Source of the DNA: Candidatus Eisenbacteria bacterium
GTDB taxonomy: Bacteria; Eisenbacteria; RBG-16-71-46; CAIMUX01; VGJL01
Assembly (NCBI GenBank): GCA_016867495.1
Contig: VGJL01000006.1
Location: forward strand, 1-56,117
DNA: 56,117 bases
Reading direction: 5' to 3'
The notes beneath the pieces were generated by a model, which made no database searches, was not told the DNA's origin, and saw only the letters and a list, made by a program, of their open reading frames with translations. Shown here in pieces: positions 1-56,117 of this stretch. Position 1 is the stretch's first letter, and every line of letters starts with the position of its first letter. The position numbers were made by a program, and so were the translations under genes.

Positions 1-38
1 TGGATCTTCCCGGACTGGACCCAGTCCCAGGGGGAGGA

Positions 39-416
39 TCAGGAGACGCCGCGGCCGGGCGGGCTCGCCGACGTGTCGGCGGAGGCCGTAGTCGCGGGGG
101 GCTCGGGTATCCAGTAGACCTCGAAGTTGCGGACCAGATCCAGTTGCCCGCGATTGCGGAGCGAGTCGCTCAAACAGGTGTTCTCGCCAAGGGTGACCGG
201 GATGGTGATCCAATCCCCAGGGTAGTCCATCCCCTTGACCGCCTTGCCGCCGAAAGCTCCCCCGCAGTGCCCGACAACGATGGGAACGCCCCCCAGATCG
301 CCCCATGCGGTGCAGTCCTCGGCTTCGATTCTGAACTCCGCGGTCGCCTGGTGCGGCAGGGCGAGCCCGAGGAGCGCGGCGAGCGCGATGGATGATAGGA
401 CCAATCCCTTGCCCAT
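39..416 (-). CDS. small secreted CBM6/35-like protein
   Basis: A protein of about 125 residues. It begins with a signal peptide (MGKG, then a hydrophobic stretch, cut near the ATA/EFRIEAED junction). A region resembling the start of a CBM6/35-type beta-sandwich follows: the IEAEDC opening, a GGAFGGKAV segment, then GDWITIPV. This suggests carbohydrate binding in the periplasm or outside the cell; the binding residues cannot be assigned. The ATG at 416 has a GAGGGG ribosome-binding stretch just upstream, so it is preferred over an in-frame ATG nine codons earlier. The last 25 residues are Pro/Thr/Ser-rich and stop abruptly, so the protein may have lost its C-terminus through a frameshift near the window edge. 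The family call is by eye only. Confidence 0.55.
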   Translation of the reverse strand: MGKGLVLSSIALAALLGLALPHQATAEFRIEAEDCTAWGDLGGVPIVVGHCGGAFGGKAVKGMDYPGDWITIPVTLGENTCLSDSLRNRGQLDLVRNFEVYWIPEPPATTASADTSASPPGRGVS

Positions 417-633
417 GACCCCTCCTGCGGGGGATTCTAACACCGCGCGGGAGGCGGCGCCATGGCAAGTCTCTTCCCTGCGATACGTCTCTTCCTCCTG
501 ACGAAGAACTCACGACGCCGCCCTTTCGATGCGGGCACGGATGCCGGAGGCGATCCCCGCGCCGGGCGGCGTCTCTTTGACGCCGACTTCCCGCGCGGAT
601 AAGATCCCCGGCAGGGCGGATGATGAGACACCC

Positions 634-2079
634 ATGAGTGAGTCCTCTCCGGCGGCGGCTGTTCGCGGAGCGACTCGATCGGTCGCCTCCTTCGATCCCT
701 GGATCCTCGGGATCCTGGTCGCGGGCCTCCTGATTCGACTGCCCTTCCTGCCGCACATCTACTACGAGCCGGACATCAGCTACTGGAAGAGCTGGCTCGC
801 CTACTCGACGGCGAACGGAATCCACCAGGTCTACGCTCTCGAGCTGCCCGGCCAGACCTATCCGCCGCTGCTGCTCTATGTCCTCTGGCTCCTCGGGTCG
901 CTCTATCTGCGATTGTGGCGGCCGGAGGACAGTCCGCTCCTGACCGCTATTGTCAAGATCCCCGCAGTCGTGGGGGATCTCGTCGTGGCCCTCCTGCTCT
1001 GTGTCTTCGCGCGTCATCTGTGGGCGCATCTTTCACCCGCGCGCCCTCTCGCCGCGGGAGGCCGCTTCTCGCCGCGGGTCGCGGCCGCCATCCTCGCCTT
1101 TCATCCGACGCTGATCTGGAACTCTTCCCTTTGGGGCCAGTTCGATGTCGTGATCGGCGGGATCGCCTGCGTCGCATGGTTCCTTCTGCTGTCAGGCTCC
1201 ACCTGGCGGGCGGGCGCGCTTCTCGCTGCGGGAGTCCTGACGAAACCTCAGGGGCTGATCATTCTCCCAGCCGCGGCCGCGCTTCTCGCCGCGCGATCGG
1301 GAGCGATGGGGATCGTGAAGGCGATCCTCGCGGGGGCGAGCGTGTGCGCGATCGTCACGCTCCCCTTCGTGGTCAGCGGCCATGCCGGCAAGCTGGCGGG
1401 GATCTACGCCGGAGCGGGCGGGGTCTACCCGTACTTGAGCGTCAACGCCTACAACCCGTGGTGGATCTACATCGCGGCATTCGGCGGCGGGCGATCCTGC
1501 CTCGAGTTCCGGGACGACGCGCCGATCGCCGGATTCGTTGGCGCGCACCATGTGGGCCTCGTCCTCTTCATGGCCGCGACGGCGTGGATCGTCTGGCGGT
1601 CCTGGCTGCTCGGCCGCGGCGACGCGACGGGCTTCTCGTCGAGAGCCTGGCGGCTGCTCACACTGCAGTGGCTCGCCTTCTTCCTCCTGCCCACGCAGAT
1701 CCACGAGCGCTATCTCTTCCCCGCCTTGATCAGCATGGCCCCGGTCGTTCTGCTGGAGCGGCGCTGGAGATGGGTCTATGGCCTGCTGTCCCTCGGGGTG
1801 CTTCTGAACTTGATGCTGATCGCTCCCGCCACACGAACCATTTTCGCGATCAGCCAGACTCTCTCCGGCCGCGGCATCCTGGCCGCGCTGGCCTTCACAG
1901 CGATCGCGGCCGCCCTGGCCCTCGCGGAGATCAGGGATGGAAGGAGCGCGGCAGGGAGCGCGAGGATTCGTCCGCGGCCATCCAGCGACGGCCCGCGGGG
2001 CTCCACCGCCCGCTCGGAGCCTTCCACTGCCCCCGCGCGGGGCTCCGCCGGCGACCCGCCGGTGGAGGGCGAGCGATGA
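634..2079 (+). CDS. GT-C type membrane glycosyltransferase (GT87/mannosyltransferase-like)
   Basis: A polytopic protein of 481 residues with about ten hydrophobic segments. It starts with a short cytoplasmic N-terminus, then a first transmembrane helix ending in RLPFLPH and a loop YYEPDISYWKSW that carries acidic residues. This is the usual place for the catalytic Asp/Glu in GT-C enzymes that use polyprenyl-phosphate sugars. WGQFDV and the THERY-like motif QIHERYLFPAL in later loops are typical of the GT87/PIG-M-like group. The last 45 residues are charged and low in complexity. Its stop overlaps the start of the next gene (ATGA), so the two are translationally coupled. The ATG at 634 is chosen over an upstream in-frame ATG because it directly precedes the conserved part. 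The sugar and acceptor are unknown. Confidence 0.75.
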   Translation: MSESSPAAAVRGATRSVASFDPWILGILVAGLLIRLPFLPHIYYEPDISYWKSWLAYSTANGIHQVYALELPGQTYPPLLLYVLWLLGSLYLRLWRPEDSPLLTAIVKIPAVVGDLVVALLLCVFARHLWAHLSPARPLAAGGRFSPRVAAAILAFHPTLIWNSSLWGQFDVVIGGIACVAWFLLLSGSTWRAGALLAAGVLTKPQGLIILPAAAALLAARSGAMGIVKAILAGASVCAIVTLPFVVSGHAGKLAGIYAGAGGVYPYLSVNAYNPWWIYIAAFGGGRSCLEFRDDAPIAGFVGAHHVGLVLFMAATAWIVWRSWLLGRGDATGFSSRAWRLLTLQWLAFFLLPTQIHERYLFPALISMAPVVLLERRWRWVYGLLSLGVLLNLMLIAPATRTIFAISQTLSGRGILAALAFTAIAAALALAEIRDGRSAAGSARIRPRPSSDGPRGSTARSEPSTAPARGSAGDPPVEGER

Positions 2080-3692
2080 GGAGGTTCGTCCTTCCCATCG
2101 GTCTCATCCTCCTGGCGCTCGTTCTCAGGCTGCCTGGACTGGATCGATGGCCGCCTCCCCTTCATCAGGACGAGGCGAGCAACATCGTCGACGCCTGGAG
2201 CCTTCTCGACGACGGGATGGACAGGGCCGGGCGCGTCTGGCCGGTCTTCCTGCAAGGGTTCGGAGAAGGGGACAACCGCACATCCCTCTACGCGATCCTC
2301 TCGATCCCCGGGATCGCCCTCTTCGGCCCCGGAGCGGTCGCGTCGCGCCTCCCCGCTGCGCTTTGCGGCGCGTGGACAGTCCTGGCGGTCTTCCTGTTCG
2401 TGCGGAGGATCAGAGGAACCCCGGCCGGAGCCTGCGCGGCAGTCCTGCTGGCCCTGAATCCCTGGCATCTCTATCTCTCGCGATTCGGGCATGAGGCGAG
2501 TCTCACTCCCTGCTTCCTCGTCACCGCGCTCTGGCTGATCGCCGAGGACGATTCGGCGCGGCATCCGCTGACGAAGCGCTCGTGCTTTCGCTGGGCCCTG
2601 GCGGGACTCGTGCTTGCGGCGGGGCTCTACAGCTATTCCTCGTTCCGGCTCTTTCTGCCCCTGCTCGCTGCCGGGACGCTGATCGCGCGGGCCGGTCCGC
2701 GAATCGGAAGGAGAGGGCTGATCATGGCGGCCGTCATCGCTCTGGGCGCGTTGCCGCTTCTGGTCGCTAGCCTCGCCCAACCGCTCCGGCTCTTCGCGAG
2801 GGTCTCGGTGGTCTCCGTTCTGGGGAACGTGGAACCGCTCGGAGCCGCGCTGCTGCTGATCGCCAAGCAGTACCTGGCGCACTTCTCGCCGGTCTTCCTC
2901 TTCATGCGAGGGGACGGCAATCCGCTCCAATCGCCCCCGGGTGGAGAACTCCTTTGGGCGGAGCTGCCCTGCATCGCCTTCGGTCTCGCGATCCTGTTGC
3001 GCAGGCGCGATCGGTGGGATCGCCTCCTGCTCGTCTGGCTGCTCCTATATCCCGCAGCCTCCGCCCCGGCGCTCGGCGACATGCCGGAGTATGTCCCTCA
3101 CTCGCTGCGAGCCGCCGTCGGGCTGCCCGTCTTTCAGATCCTGGGAGGAATAGGGCTCGCGGCAGGCGTCGGAAGGATCGCGGGGTCGAAGCGGGCGGCG
3201 GCGCGCGGGATTGTCCCGCTCTATGGGACCGGTCTGCTCGCGAACTTCGTCCTTGTCGCGGTGGCCTTCACCGGCGGCTATGCCAGATCGGTCGCCCCGC
3301 GCTACCACGCGCTCCATCCCGCCGCGATGACATACCTCGCGGAGAACAGGAACCTCTACGACGCCGCCTTGACAAGCTGCTCCGACAACACGCAGGCCTA
3401 CATCTACGCGATCCTCCACGGCCCAATCACGCCACGCGACTACCGGCTCGGCGGCAAGGAGATCGACGAGTCGTTCGCCTTCCATCTCGTGCGCCGCGTG
3501 GAGAACTTCTACTTCATCCATGACGCCGAGGATGTCCGGCGTTTCAACGCATCCGTCAGGGGACGGGTCTGGGTGCTCGCGCCCGTCATCGAGACGAGCG
3601 GCGGGCGGGTGGTGAAGACCTTCACCTATCCGGATGGGAGCCCGGGTCTCGAGATCCGCGAGTTCGTGATCACAGGGCAGCAGGGAAGGTAG
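2076..3692 (+). CDS. GT39/ArnT-like membrane glycosyltransferase
   Basis: A 538-residue polytopic protein with a PMT/ArnT-like N-terminus: first helix, then PPPLHQDEASNIVDAW. The acidic DE pair in this first periplasmic loop matches the catalytic Asp/Glu position of the GT39 and ArnT families. Eight to ten further helices follow, then a soluble C-terminal tail of about 150 residues. Family members transfer sugars from polyprenyl phosphate to lipids or proteins on the outer face of the membrane. The ATG overlaps the previous stop codon by four bases, so both glycosyltransferases probably act in one envelope glycan pathway. The substrate cannot be told from sequence. A dispersed repeat starts two bases after its stop. 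Confidence 0.75.
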   Translation: MRRFVLPIGLILLALVLRLPGLDRWPPPLHQDEASNIVDAWSLLDDGMDRAGRVWPVFLQGFGEGDNRTSLYAILSIPGIALFGPGAVASRLPAALCGAWTVLAVFLFVRRIRGTPAGACAAVLLALNPWHLYLSRFGHEASLTPCFLVTALWLIAEDDSARHPLTKRSCFRWALAGLVLAAGLYSYSSFRLFLPLLAAGTLIARAGPRIGRRGLIMAAVIALGALPLLVASLAQPLRLFARVSVVSVLGNVEPLGAALLLIAKQYLAHFSPVFLFMRGDGNPLQSPPGGELLWAELPCIAFGLAILLRRRDRWDRLLLVWLLLYPAASAPALGDMPEYVPHSLRAAVGLPVFQILGGIGLAAGVGRIAGSKRAAARGIVPLYGTGLLANFVLVAVAFTGGYARSVAPRYHALHPAAMTYLAENRNLYDAALTSCSDNTQAYIYAILHGPITPRDYRLGGKEIDESFAFHLVRRVENFYFIHDAEDVRRFNASVRGRVWVLAPVIETSGGRVVKTFTYPDGSPGLEIREFVITGQQGR

Positions 3693-3693
3693 A

Positions 3694-3743
3694 CCGCTTT
3701 GACTGCAACTGAGACGCTCGCCTGGCGCATCCGCTCCGCCCGG
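3694..3743 (+). repeat. 50-bp dispersed repeat, copy 1
   Basis: This 50-bp segment matches the reverse complement of 35225-35274 with four mismatches, including an uninterrupted run at the centre (ACGCTCGCCTGGCGCATCCG). Weaker similarity continues further downstream. It begins two bases after the stop of the glycosyltransferase, in a convergent junction. No coding potential and no clear hairpin with a T-run were seen. Confidence 0.8.
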
Positions 3744-3924
3744 TGTCGCGCCGCGGCCCGCTTCGCTCGCTGAGTGACAGGGCGCGAGCTGCGCGGGCCA
3801 GCAGCGCTCCACCGGGAGTGTGAGGGGACCCCGACCGGTTCCCGAAGCCCCGCGCCGCGAACGCGAACCTAGCGGGGCGGAGGGAACCGCCGGGGTCCGT
3901 CCTCTTCGTGGCCCGCTTCGTTCG

Positions 3925-5955
3925 CTACCTGATGTAGTACTCCGCGCGGCGGCGGATCTCCTCCGCCCTGGCCGAGGCTTCCTGCCTCAGCCGAGCGGCC
4001 AGCTCGCGATCGCCGGCGGCAGAGGCGAGCCCGGCCTTGCACTGCATCGTGTTGATGGCGATTCCCTGGCCCTCGCGCGGCGTGACCCCGAGGGACGGCA
4101 TGCCAAGGATGCGATCGCACTCCCTCCTGGCCCGCGCCTGGAGAGAATCGCCCAGCGGCCTCGGCGTGGTGATGGCGATGAAGGTCATCTCCATCACGCC
4201 GGTCGTCGTGGGCCGCGCGCGAATGGAAGCGACCGCATGGTCGAAGGCCTCCTGGACCTCGCGCGCGGTGAGAGGTCCCTTCGTCTTCAGGGCGACGGCC
4301 GCGCTCACCTCGCGGATCGCCTCCTCCGGATAGACCGGGGATTCGATCTCCGAGGCCTTCTCTGCCCTGGCGAGAACGACGCACTTCTCATCGGCGTAGA
4401 GGGAGATCCACCCCTCGAGCTCCGGCAGGTAGTAGGCGATCGTCCCTTCGCGGCGATCGAGGAGGCAGTAGTCGATCTTGTAGTGGTCGAGGAACGCGCG
4501 AACGGCTCTCTCGTCCTTCGAGGCCGCCGCGTCCTCGAAGAGGGAGAGATTCCTGGAGACCGCGGCGGGGTAGGCCGCCTGCGCCCTTCCGTCCATGTAG
4601 ATCCGGTAGCGCGCTTCGCCATTCTCGAACGGAATGCGATAGAGGAGATGGCCGCCCCAGGTCCAGTGGGTCAGGACGCGGCCGCGCGCCCCTCCGCTCA
4701 CGAGGAAGTCACACGCTTCCTTCGGCTGCTCATCGGCGCGGACCAGCCTGGCCGCCCATCCGACCGATGCCGGCCAGAGGAAGTTCGGCAGGAACAGGCG
4801 CGGGATCATGTCGATCCCCGCGGCAGCGGCCGCGGCGAGCGCGCCCGACAGGACGAGCCAGGCGGGGGGATTCCTCCGCGGAAGCATGCCCTGCAACAGA
4901 GCGGCTGCGAGAGGCAGCACGCTCACCGCGAAGAGAGGGATGAAGCGCCTGCTTGTGAGCGACAGCGCCAGAGCGGCCGCCGCGATCGCGGCCACCGTCA
5001 GGAGAGGGATGACAGGGCCCGGCGCGCGCCCCCCCGGTGTCCGACTCCCGGGCGCACGGCGCGCCGTCCGGAGGCTCCCGCGCCCGCGGATCAGGGCACC
5101 GGCCACGATCACGGCGGACGCGGCGACGAGGATCCAGAAGGCGATCAGTCCCGCCGATCGAGGCTCGGTCCCTCCGAAGGGGGGGCGCCACTCAATGACC
5201 GTGCGCCAGTGCGCGGCGTCGGGTCCGGCCGTGACGAGATAGGGATGCTTCAGGTTCGTGAGCCCGTAGGGCGAGACGATCGCGGCAAGGAGCCCAAGGG
5301 CGGGCAAGAGGAACGGAGATGCCCAATACGCGCCGGGGCGCCTCCGAACGAGGCGCTCGATGGCCGCGACTCCTGCGGCGGCGGCCATCGCGACGACGCC
5401 GAATAGGAAGCCGCCGTGCAGGTTCGACCATAGGACGAGGAGCGCGACGGCGGGCCAGTACTTGCGCGCGGATCGATCGTGCAATCCAGCGAGCCACCGG
5501 ATGAGCACCGCCGCCAGCAGGATCGTGTGCATGTTGGGTCGGATGTCGAAGAACGACTTCCCGATCAGGGCCATGGCGACGGCGGAGAGCGTGGAGAGGG
5601 CCATCGAGGCCCCCAGCCGGCGCGCCGTCGAGGCGGCGAGCCCGACGATGGCCATGCAGACGAGGATCTTCCAGATCCCGAGCCCCGTGAGCCCCGTCGC
5701 GCGGTGGAGCAGGGTGAAGAGGACGTGGCTCAGCCAGTTCTGGTTCACCCACATTCCCGGCGGAGAGTTGAAGGAGAACGGATCGATGCTGGTGACGCCA
5801 TGCGAGAGGACATAGCGGCCGCAGCCGAGGGCGACCCAGAGGTCTCCCGAGCTTGTGCAGCGGGATGCGGACCAGATCCCGCCCACGAGAATCAGGAACA
5901 GGGAAGCCCACACGGCAAGCCGGTCTTCTCCGCCTTTGTCCATGCTCCGGTCCAC
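3925..5955 (-). CDS. large polytopic membrane protein, function unknown
   Basis: A protein of 676 residues. The first 430 or so hold about eleven hydrophobic segments in a GT-C-like layout: first helix, then a loop with SSGDLWVALGCGRYVLSHG and SIDPFSFN, and later WSNLHGGFLFG. The last 240 residues are soluble and contain an HWTWGGHLLYR segment and a helix-rich tail. This resembles membrane proteins annotated as hypothetical or glycosyltransferase-like, in which a first-loop Asp (here in SGDLW) could be catalytic. That is inference only. An alternative start at Met5 is possible. It is convergent with the two glycosyltransferases and divergent from nifJ. Confidence 0.7.
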   Translation of the reverse strand: MDRSMDKGGEDRLAVWASLFLILVGGIWSASRCTSSGDLWVALGCGRYVLSHGVTSIDPFSFNSPPGMWVNQNWLSHVLFTLLHRATGLTGLGIWKILVCMAIVGLAASTARRLGASMALSTLSAVAMALIGKSFFDIRPNMHTILLAAVLIRWLAGLHDRSARKYWPAVALLVLWSNLHGGFLFGVVAMAAAAGVAAIERLVRRRPGAYWASPFLLPALGLLAAIVSPYGLTNLKHPYLVTAGPDAAHWRTVIEWRPPFGGTEPRSAGLIAFWILVAASAVIVAGALIRGRGSLRTARRAPGSRTPGGRAPGPVIPLLTVAAIAAAALALSLTSRRFIPLFAVSVLPLAAALLQGMLPRRNPPAWLVLSGALAAAAAAGIDMIPRLFLPNFLWPASVGWAARLVRADEQPKEACDFLVSGGARGRVLTHWTWGGHLLYRIPFENGEARYRIYMDGRAQAAYPAAVSRNLSLFEDAAASKDERAVRAFLDHYKIDYCLLDRREGTIAYYLPELEGWISLYADEKCVVLARAEKASEIESPVYPEEAIREVSAAVALKTKGPLTAREVQEAFDHAVASIRARPTTTGVMEMTFIAITTPRPLGDSLQARARRECDRILGMPSLGVTPREGQGIAINTMQCKAGLASAAGDRELAARLRQEASARAEEIRRRAEYYIR

Positions 5956-5994
5956 TCGATCCCTCCGAGAGGAAGGAACCCGATCCGGGCCGTC

Positions 5995-6050
5995 GGGTCA
6001 AGCGCGCCGTCCCGGCCCGCTCCGCGCAGCCGCTTCGCGCGGCTTGACCC
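5995..6050. other. inverted repeat in the divergent promoter region
   Basis: GGGTCAAGC (5995-6003) is exactly complementary to GCTTGACCC (6042-6050), and a few more G:C pairs can extend the stem inward around a GC-rich loop. The right arm contains the TTGACC hexamer proposed as the -35 box for nifJ. It could therefore be an operator, a cruciform or the end of a short element. It lies in the 393-base gap between the divergent gene at 5955 and nifJ, where nothing else coding is supported. Confidence 0.5.
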
Positions 6051-6072
6051 CGGCCCCTTCGTTACCTACCCT
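6044..6072 (+). promoter_or_regulatory. candidate sigma70-type promoter for nifJ
   Basis: TTGACC (6044-6049), a 17-base spacer and TACCCT (6067-6072) match the vegetative promoter pattern at usual spacing. The start codon of nifJ is about 275 bases downstream, so the message would have a long leader. The GC-rich background makes chance matches less likely, but no start site is known. Confidence 0.35.
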
Positions 6073-6347
6073 TACGGAAGTCAGTGCTCGTCGATGAGCC
6101 GGCTTCCGCGCAACCCGGCGCGGGTGGTGGTGGTGGCGGTCGGCGTGAACGGGAGCGCAGCCGACGGCGCCGGCGTGATGGGTCCGGGTGGAACAAGGGT
6201 TGTGGTCGACGACGGGAGTCGGGCCCGAGGGCCCGCTTCCAGAGATCTCGTTGCCGCGCATGCGGCCCCCTCTTCCTGATTCGTCTCCGCGAGGCGCCGG
6301 CCACCTCCCCGGGTGATGTCGTTCCGAAGTCGTCAAGGAGGCACTCC

Positions 6348-9300
6348 ATGCCCAGCAGGCGTTCGCTCACGGTGGATGGGAACGAGGCGGTCGCGTCGGT
6401 CGCCCACAGGATCAACGAGGTCATCGCCATCTACCCGATCACTCCTTCTTCGCCCATGGGAGAGCTGTCCGACGAGTGGTCCGCGCACCGGAGGACCAAC
6501 GTCTGGGGCACGGTTCCCGATGTCATGGAGATGCAATCGGAGGCGGGCGCGGCGGGGGCGGTGCACGGCGCCCTCCAGGCCGGCGCCCTGACGACCACAT
6601 TCACCTCGGCGCAGGGGCTGCTCCTCATGATCCCGAATATGTACAAGATCGGGGGGGAGCTGACCGGATTCGCGATGCACGTCGCGGCCCGCACTCTCGC
6701 CACGCACGCGCTCTCGATCTTCGGGGATCACTCGGATGTCATGGCGTGCCGCCAGACAGGATTCGCCCTTCTCGCGTCGGGCTCGATCCAGGAGATCCAC
6801 GACTTCGCCTGCATCGCGCAGGCGGCGAGCCTGAGGTCGCGGATTCCCTTCCTACACTTCTTCGATGGGTTCCGCTCCTCGCACGAGCTGTCGAAGATCG
6901 AGGAGCTCTCCGACGACGACCTTCGCGCCATGATCACCGATGATCTCGTGAAGAGCCACAGGGAGCGGGCGCTGACGCCCGATCGGCCCGTCATCCGGGG
7001 GACCGCCCAGAATCCCGACTCGTTCTTCCAGACGCGGGAGGCCTGCACCCCCTTCTTCAATGCCTGTCCCGGGTTCGTCCAGGCGGAGATGGACAGGTTC
7101 GCGAAGCTGACGGGGCGCTCCTACCGCCTCTTCGACTACGTCGGGCACCCCGACGCGGAGCGAGTGGTCATCCTCATGGCCTCTGGAGCGGAGACCGCCC
7201 ACGAGACGGTCGATTGGATGCTCGCAAAGGGAGAGAAGGTCGGAATCGTCAAGGTCCGTCTCTACCGCCCCTTCGACATCAAGGCCTTCCTCGCGGCCCT
7301 GCCCAAGTCCGCGCGGGCGATCGCGGTCCTCGATCGGACCAAGGAGCCGGGCGCCATCGGCGACCCGCTTCACCTGGACGTCCTGGCCGCCCTGCGCGAG
7401 GCGCGCGACGGGGCCTGCACGCCGTTCGCGAAGGATCCGATCGTCGTCGGCGGGCGCTACGGACTCTCTTCGAAGGAGTTCACGCCGTCGATGGTGAAGG
7501 CGGTCTTCGACGAGCTTGCGAAGGAGAAGCCCAAGAACCACTTCACGGTCGGTATCGTCGATGACCTGTCCCACTCGTCAATCCCGTTCGATCCGGATTT
7601 CGACATCGAGAGGGACGCGGTCGTGCGGGCCGTCTTCTTTGGACTGGGCGCCGACGGAACGGTCGGCGCAAACAAGAACTCGATCAAGATCATCGGCGAG
7701 GAGACGCTCAACTTTGCCCAGGGATACTTCGTCTACGACTCGAAGAAGGCGGGCGCGGTCACGGTCTCGCACCTGAGGTTCGGCCCGCAGCCGATCCGCT
7801 CGACCTATCTCATCAAGCGCGCCAACTTCGTCGCCTGCCATCAGGCGATCTTCCTCGATCGCTACGAGATGCTCGACTACGCGGCGCCGGGAGCGGTGTT
7901 CCTGCTGAACGCCCCGTTCGGTCCGGACGAGGTCTGGGAGCAGCTCCCGCGCGAGACGCAAGAACTCATGATCGCGAAAAAGATCAAGTTCTACGTCATC
8001 GACGCGTACAAGGTCGCCAGGGAGACGGGCATGGGGAACAGGATCAACAGCGTCATGCAGACCTGCTTCTTCGCGATCTCGGGCGTGTTACCACGGGAAG
8101 AGGCGATCGCGAGGATCAAGGAGGCGATCGAGAAGACCTACGGCAAGAGGGGCATGGAAGTGGTCCGCCGCAACTTCGAGGCGGTCGACAGCACGCTCCA
8201 GAATCTGCACGAAGTCCACTACCCGAGCATGGCGACGGCGACGAGGACGCGGCCGCCTATCATGCCGCCCGAGGCGCCCGACTTCGTGAAGAATGTGAGC
8301 GCGGTTCTCTTCGCGAACAAGGGCGATGGCCTTCCCGTCAGCGTTTTCCCCGCGGATGGGACCTGGCCGACCGGGACGACCCAGTGGGAGAAGCGGAACC
8401 TCGCGCTCGACATCCCCGTCTGGGACCCGGCGATCTGCATCCAGTGCAACAAGTGCGCGCTCATCTGCCCGCACGCGGCCATACGCCCGAAGGTGTACGA
8501 GCCCGGCCTTCTGGCAAAGGCCCCCGCGGCCTTCAAGTCGACCGACTACCGAGGCGCCGAGTTCAAGGGGATGAAGTACACGATCCAGGTCGCTCCGGAG
8601 GACTGCACCGGGTGCACGCTCTGTGCGGTAGTCTGTCCCGCGAAGGACAAGGCCAACCCTCGGCACAAGGCGCTCGACATGGCGCCACAGATGCCGCTCC
8701 GCGTCCAGGAGCGGGGGAACTACGCCTTCTTCCTCGACCTGCCCGACATCGATCGGACGAAGGTCAAGGTCGACCACAAAGGATCGCAGTTCTTCCAGCC
8801 GCTCTTCGAGTACTCGGGGGCGTGCGCCGGCTGCGGCGAGACCCCCTACGTGAAGCTGCTGACGCAGCTCTTCGGAGACCGGGCGCTGATCGCCAACGCG
8901 ACGGGCTGCTCCTCGATCTACGGGGGGAACCTTCCGACGACTCCCTACACCGTCAACAGGGATGGACGGGGACCGGCATGGGCGAACTCGCTCTTCGAGG
9001 ACAACGGAGAGTTCGGCTTCGGCTTCCGCCTGGCCATCGACATGCACAACAAGCAGGCGCGCGAGATGGTGCAGGCGCTGGCGGGTCGGATCGGGGACAC
9101 CCTGGTGAAGGGGATCCTTGAAGCCGACCAGAGCACCGAGGGGGGAATCGCGGAGCAACGCGAGAGGGTCGCCGCTCTGCGCCAGGCCCTGGCCAAGATC
9201 CAGGATCCGCAAGCGCGGCGGCTCGAGCTTCTGGCCGACTACCTCGTGAAGAAGAGCGTCTGGGCCGTCGGCGGGGATGGATGGGCTTACGACATCGGCT

Positions 9301-9947
9301 ACGGCGGGCTCGATCACGTCTTCGCGATGAACCGCGATGTCAACATCCTGGTCCTCGACACGGAAGTCTACTCGAACACGGGCGGCCAGCAGTCGAAGGC
9401 GACCCCGCTGGGCGCCGCCGCGAAGTTCGCCGTCGCAGGGCGGTCGCTCCCCAAGAAAGACCTGGGGATGATGGCGATGTCCTACAACAGCGTCTACGTA
9501 GCCAGGGTGGCGATCGGAGCGAAGGACACGCAGACCGTCCAGGCGTTCCGCGATGCGGATGCCTATCCGGGGACGTCGCTCATCATCGCCTACTCCCCCT
9601 GCATCGCTCACGGCTACGACCTTTCCTTCGGACCGGAGCAGCAGAAGCTCGCCGTCGATTCGGGACTCTGGCCGCTCTACCGATTCGACCCGCGGCGCAT
9701 CGAGGAGGGGAAGCCTCCCTTCGTCCTCGACTCGGGGCCGCCCAAGGCCAAGATCAAGAGCTTCGTGGAGAAGGAAACGCGCTTCAGGATGGTGGAGAAG
9801 CTCGATCCCAAGCGCTTCGCCCGTCTGATGGAGATGGCTCAGATGGAGGCGGCGCGCCACTTCGCACTCTACCAGCAGCTCGCCGGAATCAGCTATCCGG
9901 TGGGAGACGGCACAGACACGCCGGACAACGCCAGGCCACAGGAGTAG
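6348..9947 (+). CDS. nifJ: pyruvate:ferredoxin (flavodoxin) oxidoreductase
   Basis: A single-chain PFOR of 1199 residues, the usual length. It oxidatively decarboxylates pyruvate with CoA to acetyl-CoA and CO2 and reduces ferredoxin. Domains in order: the pyrimidine-binding alpha domain (DGNEAVASVAH, then AIYPITPSSPMGE), domain II, the gamma domain (GLGADGTVGANKNS), and two 4Fe-4S motifs, C697xxCxxCxxxCP and C753xxCxxCxxxCP. The TPP-binding domain follows, with a proximal-cluster motif C826AGC, ATGCSSIYG, GDGWAYDIG near residue 977 and NTGGQQSKATP. The ATG at 6348 has an AAGGAGG box about six bases upstream; the frame stays open further upstream but that part is Arg/Gly-rich noise. The next gene follows after 11 bases. 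The ferredoxins at 30.4-31.0 kb are possible electron acceptors. Confidence 0.97.
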   Translation: MPSRRSLTVDGNEAVASVAHRINEVIAIYPITPSSPMGELSDEWSAHRRTNVWGTVPDVMEMQSEAGAAGAVHGALQAGALTTTFTSAQGLLLMIPNMYKIGGELTGFAMHVAARTLATHALSIFGDHSDVMACRQTGFALLASGSIQEIHDFACIAQAASLRSRIPFLHFFDGFRSSHELSKIEELSDDDLRAMITDDLVKSHRERALTPDRPVIRGTAQNPDSFFQTREACTPFFNACPGFVQAEMDRFAKLTGRSYRLFDYVGHPDAERVVILMASGAETAHETVDWMLAKGEKVGIVKVRLYRPFDIKAFLAALPKSARAIAVLDRTKEPGAIGDPLHLDVLAALREARDGACTPFAKDPIVVGGRYGLSSKEFTPSMVKAVFDELAKEKPKNHFTVGIVDDLSHSSIPFDPDFDIERDAVVRAVFFGLGADGTVGANKNSIKIIGEETLNFAQGYFVYDSKKAGAVTVSHLRFGPQPIRSTYLIKRANFVACHQAIFLDRYEMLDYAAPGAVFLLNAPFGPDEVWEQLPRETQELMIAKKIKFYVIDAYKVARETGMGNRINSVMQTCFFAISGVLPREEAIARIKEAIEKTYGKRGMEVVRRNFEAVDSTLQNLHEVHYPSMATATRTRPPIMPPEAPDFVKNVSAVLFANKGDGLPVSVFPADGTWPTGTTQWEKRNLALDIPVWDPAICIQCNKCALICPHAAIRPKVYEPGLLAKAPAAFKSTDYRGAEFKGMKYTIQVAPEDCTGCTLCAVVCPAKDKANPRHKALDMAPQMPLRVQERGNYAFFLDLPDIDRTKVKVDHKGSQFFQPLFEYSGACAGCGETPYVKLLTQLFGDRALIANATGCSSIYGGNLPTTPYTVNRDGRGPAWANSLFEDNGEFGFGFRLAIDMHNKQAREMVQALAGRIGDTLVKGILEADQSTEGGIAEQRERVAALRQALAKIQDPQARRLELLADYLVKKSVWAVGGDGWAYDIGYGGLDHVFAMNRDVNILVLDTEVYSNTGGQQSKATPLGAAAKFAVAGRSLPKKDLGMMAMSYNSVYVARVAIGAKDTQTVQAFRDADAYPGTSLIIAYSPCIAHGYDLSFGPEQQKLAVDSGLWPLYRFDPRRIEEGKPPFVLDSGPPKAKIKSFVEKETRFRMVEKLDPKRFARLMEMAQMEAARHFALYQQLAGISYPVGDGTDTPDNARPQE

Positions 9948-9958
9948 GAGGAAGGCGA

Positions 9959-10957
9959 ATGGACCTCTCGACGAAGTACCTTGGACTGGACCTTGCGCAC
10001 CCATTGATGCCCGGAGCCGCCCCGTTCGTGGCCGACCTCGACACTGTGCGGGAGCTGGAGGACGCCGGCGCGTCGGCCATCGTGATGAACTCGCTCTTCG
10101 AGGAGCAGATTGTGGCCGAGCAACTCGCTCAGCATCGGGCGGTCGACGCGCACGCCGAGTCGTTCGCCGAGGCGGCATCCTATTTTCCCAAGCCGATGGA
10201 GTACAGCCTGGGTCCGGAGGAGTACCTTGGGCAGCTCCGGAAGATCAAGGAGAGTGTCAAGGTTCCCGTCATTGCCTCTCTCAATGGAACGACGAAGGGC
10301 GGATGGCTCGACTATGCGCGCCTGATGCAAGAGGCGGGAGCGGACGCGCTCGAGTTGAACATCTACTACCTTGCGACCGATCCGAGCGAGACGAGCAGCC
10401 AGGTGGAGGATCGGGAGGTCGACATCGTCCGCGAGCTGAAAAAGAGCATACGGGTGCCGATCGCTGTCAAGCTCTCCCCCTTCTACTCGTCCCTGCCGAA
10501 CTTCGCATCTAGAGTGGTCGGCGCGGGGGCCGATGGCCTGGTTCTCTTCAACCGGTTCTATCAGCCCGATATCAATGTGGAGGAGCTGGAGGTCGAGCGA
10601 TCCCTCAACCTCTCCGACTCGAACGAGCTTCTAGTCCGGCTGCGGTGGCTCGCCATTCTCTCGGGAAACGTGAACGCCTCTCTCGCTGTGACCGGGGGAG
10701 TGCACACGACCTCGGACGCGATCAAGGCGATCATGACGGGGGCGGACGCGGTGCAGCTCGTGTCGTCCCTCTTCCTGAAGGGCATGGGGCATCTGAAGAC
10801 GATGCGCGAGGGGCTGGAGAGGTGGCTCGAGGAGCACGAGTACGAGTCCCTGAGCCAGATGCGTGGGAGCATGAACCTCCTGCGCTGCCCCGATCCTGAG
10901 TCGTACGAGCGGGCGAACTACATGCACATACTGCAGTCCTGGAGGGCCGGGGACTAG
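9959..10957 (+). CDS. dihydroorotate dehydrogenase-like flavoprotein
   Basis: A 332-residue TIM-barrel protein of the class 1 dihydroorotate dehydrogenase family. It shows LSTKYLGLDLAHPLMPGA at the N-terminus, SLNGTTKGGWLDYARLMQEAGADALELNIYY in the middle (the ELN segment binds FMN/substrate in the family), VKLSPFYSSLPNF, and a phosphate-binding GGVHTTSDAIKAIMTGADAVQ near the end. An AGGAGG box sits just before the ATG, and the gene is 11 bases after nifJ, so they are co-transcribed. Proteins of this sort often sit beside nifJ in anaerobic-type genomes. A role outside pyrimidine synthesis, such as ferredoxin-linked redox of an unknown substrate, is therefore as likely as true PyrD. I do not see other pyr genes nearby. 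Confidence 0.85.
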   Translation: MDLSTKYLGLDLAHPLMPGAAPFVADLDTVRELEDAGASAIVMNSLFEEQIVAEQLAQHRAVDAHAESFAEAASYFPKPMEYSLGPEEYLGQLRKIKESVKVPVIASLNGTTKGGWLDYARLMQEAGADALELNIYYLATDPSETSSQVEDREVDIVRELKKSIRVPIAVKLSPFYSSLPNFASRVVGAGADGLVLFNRFYQPDINVEELEVERSLNLSDSNELLVRLRWLAILSGNVNASLAVTGGVHTTSDAIKAIMTGADAVQLVSSLFLKGMGHLKTMREGLERWLEEHEYESLSQMRGSMNLLRCPDPESYERANYMHILQSWRAGD

Positions 10958-10981
10958 GGCCCTTCGATCTCCCGCAACCAG

Positions 10982-11006
10982 GCAAGCGGTCTGGCTCGCC
11001 GCTTGC
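10982..11006 (+). terminator. hairpin after the nifJ operon
   Basis: GCAAGCGG (10982-10989) and CCGCTTGC (10999-11006) form a perfect 8-bp stem with a 9-base loop, 25 bases after the stop of the nifJ-linked gene. There is no T-run, so if it is a terminator it is an atypical one. Confidence 0.4.
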
Positions 11007-11040
11007 TCGGTGCGATCTCCGGCCACCTAACGCGGCGGAG

Positions 11041-11809
11041 GGCAGAACCAAGCTTCTCGATCAGGTGCGTCCTGCCGCCCGGACCCGGCACTACAGCCGC
11101 TCAACAGAGAAGGCTTACGTCGCCTGGACCAGACGGTACGTCCTCTTCCATCAGAAGCGCCACGCAGAACCAGGCCCTCGCCGCCCTTCTGTTCCTCTAT
11201 GGGGATGTCCTGCACAAGGAACTCGACCGAATGGACGGAATCGTGCGCGCCAACAGGCCGGCCAGGCGGCCGGTCGCGCTGGCGAGGGAGGAGGTGGGAG
11301 CGCTTCTTGGAGAGTTGCACGGAATCAGCTGGATCATGGCCTCGTTGCTCTACTGATCCGGCCTGCGTCTGATGGAGTGTCTGCGCCTTCGCGTCAAGGA
11401 CATCGATTTCAGACGGAATCAGATCACCGTGAGGGTCGGAAAGGGGGCCAAGGATCGGGTGACGATCTTGCCCTCGCGCGTGAAGGGCCCCCTTGCCGCA
11501 CATCTTGGCAGGATCGAGGAACAGCACAGGGAGGATCTGGAGAAGGGCGGGGGCCGTCGCTACCACATCCACCCCTCCGTTCTGCAGCGGGCGGTGAAGG
11601 AGGCTGCCCGCAAGGCGGGGCTCACGCAGCCCGCTACTCCGCACACGCTCCGACATTCATTTGCACCCGCTTTCTTGGAAGGGGGTTACGACATCCGCAC
11701 GATCCAGGAACTCCTCGGCCACCAGGACGTGGCGACCACGATGATCTACACGCACGTCCTCAACCGCGGAGGAAGAGGGGTGTTGAGTCCGCTGGACTCG
11801 GGCGTATGA
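11041..11809 (+). pseudogene. intI: decayed integron integrase (IntI), same orientation as cassettes
   Basis: Clear remains of an integron tyrosine recombinase. Frame 1 from about 11045 to 11155 encodes the N-terminal SAM-like domain (KLLDQVR, RTRHYS, STEKAYVAW). Frame 2 from about 11160 encodes TQNQALAALLFLYGDVL onward. About 30 residues between these parts are missing and the frame shifts. A TGA at 11354-11356 breaks LLYGSGLR, probably from GGA. After [25 protein letters not shown] and a short loop, the IntI-specific insertion (the patch III region) is absent. The C-terminal half keeps [15 protein letters not shown], the Tyr of TTMIYTHVL and the hallmark NRGGRGV-SPLD ending. All catalytic R-K-H-R-H-Y positions are still readable, but the gene cannot make a normal enzyme. 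In classical integrons intI faces away from the cassettes; here it points toward them. Confidence 0.9.
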
Positions 11810-12079
11810 TGAGTGCGCCCTGGAGATGTGCCGGCGTGGCATTGAACGCCAGGGGACCGGCCAGATCTCGACCCGACCCGCCCCGGCCGGTTACCAGGCG
11901 ACAGGCGGGAGATCGCCGTGATCCTTGCAGCGGCCATCCGACTATCTCGCACCATTCCGCGGCATATCCTCGTGCAGACGCGGCGGCATGGCGCCGTTCT
12001 GGTTATGCGGGTGCGAGTTGGAGGACGGGTCCCCCGGCCAGTCCTTCGCTACCTCGCACTCCCCCGCAGCCGATGAGGG

Positions 12080-12108
12080 CGATCCGATGAAGAGAATCGG
12101 CGTTAGGC
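12080..12108 (+). other. candidate attI core site
   Basis: GTTAGGC (12102-12108) is a perfect GTTRRRY integron core. It lies about 290 bases after the intI pseudogene and before the first cassette. No partner RYYYAAC site with an attC-like stem lies upstream, as expected for attI rather than attC. A small CCGAT...ATCGG hairpin sits directly before it. The remaining part of the 11810-12100 gap shows no supported gene. Confidence 0.45.
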
Positions 12109-12128
12109 GTAAGAAGGGCCAAGGAGGA

Positions 12129-12627
12129 GTGAGACTTCTATCTAAAGCTGGAGCCACGCTGTTCCTGCTTCTTGGTTTGACTGGGCTCAACCAGGGATGG
12201 CACTTCGAGGGATGGTTTACAGGAGGCCAGGTTGTTCCACCCTCGGAGTCGACTGGGCACGGTTAGGTCTTCGCGGTTTTTCTGGGTGGCGGATACTGTA
12301 GTGATTCCCTGTACGTCGACGGACAAAGTTGGGATCTCGTCGGGATTGGCCAAAGGGCCGAGATTCGCTTAGGCGTGGAGGGCGAGAACGGGCCACTTCT
12401 CGGGAGTATCACGGGGGGGTAGCGACTTGTCGCACGATCGGCGCTATTTCTTCGTGGGGAATGTGCCTTTTGACACCACGTATTGCGAGGAGATCAAAGA
12501 TGGTGAGGTCTACGTTCTCATCTGTACAGATGCGTATCCGGAAGGTGAGCTTCGCGCTCAGCTCATTCTTGTCGGTTCGCCGTCGGTATCGGTCACGTGG
12601 GGACATGTCCGTCACATCTATAGATGA
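12129..12627 (+). pseudogene. degraded CHRD-domain protein, cassette 1
   Basis: A CHRD-domain gene in pieces. The first part has a hydrophobic signal (LLSKAGATLFLLLGLTG) and GWFTGGQVVPP, typical of the CHRD opening. A TAG at 12264-12266 interrupts before VFAVFLGG. EIRLGVEGENGPLLGSITG follows, equivalent to the AHIHGPAGxGxNGP part of the family. The frame is then lost in a run of seven G (12413-12419). Deleting one G restores the frame into GEVYVLICTDAYPEGELRAQL, which matches the usual VYVNIHTAxxPxGEIRGQ ending. A GTG at 12129 lies inside the cassette but sits too close to its AAGGAGG box. An in-frame ATG at 12087 lies upstream of the recombination point. CHRD proteins are secreted and of poorly known function. 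Confidence 0.7.
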
Positions 12628-12635
12628 GTGGAAGC

Positions 12636-12758
12636 GCCTAACATTGGAGCAGCCGGCGGTCCCGTCCCGCTCTTGGCAAAGATGCTCCCGGATGACACGA
12701 CGGGCCCGGGTAGGCCAAGAGCGGTCCAGTTCGCTGCTGCTCAACGCGGGCGTTAGAT
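12636..12758 (+). repeat. integron attC site 1
   Basis: A complete attC. R'' is GCCTAAC (12636-12642, matching RYYYAAC) and R' is GTTAGAT (12752-12758, matching GTTRRRY). L'' TTGGAGCAGC (12644-12653) pairs with L' GCTGCTCAA (12736-12744), leaving one unpaired G as expected of the extrahelical base that sets strand choice. A further perfect 11-bp inverted pair (CCGCTCTTGGC and GCCAAGAGCGG) lies inside the loop. Length 123 bp is normal. Confidence 0.9.
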
Positions 12759-12802
12759 ACTCCAGTTCGCGACACCGTTTTCATCACGCCTATTGGGCTG
12801 TC

Positions 12803-13405
12803 ATTGTCTTTGTAGGTTTCCAGGTGTCGGGTTGTTTGACTTTCTCCTCTCTTCAGTCTGCACGAATCGTGGAGCGAGGTTTCCCGACGACCACGATTGG
12901 ACTGGGACGTAACAACTTCCTCGAACACGGTCAGAAGCAACCCGGATGGACGGTCTTGGATCTCAGGTCGAGGCTCGGCGTCAGCAGAAGAAGCGACGCT
13001 GCCTTACGCGTCGCGGCCACCAGACGGGACGAGGATGGCTGGGTCGGCTTCATAGTCGGGGGTGACATTCGGGCCTCCATTTGGGCGAACCACCTGGTTG
13101 CAACGCTGCCAGCACAGGTTCTTGCGGGCGACTTCGAGTTCAACACCTTCCAGCTTCTCCCCGGTCTGGTAGCGACTGTGCCGATGACGCAGAACGTCGA
13201 TCTCAATGCGTCGGGCAGCTACTATCTGCTCGCGCATGATTTCTATGCTCCGATGTACTCCTACAGCCTGGGTCTCGGTATCTCGCCAACCGACGGCACA
13301 TGGCAGCTTCGGCCCGAACTCGCCTGGCTTCAGGCTGGGGATCCTCGGGAGAGCTACAGGCAATTGGGGCTTGCTGTTGAGTTCCGGCGGGGGAAGGCGC
13401 GGTGA
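12803..13405 (+). CDS. putative lipoprotein, cassette 2, start unresolved
   Basis: The frame encodes about 200 residues. It opens with a hydrophobic stretch and a lipobox-like VSGC, then LTFSSLQSARIVERG, TTIGLGRNNFLEHG and later alternating hydrophobic segments (LLPGLVATVPMTQNVDLNASGSYYLLAHDFYAPMYSYSLGLGI) that suggest an outer-membrane beta-strand protein. After the attC1 crossover point (12752) there is no in-frame ATG, GTG or TTG before the signal sequence. Only ATT at 12803 or a GTG at 12824, which would delete the signal, is available. Either a rare start codon is used or the 5' end was damaged. The frame stays open through attC1, but that part is not gene. No family recognised. Confidence 0.6.
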   Translation: MVFVGFQVSGCLTFSSLQSARIVERGFPTTTIGLGRNNFLEHGQKQPGWTVLDLRSRLGVSRRSDAALRVAATRRDEDGWVGFIVGGDIRASIWANHLVATLPAQVLAGDFEFNTFQLLPGLVATVPMTQNVDLNASGSYYLLAHDFYAPMYSYSLGLGISPTDGTWQLRPELAWLQAGDPRESYRQLGLAVEFRRGKAR

Positions 13406-13409
13406 TTGC

Positions 13410-13525
13410 ATCTAACAGCGGGCTGAAGCGGACGGTCGCTGTCGTCACGCCGCTGGCGGTCGCCAACGGCGCGCCAACCCGGCCCTTCGGGCCTGCCGCG
13501 CCTGCCGCTTACCCCGGCGTTATGA
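13410..13525 (+). repeat. integron attC site 2
   Basis: R'' is ATCTAAC (13410-13416) and R' is GTTATGA (13519-13525), a slight departure from GTTRRRY. The left arm TAACAGCGGGCTGAAGCGG pairs with the right arm read in reverse complement (CATAACGCCGGGGTAAGCGG), with the bulges typical of attC. It directly follows the lipoprotein stop. Its last 89 bases recur at 14161-14249. Confidence 0.88.
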
Positions 13526-13601
13526 CTTCAGAAGTAGGTCTCAAGGTGATGATGGGGTTGTCGGCGACTACCGCGGCGAGCGGTCAGGAGGCAACATAGA
13601 C

Positions 13602-14126
13602 ATGTCGGTCTCTCGGGCCATCGTTCCGGCGGGCCCCATCACGCAGAGGATTCTGCTGGTTCGAGGCGAGCGCGTGATCATGGATGCGGACTTGGCTCAC
13701 GTCTACGGCGTGCCAACCAAGCGGCTCAACGAACAGGTCCGACGAAACGGTGCCCGGTTCCCGGTCGACTTCATGTTCCGGCTGACCGCGGCCGAGAAGG
13801 CCGAGGTGGTCGCAAATTGCGGCCACCTCTCTAACCTTCGGTTTTCCAAGGCATTGCCGTTGGCATTCACTGAGCACGGCGCCATCATGGCCGCAAGTGT
13901 GCTCAACTCTCCCCGGGCGGTCGAACTCAGCGTATTCGTGGTTCGGGCCTTCGTTGCAATCCGGCGCGCGATTGCCGCCAACAAGACTCTCTCCCTCAAG
14001 ATCGCTCAGCTCGAGCGGCGTCTGACAGACCATGACGAGCAGATCCTTGTTTTGGTGCGGGCCATCAAGGAGCTGGCGGCTCCGCCTCCTGCGTCGCCGA
14101 AGCGAAAGATCGGGTTCAGGCCATGA
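13602..14126 (+). CDS. ORF6N-domain protein, cassette 3
   Basis: A 174-residue protein with a full ORF6N (KilA-N related) domain: RILLVRGERVIMDADLAHVYGVPTKRLNEQVRRN, RFPVDFMFRLT, and FTEHGAIMAASVLNSPRAVELSVFVVRAF. A helical tail follows (LSLKIAQLERRLTDHDEQILVLV) that could form a coiled coil. The domain binds DNA in phage and bacterial proteins, and it is a common lone cargo of integron cassettes. The ATG at 13602 opens the domain correctly. The gene fills the unit between attC2 and attC3 and is the only gene in it. Confidence 0.92.
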   Translation: MSVSRAIVPAGPITQRILLVRGERVIMDADLAHVYGVPTKRLNEQVRRNGARFPVDFMFRLTAAEKAEVVANCGHLSNLRFSKALPLAFTEHGAIMAASVLNSPRAVELSVFVVRAFVAIRRAIAANKTLSLKIAQLERRLTDHDEQILVLVRAIKELAAPPPASPKRKIGFRP

Positions 14127-14160
14127 GGCTGAGTCATAGCCACCGGTTCCACCAGCCAAA

Positions 14161-14249
14161 CGCTGTCGTCACGCCGCTGGTGGTGGCCAACGGCGCGCCA
14201 ACCCGGCCCTTCGCGCCGGCCGCGCCTGCCGCTTACCCCGGCGTTATGG
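14161..14249 (+). repeat. attC site 3, left arm replaced
   Basis: These 89 bases match 13437-13525 with five mismatches and end in the same GTTATG core (R' GTTATGG, 14243-14249). The part that should hold R'' and L'' does not match attC2, and no TAAC box is present in the 30 bases upstream. The site is therefore a right half joined to unrelated sequence and is probably recombination-defective. Confidence 0.8.
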
Positions 14250-14302
14250 GTACTGAGCCAGAGCTTGACCTTTGAGGGCATTGTAGGTACGGTGTAGGTA
14301 CG

Positions 14303-14591
14303 CTGCCACTTCGGTTCGAGTGGGACGAGGCCAAGGATCTCGCCAGCCAGCGGAAGCACGGTATCGCTTTCGCTCAGGCCGCAACTGTCTTCTACGACGA
14401 GCACGGCCTGCTCCTGGCGGATCTGGACCACTCCGGTGGTGAGGATCGCTTCGTCCTGCTCGGGCTGAGCGCGGAGCTGCACACGCGTCGTGTGCCACTG
14501 CTACCAGGGCGGTGATGTCATCCGGATCATCTCTGCTCGCAGGGTGACCCGGCGCGAGCGAGCGACCTACAGCAGGAGGTGGGGACTATGA
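14303..14591 (+). pseudogene. brnT: BrnT ribonuclease toxin, frameshifted
   Basis: A BrnT/DUF497 sequence: FEWDEAKDLASQRKHGIAF, then AATVFYDEHGLLL and DLDHSGGEDRFVLLGLSAE. The frame runs out as HTRRVPLLPGR and stop. In another frame the rest of BrnT continues (VCHCYQGGDVIRIISARRVTRRER) to a TGA overlapping the brnA ATG. One indel near 14485 separates the halves. The start is also unclear, because no ATG, GTG or TTG follows the upstream stop; a tandem GTAGGTACG duplication lies there. BrnT is the ribonuclease of a type II toxin-antitoxin pair. As read, the toxin is dead. Confidence 0.8.
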
Positions 14592-14806
14592 GGAAGGAGT
14601 ATGGCTTTTCCAAGGCGGTGCGGAATCCGTACGCTGCGCGGCTGAAGCGGCAGGTAACAATCCGTCTGGATGCAGGCACCATTCAGTACTTCAAGCGCCT
14701 AGCGGCTGAGACCGGCATCGCGTACCAGACGCTCATTAACCTCTATCTGCGCGAGTGCGCGGCGACTGGGAAGAGGCCTTCGCTCCGGTGGCAGGCGGTG
14801 AGTTGA
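14588..14806 (+). CDS. brnA: BrnA-like antitoxin
   Basis: A 72-residue BrnA family protein. A basic N-terminus, NPYAARLKRQVTIRLDAGTIQYFKRLAAETGIAYQTLINLYLRECA, forms a ribbon-helix-helix DNA-binding domain, as in BrnA proteins that bind BrnT and autoregulate the operon. The ATG overlaps the TGA of the brnT remnant (ATGA), the standard order for this pair. With the toxin broken this is an orphan antitoxin, which could still act on other BrnT toxins or on its own promoter. Confidence 0.85.
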   Translation: MRKEYGFSKAVRNPYAARLKRQVTIRLDAGTIQYFKRLAAETGIAYQTLINLYLRECAATGKRPSLRWQAVS

Positions 14807-15601
14807 GTGATCCGGCTGTGGCTCGGCAACAACCATCGGATGCACCAGGTTTACTCGGCCAGAGAATCTGGCGCTCTTGCATCTCCTCTCCAGTCCATGT
14901 GCGCCAGTGACTCGAAGGCGCATGTTCTCTCCCTTCAGGCAGCGGATACGTTCGGGACCTGTGCGGTGAACGCATACTGGCTCAAGCAGGTTCGCGGGTA
15001 CGTATCGCTCTGTCCAAGTGATGCCGCCAGCGCTCTCCTCCGCCGTCTCGTCCACTTCTTCCGGCCTTGGCCGAACCGGGCAACAACTGGGCCACTGGCC
15101 TTCTGGCTAGCCCCGCTATGGGTTGCGCCGGTGATGGGGTTTGCTCTCCGGTCGTTGTCTGCATACCCACAGGCCCGCGATCCTCTACTTGTGTTGCCCG
15201 TTCTACTTGGGCTTTTCGGTTGCCTCCCGTACACTTTCCACATGCGATTCCGCTCTCCCTTCTTCGGCGGCTACTTGGCCGTGATGGCGGCACCTTCCAT
15301 TCTGATGTTTGGTCACAAGCTCCGACGGGCTCGCCTCACTGTCTGGCCAGCAACTGAACCGCAAAGCCTCGAGTCAGGTAGAAGTCACCCTAACCGACGC
15401 TTGCACCCGACTCGCTGGTCCATCACGGCCCTGGCAGAGAAACATGGAGGCCAGGGCCAACACGTCGATAGCGTCATCGGCGAGATCCAGCGCGCGGCCG
15501 GAGGCACGCTAGCGAGGACGGGCACCCGCAACAGGGTGGCGAAGCGGCCGCGTCTGCGCCGCATGGCTCATCCCTGGCGTTCGGTAGAGAGAATGGGATG
15601 A
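14807..15601 (+). CDS. hypothetical membrane protein (low support)
   Basis: An open frame that begins with GTG right after the brnA stop. Only the middle part looks protein-like: three hydrophobic segments between about residues 90 and 165 (GPLAFWLAPLWVAPVMGFAL, LLVLPVLLGLFGCLPYTF, GGYLAVMAAPSILMFG). The first 80 residues and everything after LRRARL look like noise; the tail runs through a probable attC remnant (NRRLHPT is how the bases near 15390 translate). The true start may be an internal codon. No family recognised. Confidence 0.35.
   Translation: MIRLWLGNNHRMHQVYSARESGALASPLQSMCASDSKAHVLSLQAADTFGTCAVNAYWLKQVRGYVSLCPSDAASALLRRLVHFFRPWPNRATTGPLAFWLAPLWVAPVMGFALRSLSAYPQARDPLLVLPVLLGLFGCLPYTFHMRFRSPFFGGYLAVMAAPSILMFGHKLRRARLTVWPATEPQSLESGRSHPNRRLHPTRWSITALAEKHGGQGQHVDSVIGEIQRAAGGTLARTGTRNRVAKRPRLRRMAHPWRSVERMG
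15388..15585 (+). repeat. attC remnant(s), unpaired halves
   Basis: The left end CCCTAACCGACGCTTGCACC resembles an attC R''-L'' arm. The right end (15545-15585) resembles the right half of attC2/attC3 (GCCGCGTCTGCGCCGC, then CCCTGGCGTTCGG) with a damaged core GTTCGGT at 15579. The two arms are not complementary and are 190 bases apart, so they may be halves of two different sites. A perfect 9-bp inverted repeat (GGCCCTGGC and GCCAGGGCC, 15427-15458) lies between them. Confidence 0.4.
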
Positions 15602-16113
15602 ACATCCGTCGCGCGACACCGGACGATGCGGAGCCTCTTGCCAAGCTACACATCGATTCGTGGCGTGCCGCGTACCGTGGCCTTGTTCCCGATGGCCATC
15701 TCGACAGCCTCGACTACAGGCTGCGTGCGCAGCGCTTCCGGGACTCGCTTGCACAGAATGCAGAGGAAAGCTATCTTGCGGAACAGAACGGAGAGATCCT
15801 TGGGTTTGTTACACTCGGTGCCTGTCGCGATGCCGATGTAGACCAGGATACGAGCGGTGAGATCTGGGGCATCTATCTTGCCCCAGGGCATTGGCGGAAG
15901 GGGATAGGCACTTCCCTCTGTCGTTATGCGGAACGCCTGCTGAGGACGCGTGGGTATCGGTCTGCACTGCTCTGGGCATTTGCCGAGAACCCGCAGGCAA
16001 GGCGGTTCTACGAAGCAATGGGGTTCAAGGCGGATGGCGCGACACGGACACTCAATCCCGGTGCGGCCCTGAAAGCCGTTCGCTATCGGAGAGAACTGGG
16101 AAAGCCCAAATAG
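15598..16113 (+). CDS. GNAT family N-acetyltransferase
   Basis: A 171-residue acetyltransferase. It shows MNIRRATPDDAEPLAKLHIDSWRAAYRG at the N-terminus and the acetyl-CoA binding motif A IYLAPGHWRKGIGTSL (QxxGxG/A type). Motif B follows as NPQARRFYEAMGFKADG, with the Tyr that often acts as general acid. The substrate is unknown. The ATG at 15598 fits the domain start. The gene follows the attC remnant directly and stands alone on its unit, as cassette genes do. Confidence 0.9.
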   Translation: MNIRRATPDDAEPLAKLHIDSWRAAYRGLVPDGHLDSLDYRLRAQRFRDSLAQNAEESYLAEQNGEILGFVTLGACRDADVDQDTSGEIWGIYLAPGHWRKGIGTSLCRYAERLLRTRGYRSALLWAFAENPQARRFYEAMGFKADGATRTLNPGAALKAVRYRRELGKPK

Positions 16114-16330
16114 CGCCTTGCGGCCGACAACGACGAGGCCGCGGCTGAAGGCTGACATTCATGGGAGCAGGGGCAGTGCAAGGATACATGCGGGAGGATT
16201 AGAACTGCCGGGAGGCGCAGACGGCAACAGGGGAGCCGGCGCAGAGGTGAGCGCCTGCCGCGGCCAGTACATGTGTCAGATACGGTCACCGTCAGGCACG
16301 TGTGGATACGCAGGATGATCGGAGGTGGGT

Positions 16331-16528
16331 ATGAAGAGGTTCTTTGAGTCGGGTGGCGCCTTCATGCTGGTTGCCCTGCTTTGCATCGCGGCAGGTCTCA
16401 TTTCCGGTAGCCGGGGTGCGGGAGCTGCGGGAGCGCTCCTCCTGATCATGGCGATAGCCATGAGAGCGAGGAGTAGCAAGAAGCGGCTAGCCACACCTGA
16501 GTCTGAGAGGAAGAACGACGCTACTTAG
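16331..16528 (+). CDS. small membrane protein
   Basis: A 65-residue protein with two hydrophobic helices (AFMLVALLCIAAGLISG and AGAAGALLLIMAIAM) joined by a short Gly/Arg-rich turn, and a charged cytoplasmic tail. The GGAGG box seven bases before the ATG at 16331 supports this start over a GTG two codons upstream. No family recognised. The 217 bases before it hold no gene or attC that I can support. Confidence 0.6.
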   Translation: MKRFFESGGAFMLVALLCIAAGLISGSRGAGAAGALLLIMAIAMRARSSKKRLATPESERKNDAT

Positions 16529-16645
16529 GATGCAGTTGAGCTGTTTGCAGGCAGCCCTTGCGTTTCCTCCAAAGCCCATTCCGAGGCATCGGTGGGCTCT
16601 TGGAGCAGTCCTGGTTGGCGACGGAGTCGGCACTGTGAGGATGAC

Positions 16646-16882
16646 TTGACACGAAAGCAGAGCGATATCGTCCGAGCTGGCTACGACAGGCTATCCGAAG
16701 CCTACCGGCCTGATGCGACTCCTGACGAGTACGGGGAGGCTGCAGGATGTTGGCTTGCGTGTGCACTGGAAGAGGTTCGTACCGGAGGGAAACAGCGGCC
16801 ACACGCTCGTGCTCGCGCAGAAGCCACCAGTGTGCCAACCGGGTATCTGAGCAGGCGGCTGTGTGCGAGCGCTTCACGGTAG
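16646..16882 (+). pseudogene. N-terminal remnant of a SAM-dependent methyltransferase
   Basis: The frame from TTG 16646 gives LTRKQSDIVRAGYDRLSEAYRPDATPDEYGEAAGCW. This matches the opening of a family of class I methyltransferases (VRAGYDxxSxxYR, then a Y-x-x-W segment). The expected VLDLGCGxG SAM motif never appears, and the rest of the frame is unrelated. So this looks like the first 35 or so codons of a truncated cassette gene. The remainder of the gap 16529-16926 shows nothing else. Confidence 0.45.
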
Positions 16883-16926
16883 TTGACCAGCGGGTGGTGC
16901 AGGTGGCCGGGAGCGAGGGGTGAAAG

Positions 16927-17394
16927 ATGCCGGCGCACTGTGCAATACGCCGCGCCACTGAAACCGACCTTCCTGCCTGCGAGCGCATTCTGCGTGCTTT
17001 GCCTGAGTGGTTTGGCATTGAGGCAGCGATCGTCAACTACGTTGCCGAGATTCCCGTGATGGAGACCTACGTTGCTGAGTGCGCCGGCATGAATGTGGGC
17101 TTCATCACGCTCAAGGCGACCTCGGCGGCCGCCATCGAGATTCATATCATGGCGATTGCCCAGGATCATCACCGTCGGGGGATTGGGCGGGCTCTCGTGG
17201 AGCATTCCGAGCGAATCGTTCGCGCCCGGCAGATTCCGTTTCTCCATGTGAAGACCCTGGGACCCTCAAGAACTTGGGAGCCTTACGAGCGGACCCGGGC
17301 ATTCTATGGAGCCATGGGTTTCAGACCCCTCGAAGAGAACACCCTTTGGGGTGAAGCGAACCCTTGTCTGATGCTCGTCAAGTACATAGGCTGA
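16927..17394 (+). CDS. GNAT family N-acetyltransferase
   Basis: A 155-residue acetyltransferase: CAIRRATETDLPACERILRALPEWFG, the beta4 strand IEIHIMAIAQ followed by motif A DHHRRGIGRALVEH, and motif B TRAFYGAMGFRPLEE. Sequences with the LPEWFG opening are frequent in integron cassettes and mobile arrays (family knowledge); the substrate is unknown. The ATG at 16927 has a GAGGGG stretch upstream. Same strand as all genes around it. Confidence 0.9.
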   Translation: MPAHCAIRRATETDLPACERILRALPEWFGIEAAIVNYVAEIPVMETYVAECAGMNVGFITLKATSAAAIEIHIMAIAQDHHRRGIGRALVEHSERIVRARQIPFLHVKTLGPSRTWEPYERTRAFYGAMGFRPLEENTLWGEANPCLMLVKYIG

Positions 17395-17456
17395 GAATCA
17401 GACGAGACCGTCCGACGCCGAAGTGCACTGCTGAGGAGAGGCTCGAGAGCTGGGTG

Positions 17457-18074
17457 ATGAAGCGCAAGGCGACCTGGAAGCCTCCGCCACCGATACAGCC
17501 TGTCACTGAGGAGTATCTCGGCTCTGTCACAATCGGCGAGCGCGAGCCTCTGAACGACCAGATCCGGCTGCTTCCATACGATCCCAACTGGCCATCGCTG
17601 TTCTCCATGGCTGCTGAGCGAGTCGCTGCCGCTCTTTCCGAGAGCGCACTTCTGATCGAGCACGTCGGATCGACTGCCGTCCCGGGTCTCTCGGCCAAGC
17701 CCATCGTGGACATGATTCTCGCTGTTGCGGACTCACGTGACGAGGCGTCCTACATGCCTCCACTCGAAGCTCAGGGGTTCGTGCTCCGCGTACGCGAGCC
17801 CGATTGGCATGAACACCGTCTCTTGGTCCTCGAGTCGGAAGCGGTGGGTTGGCACCTCCACGTGTTCTCCGCCGGGTGTGAGGAGATCGCCCGCATGGTT
17901 GCGTTCCGGGATCGGTTGCGCACGGATGATGGCGACCGGTCACTATACGCGGAAACCAAGAAGAGACTCGCGACTCGCACCTGGGTGCACGTTCAGAACT
18001 ACGCCGATGCGAAGTCTGACATCATTCGCCAGATCCTGGAACGCGCTCACAAGGATGCCGCGCAACGCCGGTAG
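17457..18074 (+). CDS. GrpB family protein (UPF0157, nucleotidyltransferase-like)
   Basis: A 205-residue protein with the GrpB/UPF0157 signature: IRLLPYDPNWPSLFSMAAERV, LIEHVGSTAVPGLSAKPIVDMILAV, and later HLHVFSAGCEEIARMVAFRDRLR and YAETKKRLA. The family belongs to the nucleotidyltransferase superfamily; GSTAVPGLSAKPIVDM holds the metal-binding Asp pattern. Its substrate is unknown. Residues 1-35 are variable. ATG 17457 or GTG 17454 may start it; the frame is open further upstream but overlaps the previous gene. GrpB genes are common in cassettes. Confidence 0.9.
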   Translation: MKRKATWKPPPPIQPVTEEYLGSVTIGEREPLNDQIRLLPYDPNWPSLFSMAAERVAAALSESALLIEHVGSTAVPGLSAKPIVDMILAVADSRDEASYMPPLEAQGFVLRVREPDWHEHRLLVLESEAVGWHLHVFSAGCEEIARMVAFRDRLRTDDGDRSLYAETKKRLATRTWVHVQNYADAKSDIIRQILERAHKDAAQRR

Positions 18075-18157
18075 ATAGGAGTCGGTCGTATTCACGACGC
18101 TGTAGTCCGCCGCTGAACCAGAGCACTTGGCCGGACAGGGCGCATGAGGTGGATTGA

Positions 18158-18529
18158 ATGAGGAGCGACGAGTTTCGCGATCTTCTCAGCGAACTGGCGG
18201 AGGCATGGCGGGACAAGCGGTATGTCGACGCCGTCAAGCTGTTCACGCCTGACGTGCGGTACATTGATCCGATTCGCTATTCGCTGAGCGGTAGCGAAGC
18301 GCTACTAGCCTTCTTTCAGAGCGACGAGGGCTACCCTCAAGTCACGACCTGGCACCACATCTTGTTCGACGAAGCCGCGCAGATAGGCGCGGCCGAGTAC
18401 TCGTTTCGCGGTACGCACCTCTATCATGGCGTGGTCTTGGTCACCCTTGAGCGTGACCGGATCGCGTGTTGGCGGGAGTACCAGCACGTCTCAGATCGGG
18501 ATTGGGGCTTGTTCTTCCGGGGCGCCTAG
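18158..18529 (+). CDS. SnoaL-like (NTF2 fold) protein
   Basis: A 123-residue protein with the NTF2-like/SnoaL pattern: FRDLLSELAEAWRDKRYVDAVKLFTPDVRYIDPIRYSLSG, then TWHHILFDEAAQIGAAEYSFRG and VTLERDRIACWREYQ. The cone-shaped fold usually holds a small hydrophobic ligand or an isomerase or hydrolase site, and function cannot be fixed by sequence. The ATG at 18158 matches the fold start. Short, single and on the same strand as its neighbours. Confidence 0.82.
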   Translation: MRSDEFRDLLSELAEAWRDKRYVDAVKLFTPDVRYIDPIRYSLSGSEALLAFFQSDEGYPQVTTWHHILFDEAAQIGAAEYSFRGTHLYHGVVLVTLERDRIACWREYQHVSDRDWGLFFRGA

Positions 18530-18602
18530 GAGTAGCCGTTGGCCACGGCAGGCGTTCGGCGGCTTCGATGGGGCCAGCCGGCGCTGTTTGAGGAGGCATG
18601 AC

Positions 18603-19106
18603 ATGATGAAGAGGATCGTCCTTCTGGTCGGCTTGCTGTGCATGGTGCTTGCCATGGGGTGTCCCTACTCATCCAAGGCGCCGTTGGCAGATCCGAGCGG
18701 CAAGGTGCTCGACGATCGGCTCATCGGGGAATGGGCCGTCGTTGATGTTGACGGTGACTCGATGCGAATTACTCTGCTCCCCTTCAACGAAGGGGAGTAC
18801 TATGCCGAGCTGCGTGAGAACGGAGGGAATCCATCGCGGTACCGGGTTTTCGGCTTCGGCATCGGGAGCGCGCGACTTCTGCACGTCAACGAGATCTCGG
18901 AAGGCAGGGAGCCCCCGGAGTACTCATTCGCGCGATACACGTTTTCGGGGAACTCCGAGCTGGAAGTGACATTCGTTGGCGACAAGGTCGTTCCCGAGGC
19001 CCTGGCGACGGATCCGCAAGCCCTCCTGTCGTTTCTCGAGAAGCATCTGGAGGATTCAGCGCTTGACGATGAAGAGACTAGGCTGGTCATGCGTCGAGTC
19101 GAGTAG
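18603..19106 (+). CDS. putative lipoprotein
   Basis: A 167-residue protein with a textbook lipoprotein signal (MMKRIVLLVGLLCMVLAMGC, Cys20). The mature part begins PYSSKAPLADPSGKVLDDRLIGEWAVVDVDGD and contains beta-rich segments (ITLLPFNEGEYYAEL). It resembles small lipocalin-like or META-like lipoproteins, but I cannot assign a family. An AGGAGG box lies 6 bases upstream of the ATG. The 70 bases before it include a short GCCGT...ACGGC hairpin and a GGCGTTCGGC sequence that may be a mutated attC core. Confidence 0.7.
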   Translation: MMKRIVLLVGLLCMVLAMGCPYSSKAPLADPSGKVLDDRLIGEWAVVDVDGDSMRITLLPFNEGEYYAELRENGGNPSRYRVFGFGIGSARLLHVNEISEGREPPEYSFARYTFSGNSELEVTFVGDKVVPEALATDPQALLSFLEKHLEDSALDDEETRLVMRRVE

Positions 19107-19245
19107 AGGATGGAGATGGCGGCGTTCGGCCACCAGGAGGGGAGCTGAGACATGTCGCCAGGACTGGCTGCCGCTGATCGCAAGCGCGGGCGCCAGCCGC
19201 GACTGACATGCGTTCGTACGGAGATCCGGATGGATGGAGACTCAG

Positions 19246-19872
19246 ATGACGAATCGTAGCCTGTGCGTCAGGAGCGGAGAGGCCGGGATTGCCTGTGGCA
19301 TATGCTATCTATCGGCCATCTTGATCCCGTGGCCAGATAACCAGGTGGGAACATCCATCGGACTCGTCATCGTCAGCGCCTTTCCGATCCTCGGCATCGT
19401 GTTCGGTTACGGCATCTATTGCGCGCTGGCGGCGGAACACGACGGCGTCGCGAACCGACTGGCGTTCGTCTTCGCGGTTGCGGCATTCGCCACGCTCTTG
19501 AGCATGCTCATGGCCCAGATGGCGGTTAGCGCCGGAGCTCGCGAGATGACGAAGGGTCTCGATGACGAGACGGGTAAGGCCCTGCGCCGGGCGCTGCGAC
19601 TGATCGACTTGGGTCTCGATGTCGCATGGGACTTCCTGATGGCCACCGCGATGATCTTCTGGGGTGTTGCCATGCGTGGCCGAAGAGCCTTTGGGCCTTG
19701 GTGGGGCATCCCCATGGTTGTCTTGGGCGTCGCCTTGATGGGGCTGAACGCCGCGACGTTCCCCTGGCCTCCCGGCAGCCATGGCTCATTCGACCTTGGG
19801 CCGCTGGCTGCGGTGTTCCTTATGGCCCTCGCGGTCCGCCTCATCTTCCTTGGGAGGCGGACCGCCGCTTGA
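19246..19872 (+). CDS. hypothetical polytopic membrane protein
   Basis: A 208-residue protein with about six hydrophobic segments (AGIACGICYLSAILIPW, IGLVIVSAFPILGIVFGYG, FVFAVAAFATLLSMLM, FLMATAMIFWGVAM, IPMVVLGVALMGLNA, LAAVFLMALAVRLIFLG). The loop REMTKGLDDETGKALRRALRLIDLG is amphipathic. Layout and length recall DUF4386-like proteins, but this is only a resemblance. A GTG-GATGG start four codons earlier is possible; the ATG at 19246 is kept. Cassette-like context. Confidence 0.65.
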   Translation: MTNRSLCVRSGEAGIACGICYLSAILIPWPDNQVGTSIGLVIVSAFPILGIVFGYGIYCALAAEHDGVANRLAFVFAVAAFATLLSMLMAQMAVSAGAREMTKGLDDETGKALRRALRLIDLGLDVAWDFLMATAMIFWGVAMRGRRAFGPWWGIPMVVLGVALMGLNAATFPWPPGSHGSFDLGPLAAVFLMALAVRLIFLGRRTAA

Positions 19873-19899
19873 GTCTGCCTTGGATTGGGGAGTGACGCC

Positions 19900-20631
19900 G
19901 TGATCATTCGCTCTAAACGTGATGCCTTCGGGCATGCCCTCATGGACCATCTCCGAGGCGAGCCGGTTCCCATCGTGGTAGAGAGAGACGATGGCTACGT
20001 CGACGTCGACGACACGCGGTGCTACTTCGCCCCCTACAAGAGCTGGCCTATCCACCAGCGACGGGCCTTGCGGTATGCAAGGGGGCGGGTCCTCGATGTC
20101 GGGTGTGGCGCCGGGCGTCACGCGCTGCACCTCCAGGGGCGGGGCCTCAGCGTCATGGGCATCGATAGCTCTCCTCTGGCCGTCAGCGTCTGTCGTAAGA
20201 GGGGGCTTAGGCAAGTCCGCGCTCTGGCCGCGGAGGAAGTCCCGCGTTTCCGCCAACCGTTCGATACGATCCTGATGCTGGGCAACAACCTCGGCCTCTT
20301 CGGCAACCGCGCCAAGGGAAGGCGCCTCCTCGCGCGCTTCTCACACATCACGACTGACGGGGCGCGAATCATAGCGGAGACGCTGGATCCCTACCGTGCC
20401 GGGAATCCCGTTCACATCAAGTACCATCAACTGAATCGTCAGAGAGGACGGATGCCGGGGCAGATCAGGATCCGACTGCGGTACCAGCTCTACATAGGCG
20501 CATGGTTTGACTACCTGTTCGTGTCCCGAGAGGAACTGGACGCCATTGTCGAGGGCACCCGCTGGCACGTGGTTCAGATCCTGGATTCCCAGGATTCGCG
20601 CTATGTTGCTGTTCTGGAGAAGAGCAGCTGA
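19900..20631 (+). CDS. class I SAM-dependent methyltransferase
   Basis: A 243-residue enzyme. After an N-terminal cap (ALMDHLRGEPVPIVVERDDGYVD) it shows motif I RVLDVGCGAGRHALHLQGRG, the acidic end of beta2 VMGIDSSPLAV, and motif III-like FDTILMLGNNLGLF. A C-terminal segment ends in VVQILDSQDSRYVAVLEK. Substrate unknown. GTG 19900 with a GGGGAG box is preferred to TTG 19885. It starts 28 bases after the membrane-protein stop. Confidence 0.85.
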   Translation: MIIRSKRDAFGHALMDHLRGEPVPIVVERDDGYVDVDDTRCYFAPYKSWPIHQRRALRYARGRVLDVGCGAGRHALHLQGRGLSVMGIDSSPLAVSVCRKRGLRQVRALAAEEVPRFRQPFDTILMLGNNLGLFGNRAKGRRLLARFSHITTDGARIIAETLDPYRAGNPVHIKYHQLNRQRGRMPGQIRIRLRYQLYIGAWFDYLFVSREELDAIVEGTRWHVVQILDSQDSRYVAVLEKSS

Positions 20632-20719
20632 CAGGCGGCAGGGAAGAGCATGATCACGACGGCTCGGACGAGAGCCTGTAAGTGGGGGCACAGCATGAGA
20701 GGGCGCAATGTCGACTTAG

Positions 20720-21145
20720 GTGACCATCCAGCGCGCAGCCGTGGCAGACGCCTGCAGCGTTGCCCGGCATCGGGCGGCGATGTTTCTCGAGATGGGGGCT
20801 ATGATCTCGTCGGCCATCCCTGCGTTCCTGGTGGCGTCGGAGGCTTACCTCAGGGAGGCGATCGCTGGAGACGAGTATCTGGGATGGCTCGGGTTCCCGG
20901 TGGAGACGCCCGATCATGCTGTCGCCGGGGCAGGGGTTCAGCTTCGGCGGGGGCTGCCCTTCCCACGGTGCCATCCAGACGGACACTGTGACATAGCGGA
21001 AGGGCGTGAGGCGATTGTGCTCAATGTCTACACCGAGCCCGCCTTCCGACGCCGGGGCCTCGCGCGTCGCCTCGCGACGAACGAGATGCGTTACGCGGAG
21101 GAGCTCGCTGGCTGGCGCTTCCCCAGGGACGCGGGCAGCGGGTGA
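20720..21145 (+). CDS. GNAT acetyltransferase, C-terminally truncated
   Basis: A 141-residue GNAT with an intact N-terminal half (TIQRAAVADACSVARHRAAMFLEMG) and motif A VLNVYTEPAFRRRGLARRL. The rest of the fold should contain strand beta5 and motif B (a Y-E-x-x-GF segment). It is replaced by TNEMRYAEELAGWRFPRDAGSG and a stop. The protein probably lacks its substrate-side lobe and may be inactive. GTG 20720 is the only in-frame start near the domain. The replacement tail encodes no known motif. Confidence 0.65.
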   Translation: MTIQRAAVADACSVARHRAAMFLEMGAMISSAIPAFLVASEAYLREAIAGDEYLGWLGFPVETPDHAVAGAGVQLRRGLPFPRCHPDGHCDIAEGREAIVLNVYTEPAFRRRGLARRLATNEMRYAEELAGWRFPRDAGSG

Positions 21146-21195
21146 CCGCAGGCGTTGAGCAGCGCAATCGCGACTCGCCAGGCAGGGGTAAAGGC

Positions 21196-21987
21196 GTGGA
21201 GAATCATCGAACCTACGGCTCACCGCCGTACACCGTCGCTGTGGTCCATGGCGGTCCAGGCGCCGCGGGTGAGATGGCCCCAGTCGCGCGCGAGCTGGCC
21301 CGCGAGCGGGGCGTCGTGGAGCCGCTCCAAGCGGCCACCTCCTTGGAAGGGCAGGTGGAGGAGTTGCGCGCGACCGTGGAGTCCTTCGCGGCGCCACGGG
21401 TTGTGATGCTCGGATACTCGTGGGGGGCCTGGCTGAGCTACATCTTCGCGGCGCGGTACCCCGCACTCATCCGTAAACTGCTCCTCGTCGCGAGCGGTCC
21501 CTTCGACGAGCGCTATGTGACGCAGCTCCGTGAGACCCGACTGAGTAGGCTAACCGACGAGGACCGCGCCGAGTGGGGTGCCATCAACGCCGCCCTAGGC
21601 ACCCCCGCCGCCACGGACGCAGATACCCTTCTGGCGCGCCTTGGCGCCTTGGCCTTCATGACCGACACCTATGATCCGCTTGTGACCGGAGATGAAGCTG
21701 CGGAGGCGACCAGCCCATCCGGCGCGGTCTTCCAGGGAGTGTGGCCAACGGCCGCGGCGTGGCGCCGAGACGGCACCCTGCTGGCGCTCGGCGCGCACAT
21801 CCAGTGCCCCGTCGTGGCCTTCCATGGCGATTACGATCCGCATCCGGCGGAAGGCGTCCGGGAGCCTCTGTCCGCGTTGTTGAGGGACTTCCGTTTCGTG
21901 CTGCTGCGACACTGTGGGCATACTCCCTGGCGCGAGCGACAGGCGCGTGATGCCTTTTTCCATGCCGTGAGGCGAGAACTGGAGTGA
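21196..21987 (+). CDS. alpha/beta hydrolase
   Basis: A 263-residue alpha/beta hydrolase. The oxyanion-hole HGGPG motif is near residue 19 (VAVVHGGPGAAGEM). The nucleophile elbow is GYSWGAW, with Ser as nucleophile. A late acid is in FHGDYDPHPAEGV and the catalytic His in RHCGHTPWRER. HGGPG plus this elbow is typical of proline iminopeptidase-like and related hydrolases, but many cassette-borne hydrolases of this type have unknown substrates. GTG 21196 places the first strand correctly. Confidence 0.88.
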   Translation: MENHRTYGSPPYTVAVVHGGPGAAGEMAPVARELARERGVVEPLQAATSLEGQVEELRATVESFAAPRVVMLGYSWGAWLSYIFAARYPALIRKLLLVASGPFDERYVTQLRETRLSRLTDEDRAEWGAINAALGTPAATDADTLLARLGALAFMTDTYDPLVTGDEAAEATSPSGAVFQGVWPTAAAWRRDGTLLALGAHIQCPVVAFHGDYDPHPAEGVREPLSALLRDFRFVLLRHCGHTPWRERQARDAFFHAVRRELE

Positions 21988-22110
21988 GCGCCGGCGCCCC
22001 CGTCCTGGAGGTGCTGTATCATCGTCCCATGCGTGGCGCGGGTCGGCCAGTCGGAGTGGCGCCACTCATCAGTGTATGCCGAGGGCAACCGGTCGTGGAG
22101 GACATCTGAA

Positions 22111-23217
22111 ATGAGCCATGCGCGAATTGAAGGACTGTCCGCTTCCTTGCGGGGCTCGGACCTGGATGCCGTGATCCTGAATCCCGGTCCGACATTGACC
22201 TATCTGACCGGGCTTCGCTTCCACTTGATGGAAAGGCCGGTTGTTCTGTTCCTTGTTCCCGGAAGGGACCCTGTGATCGTGCTGCCCGAACTGGAACTGC
22301 CGAAGCTCGATCACTTGGCCTTCAGGATGCAGGCAATGGCCTTCGGCGAGACGCCAAAGGCATGGGGGGATGCCTTCCGCAAGGCAGTGCAGATGCTGGG
22401 ACTGGATGGGAAGCGCATAGGCGTGGAGCCGCGCCAACTGCGCCTGCTGGAGTTCGGTTACGTCAAGGCCGGCGCGCCCGAGGCGGAGTTCCCGGACGCA
22501 AGCCGCGTTCTTTCAGCGTCGAGATTGAAGAAGGATCAATCCGAGGTCGAGTTGATGCGCCGTGCCGTGCGCATCGCGCAGAACGCGCTCGAGGCCGCCA
22601 TCCCGTTGATCAAGATCGGCATGACCGAGCGCGATCTGGCTTCCGAACTGGTAATGCAATTGCTGAAGAACGGCTCCGACCCGGAGTTCCCCTTTGCGCC
22701 CATCGTGTCCTCCGGGCCCCACTCCGCCGACCCGCACGCTTCTCCCACCGACCGCAAACTGGCGGTGGGCGACATATTGCTGGTGGACTGGGGCGCGGCA
22801 TATGGCGGCTACATGTCGGACCTGACCCGCACCTTTGCCATCGGAGAAGTGAGCGCCGAGTTTCAGAAGATCCACAGGATCGTGCAGGAGGCCAACGCCG
22901 CGGGACGCGCCGCGGGAAGGCCGGGCATTCCCTGCGCAGAAGTGGACAAGGCCGCGCGCGGCGTGATCGCGTCATCGGGATACGGGGAGTTCTTCACGCA
23001 CCGCACCGGCCATGGCATCGGCATGGAGGCGCACGAGGAACCATACATGCACGGCGACAACCTGCAGCTGCTTGAACCCGGCATGGTCTACACCGTGGAG
23101 CCGGGCATCTACCTGACGGGCAAGAACGGTGTACGCATAGAAGATGACGTCGTAGTCACTGCGAGCGGCGCCGAATGCCTGAGCGACATGCCGCGCGAGA
23201 TCCGCATGGTTGGATAG
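22111..23217 (+). CDS. M24B Xaa-Pro peptidase
   Basis: A 368-residue metallopeptidase of the Xaa-Pro aminopeptidase/prolidase group. An N-terminal creatinase-like domain (AVILNPGPTLTYLTGLRFH) is followed by the pita-bread domain. The metal ligands are all present: Asp in LVDWGAAYGGYMSD (two Asp), His in HGIGMEAHEEPY, Glu in YTVEPGIYL and Glu in VRIEDDVVV. It removes the N-terminal residue before proline or splits X-Pro dipeptides in the cytoplasm. Codon use and length are more core-like than the cassette-like genes around it. Confidence 0.93.
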   Translation: MSHARIEGLSASLRGSDLDAVILNPGPTLTYLTGLRFHLMERPVVLFLVPGRDPVIVLPELELPKLDHLAFRMQAMAFGETPKAWGDAFRKAVQMLGLDGKRIGVEPRQLRLLEFGYVKAGAPEAEFPDASRVLSASRLKKDQSEVELMRRAVRIAQNALEAAIPLIKIGMTERDLASELVMQLLKNGSDPEFPFAPIVSSGPHSADPHASPTDRKLAVGDILLVDWGAAYGGYMSDLTRTFAIGEVSAEFQKIHRIVQEANAAGRAAGRPGIPCAEVDKAARGVIASSGYGEFFTHRTGHGIGMEAHEEPYMHGDNLQLLEPGMVYTVEPGIYLTGKNGVRIEDDVVVTASGAECLSDMPREIRMVG

Positions 23218-23274
23218 CGGCCTTCGTGCTCGGCGTACCCCTCTTGATGTCGGCGGCCTGCGTGGACCTCACGC

Positions 23275-23303
23275 TTGTCACAGTTCTCGAACGCGGATAG
23301 ACT
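23275..23303 (+). promoter_or_regulatory. candidate sigma70-type promoter for the TerC gene
   Basis: TTGTCA (23275-23280), 17-base spacer, TAGACT (23298-23303), about 45 bases upstream of the TerC start codon. Position and spacing are ideal. No yybP-ykoY-type riboswitch could be recognised in the leader. Confidence 0.4.
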
Positions 23304-23350
23304 GATGCGCCTCGGGTACTCGTCTTGCCCAGGATGGAGTTGCGATCGAC

Positions 23351-24418
23351 ATGATCTACATGTGGACAGGATTCCTCGCATTCGTCCTTCTGATGCTGGC
23401 TCTAGACCTGGGAGTCTTCCATCGCAAGGCCCATGTTGTGACTGTGAAGGAAGCGGTCGCTTGGTCCGCGGTATGGATCGCCTTGGGATTGGCATTCGCC
23501 GTATTCGTCTACTTTGCCTATGAGGGTCGATGGTTCGGCCTTGGGGCCGTAGCGGATGCGGTCGATGGTTTGCGGAATGACGGATCGGCGGCAGCCGAAA
23601 AGTACCTGACCGGCTATGTCGTGGAGAAGTCCCTCAGCGTCGACAACATCTTCGTGATCGCCATGATCTTCGGCTTCTTCGCGGTGCCGTCGCTCTACCA
23701 GCACCGCGTGCTGTTTTGGGGCATCCTCGGCGCGCTGCTCATGCGGGGCGCGATGATCGCCCTCGGTACGAAGCTGATCGCTGAGTTTCACTGGGTCCTG
23801 TATCTCTTTGCCGCCTTTCTCATTGCAACCGGCATCAAGATGTTGTTCCTCAAGACGGATCACATCGATCCAAACAAGAATGTGGTGGTCCGGCTGACGC
23901 GCCGCTTGTTTCCGGTGACAGCCAGGTTTCATGGGCAGCACTTCGTGGTCCGCGCCGGTGCGCCCGCATCATATGAGGCCGAGACTCCCGGGGCGTCGGC
24001 GGCGCCGGACGAGGTCGTCGAGGCGGCTCGACCCGGGGCATTGCTCCTCACCCCCTTGGCTCTCGCTCTCGTCATGATCGAATCAGCGGATCTCATCTTT
24101 GCGGTAGACTCAATCCCGGCCATCTTCGCCATTACGAGCGACCCATTCCTGGTCTTCACCAGCAACGTGTTTGCGATTCTAGGTCTCCGGTCGTTGTACT
24201 TCGCCTTGGCTGGGATGGTGCAGAAGTTCCGATACTTAAAGGTCGCGCTCGCGGTGGTCCTGCTCGTGATCGGAGTGAAGATGTTGCTTGCCGAATGGCT
24301 CAAGCTGGCGCTCGGAAAGCATTTCAACTTGTACCTGCTGGCCGTTGTCCTCGCGATTCTGGCAGCCGGCGTAGGAGCGTCTATGATGGCCGCGCGCCCT
24401 CGAGGTCACCGGCAGTGA
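23351..24418 (+). CDS. TerC/Alx family membrane protein
   Basis: A 355-residue polytopic protein of the TerC family. It shows MLALDLGVFHRKAHVVTVKEAVAWS at the first helix, then AEKYLTGYVVEKSLSVDNIFVIAMIFGFF, the family hallmark with acidic residues in the membrane. Later parts are GALLMRGAMIALG and PLALALVMIESADLIFAVDSIPAIFAIT, then FVFTSN-like and LGLRSLYFAL. The paired conserved Asp/Glu residues fit metal (Mn2+) export, proposed for Alx/TerC proteins. It shares GTGA with the next gene, so the two form a coupled pair. Confidence 0.93.
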   Translation: MIYMWTGFLAFVLLMLALDLGVFHRKAHVVTVKEAVAWSAVWIALGLAFAVFVYFAYEGRWFGLGAVADAVDGLRNDGSAAAEKYLTGYVVEKSLSVDNIFVIAMIFGFFAVPSLYQHRVLFWGILGALLMRGAMIALGTKLIAEFHWVLYLFAAFLIATGIKMLFLKTDHIDPNKNVVVRLTRRLFPVTARFHGQHFVVRAGAPASYEAETPGASAAPDEVVEAARPGALLLTPLALALVMIESADLIFAVDSIPAIFAITSDPFLVFTSNVFAILGLRSLYFALAGMVQKFRYLKVALAVVLLVIGVKMLLAEWLKLALGKHFNLYLLAVVLAILAAGVGASMMAARPRGHRQ

Positions 24419-24954
24419 ATCGGCGTGAGTCGGGATGCGCGAATGAGCGCATCCATCTTCGACCAACCGCATCGGATGACCTGGATGATCTGAGGCGTCT
24501 TTGGAACGACGGTCGCGTCATGAAGTGGGTCGGGTCTCCTGACGGCCTTGGCTATGATTCGGACGCGATGGCCCGGTGGCTCGAACGTCTCCAGGCGAGT
24601 CCCAATCGTCAGCACTTCGTAGTGATCAGTTCTGAGGCAGGGTTCTGCGGGGAAGCATACTACGCAGTGGATCCCATGCATCGTCGAGCGGGACTCGACA
24701 TCAAGATTCGCCCCGAGGCCCAAGGGAGAGGAGTGGCCTCAACAGCGCTCGCGGCCCTTATCGATCGCGTGTTTTCTTCAACTGCCGAAGTCGAGTCCGT
24801 CTGGACCGAGCCCTCTGAGGTGAACGTAGCCGCGCGCAAGCTCTACTGGCGTTGCGGACTACTGATCAATAGCGAGAAGTACAAGAACTTCAAGGATTCG
24901 AAGGGCAAGTCGGCTCTACCCTATCTCTTGGTCTTCGAGACAGGAGGACAGTAG
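24415..24954 (+). CDS. GNAT family N-acetyltransferase (RimJ/RimL-like)
   Basis: A 179-residue acetyltransferase: IHLRPTASDDLDDLRRLWNDGRVMKWVG, motif A IKIRPEAQGRGVASTALAALI, and motif B NVAARKLYWRCGLLINSEK, in which the usual Tyr is present. The RimJ/RimL-like layout includes FVVISSEAGFCGEAYY. The GTG start overlaps the TerC stop by four bases. The two genes are in one operon, although no functional link is evident. Confidence 0.85.
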   Translation: MNRRESGCANERIHLRPTASDDLDDLRRLWNDGRVMKWVGSPDGLGYDSDAMARWLERLQASPNRQHFVVISSEAGFCGEAYYAVDPMHRRAGLDIKIRPEAQGRGVASTALAALIDRVFSSTAEVESVWTEPSEVNVAARKLYWRCGLLINSEKYKNFKDSKGKSALPYLLVFETGGQ

Positions 24955-25087
24955 ATTGTGGTGCCCCGATCCGCGCGCGGCTGACGGCCGCTGCGCTTTT
25001 GGCGTCGGCGCTGCGGGCCCTGATCCCATTCCTGCAGGCGGACAAGGAGATCCTCAAACTGATGTTCCGGGATCCCAGCATCGCCGG

Positions 25088-25762
25088 TTGAATGAGCTAC
25101 TCCGTGGCATCGCAGTCGCGGCGGTCGTCGCTCTGGGCGGGCTGTACTTGGGCAGCCGGGTGAAGTTGCCGCAAGGCGGCTTTGTGCCCGGCTCGTTCGT
25201 CACGCATACCTTCATGCTGGTGGCCTCGCTCGTGATCATCCGCTTCTGGAGGGGGAAGCGCCTCGCCGACTTCGGGTTCACCTGGGGGAGGGATCGGCTC
25301 CGGCCGAGCATCTTGCTCTGGGGTCTGCCGACAGCCGTGCTCTCGCTCATGTCGGCCCTCGCTCCAAGGCTTGGCGAGGCCGAGGGCGCCCTCGCCCACC
25401 GGTCTCTGCTTCAACTCGTCCTCTTCGTCTGGGTCTACGCGAGCGTCTGCGAGGAAGTACTGACTCGCGGGCTACTGCAGTCATTGATAGGGGGCTGGGG
25501 CGTCGCGATTGGATCCTCGGCCAGGTTCAGTGTGACGGTTGTCGTGAGCGGTCTGTTCTTCGGAGCCATGCATCTGGTGCTCATCGATTCGATGGGGCTC
25601 TTCGCATTGGTTCCGATCGTGCTCGCGACGTTGCTCGGGTTCCTTGCCGCTCACTACCGGGAAACTACCGGGAGCCTCATACCAGCGATCATCGTCCACG
25701 CGCTCTTCAACGTCGGCGGCATGCTCCCTGGATGGATACTTCGCTGGTTGGGTGTGCAATGA
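25088..25762 (+). CDS. CPBP family intramembrane metalloprotease
   Basis: A protein of about 224 residues with six or so helices and the CPBP/Abi motifs: CEEVLTRGLLQ (EExxxR), FFGAMHLVLI (FxxxH) and IVHALFNVGG (HxxxN/D). This family cleaves or modifies substrates within the membrane; prokaryotic roles include bacteriocin self-immunity and maturation. The start is uncertain: TTG 25088 gives a sensible first helix after a short basic lead. The 130 bases before it are GC-rich and open in one frame but not recognisable. Confidence 0.85.
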   Translation: MNELLRGIAVAAVVALGGLYLGSRVKLPQGGFVPGSFVTHTFMLVASLVIIRFWRGKRLADFGFTWGRDRLRPSILLWGLPTAVLSLMSALAPRLGEAEGALAHRSLLQLVLFVWVYASVCEEVLTRGLLQSLIGGWGVAIGSSARFSVTVVVSGLFFGAMHLVLIDSMGLFALVPIVLATLLGFLAAHYRETTGSLIPAIIVHALFNVGGMLPGWILRWLGVQ

Positions 25763-25809
25763 GCTGGGCGGGGATGCTCACAGGCGCCTGAGACGCCAAG
25801 GAGTCGTTC

Positions 25810-26610
25810 ATGAGCCAAGCCGGCGGATACGAGACGTATGCCTTTATCGCGACGCTCTACGACCATGTCGTCCCGTATCGCAATCGCCCCGACGTGGACT
25901 TCTTCGTGGAAGAAGCTCTACAGGCGGAAGGTCCGGTCTTGGAGATCGGTTCCGGGACAGGGAGGGTGCTGATTCCCACTGCGAGGGCTGGCGTCGACAT
26001 CGTTGGCCTGGACTTGTCATCGCACATGCTTGATGTGTGTCGCCATCGGCTTCTCAGTGAGCCTGAGGATGTTCAGGCAAGAGTTCAGTTGGTGCAGGCG
26101 GACATGCGGGGCTTTGCGCTCTCGAAGGCATTCTCGCTGGTGACGACTCCGTTTCGGTCGTTTCAGCACCTGACAACCGTGGATGACCAGTTGGCTTGTC
26201 TGGCCTGCATTCATCGTCATCTGGTCAAAGGAGGCAAGCTGATTCTGGACCTCTTCAATCCTTCCCTCGCGGCTCTGACGAGCGACTCTGTCGGGGAGGA
26301 GATTGGCGATGAACCCGAGTTCGTGATGCCTGACGGCCGGCGGGTGATTCGGCGTCACAGGATCGTGTCGAGGGATTGCTTCGCTCAGATCAACTATGTG
26401 GAGCTGATCTACTATGTGACGCACGCGGACGGACGAGAGGAGCGGCTCGTCCACGCCTTTCCAATGCGGTACCTGTTCCGCTTCGAGGCGGAGCACTTGC
26501 TCGCGCGGAGTGGATTCAGTGTAGAGGCAGTTCATGCCAACTATGCCAGGAGCCCCTACGGCTCGGAGTATCCAGGGGATCTTGTATTCGCGGCGAAGGC
26601 GATGGGCTGA
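25810..26610 (+). CDS. class I SAM-dependent methyltransferase
   Basis: A 266-residue enzyme: AFIATLYDHVVPYRNRPDVDFFVEEA, motif I VLEIGSGTGRVLIPTARAG, the acidic post-II DIVGLDLSSHMLDV, and QADMRGFALSKAFSLVTTPFRSFQHL. The C-terminal domain contains YRF-like strands. This arrangement recalls small-molecule methyltransferases that are frequent in cassettes. ATG 25810. Substrate unknown. Confidence 0.88.
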   Translation: MSQAGGYETYAFIATLYDHVVPYRNRPDVDFFVEEALQAEGPVLEIGSGTGRVLIPTARAGVDIVGLDLSSHMLDVCRHRLLSEPEDVQARVQLVQADMRGFALSKAFSLVTTPFRSFQHLTTVDDQLACLACIHRHLVKGGKLILDLFNPSLAALTSDSVGEEIGDEPEFVMPDGRRVIRRHRIVSRDCFAQINYVELIYYVTHADGREERLVHAFPMRYLFRFEAEHLLARSGFSVEAVHANYARSPYGSEYPGDLVFAAKAMG

Positions 26611-26677
26611 GAGCGAAGGATGATCCCGCCCGACCCGCTGCGCGCCTGACTCGGCTGACGCGGAAGGAGGGACGTCG

Positions 26678-27157
26678 GTGACTGTTAGAGGCATCCTCGG
26701 TCTTCTTGGGTGGGTCGCGCGGTCACTCGCCGCAGGGTGGGTGGGATCCCGGTATACGCCGGGCGCGTGGTATGCATCTCTCTCCAAACCAGCATGGAAT
26801 CCTTAGGCGGCAGTGTTCGCGCCTGTCTGGACAGTCCTTTATGTGTCGATGGGCGTGGCCGCCTGGTTGACGTGGCGGCGCGCCGGGTTCAGCGGGGCGC
26901 CGACCGCGCTGGTCCTGTTCGTCTTCCAGCTAGGCCTGAATGCGCTGTGGTCGTACCTGTTCTTCGGGCTTCATCGCCCCGACCTCGCGCTTGTGGACAT
27001 CGTGGTTCTCTGGATCGTGATCCTGATCGTCGCGGTCCTCTTCTGGCGCGGCGACCGGCTTGCGGGGGCCCTGATGGCGCCCTACCTCGCGTGGGTCGGA
27101 TTCGCCTCGTGTCTGAACTTCGCGCTCTGGCGACTGAATCCGGGGTCCGGCATCTAG
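26678..27157 (+). pseudogene. tspO: TspO/MBR family protein with in-frame stop
   Basis: The frame gives VTVRGILGLLGWVARSLAAGWVGS, WYASLSKPAWNP, a TAG at 26804-26806, then AAVFAPVWTVLYVSMGVAAW. After this come three further helices and the ALWRLNP ending. Together these are the five helices of TspO, a tryptophan-rich membrane receptor for porphyrins and similar ligands. The stop falls exactly where the family has NPPxWVFxPVWT, so the second proline is replaced. An AAGGAGG box precedes GTG 26678. Either the gene is dead, the stop is a sequencing error, or translation restarts at a codon after the TAG. Confidence 0.85.
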
Positions 27158-27179
27158 AGGCACTTGGGAGGCGATTCGA

Positions 27180-27608
27180 ATGGCGATTCGTGTCGTGCGG
27201 CTGGGAAGCCCGAGAGCGTCCGATGAGGGCTTGCGCCTTGGGACAGTCCGTCGCCCGCCCCGAGGCGTGCCCAAGGCGGAACATGCCTCGCGCGACTTCT
27301 ACGACTTCTGGCTTCCGGACCTCGCCCCCTCGGAGAGTCTGCTCAAGGCGGCGCCACAGGCCACCGACGAGCGGGCTTGGCGCGCCTTCACCAGGCGATA
27401 CCGGGCGGAAATGAAACGACCCGAAGCCATGCGCCTTCTCGCGCTCCTCGCGGCGTTCTCACACAAGACGAGCTTCTCCGTGGGATGCTATTGCTTGGAC
27501 AGTGCGCGCTGCCATCGCTCGGTCCTGAGGGAGCTGCTCCTCGAAAAGGGAGCAGATCTCAAGATTGAGGCCGACGATGAGCAGGCGCGTCCGGTCACGC
27601 TGACATGA
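27180..27608 (+). CDS. DUF488 family protein
   Basis: A 142-residue protein with the DUF488 pattern: IRVVRLGSPRASDEGLRLGTVRRPPRGVPK, RDFYDFWLPDLAPSESLLK, then RAFTRRYRAEMK and a C-terminal FSVGCYCLDSARCHRSVLRELL in which the Cys/His pattern is kept. The family function is unknown. ATG 27180 follows the TspO remnant by 22 bases. Last gene of the cassette-like stretch. Confidence 0.82.
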   Translation: MAIRVVRLGSPRASDEGLRLGTVRRPPRGVPKAEHASRDFYDFWLPDLAPSESLLKAAPQATDERAWRAFTRRYRAEMKRPEAMRLLALLAAFSHKTSFSVGCYCLDSARCHRSVLRELLLEKGADLKIEADDEQARPVTLT

Positions 27609-27746
27609 CGAGGCAGGCGCTGGCATCGAGCTTGACGCGCGCGGACCAGGAAGAAGAACCTGTCATGGGTTCCATCTCGAGCGGCGCCACGTGACTCCGG
27701 CTCGAACCAAGACGGGGCAGGTCCTAGCCCCTGAGAGGACTGACGC

Positions 27747-29057
27747 ATGAGTGAAGCGCTCCCTTTCATCCTGCTTCTCGCCTTTGCGGTGAACCTCCTG
27801 CTTCTGATCGTGCTCCTGCGCCGTTCAAGTTCGAGCGCTGAAGGGGCCGGCAAGGTCCTGCGCGACGAACTCCGCGCGGGAAGAGAGGAAGCCGGGAAAG
27901 CCGGCAAGGATCTGAGGGAGGAGGTCGGACGAGGGCTATCAGCGACGGGACAGGCCCTGAGCGATAGCGTCGGCAATCTGGGGAAGATCCAGCAGGGGCA
28001 GATGGAGCAGATGACCAGACAGCTGAAGGAGCTTGCCGACTCGAATCAAACCATGCTGGAGCGGATCCGAGGGACGGTCGACGCGCGCGTGAAGGAGCTG
28101 CAGGAAGGCAACGAGAAGAAGCTGGAAGAGATGCGAAAGACCGTCGACGAAAAGCTGCACGCGACGCTCGAGAAGCGCCTCGGGGAGTCCTTCCAGCTGG
28201 TGAGCGAGAGGCTCGAGGCGGTTCACAAGGGCCTGGGCGAAGTGCAGAGCCTCGCGACCGGCGTGGGCGACCTGAAGCGCGTGCTCTCGAACGTCAAGGC
28301 GCGTGGGACCTGGGCAGAGGTGCAGCTCGGGGCGATCCTCGAGCAGATCCTCATTTCGGAGCAGTACGTGAAGAACGTCCGGACGAAGGAGGACTCCTCG
28401 GAGCAGGTCGAATACGCGATCCGGCTCCCGGGCCCGAGAAACGACCCGGATGCGCGGGTCCTGCTTCCCATCGACTCCAAGTTCCCGCAGGAGGACTACC
28501 TTCGTCTGCAGGAGGCCGCCGAGCGAGGCGATCCCCAGGCTGTGCAGGATGCCTCCGCGGCCCTGGCAAGGGCCGTGAAGATCGCCGCGCGCGACATCCA
28601 CGACAAGTACGTCAATCCTCCGAACACGACTGACTTCGCGATCATGTTCCTGGCGACGGAAGGTCTGTACGCCGAGGTTCTGCGCCAGCCGGCGCTCGTG
28701 GAGGATCTGATGTCGCAGCACCGGGTGGTCGTGGCGGGGCCGACGACGATTGCGGCGATCCTGAGCAGCCTCCGGATGGGCTTCCAGACCCTCGCGATCG
28801 AACAGCGGGCGAGCGAAGTGTGGAAGGTCCTCGCCGCGGTCAAGACGGAGTTCGGCAAGTTCGGGGAGGTTCTCGAGAGGGTCAAGCGGCAACTGACGAC
28901 GGCCGCGCGAACCATAGACGAGACGGGCGTGCGCACGCGCGCGATGGAGAAGCGGCTCCGCTCGATCGAGCGCCTCCAAGACGCGGAGGCGGCGAACGTC
29001 CTGGAGCTGGAGGCGGGCGAGTCCAGGGCAGACGACGGCGAGATCGACGAGTCGTGA
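27747..29057 (+). CDS. rmuC: DNA recombination protein RmuC
   Basis: A 436-residue RmuC. An N-terminal membrane anchor (ALPFILLLAFAVNLLLLIVLL) is followed by a long coiled coil (residues ~30-150, with LEKRLGESFQLVSERLEAVHKGLGE). The conserved RmuC core comes next: GVGDLKRVLSNVKARGTWAEVQLGAILEQIL, LLPIDSKFPQEDYLRL, DIHDKYVNPPNTTDFAIMFLATEGLYAEV and VAGPTTIAAILSSLRMGFQTLAIEQRA. RmuC limits recombination at inverted repeats; the core resembles restriction-type nucleases. Its stop overlaps the next GTG (GTGA). Confidence 0.95.
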   Translation: MSEALPFILLLAFAVNLLLLIVLLRRSSSSAEGAGKVLRDELRAGREEAGKAGKDLREEVGRGLSATGQALSDSVGNLGKIQQGQMEQMTRQLKELADSNQTMLERIRGTVDARVKELQEGNEKKLEEMRKTVDEKLHATLEKRLGESFQLVSERLEAVHKGLGEVQSLATGVGDLKRVLSNVKARGTWAEVQLGAILEQILISEQYVKNVRTKEDSSEQVEYAIRLPGPRNDPDARVLLPIDSKFPQEDYLRLQEAAERGDPQAVQDASAALARAVKIAARDIHDKYVNPPNTTDFAIMFLATEGLYAEVLRQPALVEDLMSQHRVVVAGPTTIAAILSSLRMGFQTLAIEQRASEVWKVLAAVKTEFGKFGEVLERVKRQLTTAARTIDETGVRTRAMEKRLRSIERLQDAEAANVLELEAGESRADDGEIDES

Positions 29058-29596
29058 CGGCTCGAGTGATGGCGGTGAGCCGCAGCCCCGGGCACACCAT
29101 GGCGAAGCAGAACGAGCCTTCCATCATGCTCCTCGCGGGACTCGGCGTGGAGGGAGACGCCCACATGGGTCCGACGGTCAAGCATCGGTCCCGCGTGGCT
29201 CGAGACCCGGCGCAACCGAATCTCCGGCAGGTCCATCTCATTCACTCGGAGTTGTTCGACGAGCTGCGGAGCGAGGGGTTCCTCGTGTCCGCCGGACAGA
29301 TGGGGGAGAACGTTACGACCATCGGGATCGATCTGCTCGCCCTTCCGGCTGGCGCCATGCTTCGAATCGGGCGAGGCGCTGTGATCGAGGTGACGGGTCT
29401 GCGAGACCCTTGCGGCCAGCTCGATGAGATCTACCCTGGACTCATGCGTGCGGTCCTCGGGCGAGATGCCCAGGGCAATCCGATCAGGAAGGCGGGAGTC
29501 ATGGCGATCGTGCGAGCGGGCGGCGAGGTCCGGCCGGGGGACGCGATCCGCGTGGAGCCGCCTGAAAGGGAGTGGCGGCCGCTCGAGCCCGTTTGA
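29054..29596 (+). CDS. MOSC domain-containing protein
   Basis: A 180-residue MOSC protein. It shows VMAVSRSPGHTM, LAGLGVEGDAHMGPTVKHRS, QVHLIHSELFDEL, the conserved Gly pattern GQMGENVTTIGIDLL, and the key Cys in VTGLRDPCGQLDEIYPGL. MOSC domains bind or transfer sulfur, often on molybdenum cofactors; stand-alone ones reduce N-hydroxylated or similar compounds or have unknown roles. GTG 29054 overlaps the rmuC stop. Confidence 0.9.
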   Translation: MTARVMAVSRSPGHTMAKQNEPSIMLLAGLGVEGDAHMGPTVKHRSRVARDPAQPNLRQVHLIHSELFDELRSEGFLVSAGQMGENVTTIGIDLLALPAGAMLRIGRGAVIEVTGLRDPCGQLDEIYPGLMRAVLGRDAQGNPIRKAGVMAIVRAGGEVRPGDAIRVEPPEREWRPLEPV

Positions 29597-29692
29597 TCGG
29601 CCGGGAAGCCATGACGCGCTCCCTCGGGAGTGAGCGGCGCGAACCCTGAATCGCTGCCGGCCGAGGCGAGGGGAATCGGGGGAGGGTCAGGG

Positions 29693-30343
29693 ATGCGACA
29701 TCCGAAGCTCGTCTGTCTCTTCGCCGCGGCGATGGGGATCCTCGAGGCGATCGTCGTCGTCTATCTGAGAAGGATCTACTACCCGGATGGCTTTGCCTTT
29801 CCGCTCGTGCCGATGGATCCGCCAATCCTGCGAGCGGAAGTGATCCGCGAGGCGATGACGCTGATCATGCTCGCTTGCGTGGCATGGATCGCGGCCGAGC
29901 GACCATGGTCCCGCTTCATGGCTTTCCTCGTGGCTTTTGGCGTCTGGGACATCGCCTACTACGCGGGACTCAAAGCGTTTCTCGGATGGCCCGAGAGCCC
30001 GCTCGCGCCCGACATCCTCTTTCTCATCCCGAAGATCTGGGTGGGGCCTGTGCTGGCCCCGGTTCTGGTCGCTGGGGCCTGGGTCCTTGGAGGGCTCGCG
30101 CTGCATCGCGCCCGCTACGAGGATCTCGGCATGGGGGCGTGGAGCTGGGCGCCTCTGTCGCTATCGGTGTTCGGGATTCTCGCCGCGTTCCTCTCGCCGG
30201 GTGGAGAGCCTGAGGCGCCTCGGTTTCTCTGGGTCCTCTTCGGGACGTCGTACCTTCTGGGTGTCGTCACTCTCGCAGGGATCGCGCTGCGCTGGAGGGG
30301 CATGAAGACGAAGGCGCCCTCAGGGCGGGCGCTCGACGCCTAG
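29693..30343 (+). CDS. hypothetical membrane protein
   Basis: A 216-residue polytopic protein with about six helices: LVCLFAAAMGILEAIVVVYLRR first, then REAMTLIMLACVAWIAA, FMAFLVAFGVWDIAYYAGLKAFLGWPES, VGPVLAPVLVAGAWVLGG, and two more. The conserved-looking RRIYYPDGFAFPL loop and FGVWDIAYY helix recur in hypothetical membrane proteins of many phyla. No function can be given. ATG 29693 preferred; it has a GGAGGG box. Confidence 0.7.
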   Translation: MRHPKLVCLFAAAMGILEAIVVVYLRRIYYPDGFAFPLVPMDPPILRAEVIREAMTLIMLACVAWIAAERPWSRFMAFLVAFGVWDIAYYAGLKAFLGWPESPLAPDILFLIPKIWVGPVLAPVLVAGAWVLGGLALHRARYEDLGMGAWSWAPLSLSVFGILAAFLSPGGEPEAPRFLWVLFGTSYLLGVVTLAGIALRWRGMKTKAPSGRALDA

Positions 30344-30351
30344 CTGGCGAC

Positions 30352-30387
30352 GGGGCGCCGGAGGCGCGGGCACGCCCCCGGCGCGCC
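30352..30387. terminator. GC-rich inverted repeat at convergent gene ends
   Basis: GGGGCGCCGG (30352-30361) and CCGGCGCGCC (30378-30387) can pair over most of their length around a 16-base GC-rich loop. It sits in the 48-base gap between the converging membrane-protein and ferredoxin genes, so it may end both transcripts. No T-run. Confidence 0.35.
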
Positions 30388-30391
30388 GCTT

Positions 30392-30697
30392 CTAGAGGCC
30401 AAGCTTCTTCCTCTTCTCCTCGGCCGTCGGAAGGGGATCCTCCTTCTGGTTCACGACCGGAAGCTTGGGCGCCTTCTCGGCGTTGATCTCGATCCACTTC
30501 TTCTGGTCCTCGGGCACGTCATCATTGGCGAAGATCGCCTGCACCGGACAGACAGGGACGCAGGCTCCGCAATCGATGCACTCGTCGGGGTCGATGTAGA
30601 GCATCTCGTCGTCGCCGTGGAAGCAGTCCACTGGACAGACGGTGACACAGTCCGTAAAACGGCACATGTGGCAATTCTCGGTCACGGTGTAGGCCAT
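30392..30697 (-). CDS. 7Fe-type ferredoxin (FdxA-like) 1
   Basis: A 101-residue ferredoxin of the Azotobacter FdI/FdxA type. Cys9, Cys17 and Cys50 are in the positions that bind the 3Fe-4S cluster. Cys21, Cys40, Cys43 and Cys46 are in the positions for the 4Fe-4S cluster (CxxCxxC, here CIDCGAC). Cys12 and Cys25 are also kept; in FdI the equivalents are free. A helical tail ends in DPLPTAEEKRKKLGL. It carries electrons in the cytoplasm, plausibly for PFOR. It is downstream of a near twin on the same strand, 42 bases away. Confidence 0.95.
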   Translation of the reverse strand: MAYTVTENCHMCRFTDCVTVCPVDCFHGDDEMLYIDPDECIDCGACVPVCPVQAIFANDDVPEDQKKWIEINAEKAPKLPVVNQKEDPLPTAEEKRKKLGL

Positions 30698-30739
30698 GAC
30701 GAACTACTCCTCTCGCCGGATGACGACCCGGATCTGCGA

Positions 30740-31045
30740 CTAGAAGCCGAGTTTCTTCTTCTTGTCTTCGGCGGTGGGAAGCGGGTCCTGCTTCGAGTTG
30801 ACGACGGGCAGGCCGGGCGCTCTCTCGGCATTGATGGCGATCCACTTCTTCTGGTCCTCGGGCACGTCCTCCTCGGCGTAGATCGCCTGGACCGGGCACG
30901 CTGCCACGCAGGCGGCGCAGTCCATGCACTCGTTCGGGTCGATGTAGAGCATCTCGTCGTCGCCGTGGAAGCTGTCGGTGGGGCAGTCCACGACGCAATC
31001 GGTGAAGCGGCACATGTGGCAGTTTTCCGTGATTACGTGCGCCAT
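30740..31045 (-). CDS. 7Fe-type ferredoxin (FdxA-like) 2
   Basis: A 101-residue paralogue of the next gene, with the same length, start and tail. Cys9, Cys17, Cys50 (3Fe-4S) and Cys21, Cys40, Cys43, Cys46 (4Fe-4S, CMDCAAC) are all kept. Position 25, a free Cys beside the 4Fe-4S cluster in FdI, is Ser here (PTDSF instead of PVDCF), which should not remove a ligand but could shift redox behaviour. First gene of a two-gene operon formed by tandem duplication. A GAGGAG box precedes the ATG. Confidence 0.95.
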   Translation of the reverse strand: MAHVITENCHMCRFTDCVVDCPTDSFHGDDEMLYIDPNECMDCAACVAACPVQAIYAEEDVPEDQKKWIAINAERAPGLPVVNSKQDPLPTAEDKKKKLGF

Positions 31046-31316
31046 CTTGCTGGCTCCTCTCGGGCCGGCGCGTCAGCCGTCGCCCGCACCCCTCCATCAT
31101 CACGCGGCCCTCCGGACGGGGTGTCCTGGGCCGCCCCGCGCTGAGGCGGGATCCCTCGTCCATTCGACGCTACCGGAAAGCGAACGGCAGGAAAAGCCTG
31201 CAGTTTTGCTGATGCAGTTTTGCTGATCAGCGGACCGCCTCAGGGGGTCTATGATGGTCGGGGTCCGCCATCCACGGCTGACGCAAGACACTGCCGCGAG
31301 AGACAAGGAGGAGAGG

Positions 31317-34300
31317 GTGAAGGGGAGAGAGAATCGAGCTTCTATGCGGGCGATCGCGCGTCGGGGCGGCGCCGCCCTGCTGATTCTGCTGGCATGGAAC
31401 GGCTCGTGCGGCCGGGCCTTCGCGGCCGACCCCCCGCCTCGTCCCGTGGACGACGCCGATCTGATCCAGGGCTTCCTGCCCAAGGAGGACCTGGGCGTCC
31501 TGGCCTTTCTCGCAGCCCATCCCGAATACGATGGCCGCGGCATCGTCGTCGCGATCCTCGATACGGGAGTGGATCTCGGGCACGAGGCTCTCCAGACGAC
31601 TTCAACGGGCGCGCCGAAGGTCCTGGACGTCTTCGACGGCACGGACGACGGACACCTCCCCCTGCCGCTCGCCGCGCAGAGCGGCGCCCCCCTCCGGGGA
31701 CTCTCGGGAAGCCCTATTCGCCTTCCCGCCGACCTTCCGGCGGGGACATCGATCAGGCTCGGCGTGATCGTGGGAAGGGACTACTTCCCGGGGGGCCTGC
31801 GAGATCGAAGGGAGCGCGAGCGGAGCGCGGCCTGGCGCATGGCGCTGGATGTCTGGGAAGGATCGGCGGATGCGAAGGAAGGCCCCAGGGAAGAGGCGAT
31901 CCGCGATCTCTTCGAGGGAGTCCTCGAGAGGGGGGAGGAGCCGGGAGATCTCATCGATGTCGCGGCCATCCGGGCGGGCGATGGATGGGAAGTCAGGATC
32001 GACACCGACGCGGATGGCGATCTCGCTGAGGAGGCGCCGCTCTTGCCCTACGCGACGCGACGCGACGTCGCCTTCCTGCCCGATCCGATCCACCTCTCGG
32101 TCGCGGTCGAGAGGATCGCGCTCGACGCCTCCTCGATCTTCCTCTTCTTCGATGAGGGAGGGCACGGCACGCACGTGGCGGGAATCGTGGGAGGCTACTA
32201 CGGTCCCGGGGATCCCTTGAACGGGCTTGCCCCGGGCGTGCAGTTCCTCGCCGCCAAGGTCGGCAACGGCCGCCTCGGCGGGGCGACCTCTCACAACAGC
32301 ATCATGAAGGCCGCGCAGTGGGCCGTCGATCACGGAGCCGATGCGATCAATCTCTCCTTTGGCGGCGATTCGTTCTTCGATGACGGCAGGGAGGACACCT
32401 CTCTCTTCCTCAATGAGTTGGTCGAGAAGACCGGCGTCATCATCTGCGCGAGCGCCGGGAACGAGGGGCCCGCCCTGTCGACGATCGGCGCGCCGGCCAC
32501 CGCGATGCGCCTCTTCGCGTGGGGCGCGGCGATCTCCGCCAAGACCCAGCAGACGAACTACGGCGCCTTCGATCCTCCTCGCGACGAGATGTTCCACTTC
32601 TCCTCCCGCGGCCCCCTTCTCTCCGGAGACCCCGGAGTCGACTTCATCTCTCCGGGCGCCGCCTTGAGCCCGCTCCCGACATGGGGCCTCGTCAAGGGGG
32701 AGTCCTGGAACGGGACGAGCATGGCGAGCCCGCAGGGAGCCGGCCTGTCAGCCCTTCTGTTATCGGCGTGCCGGCAGGCGGGGATTCCGGCAACGCCCGC
32801 GCGCCTGCGCCGGGCGCTGCGCGAGGGCGCCCGCAAACTCGCTGGGGTCTCCGCAATCGAGCAGGGGGACGGAATTCCGCAGGCCCTTCGCGCATTCCAG
32901 GCGCTGGGCAATCTCGCGGGCAGCTATCCGTCCACCTTCGTGAAGGGGAGAATCTCCCACGACAAGGACGCGAGAGAGCCCGTCGTCGACTGGACGATCT
33001 CCGTTCACAACGCGACCGGTCGCGGAGGGGGATACTACGAGAGAGATCTCCGAGAGAGGCACCCTTATCGAGTGGGGTTCTTCGTCCGGCCGGACTTCCC
33101 ATCCGATTCTCTCCAGGCGGATCGAGCCGGATTCCTGAGGATCGTGAGGTTGACGAGCGATGTCCCCTGGCTGAGGGCCCCGCTGCAGGAGTATCTGCAT
33201 TCGGGAGGCGGCACGATCTCGGTCCTCGTTGATCCCTCCAAGCTGGAGGAGGGTCTCAACGTCGGGCGGGTGATCGCGCGCGACGTCGCTCGGCCCGACG
33301 CGGGGATCGAGTTCGCCCTCGTGGCGACGATCGTCAAACCCCGCGAGATCGATCCGCGCAGGCCGATCATGGAGGGGACGTGGGATCTCCAGAGGGGCGA
33401 TCGGCGCGGCGTCTACGTCAGGGTCCCCGCGGGGGCGACGGTTGCCCGCCTGCGAGCGCGCGAGGCGCTGGCAGATCCGGCCAACGCATACGAGGTCGCT
33501 CTGTCGTCGCCCGATCTGATCCGCAGGCCGGGGGAGCGCGTCCGTACGCGCCGCTTCGATCTGGGATCCGGAGAGGAAGGCCGGGTCGACCTTCGCGTCC
33601 TCGGAGGATCGGTTCTGGAGATCGCCGTTTTCAGCCGCTGGCATGACAACCGCCCGGGGCGTCTCGAGTGGAGACTCGAATTCGATGGGGTGGAGATCGC
33701 CGCCGAACCTCCGCTGCGAGTCGATCCCGGCGCGCCAGGCACGGGATTCGTCCTGCGGGCGCCGACCTGGGATGTGGACCTTCGGTTTGAAGCAGCCCTC
33801 GATAGGGAGGAGGAGCCCCTGGAGACGGCCTGGCGCACCGTGCCCGATACTCTCTACAGCCGCTCGCTGAACGGCCTGCCGGCGATTGTGGAAGAAGGCA
33901 CGGCGCTGATCGATGCCGATGACGGCGAAGATCTGGAGATCGATCTCGGCATGAGTCCGGAGTTCGAGGACTTCCTGGACGACGCGCTCTTCCGCGTCCA
34001 CGACAACTCGGGGCGCGAGGTCGCCTCGGGCTATCTCTCCGACGGCGACTGCGCGTTCGCGGCGCCGCATCGGGGCGTCTATCGGATCACCTTCTGCATC
34101 TGGGCGCGTGGAACCCGGTCTTTCGATCAGTCGACCGTGATCCGTCCCGTCCTGCTGCGCCGGGGGGAGAGGCATTCGCTCAAGGTCCATCGAACTCCGG
34201 TGGACGGGTTCAGAAACGGGCCGGATAGCCTCGATGCAGTCCGCCTGCTCGCCGGAGAGGGACGCCGCTTCTTCTTGAGGGCGGAGGATCTCCCGGAGGA

Positions 34301-35159
34301 ACGGCTGATGCGCGGCACGCTCCGGATTCGGGATCGGAACGATGTCGCCCTGGCCTCCGCTCCGATCAGAGCCGACACCCGCCAGCCCCTTCCGTCCCTG
34401 GAGGAGCGGCTATCGGCGGGGGTGGATGGGGTCGTTGCGCGGGCGCGGATCCTGGCCGGCCGTCTCGATACGACGCCGGTCGAGAGAAACAACCTCCTCT
34501 CCTCTCTCGATCTCTGCGAGCGGTTGCGGAGCGCATCGCCCGAGCCCCCGAGAGAGACGAAGAAGAAAGGGAAGCGCGAGCCCGAGGAGGACGAGATCGC
34601 TCCTGACGCGCTCTGGGACTTGAGAGAGGCGAAGGCATCGCTTCTTGCCGGGGGCGCCGATGGCGAGGCCTTCGAACAGGCTCTCGCCGCTCTCAAGAGG
34701 AGTCTGCCGGACGCGAAGGCTCCCGATCCGCGGGCGCAGGAGGACAGACGAGGGAAGGAGGCGTCCGTCGAGAGACTGCTCGCGCAAGCGGCGTGGATGC
34801 GAGGCGATCTCTCGAAGGCTCGGGAGCATCTCGGCAGGGCCAGAAGCCTCGATCCCGATGTCAGGGGCTGGAGGCGCCTCGATGCGCTCCTCCTCGGCGC
34901 GGAAGGAAAACACGAGGAGGCGGGGAAGCGAGCGAAGGGATGGCTGGCCGACCATCCGGACGACGTCGGGATCGACGAAGCCCTCGTCGCCTCTCTCCTC
35001 TCGCGCGGTTGGTGGGATCTCGCCGCGGCTCGCCTCGCGGCGTGGCCGCGTCTCCATCCCGCGCGGGCGGCCGAGCTGCAGCGCATGTGGGACCGGGTCG
35101 CCGCGGCGAGGGAAGGCAAGGCGGATTTCGCGAGTCCGATTCCGCTCATGACTCCCTAG
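31317..35159 (+). CDS. secreted tripeptidyl-peptidase II-like subtilase (S8)
   Basis: A protein of 1280 residues. A signal peptide (GGAALLILLAWNGSCGRAFAA) is followed by an S8 catalytic domain. Asp82 lies in VAILDTGVD, His283 in GGHGTHVAG and Ser468 in NGTSMASPQ. The 200-residue insertion between Asp and His is the mark of tripeptidyl-peptidase II. The post-catalytic region (HPYRVGFFVRPDF, EIAVFSRWHDN) and a helical, TPR-like C-terminus also fit TPPII, of similar length. Classic TPPII is cytosolic, so the export signal here is notable. An AAGGAGG box at the right distance supports GTG 31317; ATG 31344 or ATG 31251 are alternatives. It likely digests oligopeptides in the periplasm. Confidence 0.9.
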   Translation: MKGRENRASMRAIARRGGAALLILLAWNGSCGRAFAADPPPRPVDDADLIQGFLPKEDLGVLAFLAAHPEYDGRGIVVAILDTGVDLGHEALQTTSTGAPKVLDVFDGTDDGHLPLPLAAQSGAPLRGLSGSPIRLPADLPAGTSIRLGVIVGRDYFPGGLRDRRERERSAAWRMALDVWEGSADAKEGPREEAIRDLFEGVLERGEEPGDLIDVAAIRAGDGWEVRIDTDADGDLAEEAPLLPYATRRDVAFLPDPIHLSVAVERIALDASSIFLFFDEGGHGTHVAGIVGGYYGPGDPLNGLAPGVQFLAAKVGNGRLGGATSHNSIMKAAQWAVDHGADAINLSFGGDSFFDDGREDTSLFLNELVEKTGVIICASAGNEGPALSTIGAPATAMRLFAWGAAISAKTQQTNYGAFDPPRDEMFHFSSRGPLLSGDPGVDFISPGAALSPLPTWGLVKGESWNGTSMASPQGAGLSALLLSACRQAGIPATPARLRRALREGARKLAGVSAIEQGDGIPQALRAFQALGNLAGSYPSTFVKGRISHDKDAREPVVDWTISVHNATGRGGGYYERDLRERHPYRVGFFVRPDFPSDSLQADRAGFLRIVRLTSDVPWLRAPLQEYLHSGGGTISVLVDPSKLEEGLNVGRVIARDVARPDAGIEFALVATIVKPREIDPRRPIMEGTWDLQRGDRRGVYVRVPAGATVARLRAREALADPANAYEVALSSPDLIRRPGERVRTRRFDLGSGEEGRVDLRVLGGSVLEIAVFSRWHDNRPGRLEWRLEFDGVEIAAEPPLRVDPGAPGTGFVLRAPTWDVDLRFEAALDREEEPLETAWRTVPDTLYSRSLNGLPAIVEEGTALIDADDGEDLEIDLGMSPEFEDFLDDALFRVHDNSGREVASGYLSDGDCAFAAPHRGVYRITFCIWARGTRSFDQSTVIRPVLLRRGERHSLKVHRTPVDGFRNGPDSLDAVRLLAGEGRRFFLRAEDLPEERLMRGTLRIRDRNDVALASAPIRADTRQPLPSLEERLSAGVDGVVARARILAGRLDTTPVERNNLLSSLDLCERLRSASPEPPRETKKKGKREPEEDEIAPDALWDLREAKASLLAGGADGEAFEQALAALKRSLPDAKAPDPRAQEDRRGKEASVERLLAQAAWMRGDLSKAREHLGRARSLDPDVRGWRRLDALLLGAEGKHEEAGKRAKGWLADHPDDVGIDEALVASLLSRGWWDLAAARLAAWPRLHPARAAELQRMWDRVAAAREGKADFASPIPLMTP

Positions 35160-35224
35160 ATGTCCGTGACTGTATCTGAGAAGCGAGCGGGCGCGCCGCG
35201 AGGCCCGGCGCCCCCGGAACCCAG

Positions 35225-35274
35225 CCGGGCCGAGCGGATGCGCCAGGCGAGCGTGTCAATTGCAGTCAAAACGG
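35225..35274 (-). repeat. 50-bp dispersed repeat, copy 2 (inverted)
   Basis: Reverse complement of the repeat at 3694-3743, four mismatches in 50 bases. It sits 27 bases beyond the stop of the minus-strand radical SAM gene, in its reading direction, within a convergent junction. Both copies therefore begin just after a stop codon. Confidence 0.8.
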
Positions 35275-35301
35275 TCTAGCGCGAGACACTCCGAGCCTGG
35301 A

Positions 35302-38001
35302 TCAGATCGGCGTTCCGTCGCCGCGAAGGATCGCCACGCGCGCGGCCCGGACCGGCGCCCGCCCCTCGGCGTCGAGGCCGAAGATCCCCGACAGGACGCG
35401 CGCCGGATTGGCCGTGTGCCCTTCCGGGTCCAGCAGGCGGAGGACGCATTCCATCCGTCCGGTCCCTTCTTCCCATGCGAGCGAGACGCAGGCCTTTTTG
35501 AGATCGACGATCCGTTCGCCGTCAGGGACCCGGGGCGAAGCCTGCCGCCCCTCGGGCTCGCGGATCGGCCGATCGTTCACCCTGTCCTCGCCTCCGCCGG
35601 AAGGGATCGGATCGGGGATTCCGTCCTTCGTCTTCTTCACGAGCCACTCGGAAGAGGCGAGGAAGCTCGCGATGAGGCCGGTGACCCGGCTGCGCTCTCG
35701 GCGATCCATGTGCGAGAGATCGATCTCGTATCGACCGAGCTTCGCCTCCGCCGCGAGGCTGACGCGTCTCACGCCGCCTGCGACGGGAAGCGGTTTACCC
35801 TCGATGATCTCGAAACCTCCCGGCAGATTTTCGTTGAGGCGGCGCTGGTGGAGAGCCTGCCAAGGAACCTCGAGATCGGCGTCGAAGAGCTCGCTTCCTC
35901 CCGAGATTCCGACCGGCAGCGGCGGGCCGAAGTGGAACCTCGGATGGGGGGAGTGGCCGAGCGTATGCGCGATCGGAACACCGGCCATGCGGAAGGCGCG
36001 CTCGAGGATCGAGGCGGTTTCGAGATGGCTCAGGAAGCGCGCCGCCCCGCTCTTCGCGAAGCGGATCCGGACGGGCCATACCACCCCCGTCGATGACCTG
36101 CGCGCCGCCTCGACGGAGGCCGCCTGCAGCAGACGCTGGATCGATTCCGGAGTCATCTCCGGCGTCAGGCGCGTGTCGTCGGGCATGCCCGGCATCCCGC
36201 ACGCAGCGCAGTTCCCGTGGCGGCAATCGGCCGTCATCTCCATATCGTCGGTTCGATGTCTCTCGCGGACAAGAAACTCCTTCCGAACACCGATGTCGAT
36301 GTGATCCCAGGGAAGGACCTCATCCAGGTCGAGTCTCCGCGTGAACATCTCCGCCGCGAGACCCGTTTCCTCGAGGGCGCGGAGCCAGCGCTCATGGGAG
36401 AAGAGCTCGTCCCATCCGTCGAAACGCGCCCCCATCTCCCAGGCCCTGTGGATGGCGCGGGCAAGGCGCCTGTCGCCGCGCGACAGGATCGCCTCGATGT
36501 GGCTCGTCCCCACGTCGTGCCACTTCACCCGCGACCAGCGGTTGGAGATGCCGCGGCGCAGGTGATCGATCTTCGCGCGCAGCAGCGCCGGGTCCTCGAA
36601 CGGATCCCACTGGAACGGGGTGTGGCTCTTGGGGACGAAGGCGCCGACGCTGACGTTGACCTTGCAGGAGGGGCCGAATTCGCGTCCGATCCTCCGGATC
36701 CCATCCGCGAAGCGGACGATCCCCTCGACGTCCTCCCACGTTTCCGTGGGAAGCCCGACCATCATGTAGACCTTGATCAGCCTCCAGCCGCGCGAGTAGG
36801 CGATTCGCGCCGCGTCGAAGAAGTCGGCATCGGAGATCTGCTTGTTGATGGCCCTGCGCAACCGTTCGCTGCCTGCCTCAGGCGCGAAGGTGAATCCGGT
36901 CCTCTTGACCTCCCGGATCTTGTCGGCGATGGCGACGCCGAAGCTGTCGGCGCGCAGCGATGGAAGGCTGATCGAGACCTTCTCGCCGGCGAAGCGCCTG
37001 TTGAGCGCCTCCGCCAGGGTCTCGAGCTGCGTGTAGTCCGCCGTTGACAGGGAGACCAGGCTCAGGCCGTCCCAGCCGCCGGACCTCAGGGCCGCCTCGG
37101 CGATCTCCAGAACCCTCCTGGGGCTCCGTTCGCGCAGCGGTCTGTAGAAGTACCCCGCCTGGCAGAAGCGGCATCCCTGCGTGCATCCGCGGAGGACCTC
37201 GATGTTGAGGCGATCCTGGATGACCTCCTGGAGAGGAACGATCGGTTTCAGCGGATAGGGGGCCGTCTCCAGATCGCGCAGGAACGTTCGCGCGGGCCGG
37301 GCCGGCGCCTCGGGGCAGGTCGGCGCGATGCCCAGGAGGGAACCGTCCGCGCCGCGCCGCTCTTCGTAGAGGGAAGGAACATAGACTCCGTCGATGCGCG
37401 CAAGCGCCTTCAGTCTCTGGTCGCGCGGCAGCACCTTCGTCCCCGTCACGACATCGCTGATCGCGTGGACCGCTTCCTCCCCATCGCCGATCAGGAAGAG
37501 GTCGAAGAAGTCCGCCAGGGGTTCTGGGTTCGCGACACCCGGCCCGCCTCCGATCACGAGGGGATCGGCTTCGCCGCGTTCTCGCGACCAGAGAGGAATG
37601 CCCGCCAGGTCCAGGCAGGTCAGGATATTGGTGCAGGTCATCTCGTACTGCAGCGAGAAGCCGATGAGATCGAAGGAGCGCGCGGGCCTGCGGGTCTCGA
37701 GGCTGAAGAGGGGAACCGACTCGCGGCGCATCCTGGCTTCCATGTCGATCCACGGGGCATAGGCCCGTTCCGCGAGCGTGTCGGGGCGATTGTTCAAGAT
37801 GTCATAGAGGATCTTGAGCCCCCAATGGCTCATGCCGATCTCGTAGAGATCCGCGAAGATCAGGAGCCACTGCGCCGAGACGGAGGCGGGGTCCTTGCGG
37901 TGGACATGGAACTCGTTGCCGGTGTAGCGCGAGGGCTTGGTCACGAGAGGGAGGATTCGATCGATCGTCTCCCGCAGCGCCTCCGGCCTGATGTCGAGCA
38001 T
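35302..38001 (-). CDS. B12-binding-like radical SAM protein fused to a DUF2344 domain (TIGR03960-TIGR03936)
   Basis: A protein of 899 residues. An N-terminal region with FADLYEIGMSHWGLKILYDILN and a B12-binding-like fold is followed by a radical SAM core with the CxxxCxxC motif (RGCTQGCRFCQAGY, about residue 273) and GTSHIEAILSRGDRRL. A DUF2344-type C-terminal domain follows (RIRFAKSGAARFLSHLETASILERAFRMAGVPIAHTLGHSPHPR). The substrate is not known; in other bacteria such genes often sit near ribosomal or RNase genes, which are absent here. ATG 38001 has a GAGGAGA box; the upstream in-frame extension is not protein-like. Confidence 0.93.
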   Translation of the reverse strand: MLDIRPEALRETIDRILPLVTKPSRYTGNEFHVHRKDPASVSAQWLLIFADLYEIGMSHWGLKILYDILNNRPDTLAERAYAPWIDMEARMRRESVPLFSLETRRPARSFDLIGFSLQYEMTCTNILTCLDLAGIPLWSRERGEADPLVIGGGPGVANPEPLADFFDLFLIGDGEEAVHAISDVVTGTKVLPRDQRLKALARIDGVYVPSLYEERRGADGSLLGIAPTCPEAPARPARTFLRDLETAPYPLKPIVPLQEVIQDRLNIEVLRGCTQGCRFCQAGYFYRPLRERSPRRVLEIAEAALRSGGWDGLSLVSLSTADYTQLETLAEALNRRFAGEKVSISLPSLRADSFGVAIADKIREVKRTGFTFAPEAGSERLRRAINKQISDADFFDAARIAYSRGWRLIKVYMMVGLPTETWEDVEGIVRFADGIRRIGREFGPSCKVNVSVGAFVPKSHTPFQWDPFEDPALLRAKIDHLRRGISNRWSRVKWHDVGTSHIEAILSRGDRRLARAIHRAWEMGARFDGWDELFSHERWLRALEETGLAAEMFTRRLDLDEVLPWDHIDIGVRKEFLVRERHRTDDMEMTADCRHGNCAACGMPGMPDDTRLTPEMTPESIQRLLQAASVEAARRSSTGVVWPVRIRFAKSGAARFLSHLETASILERAFRMAGVPIAHTLGHSPHPRFHFGPPLPVGISGGSELFDADLEVPWQALHQRRLNENLPGGFEIIEGKPLPVAGGVRRVSLAAEAKLGRYEIDLSHMDRRERSRVTGLIASFLASSEWLVKKTKDGIPDPIPSGGGEDRVNDRPIREPEGRQASPRVPDGERIVDLKKACVSLAWEEGTGRMECVLRLLDPEGHTANPARVLSGIFGLDAEGRAPVRAARVAILRGDGTPI

Positions 38002-38273
38002 GTCGCAATCTCCTCGCTTCCCTTCCTCATGCGGGCGTGGCCGCGCGAGCCGAGGGGCCTGCGACCCCGCGGGGCCATCAGGCCAAGATAGCGGAAGGAT
38101 CCCCGTCGACCTAGTCGATTGGGCAGCTTGCAATGCATTGTAACATAAGGCGTTAGGGGCCACCCGAATGACGGCGCGGTGATCGCCGGGACTGTGTAAT
38201 GTAAACGGCTGACGGGTCGGATCGCCCAGGCGGCCAGGCCGCGGGGTCCGACCCGCCTCGACGAGGAGGCGGA

Positions 38274-38924
38274 TTGGACTTCATCCAGAACCTGTTCCCC
38301 TGGCTGCCGACGATCGAGGAGATCATCCAATGGGGGGGGCTCCTCATTGTGATCGGCATCGTCTACGCCGAGACGGGACTCTTGGTCGGCTTCTTCCTTC
38401 CGGGGGACTCGCTCCTCGTCACCGCGGGGATCTTCGCCGCGAACGGGACGCTCAGCCTGCCGGGGCTGCTCATCCTCGTGTCGCTGGCGGCGATCGCCGG
38501 CGACGCGACGGGCTATCAGATCGGGAAGAGAGCGGGCGGCTCGCTGTACTCCCGCTCCGACTCGCGCTTCTTCAAACGCGAGCACCTGATGAGGGCGCAT
38601 GCCTTCTATGAGAAGCACGGAGGCAAAACGATCGTCATCGCCCGGTTCGTTCCGATCATCCGAACATTCGCCCCGACCGTGGCGGGGGCGGCCGGCATGG
38701 GATACCGGAAGTTCGCCACGTACAACATCGCTGGCGGGATCGGCTGGGTCTTCTCCATGGTTCTGTTGGGTTTCTTCCTCGGTCGATCGATTCCGAATCT
38801 CGAAAAGAACTTGCACATAGTGGTAGGCATCGTCGTCTTCCTCTCGATCCTCCCGGCGATCATCGAGTGGATCAGAGCGAAGAGGCGCCCGCCGTCGTCG
38901 GGCGCCGACGAGCGCCGGAGGTAG
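38274..38924 (+). CDS. DedA family membrane protein
   Basis: A 216-residue DedA/VTT-domain protein: WGGLLIVIGIVYAETGLLVGFFLPGDSLLVTAG at the N-terminus, then AIAGDATGYQIGKRAG, RFFKREHLMRAHAFYEKHGGKTIVIARFVPIIRTFAPTVAGAAGM with the conserved Arg residues. DedA proteins move lipid carriers such as undecaprenyl phosphate or other phospholipids across the membrane. TTG start with a GAGGAGG box. The 270 bases before it hold AT-richer DNA with candidate promoter elements (TTGGGC, 16 bases, TAACAT near 38110-38137). Confidence 0.93.
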   Translation: MDFIQNLFPWLPTIEEIIQWGGLLIVIGIVYAETGLLVGFFLPGDSLLVTAGIFAANGTLSLPGLLILVSLAAIAGDATGYQIGKRAGGSLYSRSDSRFFKREHLMRAHAFYEKHGGKTIVIARFVPIIRTFAPTVAGAAGMGYRKFATYNIAGGIGWVFSMVLLGFFLGRSIPNLEKNLHIVVGIVVFLSILPAIIEWIRAKRRPPSSGADERRR

Positions 38925-39004
38925 TCCTGGTAGGGCGAGGTCGGGCCGGCCGGACCGGTGAAGAAGAAGCGGCCGGCGCGGCGCCTGCCGGGCGCGGGGT
39001 GCTG

Positions 39005-39550
39005 ATGGAGGAGGCGGCGAGGATCCTCATCGTCCTTCTGATCGCCTTCGCCGCCGGCGCGATCCGCTACGGCAGCGATGTCTTCCACCTGAGGACCGCT
39101 GCCTTCCAGCTTCCATCGATAGCGCTGGCGGGAGCGCTCGCCTTCGCGGGCCATCGCCTCGGCGGTTGGCGGGGTGGGATCCTGCTAGCCTATCTCGTTC
39201 TCATCATGGAGTACGTCGTGCTCGGGAGTCTCGGGCACAGGCAAGGTTGGCCGGCTCTCCTATGGGTGTTCGTCGTCGGCCTCTCTCTCCTCGGATCGAT
39301 CGCCGCGTTTCGGGCGATGCGCCCTCTCATGGGCTTCGGCCGCTTCATCGCGGTCGCCATCCTGATCGGCGCGGGGTTCGTCCTGGCCACGATCCTGCTG
39401 GCCCTCTTCCTTGATCTGCGTCCTCTCGGTCCGTCGATCCGGATCAACTTCGCCGTCGGATCGCTCGCGGGGGCGGCGCTTGGCCTGGGATTGGAGGTCG
39501 GCGACCTCGTCATCTCGCATCTGCGCCGGCGCGCAAGGGCGGAGGGCTGA
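39005..39550 (+). CDS. hypothetical membrane protein
   Basis: A 181-residue protein with five or six hydrophobic helices: ILIVLLIAFAAGAIRYG, SIALAGALAFAGHRLGG, GILLAYLVLIMEYVVLGSLG, PALLWVFVVGLSLLGSIAAF, FIAVAILIGAGFVLATILLALFL, then FAVGSLAGAALGLGLEVGDLV. Resembles no family I can name. ATG 39005 (a GTG two codons earlier is possible). It follows DedA by 80 bases on the same strand. Confidence 0.6.
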   Translation: MEEAARILIVLLIAFAAGAIRYGSDVFHLRTAAFQLPSIALAGALAFAGHRLGGWRGGILLAYLVLIMEYVVLGSLGHRQGWPALLWVFVVGLSLLGSIAAFRAMRPLMGFGRFIAVAILIGAGFVLATILLALFLDLRPLGPSIRINFAVGSLAGAALGLGLEVGDLVISHLRRRARAEG

Positions 39551-39610
39551 ACGCCGCCGCCGCCCCGACGCCGCCTCGCGGCCGGCGATCCCACGGAGGG
39601 GGCATCCCTT

Positions 39611-40945
39611 CTGTCCAGGCTCGCGCTGCAGCGCCCGGAAGCGAGGGCCTGGGCGTTCTATGACTGGGCGAACTCCGCCTTCGTGACGGTGATCGTCACG
39701 ACGGTCTTCCCGATCTACTACTCCTCGGTCGCCGCGGCCGGGATGGCGCCCGCCACGGCGACCTTCCGCTTCGGGTTGACGACGACGATCGGCCTTCTTC
39801 TGATCGCCATCTGCGCCCCCATTCTTGGAGCGATCGGCGACCTGGCGGGAATCAGAAAGAGGATGCTGGCCGTCTTTCTCTTCATAGGTCTGGGAGCGAC
39901 CGCCTGCATGTGCCTGATCCAGAGGGGGGATTGGCTTCTCGCTTCGGGACTCTTCGTCCTGGCGAACATCGGAGCCAACGGGAGCTTCGTTTTCTACGAC
40001 TCGCTCCTCCCCCACGTCGCCCGGGAGGATGAGATCGACCGGCTCTCGACCTCCGGCTACGCCCTCGGCTACGTGGGCGGCGGGATCCTGCTCGCGTTCG
40101 TTCTGGCCCTGATCGAGAGGCCGTCCTGGTTCGGTCTTCCGTCCGGAGAGGGGCTGAGCGCGGGGCAATCGACCCTTCCGGCGAGGCTCGGATTCGTCGC
40201 GGTCGCGGTCTGGTGGCTCCTCTTCTCGATCCCTCTCTTCCGCCATGTCAGAGAGCCGGCCGGCGGCGCCGGCGGCGCCTCGCGGTCGCCTTGGGAAGCG
40301 ATCCGGGATGGGCTGCGACGCATGAGGCTGACATTCCGGGAGATGCGCCGCTTCCGACAAGCGGGGCTCATGCTCCTGGCCTTTCTCATCTACAACGATG
40401 GGATCGGGACGATCGTCAGGATGGCCGCGATCTACGGCGCGGAGATCGGAATCGGGAGAACGGAGCTGATCGGTTCGATCCTCCTTGCCCAGTTCGTGGG
40501 AATCCCGTGCTCGATTCTCTTCGGACTCTGCGCGGCCCGGGTCGGCGCGAGACCGATGATCCTGGCGGGGCTATCGGTCTATGGGCTCATCAGCATCCTC
40601 GGCTACTTCATGACGAGCTCCCTCCACTTCTTCCTCCTCGCCGTCCTGGTCGGCCTCGTGCAAGGGGGGACGCAGGCCCTCAGCCGGAGCCTCTTTGCCA
40701 GCATGACGCCCGTGGAGCGCTCGGCCGAGTTCTTCGGTTTCTTCGCCGTTGTCGAGAAGTTCGCGGGCATCTTCGGTCCCGCCTTCTTCTCTCTGGCGAT
40801 CGCGCTGGGCGGCTCGAGCAGGGGAGGCATCCTGTCGATCATTCTCTTCTTCATCGTGGGCGGCGCGATCTTCTCTCTCGTCGATGTCCGGGAAGGGCGC
40901 CGCGCGGCGCGCGGGCCGGAAGCCGGTTCCCAGGGCGTGATTTGA
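39611..40945 (+). CDS. UMF1-type MFS transporter
   Basis: A twelve-helix major facilitator of the UMF1 (Atg22-like) family, recognised by [24 protein letters not shown] at the N-terminus. DYxxF-like loops and [28 protein letters not shown] follow, then [36 protein letters not shown] near the C-terminus. The first helix starts before any ATG, GTG or TTG; the frame is open upstream with a GGAGGGGG box and a CTG at 39611. A non-AUG start is therefore likely, since the first GTG (39683) would cut the first helix. Substrate unknown. Confidence 0.85.
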
Positions 40946-41394
40946 TCCCGTATGCGGCGGCCCAGATCGTGGGCGCGATCCTGGCCGCTGTTGCGATCTA
41001 TGCCATCGCCTCCGGCGCGGGCGCGGATCCGCGGGCGGGAGGACTGGCGAGCAACGGGTACGGCGCCCATTCGCCTGGCGGCTACTCGCTGGGGGCGGGG
41101 TTCCTGGCGGAAGTCCTACTCACGTTCTTCTTCCTGCTGGTCATCCTGGGGGCGACCGATCGGCGCGCTCCCCAAGGGTTCGCTCCCATAGCGATCGGGC
41201 TCTGCCTGACCTTGATTCACCTGATAGGCATCCCCGTCACGAACGTCTCCGTCAACCCGGCCAGGAGCACCGGCCCCGCCCTCATGGTCGGAGGCTGGGC
41301 GCTGTCACAGCTCTGGATGTTCTGGGTCGCGCCCCTGCTGGGAGCCGCGATCGCCGGCTTCGTTCATCGCTCCGTTCTTGGACGGGAACGGTAG
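40942..41394 (+). pseudogene. aqpZ: aquaporin Z, N-terminal half missing
   Basis: The encoded 150 residues match the second half of Aqp[67 protein letters not shown] and [16 protein letters not shown], which is the second NPA box with its selectivity Arg. The first three helices and the first NPA box are absent. The frame begins with TTG overlapping the transporter stop (TTGA). A half pore cannot conduct alone, so this is most likely a 5'-truncated remnant fused to the end of the transporter gene, unless it dimerises. Confidence 0.85.
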
Positions 41395-41522
41395 CGAGGG
41401 AGGGAGAAACGCATGACGACCCGCATGTTCGAGAGGGTGAGGGAGCAGATCTCCTTGCGGCCCGGCGCCGGCGCGGCGGCGATTCTATTCCTGGCCGTGA
41501 TCTGAGTGAAGGCGCCCCCGGG

Positions 41523-41990
41523 GTGGCGCGGGCGGAGGTGCTTCCGATGCTGCCGGCCGGGGAGTTCTACGTGCTCGTCCAGGAGCGGATCGAGGATGGC
41601 ATACATGCCGTCGAGAAGGCGGCGCGTGACGAGGAGGCCGTCGCGGCGCAGGAGATTGCCCAGGCGCAGGCCGCCTTCGATCAGGAGAAGTCCTTGGTCA
41701 CGATCCAGCAGAAGGAGGCGGGACAATCCGCGGCCGCGGCATGCGAAAAGGAGCTGGACCTGCGCACGCGCCGCGCCGCGCTCCAATCCCTGCGCGACAA
41801 GGGAACGGCGACCAATGCCGAGATCATGACCGAGGAAGGGAAGTCGCGGGAGGCGGAGCGGGCCGTCCTTCAGTCGCAGCGGAACGCCGCGAACAAGCGC
41901 GAGGATGCGGCCAAGAAGCTGAGCGAGCTTCTCGGCAGGCGCATCGAGGTGCTCGAGGCGCAAGCGGCCCTGATCATCGTGCGGGGGTAG
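41523..41990 (+). CDS. coiled-coil protein, probably with a frameshifted export signal
   Basis: About 155 residues, rich in Glu/Lys/Ala, predicted to form a continuous coiled coil (AARDEEAVAAQEIAQAQAAFDQE through REAERAVLQSQRNAANKREDAAKKLSELLGRR). Just upstream in another frame, ATG 41413 opens a 30-residue peptide MFERVREQISLRPGAGAAAILFLAVI then TGA. It looks like a membrane anchor or signal. A one-base change near 41490 would join the two into one anchored coiled-coil protein. As it stands, GTG 41523 or a later start is used. Function unknown. Confidence 0.55.
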   Translation: MARAEVLPMLPAGEFYVLVQERIEDGIHAVEKAARDEEAVAAQEIAQAQAAFDQEKSLVTIQQKEAGQSAAAACEKELDLRTRRAALQSLRDKGTATNAEIMTEEGKSREAERAVLQSQRNAANKREDAAKKLSELLGRRIEVLEAQAALIIVRG

Positions 41991-42001
41991 GACGGTCGCG
42001 T

Positions 42002-42637
42002 CTATCGCTCGGCCGGGATCCCGAGCGCGTCCGCGAACTCTCGATAGGCCGTGGCGGGATCCTGCGCCCCCCAGATCGCGCCGATCACGGCGACGCCGTG
42101 GGCGCCCGCGTCGAGGCAGGGTCGCACGCGCTCGATGGTGATCCCGCCCAGCGCGAGGACGGGGAATCCTTCGCAAGCCCGGACGACGGCGGCGAGAGTC
42201 TCGACCCCCTGGGGCAGCCCCATCCGTAGCTTCGAGGGCGTCTCGAACACGGGGCCGAAGGTCACGAAGTCGGCGCCCTCGTCGCGGGCGCGAAGGGCAG
42301 CGTCGATCGAGTGGGTAGATCTTCCGATCGGCAGTCCGGGGCCGAGCTGCGCGCGCGCGAGGCGCGTCGGCAAGCCCTCCTCCGGCAGATGGACGCCGAT
42401 GCGCAGGGCGGCGGCCGTGTCGACTCTGTCGTTGACCAGAATCCGCGTCGTCGCCCCCACAGCCCCCAGCAAGACGCTCAACTGGCAGAGATGGTCGTAG
42501 GTGGCGAGGGGGCTCAGGTCCTTCTCCCTCCACTGGAAGGCGGGAAGCCCTTGTCGCGCCAGGCCGAGCAGCACATGGGCGGGGTTCGGCCCCATGCGAT
42601 CCCGGTCCGAGATCAGATAGAACCTCGGGGCGTCCAC
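42002..42637 (-). CDS. tenI: thiazole tautomerase TenI (ThiE-like fold)
   Basis: A 211-residue TIM barrel of the ThiE/TenI family: FYLISDRDRM, GLPAFQWREKDLS, RILVNDRVDTA, GVHLPEEGL, IGRSTHSIDAALRA, FVTFGPVFETPSK and VLALGGITIERV. Details favour TenI over ThiE: VHLPE replaces VHLGQ, and His109 in GRSTHS is where the catalytic His of Bacillus TenI sits. TenI converts the thiazole tautomer made by ThiG into the form used by ThiE. It is the last gene of the thiS-thiG-tenI operon, 9 bases after thiG. A ThiE role is the alternative. Confidence 0.85.
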   Translation of the reverse strand: MDAPRFYLISDRDRMGPNPAHVLLGLARQGLPAFQWREKDLSPLATYDHLCQLSVLLGAVGATTRILVNDRVDTAAALRIGVHLPEEGLPTRLARAQLGPGLPIGRSTHSIDAALRARDEGADFVTFGPVFETPSKLRMGLPQGVETLAAVVRACEGFPVLALGGITIERVRPCLDAGAHGVAVIGAIWGAQDPATAYREFADALGIPAER

Positions 42638-42646
42638 GTGGCCGTC

Positions 42647-43468
42647 CTAGAGGCCCCCGGCCCGCACGACGCCGGCCAGGGGGCTCGAGGCCGTCGCGTA
42701 CAGCTTCCGCTCGATCCTCCCGGATTCGTAGGCAAGCCGCCCAGCCTCGACGGCCAGCCGCATCGCGCGCGCCATCGCGACGGGGTTCTTGGCGCCCGCG
42801 ATCGCCGTGTTCAGAAGGACGGCGTCGCAGCCCAGCTCCATGGCGATGGCGCAATCCGAGGCGGTTCCCACTCCCGCGTCCACCAGAACGGGGATCTTGA
42901 TCGTCTCGAGGATGATCTGGATGTTGTAGGGATTCCGAATACCAAGGCCGGAGCCGATCGGCGCGCCCAGAGGCATGACGGCGGCGCAACCGGCATCCTC
43001 GAGCTTCTTGCACACGATAGGATCGTCGATCGTGTAGGGAAGCACGGTGAAGCCGTCCTTGACCAGGACCTTCGCCGCCTCGAGGAGACCCTCGTTGTCA
43101 GGGAAGAGCGTGTTGGGGTCTCCGATCACTTCGAGCTTGATCAGATCGGTCTGAAGCGCCTCGCGCGCGAGCTGGGCCGTTAGAACGGCGTCCTTCACGG
43201 AGTAGCAGCCTGCGGTGTTGGGAAGCAGCGTGTACTTCTTCGGATCGATGTGATCGAGCAGACACTTGCCGGTGCCTTTTTCCTCGAGTGGAACGCGACG
43301 GATCGCGACCGTGACGATCTCGGCCCCGGAGGCATCGAAGGCCTTTTTCATCGTCTCGAAATCGGCGTACTTGCCGGTTCCGATCAGGAGCCGGCTCAGG
43401 AACTCCCGCCCCGCGAAGCGGAGGGGGGAGACCCCGCGGAAGGGGACGAATTCGCCCTGTGCTTTCAT
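42647..43468 (-). CDS. thiG: thiazole synthase
   Basis: A 273-residue ThiG. It builds the thiazole phosphate of thiamine from deoxyxylulose phosphate, dehydroglycine and ThiS-thiocarboxylate. Motifs: [46 protein letters not shown], the LIKLEVIGD strand with the Schiff-base Lys, [41 protein letters not shown] and [10 protein letters not shown]. Start at 43468 with an AGGAGG-like box (GGAGGCTGAG) in the 7-base gap behind thiS. Confidence 0.97.
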
Positions 43469-43475
43469 GCTTCTC

Positions 43476-43682
43476 TCAGCCTCCTTGCACGGCAGTGATG
43501 ATCTCGAATCGATCTCCCTCGACCACGGGAGTCGCCTCCCATCGCGCCCTGGGCACGACAGCATCGTTGCGGGCGATCGCGATTCCTCCCTGCGAAGACG
43601 AGATCCCCAATGCCCGGAGAAGGTCGCCCACGGTTCGAATCGCCTGCATGTCCCGCATCTCTCCGTTGATGACGACCGTCAT
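43476..43682 (-). CDS. thiS: sulfur carrier protein ThiS
   Basis: A 68-residue ubiquitin-like carrier ending in the required Gly-Gly ([10 protein letters not shown]). The N-terminus [26 protein letters not shown] and [17 protein letters not shown] fit ThiS. The C-terminal Gly is adenylated and thiocarboxylated, then donates sulfur to ThiG. First gene of the operon, directly behind the TPP riboswitch. Confidence 0.93.
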
Positions 43683-43732
43683 GATGATCCTCTTGGTGGT
43701 GGAGAGGACGGACGCTGCTTCGAGGGAGGCCG

Positions 43733-43804
43733 TTTCCCTACGCTGGAATGACCCAGATCAGGTTTCCGGGGTCTCTTCTCAGTCCTCTCCAGGACACCCC
43801 CAAC
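43733..43804 (-). promoter_or_regulatory. TPP riboswitch (THI element)
   Basis: Read on the minus strand, the sequence has the conserved THI blocks in order: GGGGGTGTCC, GACTGAGA, GAGACCC, AACCTGATCTGGGTCAT (the pyrophosphate and pyrimidine core) and CCAGCGTAGGGAA. It lies about 50 bases upstream of the thiS start codon, so it controls thiS-thiG-tenI, most likely by blocking translation initiation or by termination when TPP is bound. No T-run terminator is obvious. Confidence 0.96.
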
Positions 43805-43810
43805 GACCGA

Positions 43811-44509
43811 TCATGAGAGGGTAGGCCGCGGCGCCTGGCCTGTCAACTCGTGGCGAAGGATCTTCCACCCGCGGCGCTCCGCCTCTCTGCGCAGCCGATC
43901 GTCGGGATCGACGGCGAATGGCTCGCCGACCCACCGGAGCAGGTGAGCGTCGCTCCAGTGGTCAGCATAGGCGGAGCATCCTCGGGGATCCCAGCCGTGC
44001 TCGAGCGCCAGTCGGCTCGCGATATCGAGCTTCGTCCGGCCATAGGGGTGGGGACCGGCGCGGCGCCCGGTGAGCCGCCCGCGAGCGTCCAGCTCCATCT
44101 CGGTGCCGATCGCGAAGTCCGCGCCGAAGTGTCGGGCGATCGGTCCGAGCAGCAACGTGGGCATTCCGGTCAGAAGGACGATCTTCCTCTCGAGGGCGCG
44201 CTCCCAGGCGACCCATTCCTTCCCTCGGATGCCGAGTCTCGGCTCGATCTCCGAGTCGAAGAGAGCCTCCGCCCACTCGCGAACCTGAGCGGGATCAAAG
44301 CCGGCAAGGTAGCCCTTGTTCGCTTTGCGCGCGACCGTGAGTCCGCGCGGAAGCAGCCGCGAGCCCTCGAGCAGGAAAGGAAGCCATCGGAATCGACCGG
44401 GAATCGTCCGCCGGAGCAGACCGCGGACAAGAAGCATCTCCACCGACACTCCCGGGAGGAGGGTCTTGTCCACGTCGAAGAAGGAGGCTCCGGCCTGCGC
44501 CCCGTCCAT
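43811..44509 (-). CDS. HAD-IB family phosphatase
   Basis: A 232-residue HAD hydrolase: motif I FFDVDKTLL (nucleophile Asp, acid Asp), a helical cap, motif II IVLLTGMP, motif III Lys in GRTKLDIA, and motif IV SAYADHWSDAHLL. Subfamily IB (SerB/CicA-like) is supported by the late VGEPFAVDPDDRLRREAERRGW. It removes phosphate from a small molecule or a protein. It is two bases after the ParB/SbnI-like gene on the same strand, so co-translation is likely. Confidence 0.88.
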   Translation of the reverse strand: MDGAQAGASFFDVDKTLLPGVSVEMLLVRGLLRRTIPGRFRWLPFLLEGSRLLPRGLTVARKANKGYLAGFDPAQVREWAEALFDSEIEPRLGIRGKEWVAWERALERKIVLLTGMPTLLLGPIARHFGADFAIGTEMELDARGRLTGRRAGPHPYGRTKLDIASRLALEHGWDPRGCSAYADHWSDAHLLRWVGEPFAVDPDDRLRREAERRGWKILRHELTGQAPRPTLS

Positions 44510-44511
44510 GT

Positions 44512-45396
44512 CTACTCGTTGAAGCTGAAGGTCGACTCCGAATAGAAGCGGATTCGACCCTCCTGGATCCTGCTCAGGATCATCTCGATCAATCGCTGGT
44601 TCAGCTCCTCGATGGAGAGATTGCGGGAAAGTACCCAGAGCGGCAGATCGACGCGAAGGGCTCTCTTTGGGATCAGATGTCTCGTGATGCCCGCCGGGAG
44701 CTTCTCTTTCGCCCTTCCGACGCGGAGGATCTCCTCCTTGGTGAAATGCGGGAAGACAACGAGGCCGGTGAATCTCGGATGGTTCGCGCCGACCCAATCG
44801 AACTCGTCGTAGCTGATCCTGTCGAGGAATCCGCGCTCGCGATAGAGGCCGTGCGCATGCCGCAGGATCGGTACCGCGCGGGCGAGCCAACGCCTGTCCT
44901 CACGGGGCAAGCCGTCCGAGGGAACGAGCAGGAGGCTGCTCCGGTCCCGGAATATGATCTGCGCGTACGTCCCCTTGCGCGATCGGAAGGGCGAGCCCGT
45001 GGCCGGCGCCTGCTGCGGGATGAGCCGGACATCCTTCAGGGCGCGCAGCTTCCTGAGGAACCGGGCCCGATCTTCGATGTATATGAGGTGATGCCAGCGC
45101 TGAAGCTCGACCAGCCGATCGCCGTACTCCACGATCTGCACCAGAATCTGCTTGAGGCCGAGCGCCTTCAATCCCGTCACGCGATGGGCTCCGTCCAGAA
45201 GGAGGAGCCCCCGGCCGCCTCCGGCCTGCGCGACGATCGGAGGGTGCCGAAGAACTCCGTCCTGCTCGAGCCTGGCGGCGACGCGCCGCATCCGGGCGGC
45301 CTCCGTGTCCTCGTGCAGCAGGATCTTCGAGATAGGGACTACCCGCAATCGCGGAAGCTCCCCCTGGTTGATCAGCTTCTCATAGCGTTCCAGCAC
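44512..45396 (-). CDS. ParB-like protein related to SbnI/SerK serine kinases
   Basis: A 294-residue protein. Residues 15-80 form a ParB/Srx-like domain: RLRVVPISKILLHEDTE, RMRRVAARLEQDGVLRHPPIV, then LLLDGAHRVTGLKALG with the DGAHR motif at 68-72. The C-terminal part has PAGITRHLIPKRALRVDLPLWVL, which resembles SbnI-type free-serine kinases. Those use the ParB fold with an acidic residue near position 30 (here HEDTE) for phosphotransfer. So a small-molecule kinase is a better guess than chromosome partitioning. The paired HAD phosphatase supports a phosphate-metabolic role. This remains inference. Confidence 0.7.
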   Translation of the reverse strand: MLERYEKLINQGELPRLRVVPISKILLHEDTEAARMRRVAARLEQDGVLRHPPIVAQAGGGRGLLLLDGAHRVTGLKALGLKQILVQIVEYGDRLVELQRWHHLIYIEDRARFLRKLRALKDVRLIPQQAPATGSPFRSRKGTYAQIIFRDRSSLLLVPSDGLPREDRRWLARAVPILRHAHGLYRERGFLDRISYDEFDWVGANHPRFTGLVVFPHFTKEEILRVGRAKEKLPAGITRHLIPKRALRVDLPLWVLSRNLSIEELNQRLIEMILSRIQEGRIRFYSESTFSFNE

Positions 45397-45611
45397 TTGA
45401 GTTCCTCCGGCTTGACCATGCTCCCTGGGGATTCTTCGTCCATCGACGGGCTCAGGTCCAGTCCGGAACGGGCCGAAAAACAGAGGACGGGCAAGGCTCT
45501 ACCCAACGAGCGGCCGGGGATGCGTTCCGGACGGCCGCTTCCGGAGACGCGGCGGATCGGGTATAGTCAACTGGTATGTGGCCCGTGACCGAATCCAGGG
45601 GAGGTTCTTCG

Positions 45612-46583
45612 ATGGTTTGTCGCAGTGTCCGGTTCCTCGTGATCGCGAGTTCGGCCCTCGCGGCTCTCGCCTTCTGCCGCACCGCGCGGGCGCTTGAGCC
45701 CTTCTCCTTTGCGAATGCCCGCCCCGCGCGGCTCGACGAGGTGCCCCCCATCCCTATTCCGGAGGAGGGCCCCCTGTCGTATCAGGAGGCCGACTCTCTC
45801 ATCCAGGCCATCTCGGGCGGGGAGAAGTACCCCGAAACTCGCTATCAGATCTTCGATGTCGATCTCGACGCTGACGGGGATCAGGAGCAAGTCGTCCAGT
45901 TGGCGCGGGTCGCGCAACCTGGGATCTTCAGTCGGGCGTGGTGGGGCGTCTACGAAGGAGGACGGCTCGACCAGATGCTCTTCTGGAACCGTGGAATCGA
46001 GCGGGCGGCGGTCGAGAAACTCAGAGTGCCGATGTCGTTTCCCAACGCCGCCGACAGCCTGACATTCGTGACGAGCGTGCCCGAGTGGTTTCCGGCGACC
46101 GATGTCGTCGAATACGGCGATCTGACCGGCGACGGCAAGTCGGAGATCGTGATCTGGATGCTGGGCGCCACAAGACAGATGCGGATGGGAACGGGAGTGT
46201 TCGCGCCACTCATCCTTTCCCCGACGCCGGAGGGGCTGCGGGAGGTCTTCCGGACCTACGCGCTCTATGTCCGATGCACGGCCCTAGATCCCAATGGGAC
46301 GCGGGAGTACGTGAGGAAGGCCCTTCGGTTGCACGTACGGCAGCGCAAGAGCAGCCCGGCCTGCGACATCGTCATGGAGCCCTTCGTCCCGTCCGTCAGT
46401 CCCGACACGCTCTGCAAGAGACTCGGCCTGGACGAGCGAGACCTGCCTCGCGATCCCGACGAGTACATGCCTCTGAAGCGCATTGCCCCAGACGCGAAGA
46501 TCCCGGGAGACTGGTTCATCTCCCGGTGGGACGGGAGCAAGTTCGGGCCGTTCAAGTTCGCGAGGGACGTCAAGCTGGACTAG
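45612..46583 (+). CDS. hypothetical secreted protein
   Basis: A 323-residue protein with a signal peptide (VRFLVIASSALAALAFCRTARA). The mature part starts LEPFSFANARP and contains an FDVDLDADGDQEQVVQL segment and a DLTGDGKSEIVIWML segment. Both resemble calcium-binding FG-GAP/VCBS-like loops (D-x-D-x-D-G, D-x-x-G-D-G). An AGGGGAGG box supports ATG 45612. A TATAGT hexamer at 45562 may be its -10 box. Role unknown. Confidence 0.65.
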   Translation: MVCRSVRFLVIASSALAALAFCRTARALEPFSFANARPARLDEVPPIPIPEEGPLSYQEADSLIQAISGGEKYPETRYQIFDVDLDADGDQEQVVQLARVAQPGIFSRAWWGVYEGGRLDQMLFWNRGIERAAVEKLRVPMSFPNAADSLTFVTSVPEWFPATDVVEYGDLTGDGKSEIVIWMLGATRQMRMGTGVFAPLILSPTPEGLREVFRTYALYVRCTALDPNGTREYVRKALRLHVRQRKSSPACDIVMEPFVPSVSPDTLCKRLGLDERDLPRDPDEYMPLKRIAPDAKIPGDWFISRWDGSKFGPFKFARDVKLD

Positions 46584-46599
46584 ATCCAGTCGGAGCGCG

Positions 46600-48633
46600 C
46601 TAGAATCCGGCCACTTCTCGGATCGCCTCGAGGATCCGCTCCTGGTTGGGAAGCACGGCCGCCTCGAGCGTCGGGGCGAAGGGACAGAAGCTGTCCCTTG
46701 CGGCGACCCGCTTCACCGGTCCATCGAGGCTCGCGAAGCAGGCGTCGGCGATGAACGCCGCGATCTCGCCTCCGAATCCTCCGGTGAGGATCGCCTCGTG
46801 CGCGATGATCGCCCGTCCCGTCTTCGTGACGCTCTCGCTAATCGTCTCGCGATCGTACGGGATGATGCATCGCAGGTCGATCACCTCGACCGATACTCCT
46901 TCCTTCTCAGCCTCCCCCGAGGCCTGGATGCTCCGTTGCACGGCGCTTCCCCATGCGATTACGGTCACGTCCGTGCCTGGGCGGGCGACGCGCGCCTTCC
47001 CGAACGGGATCAGGTGATCGGGCCCGGGCTCCGGAGACTTCGAGTAGACCTGACGGTAGAGCCCCTTGTGCTCGAGGAAGAGGACGGGATCATCGGCCCT
47101 GCAGGCGCTCTTGATGAGCCCCTTGGCGTCGGCCGCGTTGGACGGATAGAGGACGCGCCAACCGGGGGAGTGGGCATAGAGGGCCTCGACGCACTGGCTG
47201 TGGAATGGACCCCCTCGGATGTAGCCCCCCACCGGGACCCTGACGACAAGCGGACAGGTCCACGCGCCCTGGCTGCGCCAGCGGAGGGTGGGGATCTCGT
47301 TTCGCATCTGCATGAAGGCGGGGAAGGAGTAGTCGCCGAACTGGATCTCGACGACCGGCTTCCATCCCCCGATCGCCATTCCCTGCGCGACGCCCACGAT
47401 GCTCGCCTCCGCCAGGGGGGAGTTCTCGACCCGGCCCGGAAAGGCGGTTCCCAGACCGCGGGTCACGCCGAAAACGCCGCCCTTCGGATCGGCGACGTCC
47501 TCGCCCCATATGAGGATCCTCGGATTGCGCTCCATCTCCTCCCTGAGCCCGTGATTGATCGCGTCGATCATCGTCACCGGCTCGGGCGAGAGAGGCGCCT
47601 GCTCGGGTTCGTCCACGACCGGTAGGAGGTCGCTGACGATGTGTGACATCAGATTGGTGGGATCGGGGTAGGGATAGGCGTCGGCTTCCTCGGCGGCGGC
47701 GTCGACCTCGGCCTTCGTCTTCTCCCGCAGTTCGCTGATCCGCTCGCCGGTCAGGATCCCCCGGCGCACGAGCGCTGCCTCCGTGTGGCTGAGGGGATCG
47801 CGCCGCGCCGCTTCTGCAAGCTCCTCCTCGGTCCGGTACTTCTTGTGGTCGTCCGAGGAAGAGTGGGCATCCAGGCGCACGACATGGGCCTCGACGAGAA
47901 GGGGGCCTGCGCCCGCGCGGATCGCGTCGAGAGGCGGCTTCATGGCGGAGTACAGGTGGGTGAACCGCGTCCCGTCGACATCGATTGCGCGAATGTTGAA
48001 CGAGCGGCTGATCTCGTGGATGTGCACGCCCGTCTGGGTCTCCTGCGAGACGCTGATCGCGAGACCGTTGTTCTGGATCACGAAGAGGACCGGGAGCTGC
48101 TCGCGGCTCGCCCAGTTCAGGGATTCGAAGAACTCCCCCTGGCTGGTCGTTCCCTCACCGGAGGAGACATAGACGATCTCGTCCCGCCCATCCGCCTTCA
48201 CGGCCCGGGCCATGCCCACGGCGGCGAGATACTGAGTGCCGGTGCAGGCGGTCGGGGAGACCACCCGGAGCGCCTTGGAGGAGAAATGCTCGCTCATGTT
48301 GCGGCCATTGCCGCACGGATCCCCCTCGCGCGAGAGCATGTGGAGGAAGATATCTCTGAGGGGCATCCCCAGGCCGACCATGAGGGCCTTTTCGCGGTAG
48401 TAGGGGAAGAACCAGTCCTTGCCGGGTCGCAGGGCCATCGCGACGGCGATCTGGAGCTTCTCGTGCCCGCGGCTCGAGGAGTGGAAGGAGCACTTGTTGG
48501 CGCGCACGAAGACCTTCATCCGCTCCTCGATGAAGTAGACGCGCAGCATCTTCTCGTAGAGCGCGAGGAGGGTCTCCGAGTCTATCGCGACTCCGGTGAC
48601 GATCGACGCGGCTCCTGGGTGTTGTGTTGCCAT
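46600..48633 (-). CDS. fused E1 alpha-beta subunit of a branched-chain 2-oxoacid (or pyruvate) dehydrogenase
   Basis: A single protein of 677 residues joining the two E1 chains. Residues ~20-340 are E1 alpha: RGHEKLQIAVAMAL, HFSSKALRVVSPTACTGTQ, and the TPP motif GEGTTSQGEFFES to IQNNGLAIS. Residues ~355-677 are E1 beta: MIDAINHGLREEMERNPRILIWGEDVADPKGGVFGVTRGL, ENSPLAEASIVGVAQGMA and VIDLRCIIPYD. E1 decarboxylates a 2-oxoacid and passes the acyl group to lipoyl-E2. Sequence style (SSDDHKKYR) favours the branched-chain enzyme. No E2 or E3 gene is in the window, so it must work with partners elsewhere. ATG 48633 follows AAGGAAG. Confidence 0.93.
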   Translation of the reverse strand: MATQHPGAASIVTGVAIDSETLLALYEKMLRVYFIEERMKVFVRANKCSFHSSSRGHEKLQIAVAMALRPGKDWFFPYYREKALMVGLGMPLRDIFLHMLSREGDPCGNGRNMSEHFSSKALRVVSPTACTGTQYLAAVGMARAVKADGRDEIVYVSSGEGTTSQGEFFESLNWASREQLPVLFVIQNNGLAISVSQETQTGVHIHEISRSFNIRAIDVDGTRFTHLYSAMKPPLDAIRAGAGPLLVEAHVVRLDAHSSSDDHKKYRTEEELAEAARRDPLSHTEAALVRRGILTGERISELREKTKAEVDAAAEEADAYPYPDPTNLMSHIVSDLLPVVDEPEQAPLSPEPVTMIDAINHGLREEMERNPRILIWGEDVADPKGGVFGVTRGLGTAFPGRVENSPLAEASIVGVAQGMAIGGWKPVVEIQFGDYSFPAFMQMRNEIPTLRWRSQGAWTCPLVVRVPVGGYIRGGPFHSQCVEALYAHSPGWRVLYPSNAADAKGLIKSACRADDPVLFLEHKGLYRQVYSKSPEPGPDHLIPFGKARVARPGTDVTVIAWGSAVQRSIQASGEAEKEGVSVEVIDLRCIIPYDRETISESVTKTGRAIIAHEAILTGGFGGEIAAFIADACFASLDGPVKRVAARDSFCPFAPTLEAAVLPNQERILEAIREVAGF

Positions 48634-48758
48634 ATCCAAGGCTTCCTTCCGTAATGGGTCAAGGATAGGCGGGGGCGGCAGGCGGGCGCAGCAGGAAAAG
48701 GAGGGATGTGGCCATAGCATCTTTATTTGCTATGGGTTATGGCTTGCTCTGCCCTGGA

Positions 48759-48789
48759 TTGACATGCCCTGGCGACTGCGGCCTAGAAT
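48759..48789 (+). promoter_or_regulatory. candidate sigma70-type promoter
   Basis: TTGACA (48759-48764, perfect -35), 19-base spacer (a little long), TAGAAT (48784-48789). It lies 31 bases before the small membrane protein at 48821. Confidence 0.5.
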
Positions 48790-48820
48790 GGCCGGGGCCG
48801 CAAACCGGGGGGTATGACGG

Positions 48821-49018
48821 ATGTTCAGACTCATCCCGATAGTGGCGGGGGTCTTGTTTCTCGCATACGGGCTCTACGCTCTCCACTCCGGGCGCATCAT
48901 CAGCACCTGGGGGCGCTTCTCCTACCGCCCGAACGCGATCTACTGGATCACGACCGGGGCGTTCCTGCTGCTGGGGGTGATGAACCTGATCATGGGCCTC
49001 AAGGTGAGAGGGAGGTAG
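48821..49018 (+). CDS. small membrane protein
   Basis: A 65-residue protein with two helices (LIPIVAGVLFLAYGLYAL and AIYWITTGAFLLLGVMNLIMG) and a loop HSGRIISTWGRFSYRPN. Promoter signals just upstream and a GGTATGACGG leader support expression. No family recognised. Confidence 0.6.
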   Translation: MFRLIPIVAGVLFLAYGLYALHSGRIISTWGRFSYRPNAIYWITTGAFLLLGVMNLIMGLKVRGR

Positions 49019-49077
49019 CTTGAAGCAGAGGGGACCTGATCTTCCTCCGTGCCGGACGAGGCGGATTCCCCGCTGCG

Positions 49078-49470
49078 TCAGGGAATCCTGAAGAGCTCAT
49101 CGTACCGATCCCGGTATTCCGCAGTCAGGTCCCTTCCTGAATCATCTACGATCCTGCATGGGCATTTCCTTAGCAGTGGCAGCAGATGTCCCTCGATCTC
49201 TGAGTGGATGTCCTCCTTGCCCGGAAGAAACACCGTGATCACCTTGCTGTCCAGGGCGATCATTCCGTTCGTGTCGAACGGTGTCTTGGGATCCTCCAAC
49301 AGCTGAACGAGCCGTCGGGCCGCGGCTCCTCGGGTCGAGCAGACTACGAAGGTGGGCTTCGAACGGCCAGGGTGCAGGATCGCCAAGGGGTTCTTGGCAA
49401 GTTCCCGCTTGAGCTCGTCAATGGGGAATTCCCGATCGTCATCGATCACCAAGTGGAAGAAGGGAACCAT
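49078..49470 (-). CDS. candidate immunity protein of the RHS toxin
   Basis: A 130-residue soluble protein: MVPFFHLVIDDDREFPIDELKREL, KPTFVVCSTRGAAARRLVQLLED, VITVFLPGKEDIHSEIEGHLLPLL and CPCRIVDDSGRDLTAEYRDRYDELFRIP. It is acidic in parts and alpha/beta by look. It starts 12 bases after the RHS stop on the same strand, the usual place for the immunity gene of a polymorphic toxin. I do not recognise the family, so the role rests on position only. Confidence 0.6.
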   Translation of the reverse strand: MVPFFHLVIDDDREFPIDELKRELAKNPLAILHPGRSKPTFVVCSTRGAAARRLVQLLEDPKTPFDTNGMIALDSKVITVFLPGKEDIHSEIEGHLLPLLRKCPCRIVDDSGRDLTAEYRDRYDELFRIP

Positions 49471-49482
49471 CGATGTTCACCT

Positions 49483-52400
49483 CTATTGAAGGTCCGTGTG
49501 GACTGTCTCAGCCCAACCATTCTCGAACGCCGCGTTTTCCGCGGACCCCGTCGGGTGCGGGTTGTTCATGTCCTTGGGATACTTGGGTTGGGCATTGCCG
49601 TCATTGTCGACCTTGAACCCCTCGTTCTTGAAATCGGTGTTCGCATCATAGGGATCCCTGACCGACTTGCTCGCGTGCGGTTGTTCGCGCGGAGAACCGG
49701 CGTGACCGTCCGGTTTCACCCGCACCATCCCGCCATCCGGGTGGGTGTAGAAGTCCTGTCTCATGGGCTGACCATTCTTATCCAGGATTGGCTGGCCCGT
49801 CTTTGGATCGTTGATGTAGCCAGGTTGCTTGGTAAACCCCTTGCTCTGGAGCTCTGCATCGATCTGGTCGGGAGTCTTGCCCCGCAGGTCGAGGTCCTTG
49901 ACTGACTTGCCATACTGATGTCCGTTGGGGAGCGTCTTGCCAGCTTCGAAGTCGGCCACGGCTTGTGGCTTGCTCTTCCATACCTGTCCTGGGTTCTTCG
50001 CACTCCACTCCTGGAATTCCTTCGCGACCTTGGCTCGCTGCGCGGCTGAGAGCTTGGGTTTGGCGGTCGGAGGCGGTGCGGCGTTTTGCGCGTTCGGCCC
50101 GGACTGCCCCGCGGCCTGCGCGGCGTTGTTGGGACCCTTCTGGCCGGGACAGCCTGAGAGGCCGTCGATGTCGACCGCCGTGAGGGGATCGGTGGGATAG
50201 GCGTAGAGGTTCAGGCTTCCTGAGATCCCGACTGGATCGGACTGGATGTAGCGGGCAAGGAGAGCATCGTAGTACCGGAAGCGGTTGTAGCAAAGACCCG
50301 TCTCTTCATCGTAATAGTGCCCGGGACGGCGGAGCGGCATCTCGATCGCGCTTGCCGGATCTATGACGGCGCGTCCGTACGGCTCGATTCGGGCAGTCCA
50401 GACCGTCGTGCCGCTGTCATCCTCAACCTGGGTCGGGGTCCCAATCTGGTCGGTGAAGACGAAGTAGCGCCTGCCGCTTGTGGGATCGGCATCGACGTTC
50501 ACGTACTCGATGAACAGGAATGGGACGAGGGCGCGTTCGTCGGGGTAGACATAGACCCTGAGACTGCCGTCCGTTCTGACTTCCGCCGCGAGACGCGCGT
50601 TGTCCCAATAGAAGGTGCGTTGCTCGCCGTCGCCCCAGGCCTTGTGGATGCGACGGCCCAATGGGTCGTACTGGGCCTGCCAGGTGCTGCCGTTCCGATC
50701 GCAACGGATCAGTCGGTCAAGGGAGTCGTACTCGTACCGCGTGGGGCCGGCGGGGCCAGACCGCTCGGAGATGCCGTATCGGCTGTCGTGTAGGAAGGAC
50801 TTCCCGTTCGCCGACCCCAGCAGGTTCCCGGGCAGCACGCGGACATCGGCGAGTCCGGGCTGCCTCAGGAGATTGCCCGCGGCGTCGTACTCGAATGCGC
50901 TCTTCCTTCCGTCGGGAGGGATCTCGCCGCTAAGCCGTCCCGCAGCATCGTACAGGTAGGTCGTTGTCCTGGAGTGATCGTCCACGCGTCGGGTAAGGCG
51001 ACCCTCACCCGAGTACTCATAGGCGTGCTCTCGTGCGAGATCGGGATGCGCCGGAGAGGTCCGCAGTTTCCGAAGGCAACGGCCCCGGTCATCATAGGCA
51101 GCCAGCTCGACAGTTCCGTTAGAGAGGCTCTTCGATACCAGGCCCGTCCCCGTGGTCTGGATCCGGTGAAGCGCACCTGTGGGGTCCTTGATGATGATGG
51201 CACTGGGGCTCTCGGGATCCCTGTCGTACGTCGTGATGAAGCGTCCGAAGACTTCCGTGATCGCGAGATCGAGGCCCAGGAAGCCGTGAACGATCCCCTT
51301 GCCGTCGCGCTCGTCACGACAGATCCGGCCGTAGGCCTCGTAGTCGAACACGACTTCGAGGTCATCAGTGGCTGCACACGTGATGCGGCCCAGCCAGTCG
51401 TACTCGAAAGCCTGCCGCTCCCCAGAAGCGAGGATTCGCGCCTTGTGCGCATTCCTGGGGCCTATCTCGAAGGACACGAGCGGCCGACCCTCGCTGTCCA
51501 GCTTCTCGATCAAGCTGTCGGCATGGTCGTAGCGGTACTGCTCCATCAGGCGGCCATCGCGGCGGACCTCGATCAGGCGGTCTTTGAGATCGTAGACGAA
51601 CTGGTGGTCGGCCCCGCCAGGATCGACGACTCGAGTGACATCCCGGCGGCGCGAGTACTCAAAGTGCGTCGTATGGCCTAGGGGATCGGTCTCCTGTTCC
51701 TTGAGATTCCAGGACGAGTACTTGAAGCGACGTGTGCCGCCGTCGGCGTCGATGTGTCGGGTCAAGTTCCCGTTGGGGTCGTACTGCCATTGCCTGATGC
51801 CGCCCGTCGGGGCGACATTGTGGATGGGCCGTTGCATCGCATCGAGCCGGACTGTGGCGGGCGAAGATGGGTGAGCCCCGCCGTCTTCAGTCGGAGGGAA
51901 TCCGCCTCCATCGAGACGGGATAGTAGCCGGTCTACGTATTCGATGGGGAGGTGTCGGAGTGCCGGATCCTCCGCGATCGATTCCGGCTGCCTCTCCCCA
52001 TTCAGAAGGTTCCCGTATTCCCACTCGCGCGGTGTCTGCGGCGGGTCGTAGTAGGAGACCTCCGGTGGAGCCGGCTCAACATGGATCGGCGGCAGCAGAC
52101 GCCCGAACGGATCGAACCGACCAGTATGCGAACCCCTCTCGTCATAGATATACTTCGTCGCGCTCCCGCCAGGATCGATCTCCTCGACGATCTGCCCGAG
52201 CGGATCCATCTTGAAGACGGTACTTCCGCCATACGGATCGACAATCTCGGCTATCGTCCCCCACTTGTCGAAGCGATAGACCCAGCGCCCCCCGTCCCCC
52301 GTGGTGCGGATCGTGCACCTGTCTGCGGGCCGGTAGTCGAACCAATCCTCATAGAGGCCATCGTCTCCGACGCTGTGAACACACCGTCCTTGCGCGTCAT

Positions 52401-54063
52401 AGGCGTGGTTGAAGGAGTATCCGTTGCGATCTGTGATGCGGGTCATCCGGTTCCCGGCGTCGTACTCGTACTTGCCTTCCGCTCCGAGGGCGTCGCGCCA
52501 GATGATCAGGTTTCCGGCCACGCTGTACCAATAGGAGGCCAAGGTCAGGGCCTGACCATCATCCGGCGTCAGCATGAGAGCGACGATGTGATCGCGGTGG
52601 TCGTACTCGATACGGACGGGGCCGCCGAAACTCCCACGAAGCCCGCTCAGCCTTCCGCGCGAATCGTAGAAGAGGTCGATCCGCTCTTCCCGGGACCGCA
52701 GATGGACAAGTGGAGCGACCTCGCCGTTGAGGAAGCGGAAGCCCATGATCGGACAGCCCGTCTCCTCGATCTCATAGAGGGTAGGATCAATCTTGCGGAG
52801 GAGAAGTCCGTCGAAGACGACCTGATCTCTTCCAGCGGGAATGTGGGGGAACTCAGCGGTGTCGCCCTCCTGGTCGATGTAGGCGAACCCCTTCTCGGTT
52901 CGACGCAGCTCTCGCTGGTATTCGTGGCGGAAGCCCCGCCCAATCGGCCCCTCGTTGTGGCTCATCGCCGAGTCGTAGTGGCGCCTCCACTGGAACGGGA
53001 TTCCGCCCGGGATCTCGTAGTCGAGGAAGGTGTCGACGGTCGCCCCCGTCAGCACGTAGACGGGACAGCCGGGTTTCGCGCACGCCTTGTTGGCGGGGGC
53101 CTTGCGCGACTTGAGCATTGCCTTGAGCCTGCTGAAGATCTTGGTCTTCTTGAGGAGCCCGAGGGCCTTCCCCAGGGCCTTGAACAGCCCCTTGAAGATG
53201 CCGCCCATGAGGAAACTCAGGAGGGAGGGCATCGGCACGCCGCCGATGATCACGTTTGGAGAGGCGGAGATCGTGAAGCCGATCACTGCTCCGACGCCGG
53301 GGTCAAACGACCCGCAGTGCTTGGTGATGTCAACAAACAGACGGCCTGCGCGCGCTCCCTCGACCCACACATTCGAGGACCCGAGGAAGACCTCGTAAAG
53401 CGGAACGTAGCCGCCGCACCAGATGCCGAGCCCCATGTCCCCGCAGCGGGCGGCGGGCATCGCGTTGATCAGCGTGCGCGTCGCCCCCGATAGAAACGGG
53501 ATTGGAATGATTGGCCCTGTGCTCGGGAGTGGGATCGGCGGGGCCGGAGGGATGAAGTTGGGTGGGTGCATGTGCGCGTGCGGCAGACCGATGTCCATGT
53601 CCATGATGCGGATCGCCGGTAGTGCGGGGAAGGGGATCATCGCAATAGGCATGGAGATGATCTGTTCAAGGCTTGTGAGCAGATCGAAGGTCGCGCCGAT
53701 CTTGCCGAGGATTCCGGTCGGAGCGACATCGCCCGGATCCGGTGCTGCCATGCCGGTCAGGACCTTGAACTTCTTCCATGCGTCGCCAGCCTGAGCACGA
53801 GCGGAGGTCGCCGCAGCATCGCCGCTGACGCTGTGCCACTTGCCCATGATCCCCTCGGCGAGCCCTGGACCGAAGTCGCCGCCACCGGTCGGATCGGCGG
53901 CCCGCTGCTTCAGACCCTCCCCTGTGTGCTTCCAGACATCCGTCCAGCTCGATTGAGGGGCGTTCGGATCCTTTGCGGCCATCTGCTTGTTGGCCGAGTC
54001 CATCCCCGCCGCGTTCGCGGTGGCGGAGGTCAACACTTGGGCAATGTCAGCTGGATCCGCCAT
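49483..54063 (-). CDS. PAAR-RHS polymorphic toxin with unrecognised C-terminal tip
   Basis: A protein of 1526 residues. Residues 1-150 are a helical N-terminus. Residues ~150-310 are PAAR-like (DUF4150 type): AMPAARCGD, then FLGSSNVWVEGARAGR. Residues ~325-400 are the DUF6531 RHS entry (CPVYVLTGATVDTFLDYEIPGG). Then come some 20 YD/RHS repeats (YDxxGR type) and the core-closing RYIQSDPVGISGSLNLYAYP, ending DIDGL near residue 1303. The last ~222 residues are the variable tip: a Pro/Ala linker, then a domain with DGGMVRVKPDG, PHASKSV, YDAN and a terminal HTDLQ. Such proteins are delivered by type VI or similar systems and the tip is the toxin. No secretion genes are present here. Confidence 0.9.
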   Translation of the reverse strand: MADPADIAQVLTSATANAAGMDSANKQMAAKDPNAPQSSWTDVWKHTGEGLKQRAADPTGGGDFGPGLAEGIMGKWHSVSGDAAATSARAQAGDAWKKFKVLTGMAAPDPGDVAPTGILGKIGATFDLLTSLEQIISMPIAMIPFPALPAIRIMDMDIGLPHAHMHPPNFIPPAPPIPLPSTGPIIPIPFLSGATRTLINAMPAARCGDMGLGIWCGGYVPLYEVFLGSSNVWVEGARAGRLFVDITKHCGSFDPGVGAVIGFTISASPNVIIGGVPMPSLLSFLMGGIFKGLFKALGKALGLLKKTKIFSRLKAMLKSRKAPANKACAKPGCPVYVLTGATVDTFLDYEIPGGIPFQWRRHYDSAMSHNEGPIGRGFRHEYQRELRRTEKGFAYIDQEGDTAEFPHIPAGRDQVVFDGLLLRKIDPTLYEIEETGCPIMGFRFLNGEVAPLVHLRSREERIDLFYDSRGRLSGLRGSFGGPVRIEYDHRDHIVALMLTPDDGQALTLASYWYSVAGNLIIWRDALGAEGKYEYDAGNRMTRITDRNGYSFNHAYDAQGRCVHSVGDDGLYEDWFDYRPADRCTIRTTGDGGRWVYRFDKWGTIAEIVDPYGGSTVFKMDPLGQIVEEIDPGGSATKYIYDERGSHTGRFDPFGRLLPPIHVEPAPPEVSYYDPPQTPREWEYGNLLNGERQPESIAEDPALRHLPIEYVDRLLSRLDGGGFPPTEDGGAHPSSPATVRLDAMQRPIHNVAPTGGIRQWQYDPNGNLTRHIDADGGTRRFKYSSWNLKEQETDPLGHTTHFEYSRRRDVTRVVDPGGADHQFVYDLKDRLIEVRRDGRLMEQYRYDHADSLIEKLDSEGRPLVSFEIGPRNAHKARILASGERQAFEYDWLGRITCAATDDLEVVFDYEAYGRICRDERDGKGIVHGFLGLDLAITEVFGRFITTYDRDPESPSAIIIKDPTGALHRIQTTGTGLVSKSLSNGTVELAAYDDRGRCLRKLRTSPAHPDLAREHAYEYSGEGRLTRRVDDHSRTTTYLYDAAGRLSGEIPPDGRKSAFEYDAAGNLLRQPGLADVRVLPGNLLGSANGKSFLHDSRYGISERSGPAGPTRYEYDSLDRLIRCDRNGSTWQAQYDPLGRRIHKAWGDGEQRTFYWDNARLAAEVRTDGSLRVYVYPDERALVPFLFIEYVNVDADPTSGRRYFVFTDQIGTPTQVEDDSGTTVWTARIEPYGRAVIDPASAIEMPLRRPGHYYDEETGLCYNRFRYYDALLARYIQSDPVGISGSLNLYAYPTDPLTAVDIDGLSGCPGQKGPNNAAQAAGQSGPNAQNAAPPPTAKPKLSAAQRAKVAKEFQEWSAKNPGQVWKSKPQAVADFEAGKTLPNGHQYGKSVKDLDLRGKTPDQIDAELQSKGFTKQPGYINDPKTGQPILDKNGQPMRQDFYTHPDGGMVRVKPDGHAGSPREQPHASKSVRDPYDANTDFKNEGFKVDNDGNAQPKYPKDMNNPHPTGSAENAAFENGWAETVHTDLQ

Positions 54064-55423
54064 CGCCGCCGTCTTCCCGGAACTCGCTCAGCCCGCCGAT
54101 CTTCTGCTTCTGCCTGGTCTCCTTGTAGAAGCGCTCCAGCTTGTCGCAGATGTCGGTCAAGCCCGCCCTGCGCACATCGGCCAGGGCCGGAGCGGTGATG
54201 CCGCGATAGAGCTCGAGGGCCGCGATCCAGGCTTCCTCCGCTTCCCCGTTTCGCTTCTCGAGCGCGAGGGTCTTCGCTTTGCAGTCGAGCACATAGGCTT
54301 CGCCGGGAGGATTGTTGAGGGCCTTGTTCGTCGCCTGGGCGGCATCGAAGCTGCCAAGCGCTTCGTCGACGCGCCCCTCTCTGTGCAGGGCCACGCCGAG
54401 GTTGGTGAGCACCATCGCGAGCAAAGGCTGGCACTTCTGTTCGAGGCAGATCTTGAAGGATTGGACGTATCTATCCTGCGCTTCGGGGAACCGCCCCTGC
54501 TCCAGGTAGGTGTTGCCGAGATTGTAGAGGCAGTTGGCCTGCTCGACAGGCTTCTCCGCTTCCCCCGAGAGTCGAAGGGCCTCCAGGTGGAACCTCTCCG
54601 CTTCGTCGTAACGCTTGTCCGCGAAGGCGAAGGAGGCGGCCATCATCGTGTATTGCCTGCGCTCATCAGGGGTCAGACGGTCCCCCGCCAGGTCGCTCAG
54701 GACGCGCTCTTCGATATCCTCGGGATCCATGTAGAAGTCCTGTGCGATGCAGGCGTCCGAGGCTTGTTCGATTCCTTCGAGAAGGCGGCTCTGCTTCGCC
54801 GCGAGCAGGATGAACTTGGCCCAGTCGCTTGTCGTCTCCGCGACAAGCTGTTTCACGCCCGCCGCCAGCCGCGCCTCATCCTCGACCGACGCCGGGTCTA
54901 GCAGGAGCACCAGGGATCCGATCTGGTCGGGAAGACAGTCGGCGACCGCCGACACGTAGCCGGCCAGGCGCCTCGCCATGGCGTCGGGGTCGCTCTCCTC
55001 CGCCCGGTCTGGCGAAGGGGGAGGCGGAGCAAGATCGACGCCGCTCTGCTTCAGCTCGTCCCGCCAATCCTCGTTGCGACCGACCTGCTCATCGAGAACC
55101 TCCCTGAAGTACCGGGCCGGATCCCCGAAGGGGAGATCCACGTAGCTCATGAGGTGGGGATTCTTCTCGTCCTCCTCCAGCTTCACGAGCATCCGCCGAA
55201 GTCGGTCCTTCAGATCGGGATCGTGGCGGATCACGAGGAGCCGGAGCCCCGGAGTCTCCATGAACGACCGGATCTCGGTGAGCTTCTCCTCGAAGAACTC
55301 TCCAAGTGGCACGCGCAGGGCTTCCCTTAGGCGTTCATCGTAGTGGGAGCGACTTGCCCGGCTCTCCGGGCCGCGCCCCGGTTGACCTCGCCCGATGATA
55401 GGCGCGGTGTTGCACCGCGGCAA
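54047..55423 (-). CDS. TPR protein coupled to the RHS toxin gene
   Basis: A protein of about 458 residues. The N-terminal half (LREALRVPLGEFFEEKLTEIR, GLRLLVIRHDPDLKDRLRRML) is unrecognised. The C-terminal half carries at least four tetratricopeptide repeats (ANCLYNLGNTYLEQGRFPEAQ, LTNLGVALHREGRVDEALGSF). The 3' end overlaps the start of the RHS gene by 17 bases, so both are translated from one message. An adaptor or chaperone role for the RHS protein is inference. The start is unclear: TTG 55423 and GTG 55312 are candidates; the longer frame to 55591 is Pro/Arg-rich and unlikely. A CGCGGTG-CACCGCG hairpin lies near the TTG. Confidence 0.7.
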   Translation of the reverse strand: MPRCNTAPIIGRGQPGRGPESRASRSHYDERLREALRVPLGEFFEEKLTEIRSFMETPGLRLLVIRHDPDLKDRLRRMLVKLEEDEKNPHLMSYVDLPFGDPARYFREVLDEQVGRNEDWRDELKQSGVDLAPPPPSPDRAEESDPDAMARRLAGYVSAVADCLPDQIGSLVLLLDPASVEDEARLAAGVKQLVAETTSDWAKFILLAAKQSRLLEGIEQASDACIAQDFYMDPEDIEERVLSDLAGDRLTPDERRQYTMMAASFAFADKRYDEAERFHLEALRLSGEAEKPVEQANCLYNLGNTYLEQGRFPEAQDRYVQSFKICLEQKCQPLLAMVLTNLGVALHREGRVDEALGSFDAAQATNKALNNPPGEAYVLDCKAKTLALEKRNGEAEEAWIAALELYRGITAPALADVRRAGLTDICDKLERFYKETRQKQKIGGLSEFREDGGDGGSS

Positions 55424-55584
55424 GCGAATGAGGCAGGCCGGCGAGGGGGCCTCTTTACCCCTGGGTCGACCCGGCCAAGCGGGGCCGGGGGAGAAGCCCT
55501 GTGGGAAGACTCTCGCTCCAGGCGCGAAGGGAAGTCCGTCCCCTTCTTGACCCGGATCGTTCGGGATGGCTACGGTCCCGTGCG

Positions 55585-56079
55585 ATGGCATTCAGAAGGG
55601 GCGCGAAGACTGCGGGCCGCCGGGCGGGACTCCTCTTCCTTCCGGTGCTCGATCTTGTCCTCGTGGGCCTAGCGCTTTCCTTTTTGGCCATCCTACTCAC
55701 CGGCGGCGTGATCCTGGAGGTCGGCGGCAGGAAGGTCGATCTGGAGCATGTTCGGCCTTTTCTGGATGGGTTCTTCATCCTTGCCCTGACGCGCTATTTC
55801 CTTCGGACGGCGTCGCCCTTCCTGGGAATCGGAAGGTTTTCCCTCGCGACGCTGCCCGAGAGGCTCCTCGGGTGGCTGACGGGCATCTCTCGGGCCCTCG
55901 CCGGGCTGGACGCGCGCGCCGCCGTACGCCTCATCGGCTGGATCATCATGGGTTCGATCTGCGTGAAAATCCTGAACGCTTGGTTCTTCTACCCTACATT
56001 CCGCATGTCGCATGTGCCATTCTGGCGATTTTCCGATTCCGCCAACACCTGCGATGGCAATGAGTTCTGTCACTCGTAG
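55585..56079 (+). CDS. hypothetical membrane protein
   Basis: A 164-residue protein with three or four hydrophobic stretches: AGLLFLPVLDLVLVGLALSFLAILLTGG, FLDGFFILALTRYFL, VRLIGWIIMGSICVKILNAWFFY. A variable tail ends in SDSANTCDGNEFCHS. The start could be ATG 55585 or an upstream codon. The last 38 bases of the window carry nothing recognisable. Confidence 0.5.
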   Translation: MAFRRGAKTAGRRAGLLFLPVLDLVLVGLALSFLAILLTGGVILEVGGRKVDLEHVRPFLDGFFILALTRYFLRTASPFLGIGRFSLATLPERLLGWLTGISRALAGLDARAAVRLIGWIIMGSICVKILNAWFFYPTFRMSHVPFWRFSDSANTCDGNEFCHS

Positions 56080-56117
56080 TGGATAGCCCTTTCCTCCGCC
56101 AACGCCATGAGAATCCG

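Follow-up and report, generated by a model that had tools for sequence, protein, structure and literature searches.

A putative RHS toxin tip and its candidate immunity gene from Candidatus Eisenbacteria, shared with a different RHS carrier

Undescribed RHS tips are common, and a locus in Candidatus Eisenbacteria raises the question of whether one such tip and the small gene behind it form a toxin–immunity pair, and which activity the tip might carry. An earlier note on this DNA, a stretch of 56,117 nucleotides referred to here as the window, had proposed such a pair. The proposal is supported by a relative, L005, in which the same tip ends a different RHS core and is followed by a homologous gene. 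On these comparisons, the tip and the 130-aa gene would form a toxin–immunity pair with a probability of roughly 80%, a figure that does not include the activity of the tip.

The RHS protein is the sole RHS detected in the window's genome. It contains RHS repeats (PF05593, 1e-42, profile search) and matches Rhs_assc_core (TIGR03696) at 4e-19, above the cut-off, with the match ending at residue 1302. A weak PAAR-like stretch lies at residues 191-241 of the N-terminal region (13.7 bits against a cut-off of 27). As the earlier note described, the core closes at DIDGL (residues 1298-1302) and a Pro/Ala linker leads to a tip of ~190 residues, here 192 aa counted from KPKLSAAQ, which follows the linker at residue 1335. 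Its three motifs, DGGMVRVKPDG, PHASKSV and a terminal HTDLQ, are all present, at residues 1443, 1462 and 1522, respectively. The RHS stop codon, TAG, is separated by 12 nt (AGGTGAACATCG) from the ATG of the small gene, in agreement with the spacing first reported. Upstream of the RHS gene lies a TPR-repeat protein that, we infer, may serve the RHS protein as an adaptor or chaperone and is perhaps co-expressed with it. The N-terminal half of this TPR-repeat protein matches no named family. Coordinates are collected in Table 1.

Table 1. Features of the RHS locus, in window coordinates.
Feature	Position	Strand	Description
Candidate immunity protein gene	49078-49470	-	130 aa; homologue at the equivalent place in L005 (6291-6680)
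Spacer between RHS and small gene, containing AGGTG, the small gene's ribosome-binding site	49471-49482	-	12 bases
RHS polymorphic toxin gene	49483-54063	-	1526 aa; reading frame intact
Putative toxin tip	49483-50061	-	Residues 1335-1526 plus stop; ~185-192 residues
Most conserved tip stretch, YTHPDGxMVRVKPxGHxGSPRxxPHASKSVR	49660-49752	-	Invariant in both members; modelled as strands
Linker following the core, rich in Pro/Ala/Gln	50043-50157	-	Residues 1303 to ~1341, ~40 residues; no counterpart shared by L005
DUF6531			Residues 332-405 of the RHS protein
TPR-repeat protein	54047-55591	-	Upstream of the RHS gene; its 3' end and the RHS start have 17 bases in common; start codon uncertain

L005 (JAUYJC010000467.1) is a MAG labelled 'Deltaproteobacteria' and lies outside the window's phylum, so the pair is conserved across phyla. 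Its genes run VgrG, PAAR, DUF4123, RHS (992 aa) and small gene, and the profile matches of the three genes directly upstream of the RHS gene (VgrG, Phage_GPD 2e-80; PAAR, 1e-14; DUF4123, 2e-31) identify the locus as a typical type VI effector island. The C-terminal end of the two RHS proteins is modular: in the comparison with L005/L027, identity jumps at the tip boundary from 28% in the core (window residues 758-1301) to 54% over 190 residues of the tip (window residues 1342-1525; 54-55% across alignments). The block common to both tips starts at residue 1342. Otherwise, the N-terminal region of the window protein shows only weak repeat matches to L005, whose N-terminus is unrelated and whose core and tip, unlike those of the window protein, are separated by a hydrophobic segment.

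The similarity continues into the next gene, which starts 5 bases after the RHS gene in L005 and 12 in the window. The two small proteins are 32% identical over 123 residues, with no gaps (E 2e-26), and because this homologue sits at the same place in L005, the 130-aa gene reads as more than a chance ORF. Immunity partners usually diverge faster than their toxins, and the candidate immunity proteins have diverged further (32% identity) than the tips (54-55%). An RHS protein from the window's own phylum, L026, aligns to the window core (26% over residues 149-1303), with the alignment stopping at residue 1303. This protein, encoded in genome G011 (4726-8433 of L026, plus strand), carries a different tip and extends to the contig end. 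Since tip and small gene are shared behind different cores and L026 aligns only up to the core end, the pair behaves like a toxin–immunity cassette moved between RHS carriers. The tip and its immunity gene would travel jointly, with the relative's carrier residing in the VgrG-PAAR-DUF4123 locus. The G+C content of the tip (58%) and the small gene (57%) is lower than that of the RHS core (63%) and of the neighbouring genes (64-66%), which fits such an exchange.

The pair is rare in the collections searched. Six peptide patterns taken from the tip recover one relative, L005, among ~85,000 species genomes. The patterns are exact and eight residues long and would miss distant relatives; the tip family is therefore probably larger than the two members found. 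Beyond the window's genome (G000) and G047, the tip is absent from 47 genomes of the window's phylum, which do not include L005, and from 395 genomes of the relative's phylum and 148 of its class. Across those 395 genomes, tip and immunity gene each occur in one and the same genome only, where they are adjacent. Searches of plasmids and phages by tblastn with both tips (E up to 10) return no relative; tip matches in Cupriavidus pBB1, a Burkholderia phage, Novosphingobium and Sinorhizobium proved on detailed inspection to be chance. Plasmid searches with both small proteins give nothing notable, and viral contigs yield no relatives by tip, immunity or motif patterns. A viral frame in L034 matches the immunity profile weakly (E 0.001 in a small set) and is taken as chance. 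In the only other tip-bearing genome found, the pair thus stands behind an unrelated core, and neither a strong profile match to a non-toxic domain nor a tip occurring mostly without the small gene was seen; the co-occurrence rests on two loci, representing two independent members.

The earlier note placed neither protein in a known family, and profile searches bear this out: Pfam, NCBIfam, PADLOC and PHROGs give no meaningful match to the tip or to the small protein. PHROG family 10631, which has no assigned function, weakly matches (E about 0.03) the DGGMVRVKP region of both tips (49651-49782, minus strand); it may be distantly related to them, from phages. By these searches, tip and immunity protein constitute a new family, absent from curated libraries (Pfam, NCBIfam, PADLOC), within a type of system that is already known. 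This type is that of RhsA from Pseudomonas protegens, Tse15 and TseI, type VI-delivered RHS proteins that likewise have an RHS/YD shell, a C-terminal core with a closing motif, an exchangeable C-terminal tip and an immunity gene directly downstream; the relative L005 adds VgrG, PAAR and DUF4123. The window system differs from these in that its tip and immunity protein match no curated family, its PAAR-like stretch is weak and no T6SS sheath is found in its genome. It is rather doubtful that both proteins are founding members of undescribed families and that the tip also has a fold or catalytic site unseen among known effectors. With the pair, the polymorphic toxins gain a toxin–immunity family whose support comes from co-occurrence in two phyla, and the module of ~185 residues with its conserved residues is now defined and directly testable.

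Cleavage after DIDGL would free the toxin module (residues ~1335-1526) from the RHS shell, and the antibacterial tip would be delivered into competitor cells. The 130-aa protein would act as the cognate immunity protein, binding the tip and protecting the producer and its kin.

What the tip would do in a target cell is harder to read. An AlphaFold2 model built from the two sequences is moderately confident (pLDDT 67, pTM 0.66) and, in the numbering of the 192-residue tip, predicts a helix at 64-73 followed by five strands within 77-151, with 160-187 uncertain. The most conserved stretch is likely the putative active-site region, judging by its invariance and its predicted strands. Foldseek searches of the PDB and of viral models return no significant fold match, and the BECR RNase fold is not recognised among the matches of this moderately confident model. 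Neither the tip nor the small protein has a meaningful sequence match in the PDB; the hits to EDF1, acetyl-CoA carboxylase and Dpo4 are low-scoring and confined to side regions.

Metal-independent RNase activity, often with the BECR fold, has been predicted for many RHS tips of the alpha+beta type that conserve two histidines, or His plus Arg/Lys (Zhang et al. 2012, PMC3482391). The best guess for the window tip, although less likely than not to be right, is a metal-independent nuclease, probably an RNase. This guess is favoured because conserved His, Arg and Lys residues lie on predicted strands, because both tips (window and L005) contain no cysteine, and by analogy with RHS-tip RNases. In such an enzyme, the conserved histidines (YTHPDG, PHASK, HxD), together with Arg and Lys, on a helix-plus-beta-sheet domain would serve the nuclease activity. 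BECR-fold RNase toxins (Ntox7, Ntox35, Ntox47, Ntox50; PMC3482391) resemble the tip in being RHS-borne alpha+beta domains with a helix followed by strands and conserved His/Arg/Lys; the window tip differs in matching no Pfam family, in having no recognised BECR structure and in carrying a motif string unlike those tabulated. BECR membership is not claimed, since the fold test was negative. As an RNase, the tip would join a group that is already crowded.

There is close to an even chance that the pair exists as proposed but that its tip is not an RNase; it might instead act, for instance, as an NAD(P) glycohydrolase, as an ADP-ribosyltransferase or as a metal-dependent DNase. Neither a family nor a fold match fixes the activity, the conserved H, R, K, D and E residues would suit several chemistries, and RHS tips that target NAD(P) are on record (PMC10539506, PMC13285283). 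However, profile models for HNH, REase, deaminase and ART domains do not match the tip, CxxC deaminases and papain-like enzymes are ruled out by the lack of cysteine, and positive evidence singles out none of these alternatives. Should the activity be new, a further target in bacteria would come to light.

The delivery route bears on whether the window RHS is a working effector. Neither the T6SS sheath VipB nor a phage-type (eCIS) sheath is found in the 373 contigs of the window's genome, which is rated 100% complete. VipB is present in the genome of L005 and in 7 of 15 tested genomes of the window's phylum, including several relatives in the order. A missing sheath and a single RHS gene would also be expected if the effector were orphaned or decaying, its genome having no matching secretion system, or if the contig were misbinned. 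This is unlikely, as the reading frames are uninterrupted and lie close together, translations of nearby genes read as thiG-like and pyruvate dehydrogenase-like, the G+C content of these neighbours is close to the rest, and RHS proteins also use other routes. A gap in the 373-contig assembly is a possible cause of the missing sheath.

The small gene might alternatively encode a protein that chaperones the tip or partners it structurally, given that accessory chaperones exist for T6SS RHS effectors and that position and co-inheritance alone cannot distinguish such a partner from an immunity protein. This is improbable. The accessory proteins known for RHS effectors (Eag/DUF1795, DUF4123) pair with the N-terminal region and are usually encoded upstream, as DUF4123 is in L005, whereas the small gene follows the tip and is shared only with the tip and not with the rest of the RHS protein. 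Like immunity proteins, its product also diverges more quickly than the tip.

Structural models of the candidate immunity protein vary in confidence, with a pLDDT of 74 for the best of five and 49-60 for the remaining four. ZipA domains account for two of the three top structural matches (E 6e-3, probability 0.99, TM 0.49; and E 0.05, probability 0.90, TM 0.48). The model has the order b-a-b-b-a-b-b-a-b, which is also the strand/helix order of the ZipA FtsZ-binding domain. The immunity protein therefore resembles this domain weakly, in modelled topology and not in sequence: its score against E. coli ZipA is reached by 42 of 500 shuffles, the hhalign probability is 0.04% and Pfam gives no match. 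That the toxin acts on cell division and its antidote mimics a division protein through a ZipA-like fold is highly improbable despite the shared topology, since the sequence score lies within the shuffles, both TM values are below 0.5, fair confidence is reached by a single model of the five and the tip shows nothing pointing to FtsZ.

Adjoining the RHS locus, positions 46600-48720 (minus strand) encode a 706-aa protein that, from the translation only, looks like a fusion of the two subunits, alpha and beta, of a pyruvate dehydrogenase-type E1.
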